From positions 62,001 through 126,000 of the forward strand of contig JABLXR010000006.1 of NCBI GenBank assembly GCA_013178015.1: a stretch of 64,000 bases of DNA, in the 5' to 3' direction. Under the pieces are notes generated by a model, which saw nothing but the letters and a program-made list of their open reading frames with translations, made no database searches and was not told where the DNA came from. The stretch comes from Anaerolineae bacterium. GTDB lineage: Bacteria > Chloroflexota > Anaerolineae > DRVO01. The translations under genes were made by a program, and so were the position numbers. The stretch's first letter is position 1, and each line of letters begins with the position of its first letter. This document shows positions 1-64,000 of the stretch, piece by piece.

Positions 1-256
1 CAGCACGAACGATCTTAACGGCGCCAAGAACCTCACTGATGACAACCCCGGAGAGGACCGCTGTCCTTCCTGGTCGCCGCCGTCAGCACTGTACAGCCCC
101 CTGCCGCGCATCGCCTTCGCGTCGCAGCGGGAGTTTGAGAATGTGACTGACATCCATCCCCAGATCTACACCGTGGACTCAGACGGGAGTCACCTCGCCC
201 GGTTCACCTGGGACGCGAACTTCATCCACTACTGCCCGTCTTGGTCGCCCAAGTAG
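1..256 (+). CDS. TolB/WD40-like beta-propeller protein, C-terminal fragment
   Basis: The window opens inside this gene; 84 codons are visible, ending at TAG 254-256. The first full codon is at position 2. Two copies of a propeller-blade ending (CPSWSPP and CPSWSPK) and the pattern 'PRIAFASQ...QIYTVDSDGS' are typical of PD40/TolB-type beta-propeller repeats, where a blade reads 'I.F.S.r...IY..d.dG....LT'. Such proteins are usually exported or periplasmic and bind proteins or glycans. The specific role cannot be told from the fragment. Its stop lies 10 bp before a long hairpin repeat that separates it from the convergent peptidase gene. Confidence 0.75.
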   Translation, partial: STNDLNGAKNLTDDNPGEDRCPSWSPPSALYSPLPRIAFASQREFENVTDIHPQIYTVDSDGSHLARFTWDANFIHYCPSWSPK

Positions 257-266
257 GGAGCAGTAT

Positions 267-402
267 CTCACCGCCGAGACCGCAGAGAGCGCTGGGGCGA
301 AAGAGAGAGCCAAGATGGAAGGAGGAGGTTCCGGCTCTGAAGCCTTCCCTTCCCTTCTCTACCTCTGCTTTCCTCTGCGGTCTCTGCGATCTCGGCGGTG
401 AG
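267..402. repeat. Long imperfect hairpin repeat, copy 1
   Basis: The left arm (267-292, beginning CTCACCGCCGAGACCGCAGAG) is nearly the reverse complement of the right arm (373-402, ending CTCGGCGGTGAG). Between them is a purine-rich then pyrimidine-rich centre. It lies between the stop codons of two convergent genes (256 and 411). Related copies are at 18528-18665 and 62357-62511. It probably acts as a bidirectional terminator-like hairpin or a non-autonomous repeat. Confidence 0.75.
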
Positions 403-410
403 CCCCGCCT

Positions 411-2345
411 CTAGAGGTTCTCGATGGGGACAGGTTCGACCGGCTCCGGCAGATCGAACCCGAAGACTCGGGAGTAGAAGTAGAGCTCGGCCTCCAAGGA
501 ACGCTTGACGTTCTCCGCCCGGCGGAAGCCGTGCTGCTCTCCCTCGAAAGCGACGTAGGCGACCGGCTGTCCCTTGCTGCGTATGGCCTCCACCATCGTC
601 TCCGCCTGGTTGGGCGGGACGACGGCGTCCTCCAGCCCCTGGAAGAAGATGGCGGGGCAGGCCAGTCGCTCCAGCGAGTAGATGGGCGAGCGCTCAAGGT
701 ACAAGTCTCGCCGCTCGGGATAGGGGCCAATGAGGCCGTCCAGATACCGGGACTCGAACTTGTGCGTTTCCTTCGCCAGCAACTCCAGGTCCGAGATACC
801 GTAGTAGCTGGCCCCAGCGCTGAAGACATCGCAAGAGGTGAGCGCACGCAGGGTGGTGTAGCCGCCAGCGCTGCCCCCGCGGATGGCCACTCGCCCCCGG
901 TCCACCTTCCCCTGGCCAGCCAGGTGCTCCACCGCCTTGATGCAGTCCTCGATGTCGGCCACGCCCCACTGGCCCCGCAGCGCGTCCCGATAGGCGCGGC
1001 CATAGCCGGTGCTGCCCCGGTAGTTCACGTCCACTACGGCGAAGCCGCGGCTGGTCCAGAACTGTATCAAGAGATTGAGCGTCGCTGTGGTCGTTGACGT
1101 AGGCCCGCCGTGGGTGATCACGATGAGGGGTGGTTTCTCGCCCTCCGGCCCCTGGAACTGCCGGTTCTGCGGGGCGTAGAAGAAAGCATGCGCCGTCATG
1201 CCCCCGCCGGTGGGGTAGTCTATGGCGCGAGGAGTGGAGAGGTACCCGGGGTCAACCCTAACTTCGCACGAGACGCGCACCAGATCAAACTCGCGCTCCG
1301 CAAGGCTCAACTGAACTACGGCCGGGGGATCGGCCGGCGTCCCACCCACGAAGTACACCTTGCCATCACGGGCGCGCACGTAGCTCATGGAGGTGTAGTT
1401 GCTCTCGATCTCCACCGCCCGTCCGGTCTGAGTGTCCAGGAGCGCCAGATGACAGATGCCATTCTCGACATAGGTGCAGATCACACGGGCGCCGGAGTCG
1501 AAGGCATAGGTGGAAAGGCCGAAGGCCCACTGGGCGGCGCCAAACTCGGCTTCCTTCTCCCACACCGGGCGCACCAGTCGGTCCTGCAAGCGATAGAGGT
1601 TCCACCATCCGGTGCGGTCCGAGATGAAGTACAGGGTGCCATCCGGGGACCACTCCGGCTGGAAGAACGACTCCAGTCCGGGGTGACCGGGCACGTGCTC
1701 CGGCTGCCCTAGCGACCCATCCGGCTTCACCGGAGCCACATAGAGACGGTTGTGGTCCCAGGGCATGTTGGGGTGATCCCACGCGAGCCAGGCCAGCCAA
1801 GCCCCATCTGGGCTCAGTCGAGGCGAGGAGTAGAAGTCGTGGCCCGAGGCCAGCACCTCGATCTGGCCCTCGCCATCCAGCGGCACGGCCACCAGGGTGT
1901 TGGCGGCCTCCTGGTGAGGGCCGGTGTGGTCCTCGCGCACGCAGATCAAGCGGTTGCGGCCGGCATCCACCACTCCGTCGGCGTAGCGATAGGCCCCGGC
2001 GGGGGTGATAGGACGCGGCTCCTGCCCCGGGTCCTGGCGGTAAAGCCGCTGGTCGGGGAAGTGGGAAAAGAAGGCAGCGCCCTCGTGCACGGTGTAGGCG
2101 CCGCCGCCGTACTCGTGCACTCGGGTGCGGACGTCGTAGCCTTCCGGAGTCACGTCGGCGATGGTCCCGTCGGCCGCCCGCCGGACGATCACGTTGCGGC
2201 CGCCCTCCGCCGGGCGTCCCTCCAGCCAGTAGACGTCCTCGCCGTCGAGGACGATGTCGGACAATCTGGTGCCCGCCCTCGCCGCCATGTCGGCGGTGAT
2301 GGGCGACTTCCAGGATCCGTAAGGGCTGATCTGTGCGTTGGACAT
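411..2345 (-). CDS. S9 family prolyl oligopeptidase-type peptidase
   Basis: A 644-residue serine peptidase of the S9 (acylaminoacyl-peptidase / dipeptidyl aminopeptidase) family. The N-terminal two thirds are a beta-propeller (repeated 'SPDG.WLAWLAWD', 'PEWSPDGTLYFISDRTG'). The C-terminal third is an alpha/beta hydrolase. The catalytic triad is visible: Ser about 492 in GGSAGGY, Asp about 573 in GLEDAVVPPNQ, His about 605 in GEQHGFR; the oxyanion region is THGGPTS. No signal peptide is evident, so a cytosolic role in clearing oligopeptides is likely. The ATG at 2345 is preferred over an upstream TTG (2366) because AGGGAG lies a few bases upstream of it. It is convergent with the propeller fragment at the window start. 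Confidence 0.93.
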   Translation of the reverse strand: MSNAQISPYGSWKSPITADMAARAGTRLSDIVLDGEDVYWLEGRPAEGGRNVIVRRAADGTIADVTPEGYDVRTRVHEYGGGAYTVHEGAAFFSHFPDQRLYRQDPGQEPRPITPAGAYRYADGVVDAGRNRLICVREDHTGPHQEAANTLVAVPLDGEGQIEVLASGHDFYSSPRLSPDGAWLAWLAWDHPNMPWDHNRLYVAPVKPDGSLGQPEHVPGHPGLESFFQPEWSPDGTLYFISDRTGWWNLYRLQDRLVRPVWEKEAEFGAAQWAFGLSTYAFDSGARVICTYVENGICHLALLDTQTGRAVEIESNYTSMSYVRARDGKVYFVGGTPADPPAVVQLSLAEREFDLVRVSCEVRVDPGYLSTPRAIDYPTGGGMTAHAFFYAPQNRQFQGPEGEKPPLIVITHGGPTSTTTATLNLLIQFWTSRGFAVVDVNYRGSTGYGRAYRDALRGQWGVADIEDCIKAVEHLAGQGKVDRGRVAIRGGSAGGYTTLRALTSCDVFSAGASYYGISDLELLAKETHKFESRYLDGLIGPYPERRDLYLERSPIYSLERLACPAIFFQGLEDAVVPPNQAETMVEAIRSKGQPVAYVAFEGEQHGFRRAENVKRSLEAELYFYSRVFGFDLPEPVEPVPIENL

Positions 2346-2523
2346 GGGAATCTCCCTGAGGGCCAACTGCTGGTATCAAATGTTGCGAAGGAGACTAGCG
2401 CCCTACGCGGCAGGTGTCCAGCCCTTTCCGGGGTGTCAGGGCGCGTGGTGATGCACACCGATGGGCGTGTTTGGCGGCAGGAAGTATGGTAGACTTGGGC
2501 TTGCAGACACTCACGGAGCTCAC

Positions 2524-2961
2524 ATGGCAGCCAAGCAGGCGGTTCTCGTTGAGTCTATGAGGCCTCTCTCTGGAGGGGCCAAGCACAAACGGGCCTACCA
2601 AAACGCTGTGGCTGCTGCGGCCTGTCAGGCCCAGGTTCCGAGGCTCGCGTCCCGGCGGCTCTACTCGAAGGTGTACTACTTCCACCGGGGCCGAAGCACG
2701 ATCGATGCCGACAACCTCAGCAAGCCTACCCTGGATGCGCTCACGGGCCTGGCATATGAGGATGATGCTCAGATAGTACTGCGAGTAGCGGCGAAGATAG
2801 ACCTTGACACAGACAACTACGAGTTCCCGGTGAACAGGTTGGGGTCACACCAGTTCGACAAGCTCCTGATGCTCCTAAGTAGCGCGGAAGCTAGAGTCGA
2901 TGTGCTCTACGTCGAAGTCGGCGAGGTTGGTTCATTCCCGCTCAACCTGGGCGTTTGGTAG
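2524..2961 (+). CDS. RusA-like Holliday junction resolvase family protein
   Basis: A 145-residue protein with the RusA signature: 'IDADNLSKPTLDAL' followed by 'YEDDAQIV', giving the conserved acidic residues (D-x-D-N, D, DD) that bind metal in RusA. RusA resolvases cut four-way DNA junctions and are usually carried by phages or integrated elements. GGAG precedes the ATG at 2524. A longer in-frame start at 2461 exists, but its extra residues do not look like family sequence. Its TAG (2959-2961) overlaps the GTG of the next gene, so the two are probably translated together. No integrase or other phage gene is visible nearby. Confidence 0.72.
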   Translation: MAAKQAVLVESMRPLSGGAKHKRAYQNAVAAAACQAQVPRLASRRLYSKVYYFHRGRSTIDADNLSKPTLDALTGLAYEDDAQIVLRVAAKIDLDTDNYEFPVNRLGSHQFDKLLMLLSSAEARVDVLYVEVGEVGSFPLNLGVW

Positions 2962-3602
2962 TGTGGGCGGAGGCACAAGTGGCGGAGTCACAGGCCCTAA
3001 GCCGGTATCTGGAGCAGGCGCGGATAGAGGAACTGGCGAAAGACCTCGAGGCCAAGGGCTATCGAGTGTCGCGCGACGTGAGGGTGGGCGACTTGGTCGC
3101 CGACCTAGTGGCCGAGCGGGGGGAGGAGCGCCTGATCATCGAGGTCAAGACGGGCGAGACGCTGCGGCAGGGTGTCGAGCAGATTCGACAGCTGGCACGG
3201 CTGGCCGCTGAACAGCCAAACACCACCTTCCGCCTGTCTGTCGCCAACCCGCCTCGAGCGAAGTCGATCGAGATCGCTAATCTAGGGGACGTGCTCTTCG
3301 GCTACCTCGTCAACCAGGCTACCCCTGAGGAGCTGGATGGGCTGTCCAGCCACACTCAGGTGGAGGGCGTAGCCGACGTGGAGGTGCTCCACACAGAGGT
3401 CTCCCTGGACGAGATCCACGTCGTCGGCAGCGCGGTGGTCAAGGTGCGGCTGCAGTACGGCTCGGATGGGGACGTTACCCGAGGGAACGGCCTAGTGGAC
3501 CACGACGCCTTCCCGCTCGAATTCGACGTTACGCTCAACCACGCGTTGCAGTTGGTGCGGGTCAACCGGCTGGCCGTAGACACGTCAACCTTCTACGAGT
3601 AA
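2961..3602 (+). CDS. PD-(D/E)xK (REase AHJR-like) nuclease-domain protein
   Basis: About 213 residues. The N-terminal half (about 10-110) has the restriction-endonuclease-fold signature: 'GYRVSRDVRVGDLVADLV', then 'RLIIEVKTGE', giving D...E-x-K. The C-terminal half ('GSAVVKVRLQYGSDGDVTRGNG') is a separate beta-rich module. From memory it resembles modules predicted to accompany pPIWI-type nucleases, but I cannot confirm this without a search. Translation is probably coupled to the RusA-like gene through TAGTG; TTG at 2955 is an alternative start. The pairing with a junction resolvase suggests DNA processing or defence, or a leftover of a mobile element. It ends 109 bp before the convergent ABC permease. 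Confidence 0.6.
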   Translation: MWAEAQVAESQALSRYLEQARIEELAKDLEAKGYRVSRDVRVGDLVADLVAERGEERLIIEVKTGETLRQGVEQIRQLARLAAEQPNTTFRLSVANPPRAKSIEIANLGDVLFGYLVNQATPEELDGLSSHTQVEGVADVEVLHTEVSLDEIHVVGSAVVKVRLQYGSDGDVTRGNGLVDHDAFPLEFDVTLNHALQLVRVNRLAVDTSTFYE

Positions 3603-3711
3603 GCCCGTACGAGCGGAGTCAGACTCTGACCGACCGAGGCACATCCCGTGTTGGCCGCCCCCGAAGGCCAGCGCAGACCGGCGTCGCATAGGCGGTACTA
3701 GCACCCCTCCT

Positions 3712-5412
3712 CTACGACGGCTCCCGCACCGCCTGGAGGATGCGGTCCGCCCGGCGGTCCAGCAGACGAGCCAGCGGTTTCAGCGTGACCAGGTAGAGGC
3801 CCGCGGAGTAGATAATGGCCACGGGCAGGGTGACCACCAGCGCCGGTCGCCCCAGCAGGTAGGGCACTACCAGTAGCAGCAACACCGGGGGAGTGCCTAT
3901 GACCCAGGCCAGGAGCGTCCACAGGTTGCCCGCGTCCCGGTTCCATTGCTCCAGGTCCTGTCGCTTGGCGCCGATGATTCCGGCCAGGGTGTAGAGCGGT
4001 GCGGTGGAGAGGTTGAGCAGGAGGGCCAACACCGTCCCTGCCCCGAGGACCGTCCACGTTCGAGCCAGCCCGGCGATGATGGCCAGAAAGAGCAGAGTCT
4101 GCGCCATCGTCAGCAGCAAGGCCACCAGGTTGCCCGACACCAGCACGTAGCGGCGATCCACCGGTGACAGCATGAGAGTGGCGAACCCCTCCCGATCCAC
4201 CGTTCCGAAGTAGTTGGAGGTGATCGAAGAGGTAGCCAGGTTGGCTGCCACCGCTAGGAGAGCGCCTACCAGCGCCGGCAGCGCCTGACGCCACGGGCTA
4301 CCCGGGTCCGTGAAACCGTGCGTCAGCCAGACGGCGAGACCGCCGAAGGAGACGGCCACGATGGGCGCGGCCAGGAAGGTGTACCGGCTCGCACGGCCCC
4401 GACGCAGGTAGATCCAGTCCTTGAGAAACAGGGCCCAGAACTCCGGCGGCCCCGGCCAGGAGCGATTCCACCGCTGGCTGCGGACCACCTCGCCGCCCAG
4501 CCGCACGGCGGCGCCCCGCATCAGCCGCAGGACCAGGCTCCCGTGCGCCCACAGTAGGACGGCGGCCGCACCCAGCGCCAGCGCCAGCGATCCCAGCCTG
4601 GCTAGCCACCGGCCCATGGCCGGGAACGCCATCCCTGCCGCCGCCCAGGTGGTGGGCAGCCAGAAGAGGAACCGGGACGACCTCAGGGCGAGAAGGAGCA
4701 CCTCGACGGCCTCGACGAAGCCCAGGTTCTCGAGGTCCGGAAGGTCGAGCAGGGGCCCAAGGAACGTGCGTAGGCTGCCGTACTCCTGCGTCAGCAACTG
4801 GATCAGGAAGTTGCCGAACACCGGGACCAGGAAGGGCAGCGAGAGCAGCGTCAGCATCACCGCCCGCAGACGGCGGTCGCCGGCGACCAGGTCGTACACG
4901 TCCTCCATCAGGCGGCCGGAGAACACGAGCACGGCGAAGAGCGGTAGCGCCGCCAGGGCAATGAGGGGCAGCGCCCCGGGCGCGTGCCACGCTAACCCCA
5001 CCACCTCGCCCGCCAGGAGCAGGGCGGTCCAGAAGCCCACCAGGCTGAACAGGGACACGAGCGTGCTTCCCGCCACCAGCCCCCGGAAGCTGACCGGATG
5101 TACGAACAGGCGGGAGAGTTCGAAGCGCTCCACCAGGCTGGTGTCGTAGCTGGCCGGAAGCAGCAGCCATACAAACAGGATGCCGGCGTTGGCGAGCGTC
5201 GCCAGCTCGAAGGCGGCGCGAGGCGACAGATTGGCCAGGAGGAGACCCAACCCGACCGCCATGAAGCCGAAGGCAGGCAGGCTAAGCACCAGCAACATGA
5301 GACCGAACAGAAGCCGCCCCACCCGGGCCAGCATCTCGGCGCGGCGGCTGCGGAAAAGTGACAGCGTCAGGCGCCACTGCAGCCAGAGAAGCGTCCGTAC
5401 CTCAGCCCCCAC
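3712..5412 (-). CDS. ABC-2-type exporter permease
   Basis: A 566-residue integral membrane protein with at least ten hydrophobic segments spread over its length, for example 'LLFGLMLLVLSLPAFGFMAVG' near the N terminus and 'LWTLLAWVIGTPPVLLLLVVPYLL' near the C terminus. It starts with GTG at 5412, overlapping the last codons of the ABC ATPase gene by 11 bp, so the two form one translationally coupled exporter. There is no substrate clue; such pairs export drugs, lipids or peptides. The family is defined by context and hydropathy rather than by a sharp motif. Confidence 0.82.
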   Translation of the reverse strand: MGAEVRTLLWLQWRLTLSLFRSRRAEMLARVGRLLFGLMLLVLSLPAFGFMAVGLGLLLANLSPRAAFELATLANAGILFVWLLLPASYDTSLVERFELSRLFVHPVSFRGLVAGSTLVSLFSLVGFWTALLLAGEVVGLAWHAPGALPLIALAALPLFAVLVFSGRLMEDVYDLVAGDRRLRAVMLTLLSLPFLVPVFGNFLIQLLTQEYGSLRTFLGPLLDLPDLENLGFVEAVEVLLLALRSSRFLFWLPTTWAAAGMAFPAMGRWLARLGSLALALGAAAVLLWAHGSLVLRLMRGAAVRLGGEVVRSQRWNRSWPGPPEFWALFLKDWIYLRRGRASRYTFLAAPIVAVSFGGLAVWLTHGFTDPGSPWRQALPALVGALLAVAANLATSSITSNYFGTVDREGFATLMLSPVDRRYVLVSGNLVALLLTMAQTLLFLAIIAGLARTWTVLGAGTVLALLLNLSTAPLYTLAGIIGAKRQDLEQWNRDAGNLWTLLAWVIGTPPVLLLLVVPYLLGRPALVVTLPVAIIYSAGLYLVTLKPLARLLDRRADRILQAVREPS

Positions 5413-6217
5413 CGACGGGCTCCTTCCCAGTGAGCCACTGAAGGAGAGGCTCTTGCTGATCTTCTGGCCCCTGGGCCTGCACCGTGCGCACGAACACCTC
5501 CTCCAACGGCGCTTCCTCCGGGAGCCCGACGGCCTGGCGCAGCTCGGAAAGGCTGCCCTGCGCCGCCAGCCGGCCCCGGTTGATGATGGCCACCCGGTCG
5601 CAGAAGCGTTCCGCCAGCTCCATGACGTGGGTGGAGAAGAAGACAGTAGTGCCCCGCTGTTCCACCATGTCCCGCAGGATGCCCTTGACCACCCGGGTGG
5701 AGATGGGGTCTACGCTCTCGAAAGGCTCGTCCAGGAAGAGCACCTCGGGAGCGTGGATGAGGGCGGAGGCGATGGCGGTCTTCTTGCGCATCCCCGCCGA
5801 GTAGTCCAGGATCATCTTGCCGGCGCTGTCGCTCAGCTCCAGCGCCTCCAGGAGCGAGGGCACGCGACGGTCCAGCTCCGCCTGGGTGAGCCCATGGAGC
5901 CTACCCACCAGCTCGATGTGCTCCACTGCCGTCAGGCGTTCGTACAGGCTCATCCCCTCTGTTACCACGCCGATGCGCCGCTTGACTTCCAGCGGGTGCT
6001 CCCGCACCGAGAACCCGGCTACCTCGGCGCTTCCCGAGGAGGGAGGCAGGAGCCCCACCAGCATGTTGATGGTGGTGGACTTGCCCGCCCCGTTGGGCCC
6101 CAGGAAGCCGAAGATGACGCCCCTGGGTACCTCCAGGTCGAGGCGATCCACGGCTACCAGGCTGCCGAACCGCCTGGTGAGGCCCTCGGTTCTTAGTGCC
6201 GGCCCGTCGAGTGTCAT
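5402..6217 (-). CDS. ABC transporter ATP-binding protein
   Basis: A 271-residue ATPase with all nucleotide-binding motifs: Walker A GPNGAGKST, Q-loop region 'VVTEGMSLYERLT', a signature variant YSAGMRKK in place of LSGGQ, Walker B VLFLDEPFESVDP and the H-loop STHVMEL. The YSxGM signature is common in ABC-2-type export ATPases (NatA/CcmA-like). It powers the permease encoded immediately downstream, whose GTG overlaps its 3' end. The start at 6217 is an ATG followed by the natural N terminus 'TLDGPALRTEGLTRRFG'. Confidence 0.95.
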   Translation of the reverse strand: MTLDGPALRTEGLTRRFGSLVAVDRLDLEVPRGVIFGFLGPNGAGKSTTINMLVGLLPPSSGSAEVAGFSVREHPLEVKRRIGVVTEGMSLYERLTAVEHIELVGRLHGLTQAELDRRVPSLLEALELSDSAGKMILDYSAGMRKKTAIASALIHAPEVLFLDEPFESVDPISTRVVKGILRDMVEQRGTTVFFSTHVMELAERFCDRVAIINRGRLAAQGSLSELRQAVGLPEEAPLEEVFVRTVQAQGPEDQQEPLLQWLTGKEPVGGG

Positions 6218-6300
6218 CGCACTAGCTCTTCTGTCCCCCTGGTTCCCGGCCCATGCTAGCGTTCACGGTAGGGGCCGGCAATCGTGGCCAGTGGGAACTG

Positions 6301-6335
6301 GCCACAGAGACACTGAGGCACAGAGACGAGGGAGG
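6301..6335. repeat. Partial copy (single arm) of the ACAGAGACAC repeat
   Basis: Purine-rich sequence GCCACAGAGACACTGAGG followed by CACAGAGACGAGGGAGG. It resembles the left arm of the hairpin repeat at 62357-62511, but no opposite arm is present. It sits between the start of the ABC ATPase gene and the end of the EamA gene. Confidence 0.5.
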
Positions 6336-6358
6336 GCGACCTGCCCGTACCGATCCCA

Positions 6359-7282
6359 CTACTCACTCGCCCGGCTGCGGTCTGCCAGTGCCAGATCTCT
6401 TTGCTCGTTCTCTGGGCGTGCCGGCCGCGAGATGAACGCCGCCGCGCCCACGATCAGGGCACCGCCCACGACCGCCCCGGGGCCCAGAGTCTCCCTCAGC
6501 AGCATCACGCCCAGCAGCGCCCCCACCAGTGGCTCCAGGTTCAGGTAGACGCTGGCCCGCGAGGCGCTCGAATGACCCAGCCCCCAGTTGTAGAGCAGGT
6601 TGCTCAGGGCGGAACTGCCCAGGCCCAGCACCAACACCGCCAGCCACACGGTGGCCGACAGGTCCAGCCGAGGAGCTCCTTCCCAGAGCAGGGCGGCCGG
6701 CGCCAGGGCCAGGGTGCCGAAGGCCACGATGTAGCTGGTGGCGGTGATGGCGTCGTAGCGGTGCACCAGCACCTTGCTCAAAATGATGGAAGGGGCGCAG
6801 GCCACCGCCGACAGCAGCACCAGAGCGTCGCCCAGCCAGTGGTGACCATCTCCCGGCTGGCCCACGATCAGGGCCACTCCGACGGTGGAGGCCAGCACTG
6901 CCAGCCACTCGGGGAGAGCCAGCCGCTCGCCGTAGAAGGCCACCGCCGCCACCGCCAGGATGGGGGTGGCTGCTCCCATGATAAGCGAAGCGCTGGCGGC
7001 GGTGGTCAGCGTCAAGCCGGCGAACTGAAACAGGAATACCACCGGGACGGTCAGGGCCCCGGCCAACAGGAATAGGGGGACGTCCTGCCGGCGCGGCCAC
7101 TTTCGCCGCACCACCGGGATGGGCAGCAGGGCCAGGGTGGCCAGAGTGAACCGGAGCAGCACCACCTGAGCCGGACCCAACTGGGCGAAGGCGATCTTGC
7201 CGAAGGGGAAGCCCACGCCCCAGAGGACTCCCGCTAGGATGAAGGCGGGCGCTGCCAGGCGATAGCGGTGCCGAAGGTCCAT
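6359..7282 (-). CDS. EamA/DMT family transporter
   Basis: A 307-residue protein with about ten transmembrane helices arranged as two tandem EamA halves (about 15-145 and 160-290), the drug/metabolite transporter fold. Typical features are 'ILAGVLWGVGFPFGKIAF' in helix 1 and 'NLEPLVGALLGVMLLRE' near the end of the second half. It probably exports an amino acid or metabolite; the substrate is unknown. The ATG at 7282 gives a natural N terminus. It stands alone, transcribed divergently from the ferredoxin-like gene at 7417. Confidence 0.9.
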   Translation of the reverse strand: MDLRHRYRLAAPAFILAGVLWGVGFPFGKIAFAQLGPAQVVLLRFTLATLALLPIPVVRRKWPRRQDVPLFLLAGALTVPVVFLFQFAGLTLTTAASASLIMGAATPILAVAAVAFYGERLALPEWLAVLASTVGVALIVGQPGDGHHWLGDALVLLSAVACAPSIILSKVLVHRYDAITATSYIVAFGTLALAPAALLWEGAPRLDLSATVWLAVLVLGLGSSALSNLLYNWGLGHSSASRASVYLNLEPLVGALLGVMLLRETLGPGAVVGGALIVGAAAFISRPARPENEQRDLALADRSRASE

Positions 7283-7416
7283 GGCTGGGAAGCCCGTCGC
7301 TCCTGGAGTACACTGATGGCGTTGCCAGCGGCGCAGCGCAGGCTACAAGATTGGCGCAATCCGACACGATCTGCAACCTGGTCTGGACGGCGGGAAGCAC
7401 GACGGAGGAGGAGGCA

Positions 7417-8472
7417 ATGGCGCACCAGGCGTACGAGCGACTGGCGGAGGCACTGGATCGGCTGCCCAATGGCTTTCCTCGGACGTCCTCAGGGATCGAG
7501 ATCACCCTCCTGAGGCGCATCTTCACCCCCGAGCAGGCGGCGCTGGCAGCGCTGCTCACTCGCGAGATGGAACCGGTGGAAGCCATCGCCGCGCGGGCCG
7601 GCCTGGCCGTGGCCGAGGCGCGCGCGGCGCTCATGGGCATGGCCCGCCGCGGGATGGTCTGGTTCGAGCGGGAGGGCGGCGTCTCCCGGTTCCGACTGGC
7701 TCCCTTCATAGTGGGCATCTACGAGGCCCAACTGGACGTGATGGACCACGAGCTGGCCCACCTGGTGGAGGATTACCTGGCCCAGGGCGGAGCCGCAGGC
7801 ATCATGGGGCCGGAGCCGGCGCTGCACCGGGTGATCCCCGCCCAGGCTGCCGTCCGGCCCGAGTGGATCCTGCCCTACGACGACGTGCGCGCCATCCTCC
7901 TGCGGGCCCGGTCCTTCCACGTGCGCGACTGCATCTGCCGGGTGCAGCAGGCCCAGCTGGGACGCACGTGCCGGTTCCCCGTCCACAGTTGCCTGTCGTT
8001 CTCCTCCCGCGAGAGCGAGCCCGGGCCGGACAGCCTCACGCAGGAGCAGGCTTTGGCCCTGCTAGACGAGATGGAGGAGGTGGGGCTGGTGCACTCGGTG
8101 AGCAACGTGGCCCAGGGCCTGGGCTACGTGTGCAACTGCTGCGGCTGCTGTTGTGGCATCCTCCGGGGCATCAACGAGTACGGCATCGCCCACTCGATAG
8201 CCCGGGCCAACTACGTCGCCGCTGTAGATCAGGATACCTGCACCGCCTGCGGCATCTGCGCCGAGCGCTGCCAGGTGGGGGCCATCCGGGAGGGGGAGGG
8301 CGCCTACGAGGTGATGGCCGAGCGGTGCATCGGTTGCGGCCTGTGCGTCACCGGGTGTCCCAGCGGAGCTGCCACCCTGAGCCGCCTGCCCGAGGCAGAG
8401 ACAGTGCACCCACCCAGCGACTTCGCCGCCTGGGAGGAGGAGCGGCTGCGGAGGCGGGGAGCGGCGTCGTAG
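7417..8472 (+). CDS. HTH-like plus cysteine-rich 4Fe-4S ferredoxin-domain protein
   Basis: A 351-residue protein. The N terminus (about 30-100) is helical and resembles a winged helix ('AALAALLTREMEPVEAIAARAG'). The centre holds cysteine clusters (DCICRVQQAQLGRTC, and CNCCGCCCG near residue 240). The C terminus has two consecutive 4Fe-4S motifs, CTACGICAERC and CIGCGLCVTGC, each followed by a late Cys-Pro or equivalent. This architecture occurs in putative redox-sensing or electron-carrying proteins of anaerobes; the exact reaction is unknown. Start ATG 7417 is chosen because GGAGGAGGAGG lies just upstream; a longer in-frame start exists at 7351. It ends 14 bp before a convergent small gene. 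Confidence 0.8.
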   Translation: MAHQAYERLAEALDRLPNGFPRTSSGIEITLLRRIFTPEQAALAALLTREMEPVEAIAARAGLAVAEARAALMGMARRGMVWFEREGGVSRFRLAPFIVGIYEAQLDVMDHELAHLVEDYLAQGGAAGIMGPEPALHRVIPAQAAVRPEWILPYDDVRAILLRARSFHVRDCICRVQQAQLGRTCRFPVHSCLSFSSRESEPGPDSLTQEQALALLDEMEEVGLVHSVSNVAQGLGYVCNCCGCCCGILRGINEYGIAHSIARANYVAAVDQDTCTACGICAERCQVGAIREGEGAYEVMAERCIGCGLCVTGCPSGAATLSRLPEAETVHPPSDFAAWEEERLRRRGAAS

Positions 8473-8486
8473 CCCACCACGGGCGC

Positions 8487-8711
8487 TCAGGCAGTATCGC
8501 CGACCATGGAGTACTCGCCACCGTCGCGGAGGCCTGCCCGAACGAGGGCCGCCAACACCCGGCTCGCATCCAGAACCTCGATGAGGGCTATCCGCCCATC
8601 TGCCGACATGTGCACTATGAAAGGGCCGGCCTCCAGGGCGTCATCTATGGGCAGGCTGGGGTCTATCTCTACCGACAGCACATCGGCTTCCCGCTCATAC
8701 AGCACTTTCAT
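8487..8711 (-). CDS. DUF2283 family small protein
   Basis: A 74-residue protein beginning 'MKVLYEREADVLSVEID', the characteristic DUF2283 start (a beta hairpin with 'Y....D.LYI.i'). DUF2283 proteins are often encoded next to DUF4258/BrnT-like small proteins and are suspected antitoxin-like partners. Here the gene overlaps the 3' end of such a gene by 17 bp. No experimental function is known to me. Confidence 0.8.
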   Translation of the reverse strand: MKVLYEREADVLSVEIDPSLPIDDALEAGPFIVHMSADGRIALIEVLDASRVLAALVRAGLRDGGEYSMVGDTA

Positions 8712-8961
8712 ACCGCTCCTTCCGACCCGGATAGAAGGTGATAATCACCACCGCTCCCGGCTCCCTGCGATAGACCACACGCAGAACGTGTCGCCCAGTG
8801 ATGGCCTTCTGGGCGATCCACCGTTCCCCCTCCTGCGGCCAGACCGAGTCCGGGTCGAGCACCACTTGCTCAACCTCAGCCTGAGTCACCTCGAAGCCGT
8901 GGTGCCGCAACGCGTCGAACTTGAGGCTGACATGTCTGGTGAACCGGATCTCGCAAGACAT
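8695..8961 (-). CDS. DUF4258-like putative toxin-module protein
   Basis: An 88-residue protein with the pattern 'IRFTRHVSLKFDALRHHGFEVT', a central 'VLDPDSVWPQEGERWIAQK' and a C-terminal 'LRVVYRREPGAVVIITFYPGRKERY'. This is the DUF4258 layout: N-terminal H..R, central D, and a final 'VVIT.Y'. The fold is related to RelE/BrnT-type toxins. Together with the overlapping DUF2283 gene it forms a two-gene unit that could be a toxin-antitoxin pair; this is an inference from arrangement only. Confidence 0.72.
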   Translation of the reverse strand: MSCEIRFTRHVSLKFDALRHHGFEVTQAEVEQVVLDPDSVWPQEGERWIAQKAITGRHVLRVVYRREPGAVVIITFYPGRKERYESAV

Positions 8962-9409
8962 GGGCCGCTTTCGATCCTGTCACCAAGTGTAGCATACCGC
9001 TGAAGGGCGTAGCGGCTGCCGCCAGCCGTCAGGCAGCTCCCCCCAACTCGTCCGGGGCAGCGCCGACACGGGGCGCTGGTCCCTCAGACGCGGATCCTAC
9101 ACAGCGGCGACCGGCCATCTGACAGGCTGGGTAGGTCTGGCTTGGGGCCCCCCTGCCAAGCGGACTCAGCGGAGACCGAGGTGGGCGCGCTTCACCGTGG
9201 TCTTCCCGATGATTGCAGAGCTCATCGCGCCTCCAGCAGACGCGCAATTGGGATCGGGTAGACCCCTGACTTGAGCACTCCTTCTCTCTCCGCTGCCCTC
9301 ACGACGCCAGGCCAGGTTCTCGGGCGACCTGCGTCCGCCAGCACAAACCCGCCGTCGCAACCGATCGCGGCGGTGGTTGTCGCAGAGCACCCCAGCGACC
9401 TTCGCTGGC
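8962..9409. other. Intergenic, no gene supported
   Basis: Open frames here (for example 9222-9545 and 9166-9390 on the minus strand) lack family motifs and convincing ribosome binding sites. A short segment reading 'IGCDGGFVLADAGRPRTW' on the minus strand could be a decayed gene end, but I cannot assign it. Confidence 0.5.
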
Positions 9410-9886
9410 CTAGAACGGAATCTCCTCGTCGTCTACCGGCGGTCTGCCTCCCGCCGGACGCTCGTCCTCCGACAGGTCCTCCTCGTCGGCCCGCACCGCG
9501 CCACGGCCACCGGCGGGGAACCGCGCCATGTCGCCCTGAGGCCACTCCTCGCCCGCCTCGCCTCGGCCACCAAGGAACCGCACTGTGCGAGCCCGCAACT
9601 CCAGACTGCCCCGAGCGGTGCCATCCTGAGCCGTGTAGGCGGACACGTCCACATCTCCCTCGACCAGCACCAGGCGTCCCTTAGTAAGATACCGGCTGCA
9701 AGGCTCCGCCTGGTTGCCGAACACGCTCACCCGGAACCAGGTCGTCTTCTCCTGCTGCTCCCCATTGCGGTCGGTCCACCTGCGAGTGGTGGCCATGGAG
9801 AAGCCACACACGGGCGTGCCATCCGAGGTGTAACGGAGTTCCGGATCCCGGCCCAAATGACCCACGACGATACAAGTCTGGAACAT
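9410..9886 (-). CDS. ssb: Single-stranded DNA-binding protein
   Basis: A 158-residue OB-fold protein: 'CIVVGHLGRDPELRYT', 'WFRVSVFGNQAEPC', 'LVLVEGDVDVSAYTAQDG', then a Gly/Glu-rich tail ending in the acidic tip DDEEIPF that recruits repair and replication proteins. It coats ssDNA during replication, recombination and repair. The ATG at 9886 is preferred over an upstream in-frame start because GGGAGGGGAG precedes it closely. A LexA-type palindrome overlaps the predicted transcription start, so the gene is probably SOS-induced. Length is normal for bacterial SSB. Confidence 0.95.
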   Translation of the reverse strand: MFQTCIVVGHLGRDPELRYTSDGTPVCGFSMATTRRWTDRNGEQQEKTTWFRVSVFGNQAEPCSRYLTKGRLVLVEGDVDVSAYTAQDGTARGSLELRARTVRFLGGRGEAGEEWPQGDMARFPAGGRGAVRADEEDLSEDERPAGGRPPVDDEEIPF

Positions 9887-9918
9887 GCTCCCCTCCCCAG
9901 GTGACAAGCATCTGGCCT

Positions 9919-9932
9919 AGAACAAATGTTCT
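9919..9932. promoter_or_regulatory. LexA/SOS box upstream of ssb
   Basis: Perfect palindrome AGAACAAATGTTCT, containing GAAC-N4-GTTC, which matches the Gram-positive-type LexA (DinR) box. It lies immediately downstream of the predicted -10 of ssb, where a bound repressor would block transcription. Confidence 0.7.
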
Positions 9933-9936
9933 GCCA

Positions 9937-9965
9937 AGTGTAGCACGGCGAGAGCGGTGAAGCAA
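9937..9965 (-). promoter_or_regulatory. Predicted promoter of ssb
   Basis: On the minus strand, TTGCTT (9965-9960), a 17-bp spacer and TACACT (9942-9937). The start point would fall at about 9930, inside the LexA-type palindrome. Confidence 0.55.
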
Positions 9966-10160
9966 GCGCTTCTCCCGCCTGCCGTTCCAGCGGGCCAAGG
10001 ATAGCACCGAACCCCAGCCGGTCAAAGGGCGGCAAGCGGCCGGCAGGCGTGAGCCGTGGAGCGGCTCCTGCCGGCCCCACCGACCGCATACCATCCATCC
10101 CCCAACCTGCCCGTTTGGCTCTCACTCGCGCCAGCCCACCGGGCGGGACCGACGCTGCTC

Positions 10161-10189
10161 TTGACACCCTCCCCGAACGGGACTATCAT
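10161..10189 (+). promoter_or_regulatory. Sigma-70-type promoter of the dtxR-feo operon
   Basis: TTGACA (10161-10166), a 17-bp spacer, then TATCAT (10184-10189). It is 28 bp upstream of the dtxR-family ATG. It is followed directly by the palindrome at 10190-10199. Confidence 0.7.
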
Positions 10190-10199
10190 AGGTATACCT
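10190..10199. promoter_or_regulatory. Palindromic operator candidate for the DtxR-family regulator
   Basis: AGGTATACCT abuts the -10 element and covers the expected transcription start. DtxR/MntR/IdeR proteins bind short palindromes with AGG...CCT half-sites, so metal-dependent autorepression of the feo operon is likely. Confidence 0.55.
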
Positions 10200-10216
10200 T
10201 CACTTGGAGCTCAGGT

Positions 10217-10906
10217 ATGCCTGAACCTAAGGACGACCCGCTGCCTGGCGGCATGGGCGAGTACCTGGAGGCGATCTTCCGCCTGGGCGGGAGTGATCGT
10301 TCCGTGCCCGTTCCCGCACTGGCGGAGCACCTGGGTGTCGCCGGTGCCTCGGCCAACGAGATGGTCCGACGCTTAGCGGAGCGAGGGTTGGCCACCTACG
10401 AGCCCTACAAGGGAGTAGTGCTGACCGAGGAAGGCCGTCTTCAGGCGGTCACCGTAGTACGCCGCCACCGGCTGTGGGAGCGTTTCCTCACCGATGTCCT
10501 TGGCATGCCCTGGGACGAAGTACACCAGGAGGCGTGCCGGTTGGAGCATGCCACCTCCCCCCAGCTCGAGGAAAGGCTCTCCCGAGCCCTGGCGGGCTCC
10601 ACCTCCTGTCCTCACGGCCAAGCCGTACCGGGGCCTGACGGCACCCTGGTCGAACCAGAGGTGATCCCTCTGTCTGATCTCTCCCTCGGTCAGGAAGCCA
10701 CGGTAGAGCAGGTTCCGGAGGAGAATCCCGCCTTGCTGCGCTACTTGGACGACCTGGGGCTGCGGCCCGGCCGGGAAGTGAAGCTAGTAGCAGCGGAGCC
10801 CTTCGCCGGACCACTGACCCTCGTCATGGGTGAGGAGACGCGGCTCTTGGGCCATGGCGTGGCGGAGCAGATCGGCGTGCGTGTCAAGGAGGCTCGCTTT
10901 GGATGA
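10217..10906 (+). CDS. DtxR/MntR-family metal-dependent transcriptional regulator
   Basis: A 229-residue regulator with an N-terminal winged helix ('MGEYLEAIFRLGG', 'ALAEHLGVAGASANEMVRRL'), then the metal-binding dimerisation domain with 'RRHRLWERFLTDVLGMPWDEVHQEACRLEHA' residues (H/E ligands in place). A C-terminal SH3-like FeoA domain (about 155-228) follows. It senses Fe(II) or Mn(II) and represses uptake genes. The ATG at 10217 fits the family N terminus and lies downstream of a clear promoter and palindrome; the longer open frame from 10049 is not homologous. The FeoA start codon overlaps its 3' end, so it regulates and leads the feo operon. Confidence 0.92.
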   Translation: MPEPKDDPLPGGMGEYLEAIFRLGGSDRSVPVPALAEHLGVAGASANEMVRRLAERGLATYEPYKGVVLTEEGRLQAVTVVRRHRLWERFLTDVLGMPWDEVHQEACRLEHATSPQLEERLSRALAGSTSCPHGQAVPGPDGTLVEPEVIPLSDLSLGQEATVEQVPEENPALLRYLDDLGLRPGREVKLVAAEPFAGPLTLVMGEETRLLGHGVAEQIGVRVKEARFG

Positions 10907-11150
10907 CGTCACTACGCTCTTGAGCCTAGGCCCTGGCCAGGTCGGCACCGTCGTCGGTTGCAGCGGAGGCCGTGGTCTCATGGGCCGCTTCGCCGCCATG
11001 GGCTTCACGCCCGGATCTCGTGTGACCGTCCTCAACAACTACGGGCGGGGCCCGCTGCTGGTCCTCATCCACGGAGCCCGGGTGGCTCTCGGTCGAGGCG
11101 AGGCCAGCCGAGTGCTGGTCCGACCTGAGGGTGGTGGCCACCGTGGCTAG
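10899..11150 (+). CDS. feoA: FeoA family protein
   Basis: An 83-residue SH3-like protein: 'LSLGPGQVGTVVGCSGGRGLMGRFAAMGFTPG' followed by 'GPLLVLIHGARVALGRGEASRVLV', the standard FeoA pattern. FeoA is a small cytosolic partner of the FeoB iron transporter. A TTG start at 10899 is chosen because AAGGAGG (10886-10892) lies six bases upstream and it overlaps the regulator's stop by 8 bp. Upstream in-frame codons read through the regulator gene and are not homologous. Confidence 0.88.
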   Translation: MDDVTTLLSLGPGQVGTVVGCSGGRGLMGRFAAMGFTPGSRVTVLNNYGRGPLLVLIHGARVALGRGEASRVLVRPEGGGHRG

Positions 11151-11154
11151 ACCC

Positions 11155-13254
11155 ATGACAGCCGACCGGCCGACTCGTTCGCTAGCGGGCACGCTCTCCT
11201 GCTGCGATCAGCAGCTGCGCTCGATGAACCTGCCCTCGGGGACTGACGTCGTCACCGTGGCCTTGGCCGGGCAGCCCAATGTGGGCAAGACCACGGTGTT
11301 CAACCTGCTCACCGGCCTCAACCAGCATGTAGGCAACTGGCCCGGCAAGACCGTCGAGCAGAAGATCGGCGTGTGCCACAGTGGCAACGTGCCCCTGGCC
11401 CTAGTGGACCTCCCCGGCACCTACAGCCTCACCGCCGGCTCGGAGGAAGAGCGAGTGGCGCGGGACTTCATCCTCCACGAGCGTCCCGACGTGGTGGTCC
11501 TGGTCGCCGACGCCTCCAACCTGGAACGCAACCTCTACCTGCTCTCCGAACTGCTCCTGCTACCCGTGCCCATCGTCTTGGCACTCAACATGGTGGACGT
11601 AGCGGAGGAGTACGGCATACACACTGATGCCGAAGCCCTCTCCCAGGCGCTAGGCATCCCCGTCGTGCCCATGGTGGCAAGCAGGAACCGGGGCGTGCGC
11701 GAGTTGCTGCAGGTGGTGCAAGCCCTGGCTTGTGACGGGGACAGGAATACGGGAGCCTATCCTTACCATCCCCGGCGGCCCCAACTCCGCCCTGACCACC
11801 GCGACACCCTGGCAGCGCTCCTGCGACTGATTCAGGGTCGGGTTCCAGAGCCTTACCCAGAGGAGTGGGTAGCGATCAAGCTGCTCGAAGGGGACCGGGA
11901 GGTAACCGAGCTGGCTCAGGGCTGGCTCCCACAGGGAACCTGGCAAGAGGTCCATAGCATCCTGCACCGGCACGAGGACGCCATCCTGGACATCGCCGGC
12001 GGCCGCTACCAGTGGATCGGCGAGGTCTTGGCCGGGGCCCAGATCCGCCGCGGCCTGGGACAGGTCGGCCTGACGGAGCGGCTCGACCGGTGGGCCACGC
12101 ATCCTCTGTGGGGCATGGCCATCCTGGGCGCTGCAGCCGCCCTGATGTTCTTCCTGGTATACACGGTGGGCTCGCCTTTACAGGGAGTGCTAGAGGAGTA
12201 CGTGGTCACCCGGCCGTCGGCGTGGCTGAGCACTCATCTGGACTGGGCTCCCGCCTGGGTAACCGGACTCCTCACCGACGGGGTGCTGGCCGGTGCCGGC
12301 ACCATGGCCACCTTCGTTCCCATCCTGGCCATCTTCTTCGCCGCTCTGGGATTCTTCGAGGACACCGGGTACATGGCCCGCGCCGCCTTCGTCATGGACC
12401 GCTTCATGCACGCTATCGGGCTCCACGGGCGGTCGTTCCTGCCTTTGTTCCTTGGCTTCGGCTGCAACGTGCCCGCCATCATGGGGGCCCGCATAGCGGA
12501 CTCCCCTCGGGCGCGGCTGCTAGGCATCCTGCTGGCTCCCCTAGTGCCCTGCACCGCCCGGCTGGGAGTCCTGACCACCCTTGCGGCCGCCTTCTTTGGC
12601 CCCTATGCCTTCGTCGTCACCCTGGGCCTGGTGGGCACCAACCTGGTCGTGCTGGCACTGTTGGGGGTGGTGCTGCATCGCTTGGTGCTGCGCGGGGAGC
12701 AGGCAGCCTTCATCATGGAGCTCCCCCTCTACCACCGGCCCAATGGGCGGTCTATCGCCCTGTTCGTTTGGCACCACCTGAGAGCCTTCCTGGCTCGAGC
12801 GGTCACCATCATCATGGCTGCCTCGGTGGTGGTCTGGGCTCTGTCTGCCCTGCCCGCGGGCGATATCGGCAGCAGCTACCTGGCCGCGATGGGGCAGGCA
12901 CTGGAGCCGCTGGGGCGCCTCATGGGCCTCGGCTGGCGGCTCATGGTGGCCCTGCTGGCCAGCTTCGTGGCCAAGGAGAACTCCCTGGCGGTCATGGGAG
13001 TGCTCTTCGCCGGTGCCGAGACGGGTGCCGGCTTGACCGAGGTGCTGCCCACTCTGATCAGCCCCGCCTCCGCCCTGGCTTTCCTGACGGTGCAGATGCT
13101 CTTCATCCCCTGTGTGGCCACCATGGCCGCCATCCGCAAGGAGACCGGCTCCTGGGCCTGGGCTCTGTTCGACCTCTGCCTGCTTCTGGTGATCTCCTTC
13201 CTGGGGGGCGCCGTGGCGTACCAGGTGGGCTTGCTGTTGGGTTGGGGAGCCTGA
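11155..13254 (+). CDS. feoB: Ferrous iron transporter FeoB
   Basis: About 699 residues. The N-terminal G domain has G1 GQPNVGKTT, G3 DLPGTYSL and G4 NMVD. It is followed by a guanine-dissociation-like helical region and a C-terminal membrane domain with gate motifs ('FEDTGYMARAAFVMDRFM', 'LGFGCNVPAIMGAR', 'PLVPCTARLGVLTTLAAAFFG', 'FIPCVATMAAIRKE'). It imports Fe(II) across the cytoplasmic membrane. The exact start is unsettled: ATG 11155 (4 bp after feoA), GTG 11131 or ATG 11224 are possible and none has a strong ribosome binding site. It sits between feoA and feoC in a DtxR-led operon. Confidence 0.96.
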   Translation: MTADRPTRSLAGTLSCCDQQLRSMNLPSGTDVVTVALAGQPNVGKTTVFNLLTGLNQHVGNWPGKTVEQKIGVCHSGNVPLALVDLPGTYSLTAGSEEERVARDFILHERPDVVVLVADASNLERNLYLLSELLLLPVPIVLALNMVDVAEEYGIHTDAEALSQALGIPVVPMVASRNRGVRELLQVVQALACDGDRNTGAYPYHPRRPQLRPDHRDTLAALLRLIQGRVPEPYPEEWVAIKLLEGDREVTELAQGWLPQGTWQEVHSILHRHEDAILDIAGGRYQWIGEVLAGAQIRRGLGQVGLTERLDRWATHPLWGMAILGAAAALMFFLVYTVGSPLQGVLEEYVVTRPSAWLSTHLDWAPAWVTGLLTDGVLAGAGTMATFVPILAIFFAALGFFEDTGYMARAAFVMDRFMHAIGLHGRSFLPLFLGFGCNVPAIMGARIADSPRARLLGILLAPLVPCTARLGVLTTLAAAFFGPYAFVVTLGLVGTNLVVLALLGVVLHRLVLRGEQAAFIMELPLYHRPNGRSIALFVWHHLRAFLARAVTIIMAASVVVWALSALPAGDIGSSYLAAMGQALEPLGRLMGLGWRLMVALLASFVAKENSLAVMGVLFAGAETGAGLTEVLPTLISPASALAFLTVQMLFIPCVATMAAIRKETGSWAWALFDLCLLLVISFLGGAVAYQVGLLLGWGA

Positions 13255-13263
13255 GAGGCGTCC

Positions 13264-13524
13264 GTGCTGAGAGATAGCTTGCGGCTCATCGCTTCCGGGG
13301 AGGTGGCCAGCACCAGCGAGCTGGCCCGGCGCCTCGGAGTCACCGGCACCCTGGCGGAGCAGATGCTGGATCAGTTGGTCCGCCTCGGCTACCTTAGGGC
13401 GGCCGATCCCTCCTGCGGCCGGCGCTGCCAGGGTTGTCCCATAGCTCGCAGCTGTGGTGGGCTGCCCGAGGTATTCTCCCTCACCGAGCAGGGGAAGGCG
13501 GCCCTGGCTCACCGGGAGCCATAG
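13264..13524 (+). CDS. FeoC-like winged-helix protein
   Basis: An 86-residue protein with an N-terminal winged helix ('SELARRLGVTGTLAEQMLDQLVRLGYL') and a cysteine cluster C-x3-C-x2-C-x5-C ('CGRRCQGCPIARSC'), the layout of FeoC, which can hold an Fe-S cluster and tune FeoB. It starts with GTG 13264, 10 bp after feoB, with GAG just upstream. It completes the regulator-feoA-feoB-feoC operon. Confidence 0.8.
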   Translation: MLRDSLRLIASGEVASTSELARRLGVTGTLAEQMLDQLVRLGYLRAADPSCGRRCQGCPIARSCGGLPEVFSLTEQGKAALAHREP

Positions 13525-13687
13525 AGCATAGATCGCGCCACAGTCACCGCCCGACCGCGAGCGGCTGTGCTGGGGCAAAGCGACATCCACTTCCGCGGGC
13601 CAACTACCTCCTCCAGCACGCGGTCCTGCTGCACGCGATTGTTGCCACAACACATTTGCCCCCCCAATCCTGAGCTCCGATATCTGG

Positions 13688-13716
13688 TTGACACCGGATG
13701 CCGATCACTGTAGACT
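13688..13716 (+). promoter_or_regulatory. Promoter of the ABC binding-protein gene
   Basis: TTGACA (13688-13693), a 17-bp spacer, TAGACT (13711-13716). It leaves a leader of about 160 nt that contains a hairpin-capable segment (GCTCCTCGG...CCGAGAGC, about 13823-13859) just before the ribosome binding site. The rest of the 13525-13884 gap shows no gene. Confidence 0.6.
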
Positions 13717-13884
13717 TGTGCTCGTGAGGCCCGCCACGCCGTGCTCTCACTGCCGACCTAGCCGCTTGGTCTGGACTCGGTGCCTCGGGCTCGGCGAGCT
13801 CCTCCGCGCACCTGAAGACGCTCCTCGGTAAGTAAGGGCCTAAGCCTTTCTCCGAGAGCACACACTCCGCAGGGAGGTGAAGAG

Positions 13885-15951
13885 ATGTCCGCGAGCAAGC
13901 TCAATCGGCGTACGTTCCTCTCCATCGGTGCATTGGCAGCCTCGTCGGCCGCGCTGGCTGCCTGCGGCGGCGGCCAGCCCGCTCCCACGGCAACACCGGC
14001 GGCACCGGCCGAACCCACCGCCACCACCCCGCCGCAGGCCACCCCCGCCCCGGCCGAGCCGACCGCCACACCGGTACCGGCTGAGCCCGTCTCCCGTTAC
14101 CGCGAAGCCCCCATGCTGGCCGAGAAGGTGGCAGCCGGTGAACTTCCCCCTGTGGATGAGCGGCTGCCCGTGGAGCCCTTGGTCCAGCAGGTAGTGGAGG
14201 AGATCGGTGAGTACGGAGGCACCTGGCACCGAGCGGCCGTGAGTGCGTCCGACACGGCGCTGTTCTTCCGTCTCTATCCTGATGGACTGGTGTACTTCGA
14301 CATCGAGGGCAACCTGGTTCCCGCCATCGCCAAGAGCTGGGACGTGAGCGAGGACGGAACTGAGTTCACCCTCTACCTGCGCCAAGGAATGAAGTGGTCT
14401 GACGGACACCCCTACACTGCCGATGCAGTCATGTGGTGGTACGACCACGTTTTCAACAACCAGGAGATCACGCCCACCAAGCCAGCCTGGATGCGGCCGG
14501 GTGTGGGAGGCGAGTACGGCACCGTGGAGAAGGTGGACGACTATACCCTGAGGTTCAAGTTCTCCTCTCCCTACGGCACCTTCCTGGAGTGGCTGGGCAC
14601 TCAGATCTTCTACGGCGTCCCTGGGCACTACCTGGAGCAGTTCCACATCGACTTCACCGATAGGGCCGAGGTGGAGGCTAAGGCCAAGGAGAGGAACTTC
14701 GAGCAGTGGTTCCAGCTCTTCAACGACCGCAACAACCCCTACAACAACCCCGAGCGGCCGATCGTGGGCGCCTGGCAGTTCATCACTGAGCCCGACGAGA
14801 CCACCCTCATCGCCGAGCGCAACCCGTACTACTGGCGCGTAGACCCGGAGGGTAACCAGCTCCCCTACATTGACCGCATTCAGTTCGAGATCGTCACCAA
14901 CCCTGAGGTACTGAACTTCATGGCCATCGCGGGCGAACTGGACTGCCAGGAACGCCACATCAACCTACTCAACTACCCGCTCTTCGTGGAAGGTCAGGAG
15001 CAGGGCGACTACCGCATTTTGGAGTGGCCCGGTGACGGTGGAGCGGATGCTGGGTTGATGTTCAACCAGAACGCCGGCCAGCAGGAAGGGGCAACCGAGC
15101 ATCAGGTGGCTATCGGTGACCTGCTGCGCACGCTCGAGTTCCGGCAGGCCCTCTCCATCGCCCTAGATCGGGACGAGATCTGGAACTCGGCCTTCCTGGG
15201 CTTCGGCGAGCCCCGCCAGATGGCTCCCATGCAATGGAGCAAGTACTACGAAGAGGGGATGGAAACCCCCTTTACCGAGTTCGATGCCGATCGGGCCAAC
15301 CAGATGCTGGACGAGCTAGGACTAGACCAGCGCGATGGCGACGGGTACCGTCTGGGTCCCGATGGCCAACCCATTGACTTCCTCATCTCGGCAGTGGAGC
15401 TCTTTGGCCCTTGGGTGGACACCGCCCAGCTGGCCAACAACCACTGGAACGAGGTGGGCATCAAGTGCACGGTCAACGTGGAGGAGCGCACCCTCTACTA
15501 CACCCGCATGCAGGCTGGTGAGCACCAGGTGGCGGTGTGGAACACCGGCGGCAACGGCAAAGTCCTCATCTATCCATGGTGGACCATGCCGTACGGCAGC
15601 TCCAGCCGCATCGGCCCTCTGTCAGGCATCTGGTACCAGACGGGCGGCGCCCAAGGCGTCGAGCCCCAGGGCGACCTCCGCAGGGTGCTGGAGGTGTTCG
15701 ACGAGGCTACGGTCACCATCGATCAGGCCGCCCAGGACGAGCTGGCCAAAGAGATCTTCCGTATCAATGTGGCCAACCTGTGGACCATCGGCACCATCGG
15801 CGGGACGCCGCTCGAGCAAGGGCTGGTCATCGCCAAGAACTACTTCCGCAACGTACCCGAGAGCACGCCCGAGCGCCACGTGCACAACGAAGATTCGGTG
15901 CACACCCCGGCCAACTGCGTGCCAGCACAGTACTTCATGCGACAGGCGTAG
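13885..15951 (+). CDS. ABC transporter substrate-binding lipoprotein, family 5
   Basis: A 688-residue extracellular solute-binding protein. The N terminus has a twin-arginine-like signal (NRRTFLSIG) and a lipobox ending in LAAC, then an Ala/Pro/Thr-rich tether to about residue 70. The SBP_bac_5 domain follows ('GTEFTLYLRQGMKWSDGHPYTADAVMWWYD', 'LRFKFSSPYGTF', 'FRQALSIALDRDEIWN'). It captures oligopeptides or oligosaccharides outside the membrane for the two permeases downstream. AGGGAGGTG precedes the ATG. A strong hairpin and 420 bp separate it from the permease genes, so it is probably expressed at a higher level than they are. Confidence 0.93.
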   Translation: MSASKLNRRTFLSIGALAASSAALAACGGGQPAPTATPAAPAEPTATTPPQATPAPAEPTATPVPAEPVSRYREAPMLAEKVAAGELPPVDERLPVEPLVQQVVEEIGEYGGTWHRAAVSASDTALFFRLYPDGLVYFDIEGNLVPAIAKSWDVSEDGTEFTLYLRQGMKWSDGHPYTADAVMWWYDHVFNNQEITPTKPAWMRPGVGGEYGTVEKVDDYTLRFKFSSPYGTFLEWLGTQIFYGVPGHYLEQFHIDFTDRAEVEAKAKERNFEQWFQLFNDRNNPYNNPERPIVGAWQFITEPDETTLIAERNPYYWRVDPEGNQLPYIDRIQFEIVTNPEVLNFMAIAGELDCQERHINLLNYPLFVEGQEQGDYRILEWPGDGGADAGLMFNQNAGQQEGATEHQVAIGDLLRTLEFRQALSIALDRDEIWNSAFLGFGEPRQMAPMQWSKYYEEGMETPFTEFDADRANQMLDELGLDQRDGDGYRLGPDGQPIDFLISAVELFGPWVDTAQLANNHWNEVGIKCTVNVEERTLYYTRMQAGEHQVAVWNTGGNGKVLIYPWWTMPYGSSSRIGPLSGIWYQTGGAQGVEPQGDLRRVLEVFDEATVTIDQAAQDELAKEIFRINVANLWTIGTIGGTPLEQGLVIAKNYFRNVPESTPERHVHNEDSVHTPANCVPAQYFMRQA

Positions 15952-15981
15952 TAGCCCAAGCCGAAGGGCTGCGTCTCACCT

Positions 15982-16011
15982 CTCTGGGCACCGCTGTGGC
16001 GGTGCCCAGAG
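15982..16011 (+). terminator. Hairpin terminator/attenuator after binding protein
   Basis: A perfect 13-bp stem (CTCTGGGCACCGC / GCGGTGCCCAGAG) with a TGTG loop starts about 30 bp after the binding-protein stop. There is no T tract, so it may be an RNA-stabilising or partial-termination hairpin. Confidence 0.65.
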
Positions 16012-16373
16012 CGTAGTATGGACCGCGTACACCACGGCACGGGACGGTGCCGGCATGGCCGCGCCCGCTGGCCTCGGCTCGAGCTGAGCCAAGGCCCACT
16101 GGGTCTCCACCGGCTCGCCCCCGAGGCCGGCCCGCCGGCTGCTAGCCGCCCGCGCCTGACCTCTGGGCGTGGCTGGCAACCGAGTACACGGCTGCCGGGT
16201 CTCGTTTATGTGAGAGCCAGCTGTCGTGTTACACTTCTAGCCAAGAAGGAACGGGTCATAGGCGTTGGGCTAGGGGAGACAGGCGACAAGACTGGGGAGA
16301 GTATCGGCACCCGATGCCTACCTCCGTGCTCCTGTAACCTGTCCCCTGTAATCTATAACCTACAGGAGGCAGG
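16012..16373. other. Intergenic between binding protein and permeases
   Basis: No gene is supported. The last 40 bases contain a near-direct repeat (CCTGTAACCTGTCCCCTGTAA and TAACCTACAGGAGG) that merges with the ribosome binding site of the first permease. Confidence 0.5.
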
Positions 16374-17360
16374 ATGCTTCGGTTCATCACCCGTCGTCTC
16401 TTGATGATGATCCCCATGCTGCTTGCCATCTCGCTGGTCTCCTATGTAGTGATGGAGTTGCCCCCCGGCGACTATCTGACCACGTACATCATGCAGCTGC
16501 AGGCCACCGGCCAGGTAGTGCAGGAAGACCAGGCCGCCGCTCTGGCGAAGCAGTATGGGCTGGATCAACCGGCCCACATCCGCTACATCCGCTGGGTCTG
16601 GCGCATGCTGCACGGCGACTTCGGAGTGTCCCTGCAGTGGCAGCGCCCCGTCGCCACCCTCATCTGGTCCCGGCTGGGGCTGACCGCGGCGGTCACCCTG
16701 GCTACCATGCTGTTCACCTGGCTCATGGCCATCCCCATAGGGATCTACTCCGCCACGCGCCAGTACTCGCTGGGGGACTACTTTGCCACTTTTCTCGGCT
16801 TCGTCGGCCTGGGCATCCCGGATTTCCTCTTGGCCCTGGTCGCCATCTGGATCGGTTACGTCTACTTCGGCGCCAACCTCACCGGCCTCAACTCCCAGGA
16901 GTTCCAGACTGCCCCCTTGTCCATGGCCAAGGTCATTGACACCATCAAGCACCTGTGGGTCCCCATCGTGGTGCTGGGCCTCAGCGGCACCGCCGGCCTT
17001 ATTCGTATCATGCGGGCCAACCTGCTGGACGAGTTGCGCAAGCCCTACGTGGTGACAGCTCGAGCCAAGGGCCTGAAAGAGGGGAAACTCCTCCGCCGCT
17101 ATCCGGTGCGGGTGGCGCTCAACCCCTTCGTCAGCACCATCGGCTGGTCGCTGCCCGGCCTGGTCTCGGGCGCTACCATCGTCTCGGTGGTGCTTAACAT
17201 CCCCATGAACGGACCTCTCCTGCTGAGCGCGCTGCAGTCCCAGGACATGTATCTGGCCGGTGCTTTCATCATGCTTCTGAGTGTGCTGACCATCATCGGC
17301 ACCCTGCTGTCGGATATCCTCCTGGCCTGGCTCGACCCGCGCATCCGCTACGAGAGCTAG
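16374..17360 (+). CDS. ABC transporter permease, DppB/OppB type
   Basis: A 328-residue permease with about six membrane helices. It opens with the family N terminus ('MLRFITRRLLMMIPMLLAISLVSYVVM'), then the periplasmic loop, and carries the coupling motif 'ARAKGLKEGKLLRRYPVR.ALNPF' (EAA-type loop) that contacts the ATPase. With the second permease downstream (gap 10 bp) it forms the channel for the family 5 binding protein upstream. No ATPase gene is adjacent, so the energising subunits must be encoded elsewhere. AGGAGG precedes the ATG. Confidence 0.94.
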   Translation: MLRFITRRLLMMIPMLLAISLVSYVVMELPPGDYLTTYIMQLQATGQVVQEDQAAALAKQYGLDQPAHIRYIRWVWRMLHGDFGVSLQWQRPVATLIWSRLGLTAAVTLATMLFTWLMAIPIGIYSATRQYSLGDYFATFLGFVGLGIPDFLLALVAIWIGYVYFGANLTGLNSQEFQTAPLSMAKVIDTIKHLWVPIVVLGLSGTAGLIRIMRANLLDELRKPYVVTARAKGLKEGKLLRRYPVRVALNPFVSTIGWSLPGLVSGATIVSVVLNIPMNGPLLLSALQSQDMYLAGAFIMLLSVLTIIGTLLSDILLAWLDPRIRYES

Positions 17361-17370
17361 AGGGACGCCC

Positions 17371-18522
17371 ATGGCTGACGTGGAGAGAACACAGACCAAC
17401 GAGGAAATCGGGGCAGCTGAGGTAGCAGAGTCGGAGGAGCGCATCTTCGTAGCCTCTCAGTGGCAGCTCATGTGGTGGCGTTTCCGCAAGCACAGGCTGG
17501 CGCTGGTCAGCGTGGTCGTGATCGCCATCATCTACACCGTCGGGCTGTTCTGTGAGTTCCTGGCTACCTATAGCCCTGAATCCCGCGACCAGCGGTATGC
17601 CTATGCGCCACCTCAAAGACTGCGCTTTGTGGACGAGGACGGCTTCCAGCTCCGGCCGTTCGTCTACGCCCTCACCGGGGAGCGCGACCCTACCACTCGG
17701 CGGCTGGTATTCGTCGAGGACCCGGAGACCAAGCTGCCGGTGAAGTTTTTCGCCGAGGGCGAGCCCTACAGGCTGTGGGGCCTATTCCCTAGCAACATCC
17801 ACCTTATGGGCGTGGAAGGGGAGGGCGCCACCCTCTACCTGCTCGGCACCGATCGCCTGGGGCGGGACCAGTTCTCCCGTCTGGTGTACGGCACCCGCCT
17901 CTCGACCTCTATCGGCCTCATCGGGGTGGCCCTCAGCTTCATCCTGGGCATCATGATCGGCGGGTTCTCAGGCTACTACGGGGGCGCGGTGGACAACATT
18001 GTCCAGCGCTCGATCGAGTTCCTGCGCGCCATCCCTACCATTCCCCTGTGGATGGGCCTGAGCGCCGCCTTGCCCCCCCACTGGTCGCCGGTGCGCATAT
18101 ACTTCGGCATCACCGTCATTCTCTCGCTCATCGGCTGGACGGGCCTGGCCAGAGTCGTACGCGGCCGCTTCCTTTCGCTCCGTCAGGAGGATTTCGTGAT
18201 GGCGGCCGCCTTGGCGGGTGCAAGCGAGGTGCGCATCATCGTGCGCCACATGGTGCCCTCGTTCCTCAGCCACATCATCGCCTCCCTCACCCTGTCCATC
18301 CCCAGCATGATCCTGTCGGAGACGGCACTGTCGTTCCTGGGGCTGGGGCTACGTCCTCCCGCCATTAGTTGGGGAGTGCTTCTGCAAGAGGCGCAGAACC
18401 TGCGCTCGGTGGCGCTGGCGCCCTGGCTGCTGATGCCCGGGCTGGCAGTGGTGGTGACCGTGTTGGCCTTCAACTTCATGGGAGACGGCCTGCGCGACGC
18501 CGCCGACCCGTACGCCCGGTAG
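17371..18522 (+). CDS. ABC transporter permease, DppC/OppC type
   Basis: A 383-residue permease. It has an N-terminal cytosolic tail of about 35 residues, helix 1 ('LALVSVVVIAIIYTVGLFCEFLA'), a long periplasmic loop (about 70-170) and then five helices. Family motifs are 'HLLGTDRLGRDQFSRLVYGTR'-type sequence (here LLGTDRLGRDQFSRL) and the EAA loop 'AAALAGASEVRIIVRHMVPS'. It pairs with the permease just upstream. A long hairpin repeat begins 6 bp after its stop and separates it from a convergent heparinase-like gene. Confidence 0.94.
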   Translation: MADVERTQTNEEIGAAEVAESEERIFVASQWQLMWWRFRKHRLALVSVVVIAIIYTVGLFCEFLATYSPESRDQRYAYAPPQRLRFVDEDGFQLRPFVYALTGERDPTTRRLVFVEDPETKLPVKFFAEGEPYRLWGLFPSNIHLMGVEGEGATLYLLGTDRLGRDQFSRLVYGTRLSTSIGLIGVALSFILGIMIGGFSGYYGGAVDNIVQRSIEFLRAIPTIPLWMGLSAALPPHWSPVRIYFGITVILSLIGWTGLARVVRGRFLSLRQEDFVMAAALAGASEVRIIVRHMVPSFLSHIIASLTLSIPSMILSETALSFLGLGLRPPAISWGVLLQEAQNLRSVALAPWLLMPGLAVVVTVLAFNFMGDGLRDAADPYAR

Positions 18523-18527
18523 GGGGG

Positions 18528-18665
18528 CTCACCGCAGAGAGCGCAGAGACCGCAGAGAGATAGAGGGGAAGGAGAAGAGGGAGGCTCTAGCTCCGAAGCC
18601 TCCCTCTTCTCTTGCCCTTCTCTCCCTCTGTCTTTCTCTGCGCTCTCTGCGCTCTCTGCGGTGAG
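18528..18665. repeat. Long hairpin repeat, copy 2
   Basis: The left arm (18528-18586, starting CTCACCGCAGAGAGCGCAG) and right arm (18597-18665, ending CTCTCTGCGGTGAG) are nearly complementary over about 60 bases, with a 10-base centre. The element fills the whole gap between two convergent genes. It is related to copies at 267-402 and 62357-62511. Confidence 0.85.
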
Positions 18666-18672
18666 TCCTCCG

Positions 18673-20703
18673 TCAGTCGAAGGCGACGGCCTGCAGGCCG
18701 AGCCGCACTCTCCTCGTTCGCTGCCCGCTCTTCAGCTCGACCTCTACCTCGCCGCCCGACAGGCCTACCACGTGGGCCCAGGACTCCGAACCCTCGTCCA
18801 CGATGGCGGTGAGGAAGCGAGCGGGCACCGGGCCCTCGCGGGAGTAGATCACCTGGGGAGCGGGCACCTTGGCCCCGTAGCCGTAGGACACCCAGCCGCC
18901 GATGGGGTCCAGGCTTCCCTCGAGTGTGGCGACCCTCAAGCCCTCAGTAAGCAGGGGGATCAGGCGCGCCCGCACCCTCTTGCCCGAGTAGAGAAAGGCG
19001 CCCGGGGAGCCGGCCCCGTCCAGCGTTCCGGGAGGAAAGTTGAAGAACAGCTCATACCGGTGCTCTCCCGTGCCGGTGAGCACGTCATCCACCAGCCACA
19101 GGCCTGGCTTTAGGTGCAGGACGCGGCGCCGGTGGAACACCGGCTCGTCCATGTAGGCGTAGCCATTGTGGGACACCTCGACTAGGTCCAGGTCGGGCCC
19201 GGTCTGGAAGCGGTGGCACCAGGTGCGCACCCCCCGCACTTGGGGGGACGTGTCCGGCACCACCCCCATCTCGTGCCCATCTACCAGGACGGTGTTGTGG
19301 GCGCGGGTGGAGGTGAAGTAGGTGCGCCACTCGATCCAGGCGGAGTTGCCGTAGATGTAGCGCCCGCAGTCTACCAGCACGTCCTCCCCCCGGATCTGTA
19401 GCTCCAGGTGGGCGGCATCAAAGTGGGAGTGGGCTCGATTCTCGCCTCGCTCCAGGTTGGTGCCGGTAACCATGAAGTAAGAGTCGTCCGGCTCCCAGCC
19501 GGAGCGAAAGACGTAGAAGCCGGGGTCAGGCATAGAGTAACACGTCTGCCGCGGTGGTGCGCCCTGTCGCCTGCCGGTGGCGAAGTAGCGGAAGTCCTCC
19601 CGCCCGGTCAGGTCAGCCATGACCCGGACGAAGGCCCGGATCTCGTTCAGGTCCTGGGGGTCGGTAGTGAGGTTCATGCCCTCGTAGAGGGACTGATCGG
19701 CCTTGCGGTCGAGAAGCGAGTTCCGGTCCGCGTCCCCCACCATGGGTAGAGAGAAGTCGGGCTTGACCAGCCGCATCAGGTACTCGGCGGCTCCCTCGAG
19801 CACGGGCAGGGCGTAAGGGGGCATGACCATGCCGTTGAGCTGCGCCAGGCGGTAAGCCTGCAGGAAGGAGCCAGCCGCTACCAGGTGATAGATGGGAGTC
19901 CGCTCCATGTGCACGCCGTGATGGTCGAACTGGTAGCGCACCTCGTGGGTGATGCGGCGGTAGCCCATCATCCTCCACTCGCGCGAGCGCCTGAACTCGG
20001 GGAACATGACGCCCAGCTGGAAGAGGGCGGTGGCCTCCATGGTGAGCCAGTTGGAGCAGCGCTTGTGGTTGCTGTAGTGAGTCATGAGGAACTCGCCGTG
20101 GTCGTGAAGCGAGCTCAGCAGGTAGAGCCACGCCTCGTCGTCCAGAGAGGGCGAACCCCGGAAGTAGACCAGGCAAGGCAGCCACGAGGTATAGATGCGG
20201 ATGCCGGCCTCGATGGATCGCCAGGCATTGCCCGGGAAGCTCATGACCGGGTCCAGGTACTCCAGGTGGGGCTCCACCGGCCAGGCGTCCACGAATCCCT
20301 TGAGCTGGGCCGCGAACTCGCGGGCATACTTCTCATCCCCGGTCAGGGCGTAGGCGCGGGCCAGGGGCACCCAGAAGTTGTGTCGCGCCAAGGACCAGAG
20401 CCACTCCGGATCACGGGAGGAATCCTGGGTCTGGTTGGTGTGCCAGTCCACCTCCTCGCCCACGAAGTAGCCGAAGATGCGATGGGCGCACACTGCGTCC
20501 GCCTCGGCCACGACTTCGGCGTCCTCGAAGCGAGCGATGTCGCCCCGGTCGAACAGGTACGGGGGAGCGGTCCGGGTGCGGAAGTGGTCCACCAGGGCGG
20601 TCAGGGCGCCCTCGGGATCGCCCGCTTCCACTCGGGAGCGGACTGGGGCGAGTTCGGGGCGGGACAGGTTGAGATACGAGAGAAGGGCATCTACGTCCGG
20701 CAT
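18673..20703 (-). CDS. Heparinase II/III family protein
   Basis: A 676-residue protein. An N-terminal alpha-toroid ('NFWVPLARAYALTGDEKYAREFAAQL', 'WRSIEAGIRIYTSW', 'NHKRCSNWLTMEATAL', about 60-330) is followed by a C-terminal beta-sandwich of the heparinase II/III type ('RAHSHFDAAHLELQIRGEDVLVDCGRYIYG', about 430-470). Such lyases cleave uronic-acid polysaccharides by beta-elimination; active-site Tyr/His residues fit within the two domains. No signal peptide is seen, so it may act on imported oligosaccharides. GGAGGTG precedes the ATG. The PreA-like gene ends upstream in the same direction. Confidence 0.88.
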   Translation of the reverse strand: MPDVDALLSYLNLSRPELAPVRSRVEAGDPEGALTALVDHFRTRTAPPYLFDRGDIARFEDAEVVAEADAVCAHRIFGYFVGEEVDWHTNQTQDSSRDPEWLWSLARHNFWVPLARAYALTGDEKYAREFAAQLKGFVDAWPVEPHLEYLDPVMSFPGNAWRSIEAGIRIYTSWLPCLVYFRGSPSLDDEAWLYLLSSLHDHGEFLMTHYSNHKRCSNWLTMEATALFQLGVMFPEFRRSREWRMMGYRRITHEVRYQFDHHGVHMERTPIYHLVAAGSFLQAYRLAQLNGMVMPPYALPVLEGAAEYLMRLVKPDFSLPMVGDADRNSLLDRKADQSLYEGMNLTTDPQDLNEIRAFVRVMADLTGREDFRYFATGRRQGAPPRQTCYSMPDPGFYVFRSGWEPDDSYFMVTGTNLERGENRAHSHFDAAHLELQIRGEDVLVDCGRYIYGNSAWIEWRTYFTSTRAHNTVLVDGHEMGVVPDTSPQVRGVRTWCHRFQTGPDLDLVEVSHNGYAYMDEPVFHRRRVLHLKPGLWLVDDVLTGTGEHRYELFFNFPPGTLDGAGSPGAFLYSGKRVRARLIPLLTEGLRVATLEGSLDPIGGWVSYGYGAKVPAPQVIYSREGPVPARFLTAIVDEGSESWAHVVGLSGGEVEVELKSGQRTRRVRLGLQAVAFD

Positions 20704-20768
20704 CGGCGTTCACCTCCAGAGATAGGTAGGCGGGCAAGCGTCCAGTGGTTGGTAACGAGCCGCCCCTG

Positions 20769-22007
20769 CTACGAGCCTTGAGAGTGGAACACCGAGGCCA
20801 CGATGTCCCCTGCTTCCGGTAGATACAGGGCTCCGGTGGGACAGACCTGAAAGCAGTAGCCGCAGCCGATGCACTTGGCAGTCTTGGCCGCCTTGCCGTC
20901 TTTCACGTGGATGGCGTCGTACCAGCAGGCATCGGCGCAGTAGCCGCAACCATCGCAGAGCTGCTCTCGCACACCGGCCTGGCGGTAGGCCGCGCCCAAC
21001 CGTCTCCGTCGCTCCTCTGCCACCTCTGCCGGCATGGTCAGCAAGCTCAGCGCCTCTCCTCGTAGGGAGGCGACGTCTGGATGCCCGGCCTGGTCCATCC
21101 ACAGGCTGAAGCCTTGCATCAGGTTCTGTACCGCCCCCGGTCCCAGGCAGCAAGCCAGGCTGCCCAGCTGCACCGCATCGCTGCCGGCCATGATCAGCTT
21201 CGCCGCTGCCTCCCAGCTGAAGACTCCACCCCCGGCGTACATGGGGATGTCTATGCCCTGCAGGCGGGCCTCGGCCACAGCGTAGCAGATGATGGGTAGG
21301 GCCTGAGTGCCCCCGTACCCTCCGCCCGGCTGGGCCAGCGAGCGACGCCAGTCCAGCTCGAAGACGAAGGCCTTCCAACGGGCCGTGGGCCCCACCGCAT
21401 CCGCCCCGGCGTGCCAGGCTGCCTCCATAGCCCGCAGGGGATCGGTGGACTCTAGGGGCAGCTTCACCATGACCGGCAGGTGGGTGACGCCCTTGACCAT
21501 ACGGGTGGTGTTGTAGATCAGGCGGTAGAAGTCATGGACGCGGTCCCCGGCCACGGCCACGCCCGGGGTGTTGAAGTGTACCTCCAGGGCATCCGCCCCA
21601 GCACGCTCCAGCTCCACCGCCTGTTCCGTCCAGTCTTTCTTCCAGTCCACTCCAGGGGTGATCGTGTCGGCGAAGTGACCCACTGAGACCCACAACTTGA
21701 CCTCGGCCGGCATCTGCCGCCGAGCCTGAGCCACACCCTCGTAGTACTCCTGGTGGGAGTTGAAGGCATCTCGCATCTGCGTACCCAGAGCGTGGCTCTG
21801 GGTGGCGTGCCGCCCGGCCCGCATGTCCGCGGCGGAGGGGCTTAGCAGCGTGCCTCCCCCCGCCGCGTGGCGGTAGTTGCGCATCACCACCGCGCCGGGT
21901 CGGACAGCAGCGCTCTTGAGGACGGCGTATACGCCCTGGGTGGCAGGACTGGCGGCGATGATGAAGGGATTCGCCAAGCCCAGCCTCGGGACGGACAAGT
22001 CGGCCAT
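20769..22007 (-). CDS. PreA-like dihydropyrimidine/dihydroorotate dehydrogenase with ferredoxin domain
   Basis: A 412-residue protein. The FMN-binding TIM barrel (about 1-330) begins 'LSVPRLGLANPFIIAASPA' and contains 'GADALEVHFNTPG' and 'MYAGGGVFSWEAAAKLIMAGSDAVQLG'. The C terminus has two 4Fe-4S motifs, CDGCGYCADAC and CIGCGYCFQVC. This is the layout of the PreA subunit that reduces pyrimidines or related rings using ferredoxin-type centres. No PreT partner is adjacent, so its electron donor is unknown. The start at 22007 lies after GGGGGAGGTGACATCAG. Confidence 0.85.
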   Translation of the reverse strand: MADLSVPRLGLANPFIIAASPATQGVYAVLKSAAVRPGAVVMRNYRHAAGGGTLLSPSAADMRAGRHATQSHALGTQMRDAFNSHQEYYEGVAQARRQMPAEVKLWVSVGHFADTITPGVDWKKDWTEQAVELERAGADALEVHFNTPGVAVAGDRVHDFYRLIYNTTRMVKGVTHLPVMVKLPLESTDPLRAMEAAWHAGADAVGPTARWKAFVFELDWRRSLAQPGGGYGGTQALPIICYAVAEARLQGIDIPMYAGGGVFSWEAAAKLIMAGSDAVQLGSLACCLGPGAVQNLMQGFSLWMDQAGHPDVASLRGEALSLLTMPAEVAEERRRRLGAAYRQAGVREQLCDGCGYCADACWYDAIHVKDGKAAKTAKCIGCGYCFQVCPTGALYLPEAGDIVASVFHSQGS

Positions 22008-22253
22008 CTGATGTCACCTCCCCCGAGGGGTGGCATAGGCCGCGAGCGCGCACAACCAGCGGCGTTTCGCCTGCCTTGCGAGCGCACCGGCGGCGCCCAG
22101 ATGCTAGGGTCGCCCCCGATCGCTGTCAAAGGCAGGCAGGCCGCCGTTCCGCCTGGGGAGGCCGGCTCTCCGCAGTGGTCCAAAGTGCTGCCGACCCCTG
22201 CACTGGCGCGTGTTGCCGGCGAAAGCTGGAACCCCGAAGTGTGCTTCGGCCCT

Positions 22254-23678
22254 TCACCGGCCGCAGAGGCCCGGCGGCCCCTCACTCGGGCCTCCGTCCG
22301 CTGCCGGCCGACAGAGGTGCTGCCGCAAGCACTCCAGCACTCGCTCCCGTGCCGGGCCTGGTTCCCGGCCAACCCCCTGCAGGCACTCACAGGGCACGTG
22401 GCTCACGCCTACGTCGGAGAGGTCGGGCGCTGGCCCACACGTGCTCGACCCCGAGTCGGCCTCAGGAGTCTCAGTAGGCTCCGTAGTCGCAGTCTCGGTA
22501 GGGGTGGGGACGGGCGTGGATGTGGGTGCCACCTCATGTGTGGGCAAGGGCACTTCAGTGGCCGTCGGCGTGGCTGGGGAGAGAAAAGTCGCCGTGGGCA
22601 CCGGCGAAGGCGTCAGCGTGGGCGCCGTGGTCGCGGTGGGTGTGGGTACTGCAGTGTGGGTGGGCTCCACCGAAGGCAGAGCCTGAGTGGGCGGCGGGCC
22701 AACTGGAGGCCAGGCCGTGGCGGTAGGCGCAACGATCAGCGCCTGCGTCGGCGTGGCGCTGGGGACCACTACCGGGATCAGGGTGCTGGTGGCAATCGGG
22801 ATGAGCGTCGCCGTCGGCTCGGGAGTGACCGCAGGCATGGCGGGCGCCAGAGTAGGCGTCGCGGTGGCCTCAGGCGCCGGCGACAGAGGTACCGGTGTGG
22901 GAGTGGCCCCCGGCGGCTGAGGCAGCCGCGGAGCCACAGTGGCCGTCGCCGTGGCAGGCACCGCGGTACTGCCGGACGGCCGCCTAGTAGGCGTGACGCT
23001 CTCCCGGGCGGGCACCCCGGTGTCAATCGGCAGCTCGGGCTCGCGGACAAGAGTCGCGGTCACCGGGGCCACAGTGGCTGGCACTGGGCCCAGAACCACG
23101 ATCTCTCGTTCCCACTCGTTGTTACCTGGATCGGCGTCTGGCTGGGGCGGGTCAGGGCTCACTTGGGCCCCCACCCAGTACCTGCCCGCCGGGAGCGCCA
23201 TCCGCACCTCTAGAACTACCCTCTCTCCCGGAGCCAGCACGGCGATCCGCCAGCGCGCCGATGGCACCGCCGAGCGTCCGTCGGCACTGGTCCAGGAGGA
23301 CAGCGTCAGGTCGGTAGCGTCCCGGTCGCCCAGGTTGCGCAGGCACACCTGCAGGGTGAACTCCTGCCCAGCCGTGGGCACCGCCGGGTCCACCGCCAAC
23401 CCGCACAGCGCCGGATCCGGGATGGCAGAAGGGCTCGCCGGAGGAGGCAGGGACGGGACAGAGGGAGTGTCGGTCGCGGAGGGAGTGGGGGTGGGAGAAG
23501 GGGCCTCCGCCGCCGCCTGAGTGGCCCGCCCGCCGATGACCAAGGCGATGCCGGACACTCCCAGGACGTCGCTCCACAGGCCGGTGCTCACCGACAGCAG
23601 CAGTGTCGAACCCACCAGCAGAACGAGGATCGCCAGCCCCTGGGCGGCTAGACGCTTCCAGGTCTTCCGGGACGCCAT
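22254..23678 (-). CDS. Membrane-anchored protein with CARDB-like domain and long P/T-rich stalk
   Basis: About 474 residues. A basic N terminus and one hydrophobic helix ('LAILVLLVGSTLLLSVSTG') are followed by a P/T/S linker and an Ig-like CARDB domain ('CGLAVDPAVPTAGQEFTLQVCLRNLG', about 90-190, then 'PDADPGNNEWEREIVVLG'). About 230 residues of T-P-x-A/T low-complexity sequence follow, then a Cys-containing tail. It is probably displayed outside the cell as an adhesion or scaffold protein. The start is ATG 23678, preceded by GGAGGAG. The repeats are amino-acid composition bias, not exact DNA repeats. Confidence 0.75.
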   Translation of the reverse strand: MASRKTWKRLAAQGLAILVLLVGSTLLLSVSTGLWSDVLGVSGIALVIGGRATQAAAEAPSPTPTPSATDTPSVPSLPPPASPSAIPDPALCGLAVDPAVPTAGQEFTLQVCLRNLGDRDATDLTLSSWTSADGRSAVPSARWRIAVLAPGERVVLEVRMALPAGRYWVGAQVSPDPPQPDADPGNNEWEREIVVLGPVPATVAPVTATLVREPELPIDTGVPARESVTPTRRPSGSTAVPATATATVAPRLPQPPGATPTPVPLSPAPEATATPTLAPAMPAVTPEPTATLIPIATSTLIPVVVPSATPTQALIVAPTATAWPPVGPPPTQALPSVEPTHTAVPTPTATTAPTLTPSPVPTATFLSPATPTATEVPLPTHEVAPTSTPVPTPTETATTEPTETPEADSGSSTCGPAPDLSDVGVSHVPCECLQGVGREPGPARERVLECLRQHLCRPAADGGPSEGPPGLCGR

Positions 23679-24083
23679 CGCGGCTCCTCCACGCCCGCGA
23701 CGGCCTTCGCCGTCGCGAGTCAGTCCCACGTCTTGAGACAGAGCAGTGGCTTGAGTGAGCTCCGGAAGCCCGTTGATTGGAAGCCGCGTCGAGGGGTGGC
23801 GTGTCTGTAACGGCCGGGGGTACGATAGTGTGCGTCGGGTGCCGACGGGCTCCGGAGCCCTACCGCCTGATGCATGCTATTCCTGTGCCACTTTCGCAAG
23901 CGGTCACAGTCGAGGAGGGTCTCGAACCTCAGCCCTTGCGCTCGTCATTTCCGCCCCAGCGCCCTTGTGGCTTAGTATAGTGGTCGGCAGGTGGTGCTCG
24001 GTGCGCTCTCCTGCCCCAGGTGCGGCAGGCACTGCCCACACCGGTGCGATTGGCGAGACTCTCAGGCCCGATGGAGGTCATCC
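23679..24083. other. Intergenic, no gene supported
   Basis: A divergent region between the P/T-rich protein and the DegT aminotransferase. A TAGTAT/TATAGT cluster at 23973-23981 could be a -10 for the latter, but no -35 is evident. A T-loop-like motif near 23910-23930 does not extend into a tRNA. Confidence 0.45.
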
Positions 24084-25328
24084 ATGCCCGGACCCGGAAT
24101 GGAACTGATCGGCGAAGAGGAGAAGCGGGAGGCCCTGGAGGTGCTCGAGTCGGGCCACCTGTACCGCTATGGACGCGAGGACGATCCTCGGTTTCAGCGC
24201 AAGGTCTGGCAGCTGGAACGCGAAGTAGCCGAGATAGTAGGCGTTCCCTACGCTGTGGCAGTGAACTCCGGCACCAGCGCCCTCCTAACCGCCCTGGCCG
24301 CTCTCGGCGTCGGACCGGGCGACGAGGTCATCGTACCCGGCTATACCTTCGTGGCCAGCATGTCCGCGGTGGTCTACTCCCGCGCCGTGCCCATCCTGGC
24401 CGAGGTGGATCGGACCCTCAACCTAGATCCGGCCGATGTCGAGCGCAGGATCACCCCTCGCACCAAGGCCATCCTGGCGGTGCACATGCTGGGCAACCCT
24501 GCCCGGCTAGACGAGCTGCGGGCCGTGGCCGACCGCCACGGCGTGCTCCTGTTGGAGGATTGCGCCCAGGCCTTCGGCGCCTCCTACCGGGGCCGCATGG
24601 TAGGTTCCATCGGCGAGGCCGGCATCTACAGCTTCAATGTGTACAAGACCATCACCGCGGGCGATGGCGGCATGGTGGTTACTGCCAACCAGGACATCTA
24701 CCGGCGTGCCTTCGCCTTCCACGACCAGGGACACAGCCCGGGGCGCGTGGGCGTAGAGATCGGGCACCGGCCTCTGATCGGGTTGGACTTCCGCATGACC
24801 GAGCTGACTGGCGCCGTGCTTCGGGCCCAGTTGCGCCGTCTGCCCGCGATCAGGAATCATCTGCGGGCCAACAAGGCTCGCTTCAAGGCCCAGCTTCAGG
24901 ACATCTCCGGGCTCGAGTTTCGCGAGATTACCGACCCAGAGGGCGAGCTGGCCACCATTCTGACTCTGCTACTGCCCGATGAGCGGACCGCTCGGGCGGT
25001 GGCGTCGGAGTTGGGCACTAAGGTGGTGGCCGAGTCGGGCTGGCACGTCTACACCAACATGGAGCAGATCCTGGAGCAACGCACTGTCACCCCGGAAGGC
25101 TGTCCCTTCAACTGCCCCATCTATCGGGAGCGGGGCGGAGGAGTGACCTACCGCAAGGGCATGCTGCCGCAGACCGACGACCTGCTCGCTCGGGCCATCA
25201 ACGTGAGCATCGGCGTGGTGGACGCTGGGCTCGGCTCGGCTTTCGGGGTCAAGATGGGCGACGGTCCGGAGGAAGTGGACCGCAAGGCCGAGGTTCTGCG
25301 CCGGGCACTGACCAGGCACATGGCGTAG
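24084..25328 (+). CDS. DegT/DnrJ/EryC1/StrS family aminotransferase
   Basis: A 414-residue PLP enzyme. Seen are 'AVNSGTSALLTALAALGVGPGDEVIVPGYTF', 'LEDCAQAFGASYRGR' and the PLP-lysine region 'YSFNVYKTITAGDGGM'. The family makes amino sugars or related aminated cyclitols for surface glycans or natural products. GGAGGT precedes the ATG at 24084; the upstream open frame is unrelated. Its stop codon lies in a hairpin shared with the convergent acetyltransferase gene. A second DegT family gene of similar length is at 51958. Confidence 0.92.
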   Translation: MPGPGMELIGEEEKREALEVLESGHLYRYGREDDPRFQRKVWQLEREVAEIVGVPYAVAVNSGTSALLTALAALGVGPGDEVIVPGYTFVASMSAVVYSRAVPILAEVDRTLNLDPADVERRITPRTKAILAVHMLGNPARLDELRAVADRHGVLLLEDCAQAFGASYRGRMVGSIGEAGIYSFNVYKTITAGDGGMVVTANQDIYRRAFAFHDQGHSPGRVGVEIGHRPLIGLDFRMTELTGAVLRAQLRRLPAIRNHLRANKARFKAQLQDISGLEFREITDPEGELATILTLLLPDERTARAVASELGTKVVAESGWHVYTNMEQILEQRTVTPEGCPFNCPIYRERGGGVTYRKGMLPQTDDLLARAINVSIGVVDAGLGSAFGVKMGDGPEEVDRKAEVLRRALTRHMA

Positions 25329-25377
25329 GGGCAGGCCAACGCGCCTGCCCTGGGCGGACACGGTGCTCCGCCCCTAC
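25325..25377. repeat. Hairpin between convergent genes, dispersed-repeat type
   Basis: GTAGGGGC (25325-25332) pairs with GCCCCTAC (25370-25377), with an internal GGGCAGGC/GCCTGCCC stem. The elements overlap both flanking stop codons. The right half (CCTGCCCTGGGCGGACAC...) recurs in degenerate form at 49411-49446. Confidence 0.7.
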
Positions 25378-26579
25378 GAGGGGCCGTCTGTGGTACGGGC
25401 AGATCCGGAGACTGCGGGAGGCCGCACGGCCTTCTCGTAGATGCGATAGGTCTTGTATACCTTCCCGCCCAGCCGCTGGATGATGCGGTTCATCATGACG
25501 TTGTTCTCCAGGATCCAGGACATCTCACACTGCTTGTACCCCTTGGCCAAGGCAGCGTGGGCCGTGGCCACGTAGAAAGCACCGTCTATGCCCCGGTTGC
25601 GGTACTCCTCCACTACCCCCATGATTAGCAGCCGGAAGAGGCGAGGCCGCGTCCTGCGAGCCCAGAGAAACCGGACCCCATCATACAGGAAGCGCGCCAT
25701 GCTCCCCCCCGGACGGGGATACGCGCGGCGAAGTGGCTCGTTCACGTCGGGGATGGCCACCGAGATGCCTACTGGCTCGCCATTGTGCTCGGCGAAGAAC
25801 ACCATGTCAGGGTCCAGAAAGCGACGCAGGCCCTGAGCGAGATGCTCGATCTCGGCGTCGGTCATGGGCACGAATCCCCAGTTCCGTCCCCAGGCCGAGT
25901 TGTAGACCCGCTTGGCTCGCACCAGCTCCTCCGCGAAGCTTTCCAAGCGCGCCGGTCGGATGGTGATCGAGCCCTCGCGCTTGAGCCGCTCCGCCGACTG
26001 CAGCACCTTCTGGGGCAGGTTCTCGGCGCTCTCGCCATAGATGTTGGTGGAGATCAGGTAGGCGTACAGGTCCATCGCTTTCTGGAAACCACAGCCGGTG
26101 ATCAGCTCCTCGTAGTACCGAGGGTTGTAGGTCATCATGGCCACGGGCGGGGAATCGAACCCGTCCACCAGAAGGCCGCACTCGTGGTTGGTGGACATAT
26201 TCATCGGCCCACGAATGGCCGTCATCCCTCTGGTGGCCACCCAGTCGGAAGCCGACTGCAGCAAGGCTGCAGCTACCTCGCGGTCATCCACCGATTCAAA
26301 GTGCCCGAAGAAGCCTACCCGCTCGTTGTGATAGGCGTTGTGCATCTCGTCCACGATGGCAGCTACCGTCCCCACCACCTGCCCGTCCAGCCGAGCCAGG
26401 AAGAGCTGAACCTCAGCGTGCTGGAAGAAGGGGTTATGGTGAGGGTCGAAGAACTGCATCCGTTCCCGGAAGAACGTAGGAGCCCAGAAGGGGTCGTCTC
26501 GGTATAGCGTCCAGGGAAAGGTGACGAACTCCTCCAATTGCCGCCTGTCATGGACTAGCTCGACCTTGGGTGTTGCCAT
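25374..26579 (-). CDS. GNAT-like acetyltransferase family protein
   Basis: A 401-residue protein with two acyl-transferase-like halves. The first has 'DDPFWAPTFFRERMQFFDPHHNPFF' and 'FLARLDGQVVGTVAAIVDEMHN'. The second has 'FFAEHNGEPVGISVAIPDVNE' and 'GVVEEYRNRGIDGAFYVATA', the acetyl-CoA loop region. A related uncharacterised family is common in Chloroflexota-like genomes. The substrate is unknown. ATG 26579 is chosen because GGAGG precedes it and the upstream residues are not family-like. Confidence 0.78.
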   Translation of the reverse strand: MATPKVELVHDRRQLEEFVTFPWTLYRDDPFWAPTFFRERMQFFDPHHNPFFQHAEVQLFLARLDGQVVGTVAAIVDEMHNAYHNERVGFFGHFESVDDREVAAALLQSASDWVATRGMTAIRGPMNMSTNHECGLLVDGFDSPPVAMMTYNPRYYEELITGCGFQKAMDLYAYLISTNIYGESAENLPQKVLQSAERLKREGSITIRPARLESFAEELVRAKRVYNSAWGRNWGFVPMTDAEIEHLAQGLRRFLDPDMVFFAEHNGEPVGISVAIPDVNEPLRRAYPRPGGSMARFLYDGVRFLWARRTRPRLFRLLIMGVVEEYRNRGIDGAFYVATAHAALAKGYKQCEMSWILENNVMMNRIIQRLGGKVYKTYRIYEKAVRPPAVSGSARTTDGPS

Positions 26580-26994
26580 GGCCTCAGAGCCTCCGAGAAG
26601 CTTCGGTTGGAGGGGCAAGATAGCGCAGGATAGGCCAGGTCCAGCCCCAAGGCAACTATCCATTTGACCAGAGCAGTCCGTGATGAGCCCAGACGGGCGA
26701 TTGCGTGCGATAGGAGGCTGCTGGTCATCGTTCCGTGTGGCATCGCCGACGCCAGCAGCTGTTGACAGTCTTTACGCCCCCTCTACGGCATATTCACGGC
26801 GCCCTCACAGCCCCTAGCTTGACAGAGAGCGGCCGTGCCTTCAGACTCAGGGCCATCAAGCGGCTATACCCTGAGATCGCGTGCCTAAGGGAGCGACACC
26901 GAGTTCCCTAAGTGGTCTCACCTGCACGCGCCTGCTCGGCGGCCACGTCCACCAGGGGCATGGGCACCGACGGGAGCCAACAAGGAGATACACC
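26580..26994. other. Intergenic, divergent; no gene supported
   Basis: It holds two TTGACA hexamers (about 26764 and 26820). The second is followed after 17 bp by CAGACT and could be a weak promoter for the lipoprotein downstream. Confidence 0.4.
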
Positions 26995-28140
26995 ATGACT
27001 CTGAGAAAGCCCGCCGTAGTCGTCACCTGCGCCCTGGTGGTTCTGCTTTTGCTCGCTTGCGGGCCCGCCAGCATCTTCGGAGGGGGCGATGAGGCAACGG
27101 CGACGCCCACCCAGGCGCCGCCTGCCACCGCCACGCCCGTTCCGGAGAGCCCTACCGCCACGCCGCCCGGCATCAGCCCGACCGAGCCGGCCGCCGCCGA
27201 GGCTACTGCGACCACAGCGGCTGCCGTCGCGCCCACTGCCGTCACCGAAGTGGAGGTGCCCTCCATGGCCTCCCTGGAGGGCGTGGACAGCTACTCGGCT
27301 GTCATGGACCTCCGGATCACCTCCATCGAGGACGGGACTCTTCTAATGAACGTCACGATCAATTTCGAGGTAGACCGGGTCAACAACGCCCAGCGCATGT
27401 CAATGTCCGGGATGGAGGAGTCTGGCGAAGAGACGTCTATCCACATGGTCACGATAGGGTCGGATTCCTGGATGTCGTTCGGCGAAGGCTGGATGCACAC
27501 CAAGGCGGACGAGGCTGGGAGCGTGGACTCGATGGCCTCAGACTTTCTGATGATGGGCGAGGAGACCCTGAACTCCATCGAGGAGCCGCGGCTGGTGCAG
27601 CGCGGCGAGACGGTCAACGGCATGGTCACCGATCGCTATGCCTTCGACGAGACCTCCTTCAGGGGCTGGGAGGGCGAACTAGACATCTCCGAAGCCGAGG
27701 GCGAGCTGTGGATCACGCAAGACGGCAGGTATGTCGTCAAGCTCGTCATGCACGCTGAAGGGGACGTGATGGGCGAGGAAGAGGAACAGGCCGTGCTGGA
27801 CATGATCTGGGAACTGCTGAGCTTGAACCAGCCCCTGAGCATTCAGCCGCCGGAGGAGTTCGCGGCCGAAGAGACCATCCCCATCATGGAGGGGGCTCTC
27901 TCCAGCAGTGGCTACTTCGTCAGCTCTGAGATGGCCATGTACGAAGTCAAGGCCACCGACGAGGAAGTGCTCCAGTGGTATGAGGACACCCTTACAGCAG
28001 CCGGATGGACTCAGGACTCCGAGGACCTGATGGAGGGCATGAGCTCGGCCAGCTACAGCAAAGATGACGAGAGTCTCAGTGTCATGGTGCTACCCTCCGA
28101 GACGGAGGGCGCCGTCAGCGTAATGGTGACCAAAGGCTAG
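26995..28140 (+). CDS. Secreted lipoprotein, LolA/LppX-like
   Basis: A 381-residue lipoprotein: signal 'KPAVVVTCALVVLLLLAC' with the lipobox cysteine, an A/P/T-rich tether (about 30-80), then a domain dominated by 'SYSAVMDLRITSIEDGTLLMNVTINFEVDR' and 'LVQRGETVNGMVTDRYAFDE'. This alternating-strand layout resembles LolA/LppX/DUF6612-like lipid-binding folds. The C-terminal portion ('EEVLQWYEDTLTAAGWTQDS') resembles a small domain often fused to such lipoproteins. The function is unknown. GGAG precedes ATG 26995. A strong terminator follows. Confidence 0.75.
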   Translation: MTLRKPAVVVTCALVVLLLLACGPASIFGGGDEATATPTQAPPATATPVPESPTATPPGISPTEPAAAEATATTAAAVAPTAVTEVEVPSMASLEGVDSYSAVMDLRITSIEDGTLLMNVTINFEVDRVNNAQRMSMSGMEESGEETSIHMVTIGSDSWMSFGEGWMHTKADEAGSVDSMASDFLMMGEETLNSIEEPRLVQRGETVNGMVTDRYAFDETSFRGWEGELDISEAEGELWITQDGRYVVKLVMHAEGDVMGEEEEQAVLDMIWELLSLNQPLSIQPPEEFAAEETIPIMEGALSSSGYFVSSEMAMYEVKATDEEVLQWYEDTLTAAGWTQDSEDLMEGMSSASYSKDDESLSVMVLPSETEGAVSVMVTKG

Positions 28141-28170
28141 ATCAGCCTTTCCTGCAGCGCTTCCTGGCAG

Positions 28171-28205
28171 GGGGCGTGCCCAGGTGGGCACGCCCCTCCT
28201 CTTTT
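28171..28205 (+). terminator. Rho-independent terminator of the lipoprotein gene
   Basis: A perfect 11-bp stem (GGGGCGTGCCC / GGGCACGCCCC) with an AGGT loop is followed by TCCTCTTTT. It is immediately upstream of the trxB promoter. Confidence 0.9.
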
Positions 28206-28232
28206 GATAGCCTCGGTCTCGAGGACTACAAT
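28204..28232 (+). promoter_or_regulatory. Promoter of the thioredoxin reductase gene
   Basis: TTGATA (28204-28209), a 17-bp spacer and TACAAT (28227-28232), close to sigma-70 consensus, about 34 bp upstream of the ATG. Confidence 0.65.
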
Positions 28233-28265
28233 GCTCGCCGAGTACACCCACCGGAGGACGTGTCC

Positions 28266-29210
28266 ATGTACCACGACGTGGTCATCGTGGGAGGCGGCCC
28301 CGCGGGGCTGTCCGCCGCCATCTATGCCGGCCGCTACCAGAGACAACCCCTCGTCATCGCCGGTCAGGCCGTGGGCGGACAGCTGCTTCTCACCACGGAC
28401 GTTGACAACTACCCAGGCTTCCCGGAAGGGGTGCACGGGGCCCAGCTCGCCCTGCTGATGCAGCAGCAGGCTGAGCGGTTTGGGGCTCAGTTCATGCTGG
28501 ACGTCGTCACCGCGGTGGACTTCAGCGACCGCCCTCTGCGGCTGAGAACATCGACCGAGGAGATCGAGGCCCTGTCGGTCATCCTGGCCCCGGGCACCTC
28601 CCGGCGGAAGCTCAACGTGCCCGGGGAGCGTGAGTTTGCTGGCAGAGGAGTGTCCTACTGCGCTACCTGCGATGGCTTCTTCTTCCGAGGGAAGACCGTG
28701 GCGGTAGTGGGCGGGGGAGACTCGGCCATAGAGGAGTCCCTCGTTCTCACCCGGTGGGCCGAGAAGGTCTACATCATCCACCGCCGGGACCAGTGGCGCG
28801 CTGACCGGGTGCTGCAGGAAAGCGCCTACCACAATCCCAAGATCCATCCCATCTGGGATACCATCGTGGACGAGATCGTGGGAGAGCAGGCGGTGACGGG
28901 CGTTGCCCTCCGCCACGTGAAGACGGGAGCCCGCGATTGGCTGGAGGTGGACGGGGTGTTCATCTTCGTGGGCAGCGTGCCCAACACCGGCTTCCTCCAG
29001 GGAGCCGTGGCTACCGACCAGTACGGCTACCTGATCGCCGACATGGACGGTCGCACCGATGTGCCTGGGGTGCTGGCTGCGGGAGAAGCCGTCTCGGGCG
29101 CCTGGGCCCAGGTAGTGGTGGCGACCGGCTCCGGCGCCAATGCGGCCTACGCCGCCGAGCAGTTCCTGGCTGAGTTCGAGGGACGGCCGCAGCCCCCGCG
29201 CGAGCGCTAG
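28266..29210 (+). CDS. trxB: Thioredoxin reductase-like FAD/NAD(P)H disulfide reductase
   Basis: A 314-residue flavoprotein: FAD motif VIVGGGPAGLSAA, redox motif C132-A-T-C135 in 'VSYCATCDGFF', and NADPH motif VAVVGGGDSAIEE with 'IIHRRDQWRAD'. It reduces thioredoxin or similar partners at NADPH cost. Unusually, the second FAD signature reads 'VLAAGEAVSGAWAQVVVATGSG' where the family norm is GD...RQ..TA.G.G, so its partner or cofactor detail may differ. GGAGG precedes ATG 28266. It has its own promoter and could feed electrons to the peroxiredoxin at 38837, although that is speculative. Confidence 0.9.
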   Translation: MYHDVVIVGGGPAGLSAAIYAGRYQRQPLVIAGQAVGGQLLLTTDVDNYPGFPEGVHGAQLALLMQQQAERFGAQFMLDVVTAVDFSDRPLRLRTSTEEIEALSVILAPGTSRRKLNVPGEREFAGRGVSYCATCDGFFFRGKTVAVVGGGDSAIEESLVLTRWAEKVYIIHRRDQWRADRVLQESAYHNPKIHPIWDTIVDEIVGEQAVTGVALRHVKTGARDWLEVDGVFIFVGSVPNTGFLQGAVATDQYGYLIADMDGRTDVPGVLAAGEAVSGAWAQVVVATGSGANAAYAAEQFLAEFEGRPQPPRER

Positions 29211-29234
29211 ATTGCGACCGCGCCGACAGCGCCA

Positions 29235-29262
29235 GTGCCGGAGACCCTCAAGCCTCCGGCAC
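29235..29262. terminator. Bidirectional hairpin between convergent trxB and HNH genes
   Basis: A 9-bp perfect stem GTGCCGGAG / CTCCGGCAC with a 10-base loop. It lies in the 73-bp gap between the two stop codons. Confidence 0.65.
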
Positions 29263-29283
29263 CTCTATGCTCGGTCGGTGTGG

Positions 29284-29832
29284 CTACCACCCCTTAAGGA
29301 ACTGGCGCCACTCCTCATTCTGGGTAAGGTAATGCCCAAACAAGTAATCCAGGCTCGAACTGGGCTCGTAAGGCTGCCAACGAAGAGGCAGGTTCGCCTC
29401 TTCCGGCGTCCGACCCCCCTTCTTGCGGTTGCACGCCGGGCAGGCGGTCACCAGGTTCTCCCAGGAGTGCGGCCCACCACGATGCCGAGGGATGACGTGG
29501 TCTACCGTAGGTTGGGGTATCCGCTCTCCGCAATAGACGCAGCGGTAACTATCCCGGCGGAAGACCTCGCGCTTGCTCAACCGCACCCGAGGACGCGGGC
29601 GACGCACCACGTAGTTGAGACGAATCACCGAGGGCCGAGGGTAGACTGCCCTCGCCGTGCGTACCTCGCCCCGGCCGTTCTCCACCACGTTAGCCTTGCC
29701 CAATACCAGTAGTTTCATGGCCCGCCTGGTACTGCAGACGTTGAGCGGCTCGAAATTGCCGTTCAGCAACAGCACCGGCTCGCTGAAATCGTTGCTCTTC
29801 TTGACCTCCCTGGCTTTGGACACTGCCGCCAC
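29284..29832 (-). CDS. HNH endonuclease
   Basis: A 182-residue protein with the HNH core near residues 100-150: 'CVYCGERIPQPTVDHVIPRHRGG', then 'WENLVTACPACNRKKGG', giving two CxxC zinc-binding pairs and the DH...N catalytic residues. The N-terminal half ('VLLLNGNFEPLNVCSTRRAMKLLVLGKA') is the typical extension of stand-alone bacterial HNH proteins of this group. The physiological substrate is unknown. The GTG start at 29832 is tentative; another GTG lies three codons in. There is no methylase or phage gene beside it. Confidence 0.88.
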   Translation of the reverse strand: MAAVSKAREVKKSNDFSEPVLLLNGNFEPLNVCSTRRAMKLLVLGKANVVENGRGEVRTARAVYPRPSVIRLNYVVRRPRPRVRLSKREVFRRDSYRCVYCGERIPQPTVDHVIPRHRGGPHSWENLVTACPACNRKKGGRTPEEANLPLRWQPYEPSSSLDYLFGHYLTQNEEWRQFLKGW

Positions 29833-29960
29833 AGAACCTATGCTATCACTTTCCCCGCCCTGCTGCCACTTGACCCAGTGGACAGTGGCGACTGGGGGTT
29901 ACGGCTACCGGTCGGGTTGGACGCCGACGATCGGTATGCCTATCCGCTCCCCACCCCCCA

Positions 29961-30821
29961 CTACTCCCACTCGATCCCAAGGTCGGACACCAGGTTCCGC
30001 AGGTTCACCACACAGGCCTTCACCTTGTCCGGTGGGCCGGGCTCCCCGGCCTGGAAGTGGGGCTCAAGAGACACACCTCCCTGGTAGCCGTCTGCCTTCA
30101 TGGCCTGGAACATCCCCCGGAAGTCCACCAGCCCCTGGCCCATGACCGTGCCGTGCCGCTTGCCGTCCTCCACCACGATGTCCTTCACATGCACGTGGTA
30201 GATGCGGTCCTTCACCATGTCGTAGCCGGTGGGATAGGCCTCGACCCCAGCCCACTGGGCATTGCCACCGTCCCACATCACCCCTAGGGCGGGCGAATCC
30301 ACCGCGTGCACCAGGTCCCGCACCTCATCCGGGGTGCCGCCGTTACAGGAGTTCTCGTTTTCCATCGCGAGCACCAGCCCGTACTCCTGGGCCAGCTTCA
30401 CCGAGTGCTGCAGTCGCTCCACCACTTCGTCGAAGACGGCTTTCGGGTCGTCCTCGCGCCAGAAAGAGAAACAGCGGGTCATGGCCACGCCAAAGACCTT
30501 CTTCAACTCCCCCAACCGCTTGAGGATGCCAAGATGCTCCTCGTAGGTGTTGGCCTGGGAGAAGAAAGCGTCCCCGGCCGGCCCCGCCTTGGGCTCGTGC
30601 AAGTAGCACTTGAGGAAAGGAGAGGCGAAGGCCACCACCTCCAGCCCCCGGTCATCCAGCAGCTTCTTTACCCGCGCCACCCCCTGGTCGTCCAGGTCGG
30701 CAAGGTTGGTCTTGTCTGTGGTGCGCAACTCCACGTACTTCAGGCCCCAGTCCTTGATCATGTCCAGGGCCTGCTCGAAGTCGTGGCTGACTTCGTCAGT
30801 GATTATGGCCAGCTTCCACAT
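29961..30821 (-). CDS. Sugar phosphate isomerase/epimerase family TIM-barrel protein
   Basis: A 286-residue xylose-isomerase-like barrel: 'LAIITDEVSHDFEQALDMIKDWGLKYVELR', 'LVLAMENENSCNGGT', 'GVMWDGGNAQWAG', 'IYHVHVKDIVVEDGKRHGTVMGQGLVDF' and 'GVSLEPHFQ'. The Glu, Asp, His and final Glu are those that bind the divalent metal in this family. It probably isomerises or epimerises a sugar or inositol derivative. GGAGGG precedes the ATG. It is followed on the same strand by no partner; the ceramidase-like gene is upstream and co-directional with a 30-bp gap. Confidence 0.9.
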   Translation of the reverse strand: MWKLAIITDEVSHDFEQALDMIKDWGLKYVELRTTDKTNLADLDDQGVARVKKLLDDRGLEVVAFASPFLKCYLHEPKAGPAGDAFFSQANTYEEHLGILKRLGELKKVFGVAMTRCFSFWREDDPKAVFDEVVERLQHSVKLAQEYGLVLAMENENSCNGGTPDEVRDLVHAVDSPALGVMWDGGNAQWAGVEAYPTGYDMVKDRIYHVHVKDIVVEDGKRHGTVMGQGLVDFRGMFQAMKADGYQGGVSLEPHFQAGEPGPPDKVKACVVNLRNLVSDLGIEWE

Positions 30822-30851
30822 GGTATCGCTCCCTCCAGGTGCACATCTTCC

Positions 30852-32165
30852 TCATCCGAGCGCCGCCAGCCGGCTCAGCACCTCCCGCGCGCCCTCCATC
30901 AGCACGCCTTCGATGCCGCCCGAGTAGCCTTGCTCAGAGAAGTACACGAACGAGTTGGGTTCGTAGCCTCCCTCCGCAAACGCCTGCTGTGTGGGCAGGT
31001 AGCCGGTCTCGTACCCCACGTTGCCCAGGACCATAGTGTACCGGAAGGGCGACTCCCTTCTGAGCCATAGCCCGTATTCGGCGAAGACCTCTCCCGGCAT
31101 GCCGATGAAGGCCACCGGGCCCACCCTGAGCCCCATGAGTCGTGCATCCCGCCACTCCACCGCCGTTCCGGCCGCCCGACACGCCTGCACCGCTCGGGCA
31201 TACGAGAGGCGCACCTCGGCCACCCGTCGGGTTACCTCGTCCGCCGGCGCCGCCAGGGCAGCTTCCGCCTCCCGGATGATCCCCGCCGCCTCCTCCTCCG
31301 TCGCCAAGGGAGCCAATGGCAGATGCACCACCACCGGCGCCGTACCGACCGGGAGCCCTGGTTCCGGCCTGGCCCCAGCTAGTGCCGCCAGGCAGTCTTG
31401 CCGGAACGTCTCGGCGATCTCCTCGGTGCGGGACCAGGTCTCATCGCGTCCGCGGGGGTTGGTATTGCCGAAGGCGCCATTGAGAAACACACAAGGGCAG
31501 CCCAGCTCCTCCTCTAGAGCCCCCATGGCCAGGCCGGCCCACTCAGCGGAGACCAGCATGTTGCCGGGACCCAGGGCCGTAAGGTGGCAACCGTAGATCG
31601 AGATCACCCCCAGGGTCCGCTCCGAGTCGGCCTCGAGGAAGCGCAGAGTCAGGAGGGTGTCGTCGTAGACTCCGCTGGGGTTCTCCCGCAGGTTGATGGA
31701 CTCCCCAGTGCCTGCGCGCCGGTTGGCGGCCACGTCGCTGCGCCCCTGGCCTACCAGCAGGGTGACCGGGCGAAGCCCTCTGAGAGCAGCTCTCCCGGCG
31801 ACGATCATCTGCGCCGTGAGGTAGTCAAAGTAGCTCTCTTCCACGTCCGGGATGCCGCGCAGAGGCAGGGTGTTCGGGCCCGAGTGCGTGTGGGTGCACG
31901 CCATGAGCACCTGGTCCGGCGCCAGGCCGCAGGCCCGCGCCACCGCGCCGGCGATCCGCTCCGCCCGGTGCTGCGTCAGCCCCAGGAGGTCCAACGAGTA
32001 GACGAGCGCCCGCCGCTCCCCGTCTTCCAGCGCTACCGCCTTGGCGAAGAGCGGATCGTGGATGCCCACCGCCCGGAACTGGGGCCGGCCCAGGTAGCCC
32101 CCGAGCGGCGTGCCGATGCTGGGCGTTATCTCCGACGACGCGAAACCAGCGCGCAGGACCGCCAT
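30852..32165 (-). CDS. Neutral/alkaline ceramidase N-terminal-domain-like hydrolase
   Basis: A 437-residue protein with the pattern 'LRAGFASSEITPSIGTPLGGYLGRP' and 'VLMACTHTHSGPNTLPL', in which THTHSGP supplies the zinc-ligand histidines of neutral ceramidases. Later 'FLNGAFGNTNPRGRDETW' fits the amide-hydrolase core. There is no signal peptide or C-terminal Ig domain, so it belongs to the short cytosolic group whose substrates are unclear. GGAGG precedes ATG 32165. It lies 30 bp upstream of the sugar isomerase, with which it probably forms an operon. Confidence 0.85.
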   Translation of the reverse strand: MAVLRAGFASSEITPSIGTPLGGYLGRPQFRAVGIHDPLFAKAVALEDGERRALVYSLDLLGLTQHRAERIAGAVARACGLAPDQVLMACTHTHSGPNTLPLRGIPDVEESYFDYLTAQMIVAGRAALRGLRPVTLLVGQGRSDVAANRRAGTGESINLRENPSGVYDDTLLTLRFLEADSERTLGVISIYGCHLTALGPGNMLVSAEWAGLAMGALEEELGCPCVFLNGAFGNTNPRGRDETWSRTEEIAETFRQDCLAALAGARPEPGLPVGTAPVVVHLPLAPLATEEEAAGIIREAEAALAAPADEVTRRVAEVRLSYARAVQACRAAGTAVEWRDARLMGLRVGPVAFIGMPGEVFAEYGLWLRRESPFRYTMVLGNVGYETGYLPTQQAFAEGGYEPNSFVYFSEQGYSGGIEGVLMEGAREVLSRLAALG

Positions 32166-32273
32166 GGCTGCCTCCGTTGACTGACGCCGCATTATAGCGG
32201 GCAAGCGGCGCCCCCTCAACCATGCTATCCGGTCTGCCTAGATCTTGACTCGCACCCCGCTTTTCCAGCCCCC

Positions 32274-32302
32274 TTGAGAAACGTGTCGCCATAGGCTAGA
32301 CT
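32274..32302 (+). promoter_or_regulatory. Promoter of binding protein 1 of the tandem pair
   Basis: TTGAGA (32274-32279), a 17-bp spacer, TAGACT (32297-32302). The same -10 hexamer is used in the predicted promoter at 13688-13716. Confidence 0.55.
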
Positions 32303-32362
32303 AGCGCGACAGATCATTGCGTTCCGACGGCCAACTGCCCAGAGAGCACGGGAGGTAAGGAG

Positions 32363-34360
32363 ATGCGAAAGCGACTGACTCGCCGCAAGTTCCTTTACGT
32401 CAGCGGTGTAGCCGCCAGCGTCACAGTGGCCGCCTGCGCCCCTACCATGGCGCCTGAGCCGACCACGGCTCCTGCCCAAGCCACTGCCGCGCCCACTGAG
32501 GCCCCCACCACTGCCCCGGCGGAGGCCACTGCGCTACCGGCCACGCCCGCCAGCAAGTACAGCGAAGCCCCCGAACTGGCTGCCCTGGTGGCCGAAGGCA
32601 AGCTACCGCCGGTGGACGAGCGCCTGCCCAAGGAACCCCTGGTCGTCGAGGTGGTAGAGGAGATCGGCCAGTACGGCGGCGTCTGGCGCCAGCTCCATAT
32701 GGGCACCACCGACCTGTGGCAGAACTACTACAAGACGGCCGAGTTCCTGGGTAAGTTCAACCCCGAAGGGGTCATCGTCCCCAACGTGGCCAAGGGCTGG
32801 GAGTTCTCCGATGACGGCAAGACCATCACCATCTACCTGCGCGAGGGCATGAAGTGGTCCGACGGGGCTCCCTTCACCACCGACGATGTCATGTTCTGGT
32901 ACGAGGACATCATCCTCAACGACGAACTGACGCCCGCCAAACCTTCTCAGCTCCAGCGCGCCGGAAAGCTGGGGGTAGTGGAGAAGGTGGACGACTACAC
33001 CTTCACCATCACGTGGGAGGAACCCTACGGTGCCTTCTACGACCACCTATCCACCTTCAGGATGTGGCAGCCAGCCCACTATCTGAAGCGGTTTCACGCC
33101 AAGTACGCTCGCAAGGAAGAACTGGAAGCGGCGATGAAGGAAGAGGGGTTCGACACCTGGACCGACCTCTTCGGGGCCAAGACCGCCTTCGCCAATAATC
33201 CGGGCACCCCCGACTTCATGCCCTGGAACCCCACCAACTACGTGGACGCACCGGTGCAGGTATGGGAGCGCAACCCCTACTACTACAAGGTGGACCCGGC
33301 CGGGAACCAGCTGCCCTACATCAACCGCTTGGAGCGCACCCTCCTGCCCGACGCCGAGGCTATCCTGCTCAAGGCCATCGCCGGGGAAGCCGACTTCGAG
33401 TCCCGCCGCATCGAGAACGTGCAGAACTACCCGGTGGTCAAGGAGAACGAGGAAAAGGGTGGCTACCGGGTCATCCTGGAGGACAACGCCGGTAGCAACA
33501 TCGGCACCACCTTCTTCAACTACGCCCACCAGGACGAGTACCTGCGGGAGTTGTTCCTGGAGAAGGACTTCCGCGTGGCCATGTCCCACGCCCTTGACCG
33601 TCAGGAGATAGCTGACATCGTGCACAAGGGCCTCACCCCGCCCTCCCAGGTGTCCGTCGCCCAGAGCAGCATCTGGTGGGAGGAATGGTACAGCACCAAC
33701 TACATCGAGTACGATCCCGACAAGACCAACGAGCTGCTTGACAGCCTGGGCCTCGATCAGCGTGACGACGAAGGGTATCGGCTGCGGCCGGACGGCCAGC
33801 GGCTGATGCTCATCAATTACATCTTCGACGAGGCCCGCACCTCCGCGGTGGAGATGGCAGAGCTGAGCAAGGACTACTGGAACGCCGTAGGGGTGAACGT
33901 GGTCAACAACCCCCTGGACCGCCAGCTATGGGAGGTACAGACTGCTGCCCTGGAGCATGACCTCTCGGCCTACATTGCCAACTTCGGCCACAAGACCCAG
34001 ACCCCCATTCAGCAGTTGGTGATGTTCTGCGTGTCCGCCGGCTCCACCCACTGGGCCCGCGCCTGGGCTCTCTGGTATCAGAGTGGGGGGCGGGAGGGGG
34101 TAGAGCCCCCTGAGAAGATCAAGGAGCTCCAGTCCATCTACGAGCAGTGCATGGCCGAGACCAGTGTCGAGAGACGCAACGAGCTCATCAAGCAGGCCTG
34201 CGCCAACCACGCCGAGAACCTGTGGATGATCGGCGTCGTCAACGAGTCGGACTACGGGCGCTTCATGGTGGTGAAGAACAACCTGCGCAATGTGCCCGAC
34301 CACATCCCCGGCTCCAACGCCCTAGCCTTCAACGTTTCGCAGATGTTCTTCAAGAGCTAG
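32363..34360 (+). CDS. ABC transporter substrate-binding lipoprotein, family 5 (tandem copy 1)
   Basis: A 665-residue protein. Twin-arginine-like signal (LTRRKFLYVSG), lipobox ending AAC, then a T/A/P tether to about residue 65. The SBP_bac_5 domain contains 'ITIYLREGMKWSDGAPFTTDDVMFWYED', 'TFTITWEEPYGAFYDHLSTFRM' and 'FRVAMSHALDRQEIADIVHKG'. It probably binds an oligosaccharide or peptide. No permease or ATPase gene is nearby, so it must use a transporter encoded elsewhere. GGGAGGTAAGGAG precedes the ATG; a terminator follows. It shares long identical stretches with the next gene. Confidence 0.93.
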   Translation: MRKRLTRRKFLYVSGVAASVTVAACAPTMAPEPTTAPAQATAAPTEAPTTAPAEATALPATPASKYSEAPELAALVAEGKLPPVDERLPKEPLVVEVVEEIGQYGGVWRQLHMGTTDLWQNYYKTAEFLGKFNPEGVIVPNVAKGWEFSDDGKTITIYLREGMKWSDGAPFTTDDVMFWYEDIILNDELTPAKPSQLQRAGKLGVVEKVDDYTFTITWEEPYGAFYDHLSTFRMWQPAHYLKRFHAKYARKEELEAAMKEEGFDTWTDLFGAKTAFANNPGTPDFMPWNPTNYVDAPVQVWERNPYYYKVDPAGNQLPYINRLERTLLPDAEAILLKAIAGEADFESRRIENVQNYPVVKENEEKGGYRVILEDNAGSNIGTTFFNYAHQDEYLRELFLEKDFRVAMSHALDRQEIADIVHKGLTPPSQVSVAQSSIWWEEWYSTNYIEYDPDKTNELLDSLGLDQRDDEGYRLRPDGQRLMLINYIFDEARTSAVEMAELSKDYWNAVGVNVVNNPLDRQLWEVQTAALEHDLSAYIANFGHKTQTPIQQLVMFCVSAGSTHWARAWALWYQSGGREGVEPPEKIKELQSIYEQCMAETSVERRNELIKQACANHAENLWMIGVVNESDYGRFMVVKNNLRNVPDHIPGSNALAFNVSQMFFKS

Positions 34361-34386
34361 CACTTGGCTAGCTTGGCTACACGCTT

Positions 34387-34410
34387 GGGGGAGGGTCGGC
34401 ACCCTCCCCC
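34387..34410 (+). terminator. Terminator between the tandem binding-protein genes
   Basis: A perfect 10-bp stem GGGGGAGGGT / ACCCTCCCCC with a CGGC loop, 26 bp after the stop. There is no T tract. Confidence 0.75.
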
Positions 34411-34526
34411 GGCTTCTAGGTCCTCTGCCCCAGCCGGCTCCACGCTTAGCCTCCGTCCCCGGGACAAGCAGGCAGCATGGGAGAGCCGCTGACGCGGCCT
34501 CAAGGAGGCGCAGGTCTGTAGGCCCC

Positions 34527-34556
34527 TTGAAAGATGGCCCTCCTGTGGACTACACT
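34527..34556 (+). promoter_or_regulatory. Promoter of binding protein 2 of the tandem pair
   Basis: TTGAAA (34527-34532), an 18-bp spacer and TACACT (34551-34556). It lies upstream of GAGAGGAGG and the ATG at 34629. Confidence 0.5.
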
Positions 34557-34628
34557 TATGTCGGCATCCTGGGAGCTACTGATAGGCGCTCGGCAGTCTC
34601 GCAAGCGAAGAGAAGAGAGGAGGACGAC

Positions 34629-36617
34629 ATGTCTAGCCGACTCACTCGCCGGCAGTTCCTGTACATCAGTGGCGTAGCCACTACGGCCACTCTGGCCGCC
34701 TGCGCCCCTGCACCCACGGCGCCGACCGCCACTCCAGGAGCGGTCGAGGCCACCGTCGCCCCCACCGCTGCCCCAGCGGAGGCCACTGCTCCACCGGCCA
34801 CGCCCACCAGCAAGTACAGCGAAGCTCCCGAACTGGCTGCCCTGGTGGCCGAAGGCAAGCTGCCGCCGGTGGACGAGCGCCTGCCCAAGGAACCCCTGGT
34901 CGTCGAGGTGGTAGAGGAGATCGGCCAGTACGGCGGCGTCTGGCGCCAGCTCCATATGGGCGCTGCCGACCGCTGGCAGAACAGCTACAAGACCCATGAG
35001 CTGTTCGGCAAGTTCAACCCCGAAGGGGTCATCGTCCCCAACGTGGCCAAGGGCTGGGAGTTCTCCGAGGACGGCAAGACCATCACCATCTACCTGCGCG
35101 AGGGCATGAAGTGGTCCGATGGGGCTCCCTTCACCACCGACGACGTCATGTTCTGGTATGAGGACATCATCCTTAACGATGAACTCACCCCTGCCAAACC
35201 TTCCGCCCTCAAACGAGCCGGTGAGCTGGGGGTAGTGGAGAAGGTGGACGACTACACCTTCACCATCACCTGGGTGGAGCCGTACGGCGCCTTCTACGAC
35301 CACCTCTCCACCTTCCGCATGTTCCAGCCCGCCCACTACCTGAAGAAGTTCCACCCCAAGTATGCGACAAAAGAGGAACTCGAGGCAGCCATGGCAGAAG
35401 AGGGGTTCGACACCTGGACCGATCTCTTCGGGGCCAAGACTGCCTTCGCCGACAACCCGGGCACCCCTGATGTGATGGCCTGGAACCCCACCAATCACGT
35501 GGACCAACCGGTGCAGATCTGGGAACGCAATCCCTACTACTACAAGGTGGACCCGGCCGGGAACCAGCTCCCCTACATCAACCGGATCGAGCGCACTCTG
35601 TTGCCCGACCCTGAGGCCATCCTGCTCAAGGCCATCGCCGGGGACGCCGACTTCGAGTCCCGCCGCATCGAGAACGTGCAGAACTACCCGGTGGTCAAGG
35701 AGAACGAGGAGAAGGGCGGTTACCGGGTCATCCTAGAGGACAACGCCGGTAGCAACCTGGCCACCTTCTTTTTCAACTATGCCCACCGGGACCAATACTT
35801 GCGGGAGCTGTTCCTGGAGAAGGACTTCCGGGTGGCCATGTCCCATGCGGTTGATCGGCAGGAGATCTCCGACATCGTCCACAAGGGTCTCTGCCCACCC
35901 TCCCAGGCCACGGTGGCCCAGAGCAGCATCTGGTGGGAGGAGCGGTTCTCGACCGCCTTCCTAGAGTACGATCCCGACAAGGCCAATGCCCTCCTAGACG
36001 GCCTGGGCCTCGATCAGCGGGACGCCGAAGGTTTTCGCCTTCGGCCCGATGGCAAGCGCCTATCGCTGATCAACTTCATCTTCGATGAGAAGCTCTTTAG
36101 CATCACCGAGACCCATGAGCTGACCAAGGAGTACTGGAAAGACGTGGGGATCGAGATCACCAACAAGCCCATGGAACGCCAGCTCTGGGTGGCCCAGACG
36201 CAGGCTCTGGAGCACGACGTCTCCTCCTACATCTTCAATGCCGGCCACAAGACGCAGACCCCGGTTCAGCTGCTCGGCCTCTTCTGCGTGGAGGCCAGTG
36301 CCACCCACTGGGCCTACGCCTGGGCTCTGTGGTACCAGAGTGGAGGTCAGGAAGGGCTCGAGCCACCGGAGGAGATCAAGCAACTGCAGTCCATCTACGA
36401 GCAGTGCTTGGGCGAGACCGACATTGACAGGCGGAACCAGCTGATCAAGGAAGCCTGTGCTAACCATGCGGACAACCTGTGGATGGTGGGCATGCTCAAT
36501 GAGTCGGACTATGGTCGGTTCATGGTAGTCAAGAACAACCTGCGCAACGTGCCTGACCATATTCCTGGCTCCAACGCCCTGGCCTTCAACACCTGCCAGA
36601 TGTTCTTCAAGAGCTAG
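34629..36617 (+). CDS. ABC transporter substrate-binding lipoprotein, family 5 (tandem copy 2)
   Basis: A 662-residue near-duplicate of the preceding protein: the same twin-arginine-like signal (LTRRQFLYISG), lipobox and tether, and the same domain motifs ('GMKWSDGAPFTTDD', 'HLSTFRMFQPAHYLKKF', 'FRVAMSHAVDRQEISDIV'). The C termini are alike ('VPDHIPGSNALAF..CQMFFKS' against '..VSQMFFKS'). Divergence is concentrated in the tether and in the region around residues 480-560, which would line the ligand cleft. ATG 34629 has AGAGGAGG upstream. Each copy has its own promoter and terminator. Transport partners are absent here. Confidence 0.93.
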   Translation: MSSRLTRRQFLYISGVATTATLAACAPAPTAPTATPGAVEATVAPTAAPAEATAPPATPTSKYSEAPELAALVAEGKLPPVDERLPKEPLVVEVVEEIGQYGGVWRQLHMGAADRWQNSYKTHELFGKFNPEGVIVPNVAKGWEFSEDGKTITIYLREGMKWSDGAPFTTDDVMFWYEDIILNDELTPAKPSALKRAGELGVVEKVDDYTFTITWVEPYGAFYDHLSTFRMFQPAHYLKKFHPKYATKEELEAAMAEEGFDTWTDLFGAKTAFADNPGTPDVMAWNPTNHVDQPVQIWERNPYYYKVDPAGNQLPYINRIERTLLPDPEAILLKAIAGDADFESRRIENVQNYPVVKENEEKGGYRVILEDNAGSNLATFFFNYAHRDQYLRELFLEKDFRVAMSHAVDRQEISDIVHKGLCPPSQATVAQSSIWWEERFSTAFLEYDPDKANALLDGLGLDQRDAEGFRLRPDGKRLSLINFIFDEKLFSITETHELTKEYWKDVGIEITNKPMERQLWVAQTQALEHDVSSYIFNAGHKTQTPVQLLGLFCVEASATHWAYAWALWYQSGGQEGLEPPEEIKQLQSIYEQCLGETDIDRRNQLIKEACANHADNLWMVGMLNESDYGRFMVVKNNLRNVPDHIPGSNALAFNTCQMFFKS

Positions 36618-36644
36618 TAGCTCAGGGCTCCTGGGACTCGCCGG

Positions 36645-36664
36645 GGGAGGGCCAAAGCCCTCCC
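36645..36664 (+). terminator. Terminator after tandem binding protein 2
   Basis: An 8-bp stem GGGAGGGC / GCCCTCCC with a CAAA loop, 28 bp after the stop. It is similar in design and position to the terminator after copy 1. Confidence 0.7.
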
Positions 36665-36918
36665 TCAAGCTTCTCTCCCCTCGGTCCCTTCATGAGGCAG
36701 GCGACCCGGCCTGCCGGATGCGCCACACAACCACGTCTGCCAGAGTCTCAAGTAGGCCAGCTCCTCCCACGCCACGGCGCTGATACCCCCGCCTCCCAGC
36801 GTCGAGGCTGGCGCCTCCGCTCCTCCTGATGGTGAGGGATGAAGCGTTCGCATAGCGTATTGGTGACGTCGGCGCTGGTGATGGTGCCGTCGAAATCACA
36901 CAGGGCAACTCGCTTCAT
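36665..36918 (-). pseudogene. Decayed HAD-superfamily phosphatase
   Basis: Reading from ATG 36918, the protein begins 'MKRVALCDFDGTITSADVTN', the motif I region of HAD-IB phosphatases (MtnX/SerB-like; DFDGT is the nucleophile motif). Homology fades near codon 45. It appears to continue in the next frame ('GISAVAWEELAYLRLWQTW'), which implies a frameshift near 36780-36790. Only about 80 codons remain of an expected 200-230, and motifs II and III are missing. I conclude it is a broken remnant. Confidence 0.65.
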
Positions 36919-36970
36919 CTCCTGACCAGCCCGCCCGTGCTTCGGCACGCCGGTGACCTGTCAATCCACC

Positions 36971-36998
36971 TTGACAGCGATAATGAAGCATCTAGTAT
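36971..36998 (+). promoter_or_regulatory. Promoter of the GerW-like gene pair
   Basis: TTGACA (36971-36976), a 16-bp spacer, TAGTAT (36993-36998), about 60 bp upstream of the ATG at 37057. Confidence 0.6.
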
Positions 36999-37056
36999 GG
37001 CCCGCTGGAGAGGCTCGCCGGAAACTGCGGCCCCATCCGAGCGTGGGAGGTCGCTA

Positions 37057-37347
37057 ATGCGTGATCGCCTGATTTCGATTCAGACCGGCGCCGGACGGGT
37101 GGTGACCGCCGGGGAATGGAGGCTGGTCCCGCTAGCCCGCTCCATCTCCTGCCGGCTTCCCGGAAGCTTGGGCGGGCTGATATGGAGCCGTCCGGTGGCG
37201 GTGGAGGTCACCGGGCCTGACGGACGGGCGCAGGTACTCCCCATCAGGGACGTGACCCGCTGGGTCCAGGTCATGATCCTATTGGGCGCGGCGGTGATTC
37301 TGCTGGCCGGATTGTCCCGGTGGGCACCCAGGAGTAGATCAACGTAA
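37057..37347 (+). CDS. Small GerW-like C-terminal-half membrane protein
   Basis: A 96-residue protein with a C-terminal helix ('VMILLGAAVILLAGLSRWA'). The segment 'SRPVAVEVTGPDGRAQVLPIRDVTR' aligns with the equivalent part of the GerW-like protein downstream ('SRPVAVVVASPGGVRVEPVVDVTK'), and 'AGRVVTAGEWRLVPLARS' resembles the preceding strand. The Gly-rich core is lacking, so it is a short paralogue rather than a complete GerW. GGGAGGT precedes ATG 37057. The next gene starts 13 bp after its stop. Confidence 0.65.
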   Translation: MRDRLISIQTGAGRVVTAGEWRLVPLARSISCRLPGSLGGLIWSRPVAVEVTGPDGRAQVLPIRDVTRWVQVMILLGAAVILLAGLSRWAPRSRST

Positions 37348-37360
37348 GGGAGGTACAGAA

Positions 37361-37804
37361 GTGAACCAACAGGCTGAAATCCCAGGTCAAGAGCTTGGCG
37401 GGCTAGGCGACGCCGCCTCCACCGTTCACGACCTGATCGGCGAGTTCCTGGACACGGCCGGCGTGACCCGGGTGTACGGGGAGCCGGTGGAGAAGGGGGA
37501 GCAGACGGTAATACCCACGGCGGAGGTGCTGGCCGTCCTCGGGTTCGGCATGGGCGGCGGCACGGGGTCTGGCTCTGAGCCGGATACGCAAGGTGCCGGG
37601 TTTGGCTCCGGAGGAGGAGGCAAGACCTTCTCCCGCCCCGTCGCCGTGGTGGTGGCCTCTCCCGGCGGTGTCCGCGTCGAGCCCGTGGTGGACGTCACCA
37701 AAGTCGCCATCGCCTTCTTCACCGCGATGGGCTTCATGCTCACCACCCTAATGGGGATGGTGGGCGCCAAGAAGATGCGGAGCCAGCTCCGAGGCGAGAG
37801 CTGA
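37361..37804 (+). CDS. GerW/YtfJ family protein
   Basis: A 147-residue protein: 'GVTRVYGEPVEKGEQTVIPTAEV' then a Gly-rich stretch and 'FSRPVAVVVASPGGVRVEPVVDVTK', followed by a C-terminal hydrophobic helix ('FFTAMGFMLTTLMGMVGA'). This is the GerW (YtfJ) pattern, known from Bacillus germination but widespread in non-sporulating bacteria, where the function is unknown. It uses a GTG start at 37361 with GGGAGGT upstream. It is co-transcribed with the small paralogue. Confidence 0.85.
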   Translation: MNQQAEIPGQELGGLGDAASTVHDLIGEFLDTAGVTRVYGEPVEKGEQTVIPTAEVLAVLGFGMGGGTGSGSEPDTQGAGFGSGGGGKTFSRPVAVVVASPGGVRVEPVVDVTKVAIAFFTAMGFMLTTLMGMVGAKKMRSQLRGES

Positions 37805-38747
37805 GTTCCTTTGCGGCAGGATCGTCCGGCCAGAGGCAGAAGCCGACAGTTCAGGAGCGACCCGCCTTGGCCGTGGCACGCCGGCCTGACCCGGGCCACT
37901 TCAGCCGCTTGCCGCGGCTCTCGTCCAGGAGGCATCTGCCTGCCTAGACTCCTCGTCTGGCCGGCGCTGCCGGTGATGTGGCCCTCTCCGGCTGCGCCGC
38001 CCTGACGTCTCCCGCCCCCTCACTTGCCCTGCCCGCTGCCACCTCCCTTGTGGCCACCATCCTCGTCACCTACCGCCTGAGGTCACCAATGAGGCCCAAG
38101 AGGGCACGCCTCTCGCTTCCTCCGTTGCCGTGAGCCGGGCGCGCCTGCCGTAGCAGCTGCGGCAACGCCATTCAGAACCCCTGGTTCGCCGCTGCCGACA
38201 GCGAGATCGTCGTGCGCGGCGCTGACACCATCGCCGGCAACCCGGGTCTCGTCCTGGACTTGCGCGAGCCCCCTCCACTCCCGAGCCCGTGATGCCAAGG
38301 GTCACCGGTGCGGCCGCCCGGCTCATGCGCTTCCACGACGGCACCGGGTACAGCTCTCGCGCCAGGGTCACCAGCCGCGTGGGGGAGAAGCCCATTGATT
38401 ACGTCTGCAGCGATCAGGGCATGATCCTGGGCGACCTAGACCCCACCGGCCCGGTGTGGATGCCGAGCAGGGCAGCCACGGGCGGCTCATGGCCGCGGCT
38501 CGGCCGTTACTCCGGTGGAGCGAGCCAGGCGGTAGAGCCGCAGCGTGTCCCCAGTGCCCGGCGGGTGCCGTGAGTGGCCGCATGCCCGGGAGGCCCGCGC
38601 GACCGCGCCCCCGCAGGAGCCACCATGTTTGCGTGGCGGTTCCCGCGATTTGCTCCAGGAGCCGAATGCCCTTCGGCGCGACCACTCGCCCCAGCAGGGG
38701 TTAACCTATGCGGTGGGCTATGACGCTGCGCTCTCCCTCGGAGGCGC
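37805..38747. other. Gene-poor region, possibly decayed sequence
   Basis: No open frame has recognisable motifs or a good ribosome binding site. The longest (38289-38573, plus strand, containing 'DYVCSDQGMILGDLDPTG') and a fragment around 38152-38292 could be relics of a lost gene. Base composition stays GC-rich. I see no repeat or RNA gene. Confidence 0.5.
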
Positions 38748-38776
38748 TGGACCTGCCGGATGGCTCTGTGTAGACT
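38748..38776 (+). promoter_or_regulatory. Possible promoter of the selenoprotein peroxiredoxin
   Basis: TGGACC (38748-38753), a 17-bp spacer, and TAGACT (38771-38776) preceded by TGTG (extended -10-like). The -10 equals those at 13711 and 32297; the -35 is weak. Confidence 0.4.
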
Positions 38777-38836
38777 GGCGCTGCTACACATTGGTAGGTG
38801 GTGCAGTGGCAAGGCTGCCATCACAAGGAGGTATCA

Positions 38837-39538
38837 ATGCCAGAGTTGAAGGACGGCTGTGTCACCCCGGCCCGAGGGCCCATAGTGCCTGAGGGCCAAT
38901 CGGTTGCTTCCCCAACCCCAACCAGAGCCGCGGAGACTGCCAAGATGCTAGCGTCAGTGGGTAAGCCGGCACCGGATTTCGAGGCCACCGCTTTCGTGAG
39001 AGACTACGGGTTCAAGCCCATTCGGCTCTCAGACTACAAGGGCAGGTGGGTCGTCCTATGCTTCTACCCGGGCGACTTCACCTTCGTCTGACCCACCGAA
39101 CTGGCGGCGGTCGCCGCTCGATACGGCCAGCTGCAGGAGCTGGGCGTCGAGGTGCTCGCCATGAGCACCGATAGCCGATTCGTTCACAAGATCTGGCAGC
39201 AACAGGAGCTGTCCAAGATGGTGGAAGGCGGCGTGCCCTTCCCCATGCTCTCCGATGCCGGCGGGAAGATCGGTAGCGTCTACGGCGTCTACGATGAGGC
39301 CGCCGGGGTAGACATTCGGGGCCGCTTCATCATAGACCCGGACATGGTCATTCGGGCCATGGAAGTCCTGACTCCGGAAGTGGGGCGCAACCCCGACGAA
39401 CTGCTGCGCCAGATTAGGGCCTACCAACACGTCATCGCGACCGGCGAGGTCACCCCCTCGGGGTGGCAGCCCGGCCAGCCCACCCTCAGGCCCGGGCCCG
39501 ATCTGGTGGGGCGGGTCTGGGAACACTGGAAGCCGTAG
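38837..39538 (+). CDS. Selenocysteine-containing peroxiredoxin (AhpC/Prx family)
   Basis: A predicted 233-residue thiol-specific antioxidant protein in which residue 85 is selenocysteine. The TGA at 39089-39091 falls exactly at the peroxidatic Cys of the family motif (DFTFV-U-PTEL; normally DFTFVCPTE). The frame continues for 148 residues of full Prx homology ('[13 protein letters not shown]', '[17 protein letters not shown]', 'RGRFIIDPD', '[13 protein letters not shown]') to TAG 39536-39538. It reduces peroxides in the cytosol. The canonical resolving-Cys site (V-C-P in AhpC) reads V-T-P (GEVTPSGW), so recycling must use another thiol or an external reductant. The N terminus carries about 38 extra residues. 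AAGGAGGT precedes ATG 38837. An ordinary gene caller would split it at 39091. Confidence 0.9.
39104..39117 (+). promoter_or_regulatory. Bacterial SECIS element (peroxiredoxin)
   Basis: Stem GCGGC (39104-39108) / GCCGC (39113-39117) with apical loop GGTC. The loop begins 17 nt after the TGA. Bacterial SECIS elements need a stem-loop with a G in the first loop bases at about 16-37 nt from the UGA, and SelB reads a GGU loop in E. coli. An outer CTGGC/GCCAG pairing (39101-39105 / 39126-39130) could compete or extend it. Confidence 0.75.
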
Positions 39539-39548
39539 CGCCAGGGCC

Positions 39549-39571
39549 AGCCCCGAACCGGGTTCGGGGCT
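39549..39571 (+). terminator. Terminator of the peroxiredoxin gene, hairpin 1
   Basis: A perfect 10-bp stem AGCCCCGAAC / GTTCGGGGCT with a CGG loop, 10 bp after the stop. Confidence 0.75.
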
Positions 39572-39607
39572 CACTCTCTAAGCTATCCGTTCTGGAGAAG
39601 ATACTAG

Positions 39608-39635
39608 AGGCCCCAGCTCGGTCGAGCCGGGGCCT
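39608..39635 (+). terminator. Second hairpin after the peroxiredoxin gene
   Basis: Stem AGGCCCC-A-GCTC / GAGC-C-GGGGCCT with a GGTC loop. It lies 70 bp upstream of the SDR start. Confidence 0.6.
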
Positions 39636-39704
39636 TGCCCATCGGGCACGTGCCGACATCCCGCCCGCCGTGTACAATAGGCTCGCCATGGGGGCTACTC
39701 AGAG

Positions 39705-40559
39705 ATGAATTCCAGGTCGCTGCTCCAAGGCCGGGTGGCCCTGATCACCGGCGCATCCAGCGGCATCGGCAAGTGTACCGCCCTGGCTCTGGCCCAGCGG
39801 GGCGTCAACCTAGCCCTAGCAGCGCGCAGGGAAGGAGCTCTGCAAGAGGTGGCGCACCGGGCTCGAGCCTTCGGGGTAGAGGCAGAAGCCCTGCCTACGG
39901 ACGTCACCTCCCGAGAGCAGGCCGAGCGGTTCGTGCAGGCAGCACTGGACCGGTGGGGCCGGGCCGACATCCTGGTCACCTGTGCTGGTGCCTACGTCCG
40001 TGCCCACGCTACCAGGCTGACCGTGGCCGATGTCGAGCGCTCCATGGCCGTCAACTTCTACGGCACCCTCTACCCTCTCCTGGCCGTGCTCCCTCACATG
40101 CTGGCCCGGAAGCAGGGACACCTCATCATGGTGACCTCTCTAGACGGCAAGAAGGGCTTGCCTCTCGACGCGCCCTACGTCGCCGCCAAGGCGGCCGTGG
40201 GTGGGTTGGCTGAGTCCATCCGTCAGGATCTGCGGGGAAGTGGGGTGGCGGTGACCGCCGTCTTCCCTGGGCGGGTAGACACGCCCCTCATCGAGTCGCT
40301 GCGGGTGCCGGCCATCTCCGCCAAGATTCCGCCCGAGAGGGTGGCAGATGCCATAGTCAGAGCTCTTCACCGGCGCCCGCCTGAGGTCATCCTGCCGCCC
40401 CAGGGACGCCTGTTGCACTGTGTGAATGTCGTGTCCCCCAGGCTGGGGGATTGGTTCGTACGGCTGTTTCACCTCGAAGGCTGGGAGACGACGCCGGGCT
40501 CGGACGCGGACCTATCGGATGGCCCCGGCAGTCCATCGGCTGTCTCTTCGGCCTCATGA
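39705..40559 (+). CDS. Short-chain dehydrogenase/reductase (SDR)
   Basis: A 284-residue Rossmann protein: cofactor motif TGASSGIG (about 15-22), 'LVTCAGAYV' (NNAG-equivalent), catalytic Ser in 'IMVTSLDGKKG' and Tyr-Lys in 'YVAAKAAVGG'. It oxidises or reduces an alcohol/ketone with NAD(P)H; the substrate is unknown. The ATG at 39705 fits the family start. Its TGA (40557-40559) overlaps the ATG of the next gene (ATGA), so the two are translationally coupled. Confidence 0.92.
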   Translation: MNSRSLLQGRVALITGASSGIGKCTALALAQRGVNLALAARREGALQEVAHRARAFGVEAEALPTDVTSREQAERFVQAALDRWGRADILVTCAGAYVRAHATRLTVADVERSMAVNFYGTLYPLLAVLPHMLARKQGHLIMVTSLDGKKGLPLDAPYVAAKAAVGGLAESIRQDLRGSGVAVTAVFPGRVDTPLIESLRVPAISAKIPPERVADAIVRALHRRPPEVILPPQGRLLHCVNVVSPRLGDWFVRLFHLEGWETTPGSDADLSDGPGSPSAVSSAS

Positions 40560-42052
40560 CCGGGAAGAGACACCAGATGCAGAACCTCCTTGAGCACACC
40601 GAGGAACTGGTTCACCCCTGGCTCCGTCAATCGCGCATCGCTCTGGTACCTGGCGCCACCACGCCCCTCTTGGAGGGAGTCCTGGACGGCCTCAATTCGG
40701 CTCTCCGTTCCCTGGGGCAGTTGGTGCAGTCACAACCGAGCCCGGACACGGACGCCATCATCACCACCGCCCCCTTCGGCGAGCCTCTCCCGTGGCGTCG
40801 AGCCCTGATCTTCTCTGCTCGCAGCCGGTACCGGCTCAACCGCCAGCCCACCATCTTCACCTTCCTCCACGCTCGCCCCGATGAGTTCAGGCGCCTCCTC
40901 GACCGAATGGCGCACTACATTGCCCAACCCGCCCCTCGGCGCGAACTGTGCGACTACCCCGGCCTCGCCCCTCAGGGACATGAGGTCTTGTTCGAGCAGG
41001 GCCGCCGCGGCGGCCCGATGCTATCGCTCCTGCGCCTGGTGCAGGCGCAGGCCAAGTGCATACGCATCGTCCTCGTCGTAGGCGACCGTCGGCCGGAGGC
41101 CGCCTATCACTTCGACCTGGCCGGAGCTCACCCGCGCAGCCCGGCCGACGACCTGGAGGCCTTCCACCGTGACATAGGCTTGCGCATCGTTACCGCCCTC
41201 AGCACCCGCGAGGTGACCAACCACGAGGTAGTCGGGCCGCCCATACCCGCTTCTCTCTGGCAGTCGCTCGACACGCCCCAAGCCATGCTGAAGGCAGGCC
41301 GGGAGTTAGGTAAGCGCAACTTCTTCACCCGCATGCTGGTCATATCCGAACTGGTGCACCTGCCCGCCCTCAACGACGCCGTGGCCAGTCAGTACAGCGA
41401 GGGGTGCTTTTCCACCTGGGACCCGCAGCTGCAAGCTCTGATCGCTACCATAACCGGCAGCGCCCGCCCGGTGGATAAGGGCGCCATCTCAACTGAAGAC
41501 CTGGCCGTCATCGTGGGAGTCCGCCCGCAGGGGGTGGGTGCTCTGGTGCGCCACGTCGAAGGCAAGGCCAACCATCCTCCCTCGTCCGAGTCCCTGGAGA
41601 TGATTGACCTGGACGAGCCCTTGCCCCGAATCACGCTAGGCCCGGAGTGGGGCGTGACCGCGCCTGTGCCAGTGGCCCGGTCCAAGCTTCATGGCCACCG
41701 CAGCGTCGGCGCCTACGACCCCTCCGTGGCCGAGTATGCTCCCCTGGACGAGGCTTTCCATCGCTATCCCGTGGGCTGCGCCACCGACGCTCAGGCTCAG
41801 GCCATCAAGACCGCCTTCAGCCGGGCCCAGGCCCTGCAGGACCCGGAGGACCCGCGCCAGATCGTCTTCACCATCCTGCCGGGACATGGCACCTTGCTGG
41901 TGGAGAAGTGGGTGGCCGGCAAGGAGCCGTTCCAGGTGCTCCTGGAAGCGATGGACCAGGGGCGAATCCGAATCGCCTCCCGAGTCCCCCAAGGTCGCCT
42001 GGAGTTCGTGCCCGGCCCCGAGGGACTGCTTACCGTCCAGCCCGAGGACTGA
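40556..42052 (+). CDS. Conserved-looking protein of unknown function coupled to SDR
   Basis: A 498-residue soluble protein. I do not recognise its family. Blocks that look conserved include 'DAIITTAPFGEPLPWRRALIFSARSRY', 'HEVLFEQGRRGGPMLSLLRLVQAQAKC', 'LVVGDRRPEAAYHFDL' and 'VFTILPGHGTLLVEKWV'. No signal peptide, membrane helix or nucleotide motif is evident. ATG 40556 is chosen for the ATGA overlap with the SDR stop; ATG 40577 is an alternative. The coupling suggests a role with the SDR. Confidence 0.75.
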   Translation: MTGKRHQMQNLLEHTEELVHPWLRQSRIALVPGATTPLLEGVLDGLNSALRSLGQLVQSQPSPDTDAIITTAPFGEPLPWRRALIFSARSRYRLNRQPTIFTFLHARPDEFRRLLDRMAHYIAQPAPRRELCDYPGLAPQGHEVLFEQGRRGGPMLSLLRLVQAQAKCIRIVLVVGDRRPEAAYHFDLAGAHPRSPADDLEAFHRDIGLRIVTALSTREVTNHEVVGPPIPASLWQSLDTPQAMLKAGRELGKRNFFTRMLVISELVHLPALNDAVASQYSEGCFSTWDPQLQALIATITGSARPVDKGAISTEDLAVIVGVRPQGVGALVRHVEGKANHPPSSESLEMIDLDEPLPRITLGPEWGVTAPVPVARSKLHGHRSVGAYDPSVAEYAPLDEAFHRYPVGCATDAQAQAIKTAFSRAQALQDPEDPRQIVFTILPGHGTLLVEKWVAGKEPFQVLLEAMDQGRIRIASRVPQGRLEFVPGPEGLLTVQPED

Positions 42053-42072
42053 GACCCTCAGCGACGAGCGAA

Positions 42073-42110
42073 GGCCGGGGACGCGGTCTCTCGGGGTCGC
42101 GCCCCCGGCC
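42073..42110. terminator. Hairpin between convergent genes (unknown protein / SHMT-GcvT)
   Basis: GGCCGGGG (42073-42080) pairs with CCCCGGCC ending at 42110, with an inner CGCG/CGCG pairing. It fills the 80-bp gap between the two stop codons. Confidence 0.65.
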
Positions 42111-42132
42111 CGGCAGCCCGCTACGGGGGTGT

Positions 42133-45100
42133 TCAGCCTCCTCTCGCCGGCACTCCGCGGCGCTCCCGCGCCGGGAACCGCGTCACTACCGTGGCGTCGA
42201 TGGGCAGGACCACTGAGTCACCCTGGGCTAGGTCGGCGGGCGCCTTGGCCGCGCCCCGGGCGGCGCCGGGGAAGATGGCCAGCGGTGTACCCACTGTGGC
42301 ATAGCGCCGGTCCACCAGGGCCATACCGACCTGCGTCCCTCCCACCAGGGCGGCGCTAGTGACCCGACCGATGTACATCCCTCTGCGGTTGACCACCGGC
42401 TCCCCCTGATCGCCTCCCCGGAGGGCCCGCTGACCGGGCTCATCCACCTGGAAACGCACCAGCTGGCGCGTGCTGGCGGCAGCCCGCGCCATCACCGGCT
42501 CTCGGCCAATGTAGAAGGGCTTGTGCGCCTTGAGGTAGGCTGCGAAGCCCGCCTCCTGGGGCAGTATCCCCAGGGGGCCGTTCAGCTCGTGTCCGTAGAG
42601 CGGCAGCCCGGCCTCGATGCGCGTACTGTCGCGAGCCGCCAGACCGCACGGCTTCACCTCGAACTGCTCTCCCTTGTCCAGCAGTTGGTTCCACAGCCGC
42701 ACCGCGTCCTCGGGATGGACGAAGATCTCGTAGGCGATGTCTTCTCCGGTGTACCCCGTGCGGGCGACGATCAGGTCCATGCCCGCCAGGGTCACCCGAA
42801 TCAGGTCCGTTCGGCGTACGCGTGCCAGCGCATCTCGCAGTCGTTGGTCCTCAGTGAGAGCCTGCAACGTAGCTAGTGAGGCCGGCCCCTGGAGAGCGAT
42901 ATCTACCCGCCCATCGGCGCCCGCGGCCGGGTCTTTGAGGTCTCGCAGTACGGCCCGGCCCTCCACCTCAGCGGCGGGATTTCGCCGGTCTATCAGCACT
43001 CGGCCCTCGTTGACTGCGTTCAGCCAGGCCCAATCCTTCTCGGCGTTGGCAGCGTTCACCACCATCAGGTAGCGGCCCCGCTCCAGACAGTAGAGCATGA
43101 TGTCGTCTATGACGTTCCCGTCCGGATCGAGCAGGTAGGAGTAGTGAGACTGCCCCGGCTGGAGCCAGCCGGCGTAGTTGCTGCCCACCACATCCAGGAA
43201 GGCCGTCGCGTAAGGGCCGCTGACCTCGAAAATGCCCATGTGCGAGACGTCGAAGAGGCCGGCGGCCTCCCGCACGGCTCGATGCTCCTCGCCCACGCTG
43301 GTATACCAGACCGGCATATCCCACCCAGCGAAGGGGATCATCTTTCCTCCAAGCCGGCGGTGCTCCTGGTACAGCACCGTCCTGCGCGGCTCTCTCCCCT
43401 CCGACGGCTGCCAGGAGAACTCGGGCTTGTCCCCCTCGGGCAGCACCGGGCGCAGCGCCGCCTGCCCCACGAAGTAGGGCTTGGTGAGAGCGAAAAGGCC
43501 CTGGTGCCCTTCGCGGTAGAGCGCCAAGGCATCGGTTGCGGCCGGCACCGCTTTGGCTAGCGAGACAGTGCGCAGACTCGCGACCGCAGCAGCAATCTCC
43601 CCTTCGCCGGTCTGCGCCTCAACCTGCACCACCGTGACCGGCCCCTCTACCTTTCGCTGCATGTCCTCCCGGTCGAAGACGGTATACCCGTCCGAGAGGC
43701 CCTCCAGCCAGAACTTCACCTTGGCGCACCGCTCCGCGGAGACCGCCATCAGATACCGGTCCCGCCCCCGTGAATCGGGGCCCAGGAAGCAGAGATACAC
43801 ATCGTCCACCACCCGACCGTCGGCGTCGAGAAGCAGCGTCCGCTCCCACTGCCCCTGGGCCAAGCAAGAGACCGAGCCGGTGCAGGCCTCGCGCAGGAAG
43901 GACCGTGCCCGACGCCCCTGGACGAGCAAGAGCTGCCGGCCTTCGGGGGCGAGCCCGTCCCCTGAGGAGCACTGAGAAGACCCTGCGAGCACAGGCACAT
44001 CGGTGAGAGCACGGCCTGCCAACTCAGCTACGTCGCGGCGAACCTCCTGGAGGACGTCCGCCTCGATCTTGCCCCGCGGCAGCTCGCAGGTCATGCCCGC
44101 GTAACAGAAGGGGTGGATGTTGGTCAGCACCCGGGCGATGCAATCCGCCACCCGGTCCATCTCCTCCGGTCCCATGCCGCGCTGCGTCAGCCAAGGGGTG
44201 CCCAGGCGCACTCCGCTTCCCAGCGCGGTGACGTTGTCGCCCGGGATGGTGTTCTTGTTGGCCACCAGCCCAGCCAGCTCCAGGATGCGCACGGCCGTCT
44301 CACCCCGGAGGGGCAAGCCGTCAGGCGTTTCGACCTGGCGCAAATCCACTAGGAGCAGGTGGGTGTTGGTGCCTCCGTAGGCCAGCACCAACCCGCGCTT
44401 CTCCAGCGAGCTCGCCAGCGCTCGGGCGTTCTCGGTGATGCGGAACATAAGCCGACGGAAAGGCTCGGTCTGGGCTATGTGGAAGGCCACCGCCATGGCG
44501 GCGAACTTGTTGGGGTGAGGACCGCCCTGGATGCCAGGGAACACTGCTGCGTTGATGCGCCGGCTGAGGTCGCGGTCGGCAGTGAGAATGACCGCTCCTC
44601 GAGGGCCACACAGCGTCTTGTGAGTGGTGAAAGTGATGACATCGGCATAGCCCACGGGGCTAGGATAGGCACCGGCGACGGCCATCCCCGCCGGATGGGC
44701 GATGTCGGCCATGAGGAAGGCACCACAGGCGTCGGCGATCTCGCGGAAGCGGACCCAGTCCGGGGCCCAGGGATAGGAGGTGAAGCCGGCCACAATCACG
44801 CTAGGCCGAGCCTCTATGGCCTGCTCCCGGATGCGGTCGTAGTCCAGCTGGCCGTCGTCTCCCACTCCGTAGGAGACGACCTTGTACCGGCGCCCAGAGA
44901 TGTTGAACTGGCTACCGTGGGTGAGGTGGCCGCCCATGTACAGGTCCATGCCCATGAGGGTATCACCCGGGTCCATCAGGGCGTCGTAGACTGCCAAGTT
45001 AGCGACCGCACCCGAGAGGGGCTGCACGTTGGCGTACAGGTTCTGGGAGGGCACCAGGTCGTTGGCGAAAGCGTCGGCGCAGCGCCGCTGGGCTAACGAC

Positions 45101-45417
45101 TCTAGGATGTCCACATACTCGGCACCCTTGTAGAAGCGACCGTCGCTGTAGCGCCGGTAGTAGGCCAGCTGGTGCTCCACATCCAGCAGGAGCTCCTCGT
45201 CATCCTGCATCATCCGTAACGCCGGATAGCCCTCAGCGTAGATGTTGTTGAACACGCTCCCCAAGGCCTCTCGCACCGCCAGCGGCGCCATGCTCTCCGA
45301 GGGTATGAGGATCAGACGGCCCGCCTGTCGCTCTTCTTCCATCCCAATCAGGCGCCTGATGGCCGGGTCGGTCTCCTTCAGCCCCGCCCCCAGAAACGTA
45401 TCCCAGTACTCCGACAT
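42133..45417 (-). CDS. Serine hydroxymethyltransferase fused to a GcvT-like insert and aminomethyltransferase
   Basis: A 1094-residue fusion. Residues about 1-470 are SHMT ('[31 protein letters not shown]', PLP lysine K267 in '[16 protein letters not shown]'). Residues about 480-655 resemble a divergent GcvT domain ('[19 protein letters not shown]', '[13 protein letters not shown]') without the full family. Residues about 678-1094 are a complete GcvT ('[25 protein letters not shown]', '[14 protein letters not shown]', '[11 protein letters not shown]', '[14 protein letters not shown]', '[19 protein letters not shown]'). SHMT interconverts serine and glycine with tetrahydrofolate; GcvT moves the aminomethyl carbon to folate. 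The fusion would channel one-carbon units between them. Start ATG 45417. The neighbour upstream is the TPP enzyme, same strand. Confidence 0.95.
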
Positions 45418-45508
45418 GTCTCACTCCTGACCAGACTGACGCGCAGGCAGGCGGCAAGCGACTCGGGTCACATGCCGGCCTCCGCCGATCGTCTGTTGTG
45501 CTCGATCC

Positions 45509-47162
45509 CTACTTGATGTCTGCCGGTCCGCCCACGGCGATGGGCACGTGTACGATGGTGGGCACGTCCGCCGCCAGGCCCCGTTCGATAGCAGGCCCGA
45601 TCTCGTCCGGACTCTCGGCGCGGATGCCCAGGCAGCCGAAAGACTCGGCCATCTTCACGTAGTCTATCTGGCCCATGCGGCTACAGACCACTCCCTGCTC
45701 GCCGTAAGCCTCGCACTGCCCACTAACTACGATACCCCAGGCGCAGTCGTCGGCCAGCACCACCACGAAGGGCAGCCCTTGCGCCGAGGCTCGCTCCAGG
45801 TCGCCCAGAGTGAAGGTGAAGGAGCCATCTCCCGAGAGCAGGATGATCTTGCGGTCCGGGTACGCCAGCCGAGCGGCCATGCCTCCCGCGATACCCCACC
45901 CAATGACCCCGCTGGCGCCGCAGGTGAGCCAGTGACTGGGGTACTGACGGGCCGCCAGGACCATGTGGGCCCACTGTCCGATGTTGCCGCCGTCTATCAG
46001 GAATACCGTCTGCTCATCGAGGAAAGGCCTCAGGGCGTCCACCATGTGGCGGCCGGTCATGGGCGGCGAGGGCGGTGCGGGCTCCTCGAGCCAGGCCCGC
46101 CGGAACTCCCGGTCCCGGCGCCGCGTCTCCTCCAGCCAGGGTCGGAAAGCCCGCGTCATTCCCTGGCGCTCAACCTCCTCTGCCAGCTGCCGCAGCACGG
46201 TCCCCGGGTCGCCCAGGATGGCCAGGTCGGGCTCGACTCCCTGGCGCAGCTGATCCCCGTCTGCAGTAATGCGGATCACCCGGGTCTCGCGGTCGAAGGC
46301 GGGCGGGAGGCCGTAGCCCACCCGGTAGTCCACCTGTGCTCCCACCAGCAGGATGAGGTCAGCGTCCGGAAGGATCGAAGCGCTGCCGCTAGCCGCCCCA
46401 ATCACCCCCAGGAACCAGTCCTGCGGCCGGTCCACCACGCCCCGGTCCCAGATCGGGGTGACCACGGGGAGCGCCAGGGCCGAGGCCAGAGCCGCCAGCG
46501 CCGGGCCACCCTGGACGTAGAAGAGGCCAGAGCCCGCCACCAGGACCGGCCTCTCGGAAGCTGCCAGCAGTCGGGCTGCATCTCGGACGAGATCCTCGTC
46601 TCCCGGCGACACGGCGGTGGCCAGCGCCTGGGGCTGGCGCACCCACCGCACCTGCTCCGCAGGCACCTCGGCCTCCAGAACGTCCAGGGGCACAGTAAGG
46701 TGTACCGGGCCCGGCCGGGGCGCGATGGCCCGCCCGACAGCCTCGCGCACGTACACCGGTATGTTCTCCGCCCGTTCCACCACCCGGGCGTACTTGGTGA
46801 TGGACCGCACCAGCGGCAGGTGATCCATTTCCTGGAAGACGCCCATGTCCCAATGCTGGCGCGAGCTGGTGCCGCTGAGCAGCAGCATGGGCCCGCCGTC
46901 GAAGTGAGCGTTGAGCACGCCGATCAGGGCGTTGGTGTGGCCCACAGCGCTGCTCACAGCGCACACCCCCAGCCGGCGGGTCAGGCGTCCGGTCACGTCG
47001 GCTATGTAGGAAGCGGTCTGCTCGTTCCGCGTATCGGTGAGAGTCATGCCAGCCATGCTGGCCTGATGCAAAATGGGGTTCAGCCCGTTTGCCGCAGAGG
47101 ACCGACATCCGGTCCACCCCGGCGTCCCCCAGGCACCTGATGAGTATCTCCGCTCCAGTCAT
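45509..47162 (-). CDS. Thiamine pyrophosphate-dependent acetolactate synthase-like enzyme, frameshifted
   Basis: TPP enzyme of the acetolactate-synthase/benzoylformate-decarboxylase type. The first about 20 residues (ATG 47162, 'MTGAEILIRCLGDAGVDRMSV', behind AAGGGGAG) are in one frame. Homology resumes in another frame from 'ANGLNPILHQASMAGMTLTDTRNEQTASYIAD'. A single extra base near 47098-47102 (minus strand CCTCT in place of CCCT) would restore one 550-residue frame. The rest is intact, with TPP motif 'GDGSFTFTLGDLERA...LADDCAW'. It is either a sequencing error or a recent inactivating mutation; the intact body starts at about 47071. Substrate unknown. Confidence 0.8.
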
Positions 47163-47571
47163 ATCGCTCCCCTTGTCCTCTCCGCTCGCTTGCCCCGACG
47201 GGGCGGGGTCCGGAAAAGCGCAACCTCCGCAGCCGGCGATTATAGCACCCCCTCTCGCCCCCTGTCGCCCCGAGGGCACATCTCAGAATGGGGCAAGCGT
47301 GGGACACAGATAGCCCGCAGTCCCGATGCGTAGGGGCGAACCTTGTGTTCGGCCTCGGCCCGCAGAGGAGGCTCACTCCTCGTCGCCCTGGCTCCGCGTC
47401 TGCGGACGCAGACTCTTCCAGTGAGGCCTGGCCACCAGGGCTCGCCCTCACTGCCGGCGTGTGCCTTGATTGCCATGCACCAGTCCAGCCGGTACTTCTT
47501 TCCGATTCAGGCCGGAGCCACTGCAGCCGATAGAGGACAACGGGAACGGTCACTGCCACAGAGGTGGCACT
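47163..47571. other. Intergenic, small inverted repeats, no gene supported
   Basis: It contains a GTCTGCGGACGCAGAC palindrome (about 47397-47412) and a GTAGGGGCGAACCTTGTGTTCG segment of dispersed-repeat type near 47331. No promoter is clear. Confidence 0.45.
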
Positions 47572-47805
47572 GTGCTCATCACGCTTATGGAGGCATCGCG
47601 ACGCTTCGGAATCTCGCCCTGGCAGCTCGGCCGCCTGGTCATGGCCGACATTCTGCCGGTGGTGAGCGTGGACGGCTTTCTCATGGCCGAGGAGGACGAC
47701 GTCCGCCGCTGTCTAGAAGCGCTGGGTCACACAGGCCGCCCCACGAAAGCGCCCGCCAATCCCCGCCCTTCCGGCCCCAGGAGGCCCCGTGGCCGCGCCG
47801 ACTGA
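47572..47805 (+). CDS. Small helix-turn-helix (MerR/excisionase-like) protein
   Basis: About 77 residues: 'LITLMEASRRFGISPWQLGRLVMADILPVVSVDGFLMAEEDDVRRCLEAL' fits the winged MerR/excisionase DNA-binding layout, with a basic Pro-rich tail. It may be a small regulator or the leftover of a mobile element. It uses a GTG start with GAGGTGG upstream. An open frame extends upstream to 47470 without homology. Confidence 0.5.
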   Translation: MLITLMEASRRFGISPWQLGRLVMADILPVVSVDGFLMAEEDDVRRCLEALGHTGRPTKAPANPRPSGPRRPRGRAD

Positions 47806-48002
47806 GCCCCTCCGCGCGGCTGGGCCCGGCTGAGACGGAGTAGAGTCATCTCCCGTCATCCCGCCTCTGCCGCAGTAGGTGCAACTCCCGCACCCTGGTA
47901 CAATGAGTGCGCGGAACCACTACGGGCCTGGGCCACGTCTAGATGATGGACCGAGGCATTCTGGCGCCTGAGTCGAGCGCGAAAGGCATGGAGGAGGCAG
48001 CG

Positions 48003-48485
48003 GTGCGAAGACTGAGAGTAGTCGCGGTGCTGGCGGCGCTAGTGGTGGTGCCGCTTTTGGCCTGCAGCCCGGCCGAGCTGCTGGGCCGGAGCGATCTGGG
48101 TCGGTACGTCGCCGCCATGAGAGCTCCCCTGGCTGAGTTCACCACCTGGGCCCAGGACGTGCTCGCCTTCTACGGCGACGTGCTCCGGCTGCGGGAGATA
48201 GACGGCATCTGCTCCACCGGCAGGCTGAACGATCTGATCGCTCGGGGCGAAGGAAGCATCGGGCGGCTACGGGCGGTGCCGCCTCCGTCTGCCGTCTCCT
48301 CGCTCCACGACGCCGTAGCCGACGGTGGCGACAAGACTCTGGCGAACCTGCGCCAAGTACGGGAGTTGCTCTGCGAGCGACGGGATCTCGCACGAGCGCA
48401 AGAGGCTGTGGAGCAGGCTCAGAGCGCCCTGCGCGACCTGTCTTCCCTCCTCGAGTCGCTCCGGGAACGACTGCCCGACCTCTGA
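48003..48485 (+). CDS. Small predicted lipoprotein, helical
   Basis: A 160-residue protein: signal 'RLRVVAVLAALVVVPLLAC' with a lipobox cysteine, then a mostly helical region ('EFTTWAQDVLAFYGDVLRLREIDGICSTGRLNDLI', then 'LANLRQVRELLCERRDLARAQEAVEQAQSALRDLSSLLESL', coiled-coil-like). It is probably exported and membrane-tethered. Function unknown. GTG 48003 is chosen with GGAGG upstream; a longer ATG frame starts at 47943. Confidence 0.65.
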   Translation: MRRLRVVAVLAALVVVPLLACSPAELLGRSDLGRYVAAMRAPLAEFTTWAQDVLAFYGDVLRLREIDGICSTGRLNDLIARGEGSIGRLRAVPPPSAVSSLHDAVADGGDKTLANLRQVRELLCERRDLARAQEAVEQAQSALRDLSSLLESLRERLPDL

Positions 48486-48638
48486 ACGCGCTCTCCCGGA
48501 GCTGGCCGCGAGCGACACTCCCCATCGCTGTGGGCCGCCTTACGGAGACGGCGAAGGTCGTATCCTGCTATGGCGCATTGCCGCGGTCGGCCGCCGTCAG
48601 CGCGAGCTAACTGAGCTCACCGGGAACCGGAGGTCCAC

Positions 48639-48764
48639 ATGGACGAAGTTGCCGCCGCGCGTTCGATGGTCTTGATCGTCGCCGCGCTCATCATCATCCT
48701 GGCCCTGATCTGCAGCTGTACCTGTGTCACCGTGACCTTCATACTGAGCCTGGCCGCCACCTGA
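48639..48764 (+). CDS. 41-residue membrane peptide with Cys cluster
   Basis: A small gene below usual length cut-offs: ATG 48639 preceded by CGGAGGT, ending TGA 48762-48764. The product has an acidic start (MDEVAAARS), one hydrophobic helix and the central cluster CSCTC. It may be a small membrane protein. It lies 150 bp after the lipoprotein gene; function is unknown. The call rests on the ribosome binding site and the hydrophobic helix. Confidence 0.45.
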   Translation: MDEVAAARSMVLIVAALIIILALICSCTCVTVTFILSLAAT

Positions 48765-48932
48765 CCGGCAGCCACACTCCTGGCGGTAGGATAGGGCTTT
48801 GCCCTCGGAACTCGTCGCTCTGCCCCACCGATCCGATCGAGGCCTTCCTTCGCCGGCACCCGTTCCTCCGGCTCTACGGCCTGGATGACGGTGAACCGGG
48901 TGGAGAGCCTGGAACCGCTACTGCCCGGCGCT

Positions 48933-49259
48933 CTATCCTCGCTCTATCTCATATCCCAGCCTTTCCCATGCCGGGAATCCCCCTTGCAAGGCCTTCGCAT
49001 CGTATCCGCTCTCACGGAGCAGGTCCGCGGCCCTCTCGCTGCTGGAGCGGCCGGGATGGCGGAAGCCTCAATAGGTGACCACAGGCCGATCCCGCGGGAT
49101 CTCCTCCAGGCGCGATGGCAGCCGATCCCGGGGGATGTGGATCGCACTCCGGATGTGCCCGTTTCGGTACGACTCCGCCGGTCGCACGTCCACCACGGTG
49201 ATGTCCTCGCCCTGGTCGAGCCGGCGCCGCAACTCCTCGGGGGTGATGAGCGTCTCCAC
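48933..49259 (-). CDS. Selenocysteine-containing rhodanese-like sulfurtransferase
   Basis: A predicted 108-residue rhodanese domain with selenocysteine at residue 64. The TGA (49070-49068) lies just where the catalytic Cys belongs: 'RPVVTY-U-GFRHPGRSSSERAADLL' (normally VVTYC..G.RS..AA..L). Downstream, in the same frame, 'RESGYDAKALQGGFPAWERLGYEIE' is typical family sequence, ending TAG 48935-48933. Upstream 'LITPEELRRRLDQGEDITVVDVRPAESYRNGHI' is the rhodanese N half. It moves sulfur or selenium between persulfide carriers. It starts with GTG 49259 behind GGAGG. Gene callers would report only the 63-residue part. It is divergent from the URO-D family gene. Confidence 0.88.
49028..49053 (-). 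promoter_or_regulatory. Candidate bacterial SECIS element (rhodanese)
   Basis: On the minus strand, starting 14 nt after the TGA, CGGCC (49053-49049) pairs with GGCCG (49032-49028), with an inner CTC/GAG stem. The apical loop AGCAGC (about 24 nt from the TGA) has a G in its first two bases. This fits the loose bacterial consensus but is weaker than the peroxiredoxin element. Confidence 0.5.
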
Positions 49260-49410
49260 ATATCCTCCTTGACCAACGAGATGTCACAGACGATGACAAC
49301 GACACCGGTAGGCAGCGTATCCCTCGCCCTAGCCCCAGTCAAGCCTGCCCCAGGGTGGCCGGCGCTTCTGCCTCCCTAGCGCGGACCCTGCCCCATAGAG
49401 GCTGGATCTG

Positions 49411-49446
49411 TACCTGCCCTGGGCGGACACAGTGATCCGACCCTAC
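49411..49446. repeat. Degenerate copy of the convergent-hairpin repeat
   Basis: TACCTGCCCTGGGCGGACAC and the following bases match 25343-25377 with a few changes. It marks a dispersed repeat family, here as a half element in the intergenic region 49260-49585. Confidence 0.55.
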
Positions 49447-49585
49447 CCCGCGCCGTCCTCGCCGGCATCCAGACGCTGCGTCTCCCGGGCCACTCAGCCC
49501 TGCAGCCGCCCTTGTGCGAAGCCGCCTTTGGCCCATAATGGGGCCACCGTTACCCCACCGGCCCGTGGTCCGGCAGGAGCAGAGC

Positions 49586-50668
49586 TTGACCCGACGAGAG
49601 CGAGTGCTGGCCGCCATCGAGCGTCGGCCTTTGGACCGGTTGCCCACCGACATGTGGGCCACACCTGAGGTCTCCGCCCGCCTGCAGCGGCTGTTCGGCT
49701 GCGCCGACATGATGGGCGTCTGGGACTGCCTGGACGTGGACGGCATCGTGAGCATCGGCCCGGAGTACGTAGGGCCGCCACTGCCGGACCTGGGCCCGGA
49801 CCGGCGCGTGGACGAATGGGGCATGGAGTATCGCCGGCAAGACTACTTGACCGGCGCCTACTGGGAGCAGGTCGGCTACCCCCTCGCCCAGGCCCAAACC
49901 ATCGCCGACGTGGACGCCTACCCCTGGCCGAGCCCGGACTGGTACGACTACTCGGTCATGCCCGACCTACCCCAGGCCCGAAGCCATCGCGCCGTCCAGT
50001 ACGGCTACACCGCCATCTTCTTCTGGCACAACAAGCTCCGCGGCCTGGAGCAGTCGCTCACCGACCCCATCCTCCACCCGGAGTTCACCCGTCATCTGCT
50101 CCGGCGCATCACCGACACCTTCATGGCCCTCTACGAGCCCGGCTTCCAGGCCGCCCGTGGCCGGGTGGATGTCACCCAGGTGACCGATGACTTCGGCAGC
50201 CAGAGCGGGCTACTCATCAGCCACAGCCTGTTCACCGACTTCTACCGCCCCGAGATGGAGAGAGCCATTGCCATGGCCAGGTCCTACTCCCTCAAGGTGT
50301 TCCACCACGACGACGGCGCCATGCGGGAGATCATCCCCGACCTGATCGAGATGGGGATCGACGTCCTCAACCCCATACAGTGGCGCTGCCCCGGGATGGA
50401 GCAAGAGGGCCTGGCCCGCGACTTCGGCGACCGGCTGTGCTTCCACGGCGGCGTAGACAACCAGCAGACGCTCCCCTTCGGCAGCCCCGATGACGTGTGG
50501 GCTGAAGTGGAGCACAACCTGAAGACTCTGGGGGCGAACGGAACCGGCTACGTCGTCGCCCCGTGCCACAACATCCAGCCCAACACCCCCACCGAGAACA
50601 TCCTGGCGCTCTACCAGGCGGCCCGGGCCATGGACAAGGTCCGCCCGACACAACCAGCAGCACCTTAG
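49586..50668 (+). CDS. Uroporphyrinogen decarboxylase (URO-D) family protein
   Basis: About 360 residues. It begins 'LTRRERVLAAIERRPLDRLPTD', the URO-D/MtaA-like start, then 'GIVSIGPEYVG', 'VTQVTDDFGSQSGLLISHSLFTDFY' and 'LKVFHHDDGAMREIIPDLIEMGIDVLNPIQ', and 'LCFHGGVDNQQTLPFGSPDDVWAEV'. Members that are not heme enzymes act as methyltransferases or related corrinoid-linked enzymes. TTG 49586 is preferred because GGAGCAGAGC precedes it; the upstream ATG frame has no homology. It is followed by the deacetylase-like gene at a 10-bp spacing. A second URO-D paralogue is at 56877. Confidence 0.85.
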   Translation: MTRRERVLAAIERRPLDRLPTDMWATPEVSARLQRLFGCADMMGVWDCLDVDGIVSIGPEYVGPPLPDLGPDRRVDEWGMEYRRQDYLTGAYWEQVGYPLAQAQTIADVDAYPWPSPDWYDYSVMPDLPQARSHRAVQYGYTAIFFWHNKLRGLEQSLTDPILHPEFTRHLLRRITDTFMALYEPGFQAARGRVDVTQVTDDFGSQSGLLISHSLFTDFYRPEMERAIAMARSYSLKVFHHDDGAMREIIPDLIEMGIDVLNPIQWRCPGMEQEGLARDFGDRLCFHGGVDNQQTLPFGSPDDVWAEVEHNLKTLGANGTGYVVAPCHNIQPNTPTENILALYQAARAMDKVRPTQPAAP

Positions 50669-50678
50669 GAGGGAACCG

Positions 50679-51788
50679 TTGAGTAGCGAAGGCGTGCAGG
50701 TCACCTGGCCTTGGAGCGGCGACATCCTCAACCGGCACGACGGCGTGCAGACGCCCAAGGGCCTGCGCATCACTGTGCGCGGCACCACCCCAGCCGACAC
50801 CGCCCTGTCCGTCACCTGCAACGGCCGCCCCGCCCATGAGGTCAGGAGGCGCGGCGCTCGGTTCGAGGCGGACGTCCTCCTGCACGACCACCGCTGCGAC
50901 CTGACGGTACGGGCCGGAGAGGCGAGCGCGGTGGTACCTGTTCTGTGGGATCGCGACTCATTTCCCCGCTACCGGTTCTCCATAGACGACAACATCCTCT
51001 TCCTCAAGGACCTGGCCCAAGGGGACTATCCCTCTCTCTTCGACCACTGGTACTTGGCCTTCTGGCGCTCCATTCACCAGCGCTTCGGCACTAAGGTCCA
51101 CGTCAACATCTACTACCAGACCGACCCCAGCGTCTGGGATGGTGAGACCTTCCGGCTTCCCCAGATGCCCGATCGGTTCATGGGCGAGTGGCAGGACAAC
51201 GCCGACTGGCTGCGCCTCACCTTCCACGCCCGGCAGAACAAGCCCGACCGCCCCTACAAGGACGCCGGCTACGACGAGCTGGCCCGCGACTACGACATGG
51301 TGACCGAGCAGATCCGGCGGTTCGCCGGCGACGAGCTGACCAGCACCTTCACCACCGTCCACTGGGCCGAGGCTACCAGGGATGGCGTGCGCGCTCTCAG
51401 AGACCGGGGCGTCAAGGGGCTGATCGGCCTCTTCGATCGGCGTCACGGACGCACTCCTTACACCCGCTACTACCTGAGCGAAGAGCTGGCCGACCACGTT
51501 GCCGCCCGAGACTACTGGTGGGACCCAGACATGGACATGCTGTACGTCTCCTGCGACATGGTGGTCAACTCCTACGCCCTCGACGAAGTCCTGCCCCGGC
51601 TGGAGGCGGTGAGCTCGAGCCCACACACGTCCGAGGTGATCGAGCTCCTCATCCACGAGCAGTACTTTCGCCGGGAGCTGTCCATCTACCAGCCCGACGC
51701 ACAGTACAAGGTGGTGCGGGCGGTGGAGTGGGTGAGCGAGCGGGGGTACAGGCCCGTGTTCTGGAGCGAAGGCTTCATCGGGGCGTGA
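50679..51788 (+). CDS. Polysaccharide-deacetylase-like hypothetical protein
   Basis: A 369-residue protein. An N-terminal beta module (about 1-85, 'GLRITVRGTTPADTALSVTCNGRP') precedes a TIM-barrel-like domain ('FSIDDNILFLKDLA', 'HWYLAFWRSIHQRFGTKVHVNIYYQTD', 'TTVHWAEATRDGVRALRDRGVKGLIGLF', 'VIELLIHEQYFRRE'). The D-D start and the later H residues resemble NodB-type deacetylases, but the usual HTxxH motif is not obvious, so the activity is uncertain. TTG start 50679 behind TTAGGAGGG. It probably forms an operon with the URO-D gene. Confidence 0.62.
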   Translation: MSSEGVQVTWPWSGDILNRHDGVQTPKGLRITVRGTTPADTALSVTCNGRPAHEVRRRGARFEADVLLHDHRCDLTVRAGEASAVVPVLWDRDSFPRYRFSIDDNILFLKDLAQGDYPSLFDHWYLAFWRSIHQRFGTKVHVNIYYQTDPSVWDGETFRLPQMPDRFMGEWQDNADWLRLTFHARQNKPDRPYKDAGYDELARDYDMVTEQIRRFAGDELTSTFTTVHWAEATRDGVRALRDRGVKGLIGLFDRRHGRTPYTRYYLSEELADHVAARDYWWDPDMDMLYVSCDMVVNSYALDEVLPRLEAVSSSPHTSEVIELLIHEQYFRRELSIYQPDAQYKVVRAVEWVSERGYRPVFWSEGFIGA

Positions 51789-51855
51789 GCGCTAGACCCA
51801 TGCTGCCCTGTGCCTCTTTGCGCCAGACTCCCCAGTCTCACTGGACGTGGACAGG

Positions 51856-51883
51856 TCTCACGCAAAGACGCCAAGACGCGAAG
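51856..51883. repeat. Partial ACGCAAAGACGCC repeat
   Basis: CTCACGCAAAGACGCCAAGA matches one arm of the hairpin at 63805-63857. No full second arm is visible. It lies between co-directional genes. Confidence 0.45.
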
Positions 51884-51957
51884 AACAACTCCTCTTCGTC
51901 GGCGACTTGGCTTGAGGTCCATTCGGTCCTATCACGACACACCCTAGGAGGGATGCA

Positions 51958-53202
51958 GTGCAGGATTCCGTCACTTCGAACACAGAAAGCGTCACTTTCG
52001 ACCGCACCATACCCACGGGCTTCCCGCCCATAAGCAAGGAGCATCCGGTGCCCGGCGAGCCCTCCCTGGGCTCGTGGTACACCGAGGAGGAAGTCGAGGC
52101 CCTGCTCCGCGTGATGCGGCGCTCCATGGACTGGCGGGTAGGCTTCCACCCCAGCCCAGAGGTGCCTCAGTTCGAGCAGGAGTTCGCCCGCTACTGCGGC
52201 GCCGAGTACGCCTTTGCCTGCACCTCCGCCGGTACTGCCCTCGACATGGCCATGATGGCTCTAGACCTCGAACCAGGAGACGAGGTCATTTGCCCAGTGG
52301 CCACCTACCCCGGCACTCAGACGGCCGTGATCGGCCAGGGCGGCACCCTGGTGCTGGGCGAGCTCAACCCGGTCACCTACAACCTCGACCCAGAAGACGT
52401 GGAACGCCGCATCACCAAGCGCACCCGCGCCATCCTGGTGGTCCACGATCACGGGCTCTCGGCGCCCATTGACGAGCTGGAAGAGGTCGCCCGCCGCCAT
52501 CCCCACCCCAAGTACGGCCCGGCCAAGGTCATCGGCGACGCCGCTCGGGCCTGTGGCGCCGGCTACAAGGGCACCAAGGTGGGCAAGAAGGGCTGGATGA
52601 CTCTCTTCAGCTTCCACACCCAGAAGCTGCTCGTCACCCTGGGCGAAGGGGGCATGGTCACCACCGATGACCCCGAGGCCTACGAGCGCATCCGGGCCCT
52701 GGGTAACTGGGGGAGCGAGAAGTACTGGGGCACCAACTACCGCATGTCCAAGCTGCAGGCCACCGTGGGCATGGTGCAACTCCGGCGGCTGGACTACATG
52801 ATCGAGCGGCGTCGCGATCGGGCGCACCGACTGCTAGCCTTGCTGCGGGAGCGGGTACCCGAGATCGTGCTACCCACCGAGCCCGAGGGCTACTACCATA
52901 CCTGGTACCTCATGACCTGCCTAGTGCCCAAGGAGTTCGCCGGAGCTAAGCGCGACGCCCTGCTCAAATGGATGCCGGAGAATACCGGCGTGGGTCTAGT
53001 GGTGGGCAACCAGCCCACCTACCGCTACCGGGGCCGCATCCTCCACCACATGGGCTTCAAAGACGAGGACTACCCAGTGAGCGCCGACATCGGTGACCGT
53101 ATGTTCGCCCCGCCTATGCACCCCCTGCTCACCGACGCCGACCTGGAGCACATCGCCGACTCCCTGCGCGCCGGCATGGACTACCTCGCCAGAAGCAGCT
53201 AG
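51958..53202 (+). CDS. DegT/DnrJ/EryC1/StrS family aminotransferase, second copy
   Basis: A 414-residue PLP enzyme: 'FACTSAGTALDMAMMALDLEPGDEVICPVATYPG', 'GDAARACGAGYKG' and the PLP-lysine segment 'FSFHTQKLLVTLGEGGMVTT'. It aminates a keto-sugar or cyclitol. It uses a GTG start with TAGGAGGG upstream. It differs in sequence from the DegT gene at 24084. A hairpin separates it from the convergent HhH protein. Confidence 0.9.
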   Translation: MQDSVTSNTESVTFDRTIPTGFPPISKEHPVPGEPSLGSWYTEEEVEALLRVMRRSMDWRVGFHPSPEVPQFEQEFARYCGAEYAFACTSAGTALDMAMMALDLEPGDEVICPVATYPGTQTAVIGQGGTLVLGELNPVTYNLDPEDVERRITKRTRAILVVHDHGLSAPIDELEEVARRHPHPKYGPAKVIGDAARACGAGYKGTKVGKKGWMTLFSFHTQKLLVTLGEGGMVTTDDPEAYERIRALGNWGSEKYWGTNYRMSKLQATVGMVQLRRLDYMIERRRDRAHRLLALLRERVPEIVLPTEPEGYYHTWYLMTCLVPKEFAGAKRDALLKWMPENTGVGLVVGNQPTYRYRGRILHHMGFKDEDYPVSADIGDRMFAPPMHPLLTDADLEHIADSLRAGMDYLARSS

Positions 53203-53215
53203 GGACGCACGACCC

Positions 53216-53249
53216 GTGACCCGTGACGTTCCCGCTCGTCACGGGTCAC
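53216..53249. terminator. Hairpin between convergent genes (DegT / HhH protein)
   Basis: A perfect 13-bp stem GTGACCCGTGACG / CGTCACGGGTCAC with a TTCCCGCT loop. The right arm includes the stop codon of the gene on the minus strand. Confidence 0.75.
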
Positions 53250-54118
53250 CCCTCACTATAGTACCGGCGCGACTCGGGTTCGCGACCCCGGACCACGCGC
53301 TTGCCCTCCAGCCTCCCACCAGTGGCCGTCACCACGGTGGCTTGGCCCTCCCGGCCTTCCCGCTCGTAGTAGATGACCACCCAGTCTCGCGTCTTGCCCA
53401 GCTCGTGCGCTCGGGCAGTGTTGGAGTACAGGGCGCTGAAGGACCATCCATCCTTTTCCGTCTCTAGGACAGGCAACCACGCCTCGCCCTCCGGGTTGAA
53501 CCGGCGAGGGGCGATCTTCCGCAGTTCGCCCGCCTCCGCCCGGCGACGGTACTCCTCGTCCACCTCGAGCAGCAAGCTCACTGGGGGCCGCTCGGGGGGT
53601 TCCTCTCGCCCCGACACCTGCCGCCTGCGGGTGGCTGCCGCCCGGCTCAGCAGACCGGACAGGTAGATGCGGACCGCTTCCACCCTCTCCGGGCCGAAGC
53701 CCGGCACCTTCTCCAGCCGGCCATCGTAGGCGGCCTGCTCCAACTCCTCCAGCGTCCTTATGTCGAGTGCCTCCACGATCCGGTTGGCCAGTTCCTCCCC
53801 TATCTCCGGCACCTGGGAGAAGGCCGCCCTGGGGTCCACCTCCGCCTCCAGCCGATCCAGCAGGTCGGACCGACCGGTCCGCACGTACTCCACGATCAGG
53901 CCCATCAGCCGCTCGCCGACGCCTGGAATGTCATCTAGCTCTGCCTCCCTTCCCTGCAGAACCAGGTCGCTAACGTTCTTCTCCGTTGAGCGTATGCTCT
54001 CGGCTGCGTTGCGATAAGCCCCCACGCGAAAGGGGTTCTCTCCCTGCGCTTCCAGCAGGGCCGCGATGCGCTCGAGCAGACGAGCGATCTCCTCGTTGCT
54101 GGGGCTCTGAGCCGCCAT
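53246..54118 (-). CDS. Helix-hairpin-helix protein, PolX-type 8-kDa domain without polymerase
   Basis: A 290-residue protein. Residues about 5-75 are the DNA polymerase beta/X N-terminal domain ('EIARLLERIAALLEAQGENPFRVGAYRNAAESI'). They are followed by HhH motifs ('ELDDIPGVGERLMGLIVEYV', 'VPEIGEELANRIVEAL', 'KVPGFGPERVEAV'). The nucleotidyl-transfer and PHP domains of PolX are absent; the C terminus ('KIAPRRFNPEGEAWLPVLET', 'LYSNTARAHELGKTRDWVVIYY') is a separate domain I cannot name. It likely binds DNA. ATG 54118 is chosen behind GGAGGT; longer starts reach 54208. Confidence 0.75.
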   Translation of the reverse strand: MAAQSPSNEEIARLLERIAALLEAQGENPFRVGAYRNAAESIRSTEKNVSDLVLQGREAELDDIPGVGERLMGLIVEYVRTGRSDLLDRLEAEVDPRAAFSQVPEIGEELANRIVEALDIRTLEELEQAAYDGRLEKVPGFGPERVEAVRIYLSGLLSRAAATRRRQVSGREEPPERPPVSLLLEVDEEYRRRAEAGELRKIAPRRFNPEGEAWLPVLETEKDGWSFSALYSNTARAHELGKTRDWVVIYYEREGREGQATVVTATGGRLEGKRVVRGREPESRRYYSEG

Positions 54119-54325
54119 CCTGACCTCCCAGATCTCACCCTGGAGCCGGGCCGGTGCCATGCCAGCTCGGCCGACTAACGCCAACACCCGCCTTATAGCG
54201 CCCCCCAACCACGACAGTCAATGCCTCCAGGGGCTCGGGCCTCTTTCGCCCACCGGGCCCGGGTTTGACTTCAGAGAGGGATGGAAGGACACTGCTCCCG
54301 TCACCAGCGATTTCAGGAGGGCTTG

Positions 54326-55096
54326 ATGGAGCGGGGAGGCATAGCGGCTCAGCTCTATACCGTGCGCGACCACATGAAGACTCGAGACGAGATTGCCACC
54401 TCTCTGGCCAAGGTGCGGGAGGCTGGTTACCGGGCAGTGGAGATGGCGGGCCTAGGCCCGCTGACGGCCCCCGAGTGGAAGGGCCTCTTGGACCGCGAGG
54501 GCCTGACGGCGTGTAGCAGTCACACCGCCATGGACAGGATTCAGACCGATCTCGAAGCAGTGATAGAGGAGCACCGGCTGTGGGGTGCAGAGCAGGTCAA
54601 TATCCCCTCCATGCCCCAACACTATCGAGACCAGGGACAGGAAGGCTTCCGCCGTTTTGCCCGCGAGGCCAGCGAGCTGGGCCGCCGCCTAGGCGATGCC
54701 GGGCTCCGGCTAGGTTACCACAACCACAGCTTCGAGTTCGTGCGCTTTGGCCCCCACACCGGCATGCACCTCATCCTGGAGAACAGCGACCCACGCGACC
54801 TCATGGCTCAGATAGACACCTACTGGGTGCAGCACGGCGGCGGCGACCCCGCGGCCTGGATCCGACTGGTCAAGGGACGCATCCCCGTCGTCCACGTCAA
54901 GGACATGGTCATCGCCGACGGCGGCCAGGTCTTCGCCGAGGTGGGCGAGGGCAACCTCAACTGGCCCGCCATCATGGACGCCTGCCGCTATGCCGGAGTG
55001 CGCTGGTACGTGGTGGAGCAGGACCGCACTCGCCGCGACCCCTTCGAGAGCTTGGCCATCAGCTATGAGTACCTGAAGAAGCTGGGAGCGGAGTAG
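54326..55096 (+). CDS. Sugar phosphate isomerase/epimerase, second paralogue
   Basis: A 256-residue TIM barrel: 'GGIAAQLYTVRDHMKTRDEIATSLAKVREAGYRAVEMAG', 'LGYHNHSFEFVRFG', 'MAQIDTYWVQHGGGDPAAWI', 'IPVVHVKDMVIADG' and 'GNLNWPAIMDACRYAGVRWYVVEQD'. The metal-binding E/H/D residues of the xylose-isomerase-like family are present. ATG 54326 has AGGAGGG upstream. A related paralogue is at 29961. Confidence 0.88.
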   Translation: MERGGIAAQLYTVRDHMKTRDEIATSLAKVREAGYRAVEMAGLGPLTAPEWKGLLDREGLTACSSHTAMDRIQTDLEAVIEEHRLWGAEQVNIPSMPQHYRDQGQEGFRRFAREASELGRRLGDAGLRLGYHNHSFEFVRFGPHTGMHLILENSDPRDLMAQIDTYWVQHGGGDPAAWIRLVKGRIPVVHVKDMVIADGGQVFAEVGEGNLNWPAIMDACRYAGVRWYVVEQDRTRRDPFESLAISYEYLKKLGAE

Positions 55097-55146
55097 CAGA
55101 GCGACAGACACCTGGCGTGCTGGGGCGGGGCCGCTGGAGATCGGTC

Positions 55147-55383
55147 ATGGCAGTTCGAGACAAGCGAACGGAGGCGCTGCGGGTGCAGATCTACCGCCGC
55201 ATGGCCCCCGAGCAGCGGATGCTGATCGCCGCGCAGATGTTCGAAGACGGGGTGGAGATCGTGCGGGGCTCCATCCTCGACCGTCGCCCGGATTGGAGTC
55301 CGGAGGAGGTGGAGCGCGAGGTCAGACGCAGGGTACTGCCGCGGGGAATGGCAGAGCTGGCGGAACGGGGTCGGTCCCGGTGA
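55147..55383 (+). CDS. Small basic hypothetical protein
   Basis: A 78-residue protein ('RVQIYRRMAPEQRMLIAAQMFEDGVEIVRGSILDRRPDWSPEEVEREVRRRVLP'). Similar short proteins are seen in cyanobacteria and Chloroflexota next to nucleotidyltransferase-like or toxin-type genes. Its function is unknown. ATG 55147 follows GGAGA. An AbrB-like gene starts 18 bp downstream, suggesting a two-gene unit. Confidence 0.65.
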   Translation: MAVRDKRTEALRVQIYRRMAPEQRMLIAAQMFEDGVEIVRGSILDRRPDWSPEEVEREVRRRVLPRGMAELAERGRSR

Positions 55384-55401
55384 GCCCGAGAGGTGTTGGG
55401 G

Positions 55402-55602
55402 ATGGCTGAGAGAGCCAGCGTCGGCCCCGAACTGGGGATCGCCACACCGCCGGATGCGGGCCGTCGGCTGAGCATCGAGGCTGGGGACCACGTACTGGTG
55501 GAGATCAGGGACGGCTACCTGGTGGTCATTCCTGCACCCGAGGACTGCGCCGCCCGCCTGCGCGGCCTCCATCGAGATGTCTGGGTGGCCGAGGACCCCT
55601 GA
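55402..55602 (+). CDS. AbrB/SpoVT-like antitoxin-type protein
   Basis: A 66-residue protein: 'SVGPELGIATPPDAGRRLSIEAGDHVLVEIRDGYLVVIP' fits the swapped-hairpin AbrB/MazE DNA-binding domain. No toxin homologue is recognisable beside it, except possibly the preceding 78-residue protein. ATG 55402 follows AGAGGTG. Confidence 0.65.
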   Translation: MAERASVGPELGIATPPDAGRRLSIEAGDHVLVEIRDGYLVVIPAPEDCAARLRGLHRDVWVAEDP

Positions 55603-55693
55603 GACTACGCACTCAAGGAACGCAGCGCTTGGCCGGATTAGCCCACGCCCTTTGCATGCATTAGCCCGACGGGAGTTGCACCGGAGGCATCGC

Positions 55694-56776
55694 ATGGCTC
55701 GCGCCCGTCTGCGCGATCTCGGCATAGAGATAGGCGTCCTCCCCACCGGGGAGCACAATGCCATTACCGACGTCCCCGGCGTTACTGTGGGGCACGTTAC
55801 CCTGAACTACGACGAACCCCGCGTGGCCCGTACCGGGGTCACCGTGGTCTGCCCTCGCGGGGACCGCAGTCAGACCGACTTCCCCTTCGCCGGGTATCAC
55901 TCCCTCAACGGCTGCGGCGAGATGACCGGCATCGCCTGGGTGGAAGAGTCCGGTCTCCTCATGTCGCCTGTCGCCCTCACCAACACCCACCAGGTGGGCG
56001 TGGTCCGGGACGCCATCACCCTCTATGCCAGCCAGCGGATCGGCGGCGGGGCCTTCTGGCTGCCGGTGGTGGGGGAGATCTACGACGGTTGGCTCAACGA
56101 CATCAACGCCCACCACATCACCTGCGACCACGTCTTCCAGGCGCTGGATTCAGCCACGGGTGGTCCCGTCCCCGAGGGCAACGTGGGCGGCGGCACCGGG
56201 TCCATCTGCCACGGCTTCAAGGGCGGCATCGGCACCGCCTCCCGTGTCGCCACCACCGACAGCGGCAAGTTCACCGTGGGGGCCCTGGTGCAGACGAACC
56301 AGGGCGACCGGCTCTACCTGCTGGTGGATGGCGTGCCCGTAGGCCGGGAGATCGGGTACGACCTCGTCCCTCCGGCACGAGATCGGCCTTCGACCGCCAG
56401 CTCCATCATCGTGATCCTGGCCACCGATGCCCCGCTCCTCCCCCAGCAGTGCCGAGCCCTGGCCCAGCGGGCTACCATCGGCCTCAGCCGCACCGGCAGC
56501 CGGGGCCACATCTACAGCGGCGACCTCTTCCTCGCCTTCGCCACCGGCAATCACTATCCGCGCGACACCCGCGCCCCGGCGCTGGTGCGGATGATGCCTC
56601 TGGCCCAGCTGAACCCCCTCTTCGACGCGGCAGTGGAGGCGGTGGAGGAGGCCATTCTCAACTCGCTCACCGCCGCCCAGACTATGACCGGCCAGCTCGG
56701 CCGCACTGCCCATGCCCTCCCCCTGGACCGGCTGCAGCAAGTGATGGCCAGGTACGGCCGCGGCCCACACTCTTGA
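55694..56776 (+). CDS. P1 family (DmpA-type) aminopeptidase
   Basis: A 360-residue N-terminal-nucleophile-like enzyme: 'AITDVPGVTVGHVTLN', 'GVTVVCPRG', 'LNGCGEMTGIAW', 'TNTHQVGVVRDAI' and 'GNVGGGTGSICHGFKGGIGTASR'. DmpA-type enzymes hydrolyse D- and L-aminoacyl amides and self-cleave near this last motif; the Ser remains, although the flanking residues (GTASR) differ from DmpA. ATG 55694 follows GGAGG. It begins a plus-strand run of catabolic genes. Confidence 0.9.
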   Translation: MARARLRDLGIEIGVLPTGEHNAITDVPGVTVGHVTLNYDEPRVARTGVTVVCPRGDRSQTDFPFAGYHSLNGCGEMTGIAWVEESGLLMSPVALTNTHQVGVVRDAITLYASQRIGGGAFWLPVVGEIYDGWLNDINAHHITCDHVFQALDSATGGPVPEGNVGGGTGSICHGFKGGIGTASRVATTDSGKFTVGALVQTNQGDRLYLLVDGVPVGREIGYDLVPPARDRPSTASSIIVILATDAPLLPQQCRALAQRATIGLSRTGSRGHIYSGDLFLAFATGNHYPRDTRAPALVRMMPLAQLNPLFDAAVEAVEEAILNSLTAAQTMTGQLGRTAHALPLDRLQQVMARYGRGPHS

Positions 56777-56876
56777 CAGACCCGGGCTCCAAGTGGACGG
56801 CGCCTAGTGAAGGAAGACGCGGCGGCCTGCTAGCCACTAGCGACCATCCACTGGCTAGATTGGAGATCCGAGCAGT

Positions 56877-57809
56877 ATGACCCACAAGGAACGCGCCATC
56901 TGCGCTCTCACCGGGGGCACCCCGGACTACGTGCCCACCATGGAGCTGGTCTTTCACCTCACCCAAGAGGTCTTCGGACAGGACTGGTACTGGCCCGCCC
57001 AGTTGGAGGCGGCCACCGGCGCCGAGCGCGAGCGCATGCTCCGCCACAACGCCGCCCTCTACGTGACCGTCGCGCAGCGCTTCGACTACTCCATCATCAT
57101 GATCAACAAGGCAGCCGGCCCTCCCGACATCGCCGCCCTGGTGAAGTACATCCGTGATCTGGCGGGCGACCAGTACCTGCTCATGGCCCACGGCGACGCC
57201 ACCTACAGCATCCCCTCCGGCGACCAAATGACGGAGTTCGTCTACTGGCTTTACGATCACCCCGAGGAGGCTCACGCCGAGGCGGCCAGTCGGGTGGACG
57301 AGGCCCTAGAGCGGGGGAAGTACCTGCTGGATCAGGGGCTGGACGGCTTCATCCTCTGCGCCGACTACTGCGTCAACCAGGGCCCCTTCCTGCCTCCGGC
57401 GAAGTTCTCCCAGTTCGTCACTCCGTACCTGCACCGACTGGTCTCGGCTTACAAAGACATGGGCGCCTGGGTCATCAAGCACACCGATGGCAACATCATG
57501 CCCATCATCGAGGACCTGGTCTCCTGCGAGCCCCATGCTCTGCACTCCCTCGACCCCATGGCCGGCGTGGACATCGGGGAGGTGAAGGCCCGCTACGGCG
57601 ATCGGCTCTGCCTCATCGGCAACGTGGACTGCTCCCTGCTCCAAACGGGCACCCGGGAGCAGATGATCCGCTCCGCCGAGTATGCCCTGGAGAAGGGCAA
57701 GCCCGGCGGCGGCTACATCTTCGGCACCAGCAACTGCGTCTTCGCTGGCATGCCCGTGGAGAGCTACCTCCTCATCCACGACATCTGGAGGCGACATCGC
57801 GCCTACTGA
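56877..57809 (+). CDS. Uroporphyrinogen decarboxylase (URO-D) family protein, second copy
   Basis: A 310-residue protein: 'THKERAICALTGGTPDYVPTMELVF' start, 'GAWVIKHTDGNIMPIIEDLVSCEPHALHSLDPMAGVDI', 'RLCLIGNVDCS' and 'GGGYIFGTSNCVFAGMPVESY'. The His/Asp and Gly-rich motifs match the URO-D/MtaA-like barrel used in methyl-group transfer. The ATG at 56877 has only a weak ribosome binding site. Heme synthesis is unlikely as the role, given two diverged copies among catabolic genes. Confidence 0.85.
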   Translation: MTHKERAICALTGGTPDYVPTMELVFHLTQEVFGQDWYWPAQLEAATGAERERMLRHNAALYVTVAQRFDYSIIMINKAAGPPDIAALVKYIRDLAGDQYLLMAHGDATYSIPSGDQMTEFVYWLYDHPEEAHAEAASRVDEALERGKYLLDQGLDGFILCADYCVNQGPFLPPAKFSQFVTPYLHRLVSAYKDMGAWVIKHTDGNIMPIIEDLVSCEPHALHSLDPMAGVDIGEVKARYGDRLCLIGNVDCSLLQTGTREQMIRSAEYALEKGKPGGGYIFGTSNCVFAGMPVESYLLIHDIWRRHRAY

Positions 57810-57974
57810 GGAGCGCCGCCGCCTCGACCATCTCCCCAACAGCGCGGCTCCGGTTCTCCGGAGAGGATGGGAAGGGCGGACCCGAGCCTGCTCCTCGAGG
57901 CCGTTGCCCCCTCATTCTCAGCAAGGGCAGTGCCACGCTAGCAGCGCACCAGGACCGAGATAGCGGGGGCAGGA

Positions 57975-58808
57975 ATGTCCATGCTCGGTAAGGTCATAGG
58001 CTTCGGCCGGACAGCCGAGATCAGGGAATGGGGTGATGGTCGGGTGGTGAAGCTGTTCCACCCCGGCTTCCCTCAGGCCGCCATCGAGCGAGAGGCTTCG
58101 GCCGCGGCGCTGGCTCACTCCCTGGGCGTGCCTACGCCGGCCCTGTTCCAGACCGTCGAGGTCGACGGGCGCCTGGGCATCGTGTTCCAGCGGGTGTCCG
58201 GCACCACCATGCTCCAGGATCTGGCCCGTCGGCCCTGGATGCTGCTCTCCCACGCCTACGGCCTGGCACGGCTGCAGGCACACTTGCACCAGATGGAGGG
58301 CTCCGGCCTGCCGGACCTGAGAGAGCGTCTGGCACGCAGGATCGAGCGCTCCTCCGTCCTCACGCCCGCTGAGAAGGCGGCCATCGTTCGGCGCCTGGGA
58401 GACCTACCCGACGGTGATGCCCTTTGCCACGGCGACCTCCACCCCGACAACGTCGTCCTCACCCGCAGCGGCCCCGTCCTGATAGACTGGATGAACGCCG
58501 CCTGCGGCCATCCGGCAGCCGACGCCGCCCGCACCGCCATCACCCTTCGTCTGAGCCTGCCCCCTGAGGGGCAGATGTCGGCCTGGGTCGCTCTCGGGCG
58601 CTGCCTCTTCTACCGGCTCTACCTCCGCCACTACCTTCGGATCGGCCCGGCGTCGGCCTGCCAACTGCTGGCCTGGGAGCTGCCCGTGGCCGCCGACCGG
58701 GCGTGCGAAGGTCTGCCCCGCAAGGAGGTGCAGGCGCTCTACGCTCTGGTGGCCTCCCGGCCAGACAAGACCCCGCAGGGGCCAGAAGCTCTGCCGCCAG
58801 CAGGGTGA
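57975..58808 (+). CDS. Phosphotransferase (APH) family kinase
   Basis: A 277-residue APH-fold protein: 'VIGFGRTAEIREWGDGRVVKLF' (ATP-binding hairpin and Lys), 'DALCHGDLHPDNVVL' (catalytic loop, with D and N) and 'VLIDWMNAACGHPAADAART'. It phosphorylates a small alcohol such as a sugar, choline or antibiotic; the substrate is unknown. AGGA precedes ATG 57975. It ends 117 bp before the amidohydrolase start. Confidence 0.85.
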   Translation: MSMLGKVIGFGRTAEIREWGDGRVVKLFHPGFPQAAIEREASAAALAHSLGVPTPALFQTVEVDGRLGIVFQRVSGTTMLQDLARRPWMLLSHAYGLARLQAHLHQMEGSGLPDLRERLARRIERSSVLTPAEKAAIVRRLGDLPDGDALCHGDLHPDNVVLTRSGPVLIDWMNAACGHPAADAARTAITLRLSLPPEGQMSAWVALGRCLFYRLYLRHYLRIGPASACQLLAWELPVAADRACEGLPRKEVQALYALVASRPDKTPQGPEALPPAG

Positions 58809-58924
58809 CGGATCTCCGCACCAGAGACGGGCCGATTCGGGACGCCAGCTGGACACCGGCGGCGGCCCGGTGTACAAGTGAGCGTTCCCATGACCCGATC
58901 ATGCCTTCATCCCGGAGACGCGCC

Positions 58925-60184
58925 ATGAGGATCGTCCTAAGGGGAGGGACGCTATTCGACGGCACCGGTGCCCCCGCTAGGCCCGCCACCGTCATCATCT
59001 CCCACCAGCAAATCGAGGCCGTCCTGGAGCCCAGCCAGCCGGAGCCCGACGGCCAGGTGATAGATTGTGGCGGCAAGTTCATCCTCCCCGGCCTGATTGA
59101 CACCCACGTTCACCTGGCCTTCGCCGCCGGCCCCGACCACGAGACCACCCGCCGCACCCTGGCCGAGGACGACGATGCCACCCTGCTCCTGCGCCAGGTC
59201 CGGCACGCCCAGCAGTGTCTCCTTTCCGGCATCACCACAGTGCGCGACTGCGGCGGCCGCGACCTGAGCGCCTTCGCCCTGCGCGATGCCATCGCCGTCG
59301 GCACCCTGCCCGGCCCCCGGATCGTCGCCTCAGGCATGCCCATAACCACCACCGCCGGGCACCTGCACTTCTGCGGCTACCGCGCCGACAGCGCCGATGA
59401 GGTGCGCAAGGCAGCCCGCACCCTGATCGAGAAGGGCGCCGACTTCATCAAGGTCATGGCCACCGGGGGCAACATGACCCCGGGCAGCAACCCCTGCCGC
59501 CCGCAGTACAGCCAGGAGGAGTTGACCGCTCTGGTGGACGACGCCCATCGCCTGGGGCGCCAGGTGGCCGCCCACGTGGGCGCGGCCGAGGGCATCAGGC
59601 GTTGCCTCGAGGCCGGGGTGGACACGCTGGAGCACGGCAACTGGCTCAACCCCGACGGCAGCCTGGGGTACGACCCCCACGTGGCCCAGCGCCTGGCCCA
59701 GCAGGGCACCTTCATCGGGCTAGCCGTGCCCGGCATAGACAGGCTCAATCTCCTCCCGGAGACGCACCCCTCTCAGGCAGCCAGGGATCGCGCCCTGGAG
59801 GCCTTGCGCGCCAAGTATGAGCCCTTCCGGCGCATGCGGGCCGCAGGCGTGCCCATCATGGTCTCTAGCGATGCTGGCGTGCGCCTTACTCCCTTCACCG
59901 ACGTCTACCTGAGCCTCGAGACCTTCAGCTTCGCCATGGATAGCTCGGCTGCGGAGACACTCCTAGCCGTCACCGCCACACCGGCGCGGGCCCTGAAGCT
60001 CGATCACGAAATCGGCACCATCGAGGCGGGCAAGCGGGCCGACGTGCTCGTCGTCGAGGACGACCCTCTCGCCGACCTGAAGGCGCTGGCCCGGGTGCAC
60101 CTGGTGCTGCGAGACGGAGCCATCGCCGTGGAGGGTGGCCGGCTGGCCATGGCCACAGCCACGGAGAAGACGGAGCGTAAGTGA
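58925..60184 (+). CDS. Metal-dependent amidohydrolase (prolidase-like)
   Basis: A 419-residue amidohydrolase: 'MRIVLRGGTLFDGTG' N terminus, the first metal motif 'DTHVHL', carbamylated-lysine candidate in 'DFIKVMATGG', 'VAAHVGAAEGIRRCLEAGVDTLEHGNW' and 'VSSDAGVRLTPF'. It resembles Xaa-Pro dipeptidase/imidazolonepropionase-type enzymes that open amides. ATG 58925 follows CGGAGA; the upstream frame is not homologous. Its TGA overlaps the ATG of the next gene (TGATG). Confidence 0.9.
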   Translation: MRIVLRGGTLFDGTGAPARPATVIISHQQIEAVLEPSQPEPDGQVIDCGGKFILPGLIDTHVHLAFAAGPDHETTRRTLAEDDDATLLLRQVRHAQQCLLSGITTVRDCGGRDLSAFALRDAIAVGTLPGPRIVASGMPITTTAGHLHFCGYRADSADEVRKAARTLIEKGADFIKVMATGGNMTPGSNPCRPQYSQEELTALVDDAHRLGRQVAAHVGAAEGIRRCLEAGVDTLEHGNWLNPDGSLGYDPHVAQRLAQQGTFIGLAVPGIDRLNLLPETHPSQAARDRALEALRAKYEPFRRMRAAGVPIMVSSDAGVRLTPFTDVYLSLETFSFAMDSSAAETLLAVTATPARALKLDHEIGTIEAGKRADVLVVEDDPLADLKALARVHLVLRDGAIAVEGGRLAMATATEKTERK

Positions 60185-61389
60185 TGGACCAGGACCTGCT
60201 GCGCTTTCGGGAGCACATTCCGGCACTGAGGCAGTCCGTGTTCCTCAACACGGGCGGCGTCGCACCCCTCCCCACGCCCGTATATCGCCGGCTGAGCGCC
60301 GAGTTCGAGGAGAGGCACTGGGTGGGAGCGCCCCTGAATCTCCGCCCGGACTCATTCCAGGAGCAGAAGGATCGCCTCCGCCAGAGCCTGGCCGCCTTTC
60401 TCGGCGTTGGGCCGGGCGAGATCTGCTTCACCCGCGGGGTCTCCGACGGCGCCACCATCGTCTTCAACGGGCTACCCTGGGAGGAGGGCGACGAGATCGT
60501 AACTATAGACGAGGAGTACCCCTCCTTCGTCGTGCCTGCTCTTGCCCTGCAGCAGCGACGCGGAGTCCGCATCCGCATCGTGGAGCTGGCCGACGACCGT
60601 CAGGCCATTCTGGACCGGCTCGCAAGCACGCTGGGACCGCGGACACGGCTGGTGGCCGTGAGCCACGTCACTACCGACGCCGGGCTGCGGCTGCCCGCCC
60701 CCGAGATCTGCCAGCTGGCCCACCGCGCGGGAGCCCTGGTGTACTTCGACGGGGCCCAGGCAATCGGTCAGTTTCCGGTAGACCTAGCCCAGATCGGCTG
60801 CGACTTCTACAGCCTCCTCTCCTACAAGTGGCTACTGGGGCCCTACTCGGCCGGGCTGCTCTACGTCCGGGAGGAGAGGATGGGCAGCCTGGAGCAGGCC
60901 TGGGTAGGAGCGCGCACCACTTCCGCCTGCGATCTGCAGGCGGGCACCTTCGAGCTCCTTCCGGACGCCCGCCGCTACGAGTTCGGCCCTTTCGCCTGGC
61001 CTCTTTACTTCGCCCTGGAGGAGGCCGCCCGCTGGCTGCAGGGCATAGGCCTGGCCCGCATCGAGGCGACCGTGCAGGAGAAGGTGAGCTATCTGCGGGC
61101 GGAGCTCGGCGGGATTCCCGGCGTGACCCTGAGAAGCCCTGAGGATGTGTCGCTCCGCACCGGCATGGTGGCCTTCTCCCTGGCCGGGGCAACCGGGGAG
61201 TCGGTGAGCCAAGCCCTGCGAAGCCGACGTAACATCATCACTCGCGCTACGCACGTGCGCTTCGATGGGGTCCGCGTCTGCGTAGCTTTCTTCACTACCC
61301 CAGAGGAGCTTGGCTGCCTGCTGGAGTGCGTGGCCGGGCTGGCGGCCGAGGCCCGCCGCTCCCGCGACCTGATCACAGACTTCGGCTGA
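60184..61389 (+). CDS. Class V aminotransferase-like PLP enzyme
   Basis: A 401-residue fold-type I enzyme: 'NTGGVAPLPTPVYRRL', 'ICFTRGVSDGATIVFNGL', 'VAVSHVTTDAGLRLP', 'YFDGAQAIGQFPVDL' and the PLP-lysine segment 'SLLSYKWLLGPYSAGLLYV'. It could be an isopenicillin-N epimerase-like or cysteine desulfurase-like aminotransferase. ATG 60184 overlaps the amidohydrolase stop, so translation is coupled; an in-frame GTG at 60181 is an alternative. Confidence 0.88.
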   Translation: MDQDLLRFREHIPALRQSVFLNTGGVAPLPTPVYRRLSAEFEERHWVGAPLNLRPDSFQEQKDRLRQSLAAFLGVGPGEICFTRGVSDGATIVFNGLPWEEGDEIVTIDEEYPSFVVPALALQQRRGVRIRIVELADDRQAILDRLASTLGPRTRLVAVSHVTTDAGLRLPAPEICQLAHRAGALVYFDGAQAIGQFPVDLAQIGCDFYSLLSYKWLLGPYSAGLLYVREERMGSLEQAWVGARTTSACDLQAGTFELLPDARRYEFGPFAWPLYFALEEAARWLQGIGLARIEATVQEKVSYLRAELGGIPGVTLRSPEDVSLRTGMVAFSLAGATGESVSQALRSRRNIITRATHVRFDGVRVCVAFFTTPEELGCLLECVAGLAAEARRSRDLITDFG

Positions 61390-61399
61390 GGTGAAGGCC

Positions 61400-62356
61400 A
61401 TGTCCGCCCGCTTCGACTACTCCACCACGCCCCCTCGGTACGTATGGCTCAACGGCCGGCTGGTGCCCTTCGAGGAGGCCACCGTGCCCGTCACCGCCAT
61501 GGGCGCCTCCGGCGGTCTGGCCGTGTTCGAGGGCATCAAAGCCTACTGGAATCCCGAGCTACAACAGCTCTACGTCTTCCGGCTCGACGCCCACCTGCGC
61601 CGGCTGTACCAGTCCATGAAGATCGTGCGGATGGCGCCCGCGGCAAGCCAAGAGGATCTGCGCGCGGCGACCCTCCAGCTGCTGCGGGCCAATGGGATTC
61701 GCGAGGACACCTACATCCGGCCGGTGGCCTTCTACGATGGGGTGAAGCTGCCTAGCTTCCGCTACACCGTGGGCGCGCCCCCGGACCTGTGCCTCTCCAC
61801 CATGGGCTTTCGGTCTCACCTGGGCCAGGGGAAGAGCAAGGCCTGTGCCGTGTCGTCGTGGATCCGCGTGAGCGACAACCAGTGTCCTCCGCGGGTCAAA
61901 GTGATGTCCAACTACCAGAACAACCGCCTGGCCTTCCTAGAGGCCCACGCGGACGGCTACGACGACGCCATCATCCTGGACGACCGGGGCAAGGTGACCG
62001 AGGCCGCCGCCGCCTGCCTGTTCATGGTGCGCGAAGGCGTGGTCACCACCTCGCCCGTCACCCACGGTATCCTGGAGAGCGTCACCCGCGACGTCGTCAT
62101 CCGTCTCTGCCGGGAGGCGCTGGGACTGCCGGTGGCGGAGCGGGAGATAGACCGCACCGAGCTCTACGTCTGCGAGGAGGTCTTCCTCTGCGGGACGGGC
62201 GAAGAGGTGACGGCGGTCACGTCCGTGGACCGGCTACCAGTGGGCGACGGCAGCCCCGGCCCCATTTTCGCCCAGGTCGAACGCCTCTATCACGACCTCG
62301 TCCGCGGCCTGGACCCCCGCTATCCGGAGTGGCGCACGCCTGTGTACAGGACCTAG
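61400..62356 (+). CDS. Class IV aminotransferase (branched-chain/D-amino acid type)
   Basis: A 318-residue fold-type IV enzyme: 'YVWLNGRLVPFEEATVPVTAMG', 'GGLAVFEGIKAYW', 'MSNYQNNRLAFLEAHADGYDDAIILDDRGKVTEAAAACLFMV' and 'TPVTHGILESVTRDVVI'-type sequence. The lysine preceding 'VMSNYQNNR' is the PLP anchor. It transaminates branched-chain or D-amino acids. ATG 61400 behind GAGGTGAA is preferred over GTG 61391. It ends one base before a long hairpin repeat. Confidence 0.9.
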   Translation: MSARFDYSTTPPRYVWLNGRLVPFEEATVPVTAMGASGGLAVFEGIKAYWNPELQQLYVFRLDAHLRRLYQSMKIVRMAPAASQEDLRAATLQLLRANGIREDTYIRPVAFYDGVKLPSFRYTVGAPPDLCLSTMGFRSHLGQGKSKACAVSSWIRVSDNQCPPRVKVMSNYQNNRLAFLEAHADGYDDAIILDDRGKVTEAAAACLFMVREGVVTTSPVTHGILESVTRDVVIRLCREALGLPVAEREIDRTELYVCEEVFLCGTGEEVTAVTSVDRLPVGDGSPGPIFAQVERLYHDLVRGLDPRYPEWRTPVYRT

Positions 62357-62511
62357 CCACAGAAGCACAGAGACACGGAGACGGGGAGACGGGGAGACAG
62401 CGGCGAAGGGATGAAGGGAAGTGAGCACCTCTTGCCTCCGCTCCCACTCATCGCGTCTCCCCCTCTCCCCCTCTCCTCTTCTCCCCGTCTCGGTGTCTCT
62501 GTGTCTCTGTA
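62357..62511. repeat. Long hairpin repeat, copy 3
   Basis: The left arm (62357-62400, CCACAGAAGCACAGAGACAC then GGAGACGGGGAGAC) and right arm (about 62452-62511, ending GTGTCTCTGTGTCTCTG) are near complements around a spacer. It fills the gap between convergent genes, starting one base after the stop. Confidence 0.8.
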
Positions 62512-62519
62512 CCCAACCC

Positions 62520-63683
62520 CTACGCCGGCATGACCACTTCGCAGTAGCGATGCGTCTCCGCCGACTCCCGGGCCCAGAGGCAGGTGAGGGCGCTGAGGAT
62601 GCCTGCCTCCATGGGACTACGTGAGGGCGCCCCGTCCCGCATTGCCCGTAGGAAGTCCAGGCACAGCTCCCGATCCCCGCCAAAGTGGGACATGTCCCCC
62701 GTGGGTCGGATGGTCTCCTCCACCGGCGACTGGTGCTTGTAGACGTGGATGGCGTTCTCGTACCAGTCGAAGTGGATGGTCCCCTTGTAGCCATACAGAC
62801 GCGCCCCCCGCCGGGCGGCCTTGTGTCGGGCGAAGACGTTCTGGGTGTAACTACACTGAGCCCCGTTCTCGTACTCGATGATGACGTTATTGATGTCCTC
62901 GTTCTTGATGTCTTTGGAGAACAGGCACATGCGCGGGGAGTCCGTATCCACCTCAGAGCCCTGGTACCTCTGGTAGTAGAGGTTGTAGGGGCTCTCGGGG
63001 CAGGTCTCCCACTCCTCACAGTCGGTGCACTTGAGGTCGAAGGGTTTGTCCTCCCGACCACCGTAGACGCGCTGGGCTTTCATGGCACACAGAATCTTCG
63101 GCCGCTGGCCCATCAGGTAGTGGATGTAGTCCAGGTCATGCGTGGCCTTCTGCAGGAACAGCCCACCCATCTCGTTGTAGTCGCGGTACCAGCGGCAGAA
63201 GTAGTGCTCGCCGTAGGGCACATCGTTGAAGGCGATGACATGCTCGACGCTGCCGATGGTCCCGGCGTCAACGATCTCCTTGACCATCTGTAGCAGCGGA
63301 CTAACCCTGAGAGGGAACGAAATGACCGTGGGCGCCGGGTAGCCACGGAATGTCTCATCCAGCTGCTTGAGCTGCTCGAAGGTGATGGCCACCGGCTTCT
63401 CCAGGAACAGCGGCAACCGGTAGGGAGCCACCTTGCAGGCCATCTCGGTGTGCAGGCGACACCGGGTGCCGACCATGACGCCATCCAGCGCGGTACTCGC
63501 CAGCATCTCGTCCGCGTTGTCGAAGAACTCCGTGCCCTCCAGGAAGGGGTCGCCCTGCGCAGCGATCTCCTCCCAGCGCGGATCGGCGATGGCCGCCACC
63601 CGGTAAGGGATGCTGTACTGGCCCAACCGCTTGGCCATGTTGGAGACCCGCCCACCGTAGCCGATAATGCCTACCCTGAGCAT
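62520..63683 (-). CDS. Gfo/Idh/MocA family oxidoreductase
   Basis: A 387-residue NAD(P)-binding oxidoreductase: 'VGIIGYGGRVSNMAKRLGQY' Rossmann start, 'VMVGTRCRLHTEMACKVAPYRLPLFLEKPVAITFEQLKQLD' (EKP motif with the catalytic Lys region), 'GGLFLQKATHDLDYIHYL' (H..D). It oxidises a sugar or inositol derivative. Start at ATG 63683. A cysteine-rich segment in the middle ('KCTDCEEWETC') is unusual for the family. It is convergent with the class IV aminotransferase. Confidence 0.9.
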   Translation of the reverse strand: MLRVGIIGYGGRVSNMAKRLGQYSIPYRVAAIADPRWEEIAAQGDPFLEGTEFFDNADEMLASTALDGVMVGTRCRLHTEMACKVAPYRLPLFLEKPVAITFEQLKQLDETFRGYPAPTVISFPLRVSPLLQMVKEIVDAGTIGSVEHVIAFNDVPYGEHYFCRWYRDYNEMGGLFLQKATHDLDYIHYLMGQRPKILCAMKAQRVYGGREDKPFDLKCTDCEEWETCPESPYNLYYQRYQGSEVDTDSPRMCLFSKDIKNEDINNVIIEYENGAQCSYTQNVFARHKAARRGARLYGYKGTIHFDWYENAIHVYKHQSPVEETIRPTGDMSHFGGDRELCLDFLRAMRDGAPSRSPMEAGILSALTCLWARESAETHRYCEVVMPA

Positions 63684-63804
63684 GCTTCACCTCGTCCAGA
63701 AGCGCCTCCCCGGCCTAGGGGGAGAGCGCAGAGTGCTGCCGATTGTTGGCCTAAGCCAGTGCGTGTGGCCAGCCGAGCCGCCTGAGGAAGCGGCCCTCAG
63801 GGGC

Positions 63805-63857
63805 CTCGCGCAGAGACGCCAAGGCGCAGGGAAGTGAGGAGACGTCTTTGCGTGAGA
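63805..63857. repeat. Short hairpin repeat (CGCAGAGACGCC type)
   Basis: Left arm CTCGCGCAGAGACGCC and right arm GACGTCTTTGCGTGAG are near complements. It lies 18 bp downstream of the stop of the amino-acid ABC ATPase gene. A partial copy is at 51856-51883. Confidence 0.65.
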
Positions 63858-63874
63858 CTCCATGGTGCAGGCGG

Positions 63875-64000
63875 TTAGTGCTGCAGGATCCTGCCCAGGA
63901 ACAGCTTGGTGCGCTCGTGCTTGGGCTCGTGGTAGAGACCGTCAGGGGTGTTCTCTTCCACGACGCGCCCCTCGTCCATGAAGATGATGCGCCGTGCCGC
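63875..64000 (-). CDS. Amino-acid ABC transporter ATP-binding protein, C-terminal fragment
   Basis: 41 codons remain at the window edge: 'AARRIIFMDEGRVVEENTP' followed by 'LYHEPKHERTKLFLGRIL' and TAA (63877-63875). This matches the C terminus of GlnQ/HisP-type ATPases ('F.D.G.ivE.g.P...f..P...R...FL..il'). The rest lies beyond the window. Confidence 0.85.
   Translation of the reverse strand, partial: AARRIIFMDEGRVVEENTPDGLYHEPKHERTKLFLGRILQH

Follow-up and report, generated by a model that had tools for sequence, protein, structure and literature searches.

A rhodanese gene in the 64-kb stretch of DNA analysed here (the window) carries an in-frame UGA at the position of its catalytic cysteine and is very probably a selenoprotein gene. 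This reading follows from the presence of UGA at the same codon in relatives and of cysteine there in others, from the selenocysteine (Sec) machinery of the genome, and from selection on the sequence past the UGA. Sequence comparison also indicates two hairpins downstream of the UGA that are specific to the Sec genes. We favour, with moderate confidence, an explanation in which a Sec-rhodanese is made by means of a composite recoding signal, the distal hairpin (hairpin 2) binding SelB and the proximal one (hairpin 1) acting as a spacer. What is new here is that the best-fitting SECIS hairpin lies beyond the published range, behind another hairpin that may bridge the gap.

A rhodanese frame with one UGA

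The initial annotation had joined two halves of a minus-strand frame across a TGA at 49070-49068 into a product of 108 residues ending at TAG 48935-48933, and all of this proved correct when the GTG, TGA and TAG were verified base by base. The features of the gene are as follows.

49259..48933, minus strand: read-through ORF of a single-domain rhodanese, 108 amino acids, GTG start, TAG stop at 48935-48933
49263..49269 (approximate), minus strand: Shine-Dalgarno-like AAGGAGG just 5' of the GTG at 49259, read from the sequence
49070-49068, minus strand: in-frame TGA, codon and residue 64, in the catalytic Cys column; proposed Sec codon
49028..49053, minus strand: hairpin 1, UGA +15 to +40; SECIS candidate of the initial annotation, proposed spacer
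49006..49022, minus strand: hairpin 2, CUGCUC-CGUGA-GAGCGG, UGA +46 to +62, loop at 49016-49012; proposed SelB-binding SECIS core

The TGA is the sole interruption of the frame, and the sequence around it reads VVTY-U-GFRHPGRSSSERAADLL...LQGGFPAW. The rhodanese identity proposed earlier extends to the whole domain: PF00581 (Rhodanese) matches the read-through protein over profile positions 1-101 of 102 (E=5.4e-19), compared with E=6e-12 for the 63 residues before the UGA alone. An AlphaFold model from the single sequence had a mean pLDDT of 62, too low for a fold search. The neighbours of the gene (a TPP enzyme, a URO-D-like protein on the opposite strand and small unassigned ORFs) look unrelated, and no operon partner was found among them.

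Sec machinery and other selenoprotein candidates

The source genome (4.57 Mb in 97 contigs, 95% complete) contains selA and selB, both above cut-off, a tRNA-Sec gene (selC; Rfam 76.7 bits, ARAGORN anticodon tca) and selD (L058, G000:C50:15894-16829), also above cut-off and with an internal TGA of its own. The initial annotation had proposed a check for selB and selC; selA and selD were found along with them. In selD, a SECIS-like hairpin (GGCGCAG-GUU-CUGCGCC) has its loop 33 nt 3' of the UGA. Among the window's large ORFs (34), the stop is TAG in 20, TGA in 14 and TAA in none; with TGA closing 14 of them, the genetic code is the standard one.

The rhodanese had been described as the second selenoprotein of the window, which is plausible. 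A peroxiredoxin gene at 38798-39538 (plus strand; AhpC-TSA, E=1e-38), probably the first one meant, has a TGA in frame at its peroxidatic position (39089-39091; FTFVU), followed by a canonical SECIS (GGCGGC-GGUC-GCCGCU) whose loop lies 17 nt 3' of the UGA. The same genome also encodes a second Sec-rhodanese (L019; G000:C41:27590-27886, minus strand), which is membrane-anchored and has the motif CTU; the SECIS of this gene and its relatives is GCGCC-CGUGC-GGCGC, with the loop at +22. Relatives of L019 occur in many genomes of the class, one of them in the same genus (L018).

Sec and Cys relatives

Relatives were searched for in 396 genomes of the class, and further searches covered the family, the phylum and more of the class. 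Among the 396, the five best relatives outside the source genome (57-60% identity) each contain a single in-frame TGA, and it falls at the same codon. Altogether, 12 Sec genes (L017, which is the window gene, L023, L063, L025, L024, L026, L027, L092, L093, L095, L096 and L144) fall into eight families (f1, f8, f36, f38, f71, f85, f96 and f124) of a phylum that is probably Chloroflexota; L023 and L063 are near-copies and are both counted. Alignment with Cys-containing rhodaneses, as suggested in the initial annotation, places the Cys of about 15 genes (L064, L094, L097-L106, L065, L028 and L029) on the UGA column, and a plasmid gene of Deinococcus deserti shares the motif, with Cys in place of Sec (YCNMFHPGAS). 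At one locus (L129; G244:C386, 296-1000), two rhodaneses stand in tandem, with the Cys copy directly 5' of the Sec copy.

A tree of the Sec and Cys members has three label changes, with most forks unresolved and the count of Cys/Sec conversions unsettled; because the subfamily tree is poorly resolved, the sequences are partly non-independent. A search of genome contigs with the single protein returned only two remote rhodaneses, neither with UGA at that position, and a search of viral contigs with the alignment gave no match. Relatives in plasmid and phage collections were all less than 60% identical, UGA forms having been looked for only among the matches listed.

Purifying selection acts on the half of the gene that follows the UGA. 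When the window gene is compared with nine other Sec genes, this half has a dN of 0.14-0.29 and a dS of around 1 or more, although dS is partly saturated. A dN so far below dS past the UGA is not how sequence behind a true stop would look.

Taken alone, the assignment of Sec to the window UGA is close to certain. It had been made in the initial annotation, which named a lack of Sec machinery or a missing C half in close relatives as grounds against it; the machinery is complete, the C half is conserved in relatives, and the Cys/Sec pairs add to this support. The same evidence makes it very improbable that UGA is a true stop, whether behind a functional 63-residue product, in a pseudogene or through a sequencing error. 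UGA does terminate 14 of the window's 34 large ORFs, but at this codon it is kept in 12 genes of eight families while other relatives have Cys, and it is followed by a C half with dN well below dS in a genome with complete Sec machinery. Conservation over the 12 genes led us to reject a pseudogene or a plain stop. We give as little credence to UGA being read as some other amino acid, by Trp-type reassignment or near-cognate read-through. A frame that stays open when TGA stands for any residue cannot by itself name that residue; however, relatives have Cys there, the genome has tRNA-Sec and selB, and other genes use UGA as a normal stop.

Comparison with known Sec-rhodaneses

That Sec-containing rhodanese-like proteins occur in bacteria, as the initial annotation noted, is already published: five forms have been described (UxxS, UxxG, CxU, UxxG and UxxxxU; PMC13188914), with earlier publications on Sec-rhodaneses in PMC9312934, PMC1088965 and PMC2398784. 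The window protein is a further member of this class, and has in common with forms 1-5 the rhodanese fold, an active-site Sec, Cys homologues and bacterial Sec machinery. It differs from them in that the Sec of its subfamily opens an extended loop, U-x-[MF]-x-x-x-G-x-S; the motif of the window gene is UGFR (UxxR), and UxxG is present in one subfamily member only (L144). Compared by the listed motifs alone, the subfamily may equal form 1, 2 or 4.

None of the NCBIfam selenoprotein models matches the window subfamily above cut-off. The model for the CxU form (NF041203, rhodanese_LYCAU; cut-off 115) gives 48.6 bits for the window gene, which is without the CxU motif; L019 is closer, at 77 bits, yet below cut-off. 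TsoB (NF045694), a rhodanese/DsbD fusion with UxxxxU, gives the window gene 25.7 bits against a cut-off of 805. ChrE (NF033833), the rhodanese of chromate-resistance clusters, has a cut-off of 120 and scores 29 bits for the window gene, 46 for L023 and 49 for L092; it ranks first or close to first among the NCBIfam matches of the last two.

Other arrangements of UGA were seen among rhodaneses. Three (L035, L036 and L046) are a variant of the CxU form with two Sec codons, the in-frame UGAs lying two codons apart (YUTUP), and three more (L030, L031 and L033) have UGA immediately 3' of a Cys codon (CGRCUPP, CSDCUPP and GDRCUPP), which is another Sec position in the loop.

Two hairpins after the UGA

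The published model of a bacterial SECIS has a stem of at least 4 bp and a loop of 3-9 nt with an early G (mostly G[G/U]), the loop lying 16-37 nt from the UGA (PMC13188914). Each gene was scanned for hairpins with the stem and G[G/U] loop of this model. Between 16 and 37 nt after the UGA, neither the window gene nor most Sec members have a canonical G[G/U] loop on a stem of at least 4 bp. The sole hairpin of the window gene that fits this stem and loop is hairpin 2, with a 6-bp stem, a 5-nt loop (CGUGA) with G[G/U] at loop positions 2-3, and an energy of -6.7 to -8.2 kcal/mol depending on the segment folded, near the -7.5 limit of the model. Its loop lies 51 nt 3' of the UGA, beyond the 16-37 nt of the model. 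The bSECISearch consensus (quoted in PMC13188914) is likewise matched in stem (6-8 bp) and loop but not in distance, with the other hairpin in between. At a relaxed threshold, no SECIS model of Rfam matches.

Hairpin 2 is kept in 11 of the 12 Sec genes, with 6-8 bp and the loop CG[U/G]G[A/C]; none of the aligned Cys relatives has one. The exception, L096, has a canonical hairpin at 24-25 nt instead, and L095 has both hairpin 2 and a canonical in-range hairpin. Codons 15-21 after the UGA show the strongest synonymous conservation of 87 seven-codon windows in the Sec genes (74% codon identity; the median is 45%), compared with 41% in the Cys genes. When the genes were recoded synonymously, a hairpin as stable as hairpin 2 arose in 3-40 of 1,000 trials for 10 of the 11 genes tested. 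A strict search (loop CGUG[A/C], stem of at least 6 bp) finds hairpin 2 and nothing else on both strands of the 64-kb window, and 10 of 11 matches to the looser loop CG[U/G]G[A/C] in 160 kb of related loci are the hairpin 2 element. In L024, paired silent changes (CTG to CTA and AGC to AGT) preserve the stem. RNAalifold on nine sequences recovers hairpin 2 and not hairpin 1, with a covariation term near zero. In L092, L093 and L144, the predicted minimum-energy fold favours other pairings over hairpin 2.

The stem at 49028-49053 that the initial annotation offered as a SECIS candidate is a real, Sec-specific hairpin (hairpin 1); its region has a mean of 7.8 expected base pairs in Sec genes and 1.9 in Cys genes. 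It folds in nearly all Sec genes, in a varying register and with a loop that is not conserved, and its upper stem covaries at third codon positions, with a silent change from C-G to U-A. The covariation evidence on the hairpins is thin, at nine sequences and few events. Hairpin 1 is without a canonical SECIS loop in the window gene and is probably a spacer. The earlier assignment needs correction: the hairpin of SelB type would most likely be its 3' neighbour at 49006-49022.

A proposed composite recoding signal

In the mechanism that we propose, SelA, SelB, SelC and SelD of the same genome would decode the codon-64 UGA as Sec, yielding a selenium-dependent rhodanese of 108 residues with a selenolate as the nucleophile. 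SelB would bind hairpin 2 through its CGUGA loop, and hairpin 1 would act as a spacer that folds out around 26 nt. The effective distance from UGA to loop would then be about 25 nt, and it is this return to the published range of 16-37 nt that suggests a composite signal. The loop type CGUG[A/C] is common to hairpin 2 and to the SECIS of the CTU Sec-rhodaneses, and its occurrence at a normal distance in L019 is an argument for the local SelB recognising loops of this type. L027 has an insertion of 6 nt within hairpin 1 and retains hairpin 2, whose loop is 57 nt from the UGA.

An ordinary SECIS is a less likely but serious alternative: hairpin 1 would be the SelB site, with a degenerate loop, and hairpin 2 would play a secondary part, enhancing recoding or mRNA folding. 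Hairpin 1 does lie within the published 16-37 nt (PMC13188914), its Sec specificity and silent covariation fit such a role, and L095 and L096 have canonical in-range loops at its place. Most members, including the window gene, nevertheless lack any uninterrupted stem (4 bp or longer) capped by a G[G/U] loop within that range, and it is hairpin 2, rather than the loop of hairpin 1, that is conserved in sequence and loop.

The composite signal might be a distinct class of bacterial SECIS, in which the core acts 51-57 nt from the UGA and an intervening Sec-specific hairpin folds out the excess; we consider the chances of this to be even. A subset of bacterial SECIS elements departs from the model, and distinct classes have been hinted at (PMC13188914). 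The archaeal fruA SECIS, 88 nt after the UGA (PMC9622424), likewise acts over a long distance, but it belongs to an archaeal system and differs in structure, whereas the system here is bacterial. In the open literature, which takes in only a minority of subscription papers, we came upon no account of a bacterial SECIS core lying more than 37 nt from the UGA with another hairpin in between.

Possible function

The catalytic residue of a rhodanese bears the persulfide, and a selenolate at this position would be more nucleophilic and more easily reduced. The likely activity of the window protein would be sulfur or selenium transfer, or the reductive handling of reactive sulfur or oxyanion species. 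Two Sec members in two families stand in the order PadR regulator, Sec-rhodanese, ChrA chromate transporter (L092 at locus L130, G731:C266, and L095 at locus L132, G491:C86), the former with a TauE/SafE exporter also upstream, and ChrA lies near two Cys members (L138 and L139). Neither ChrA nor PadR is a neighbour of the window gene. In some Cys members, the rhodanese is fused to a preceding DinB-like domain, which scores just below the Pfam cut-off. A role in the handling of reactive oxyanions or persulfides is a lead only.

Implications

Selenoprotein genes are often overlooked because UGA is taken as a stop, and SECIS-based finders presuppose a fixed range from UGA to loop. If the composite signal is real, genes of this kind escape the published distance rule, and more of them may be hiding as truncated ORFs. 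A family that breaks the rule regularly, with the likely compensating device visible in its sequence, would offer a direct test of how SelB measures distance. The genes described here would also extend rhodaneses with a catalytic Sec across eight or more families of a single phylum, in some of which they lie beside chromate transporters.
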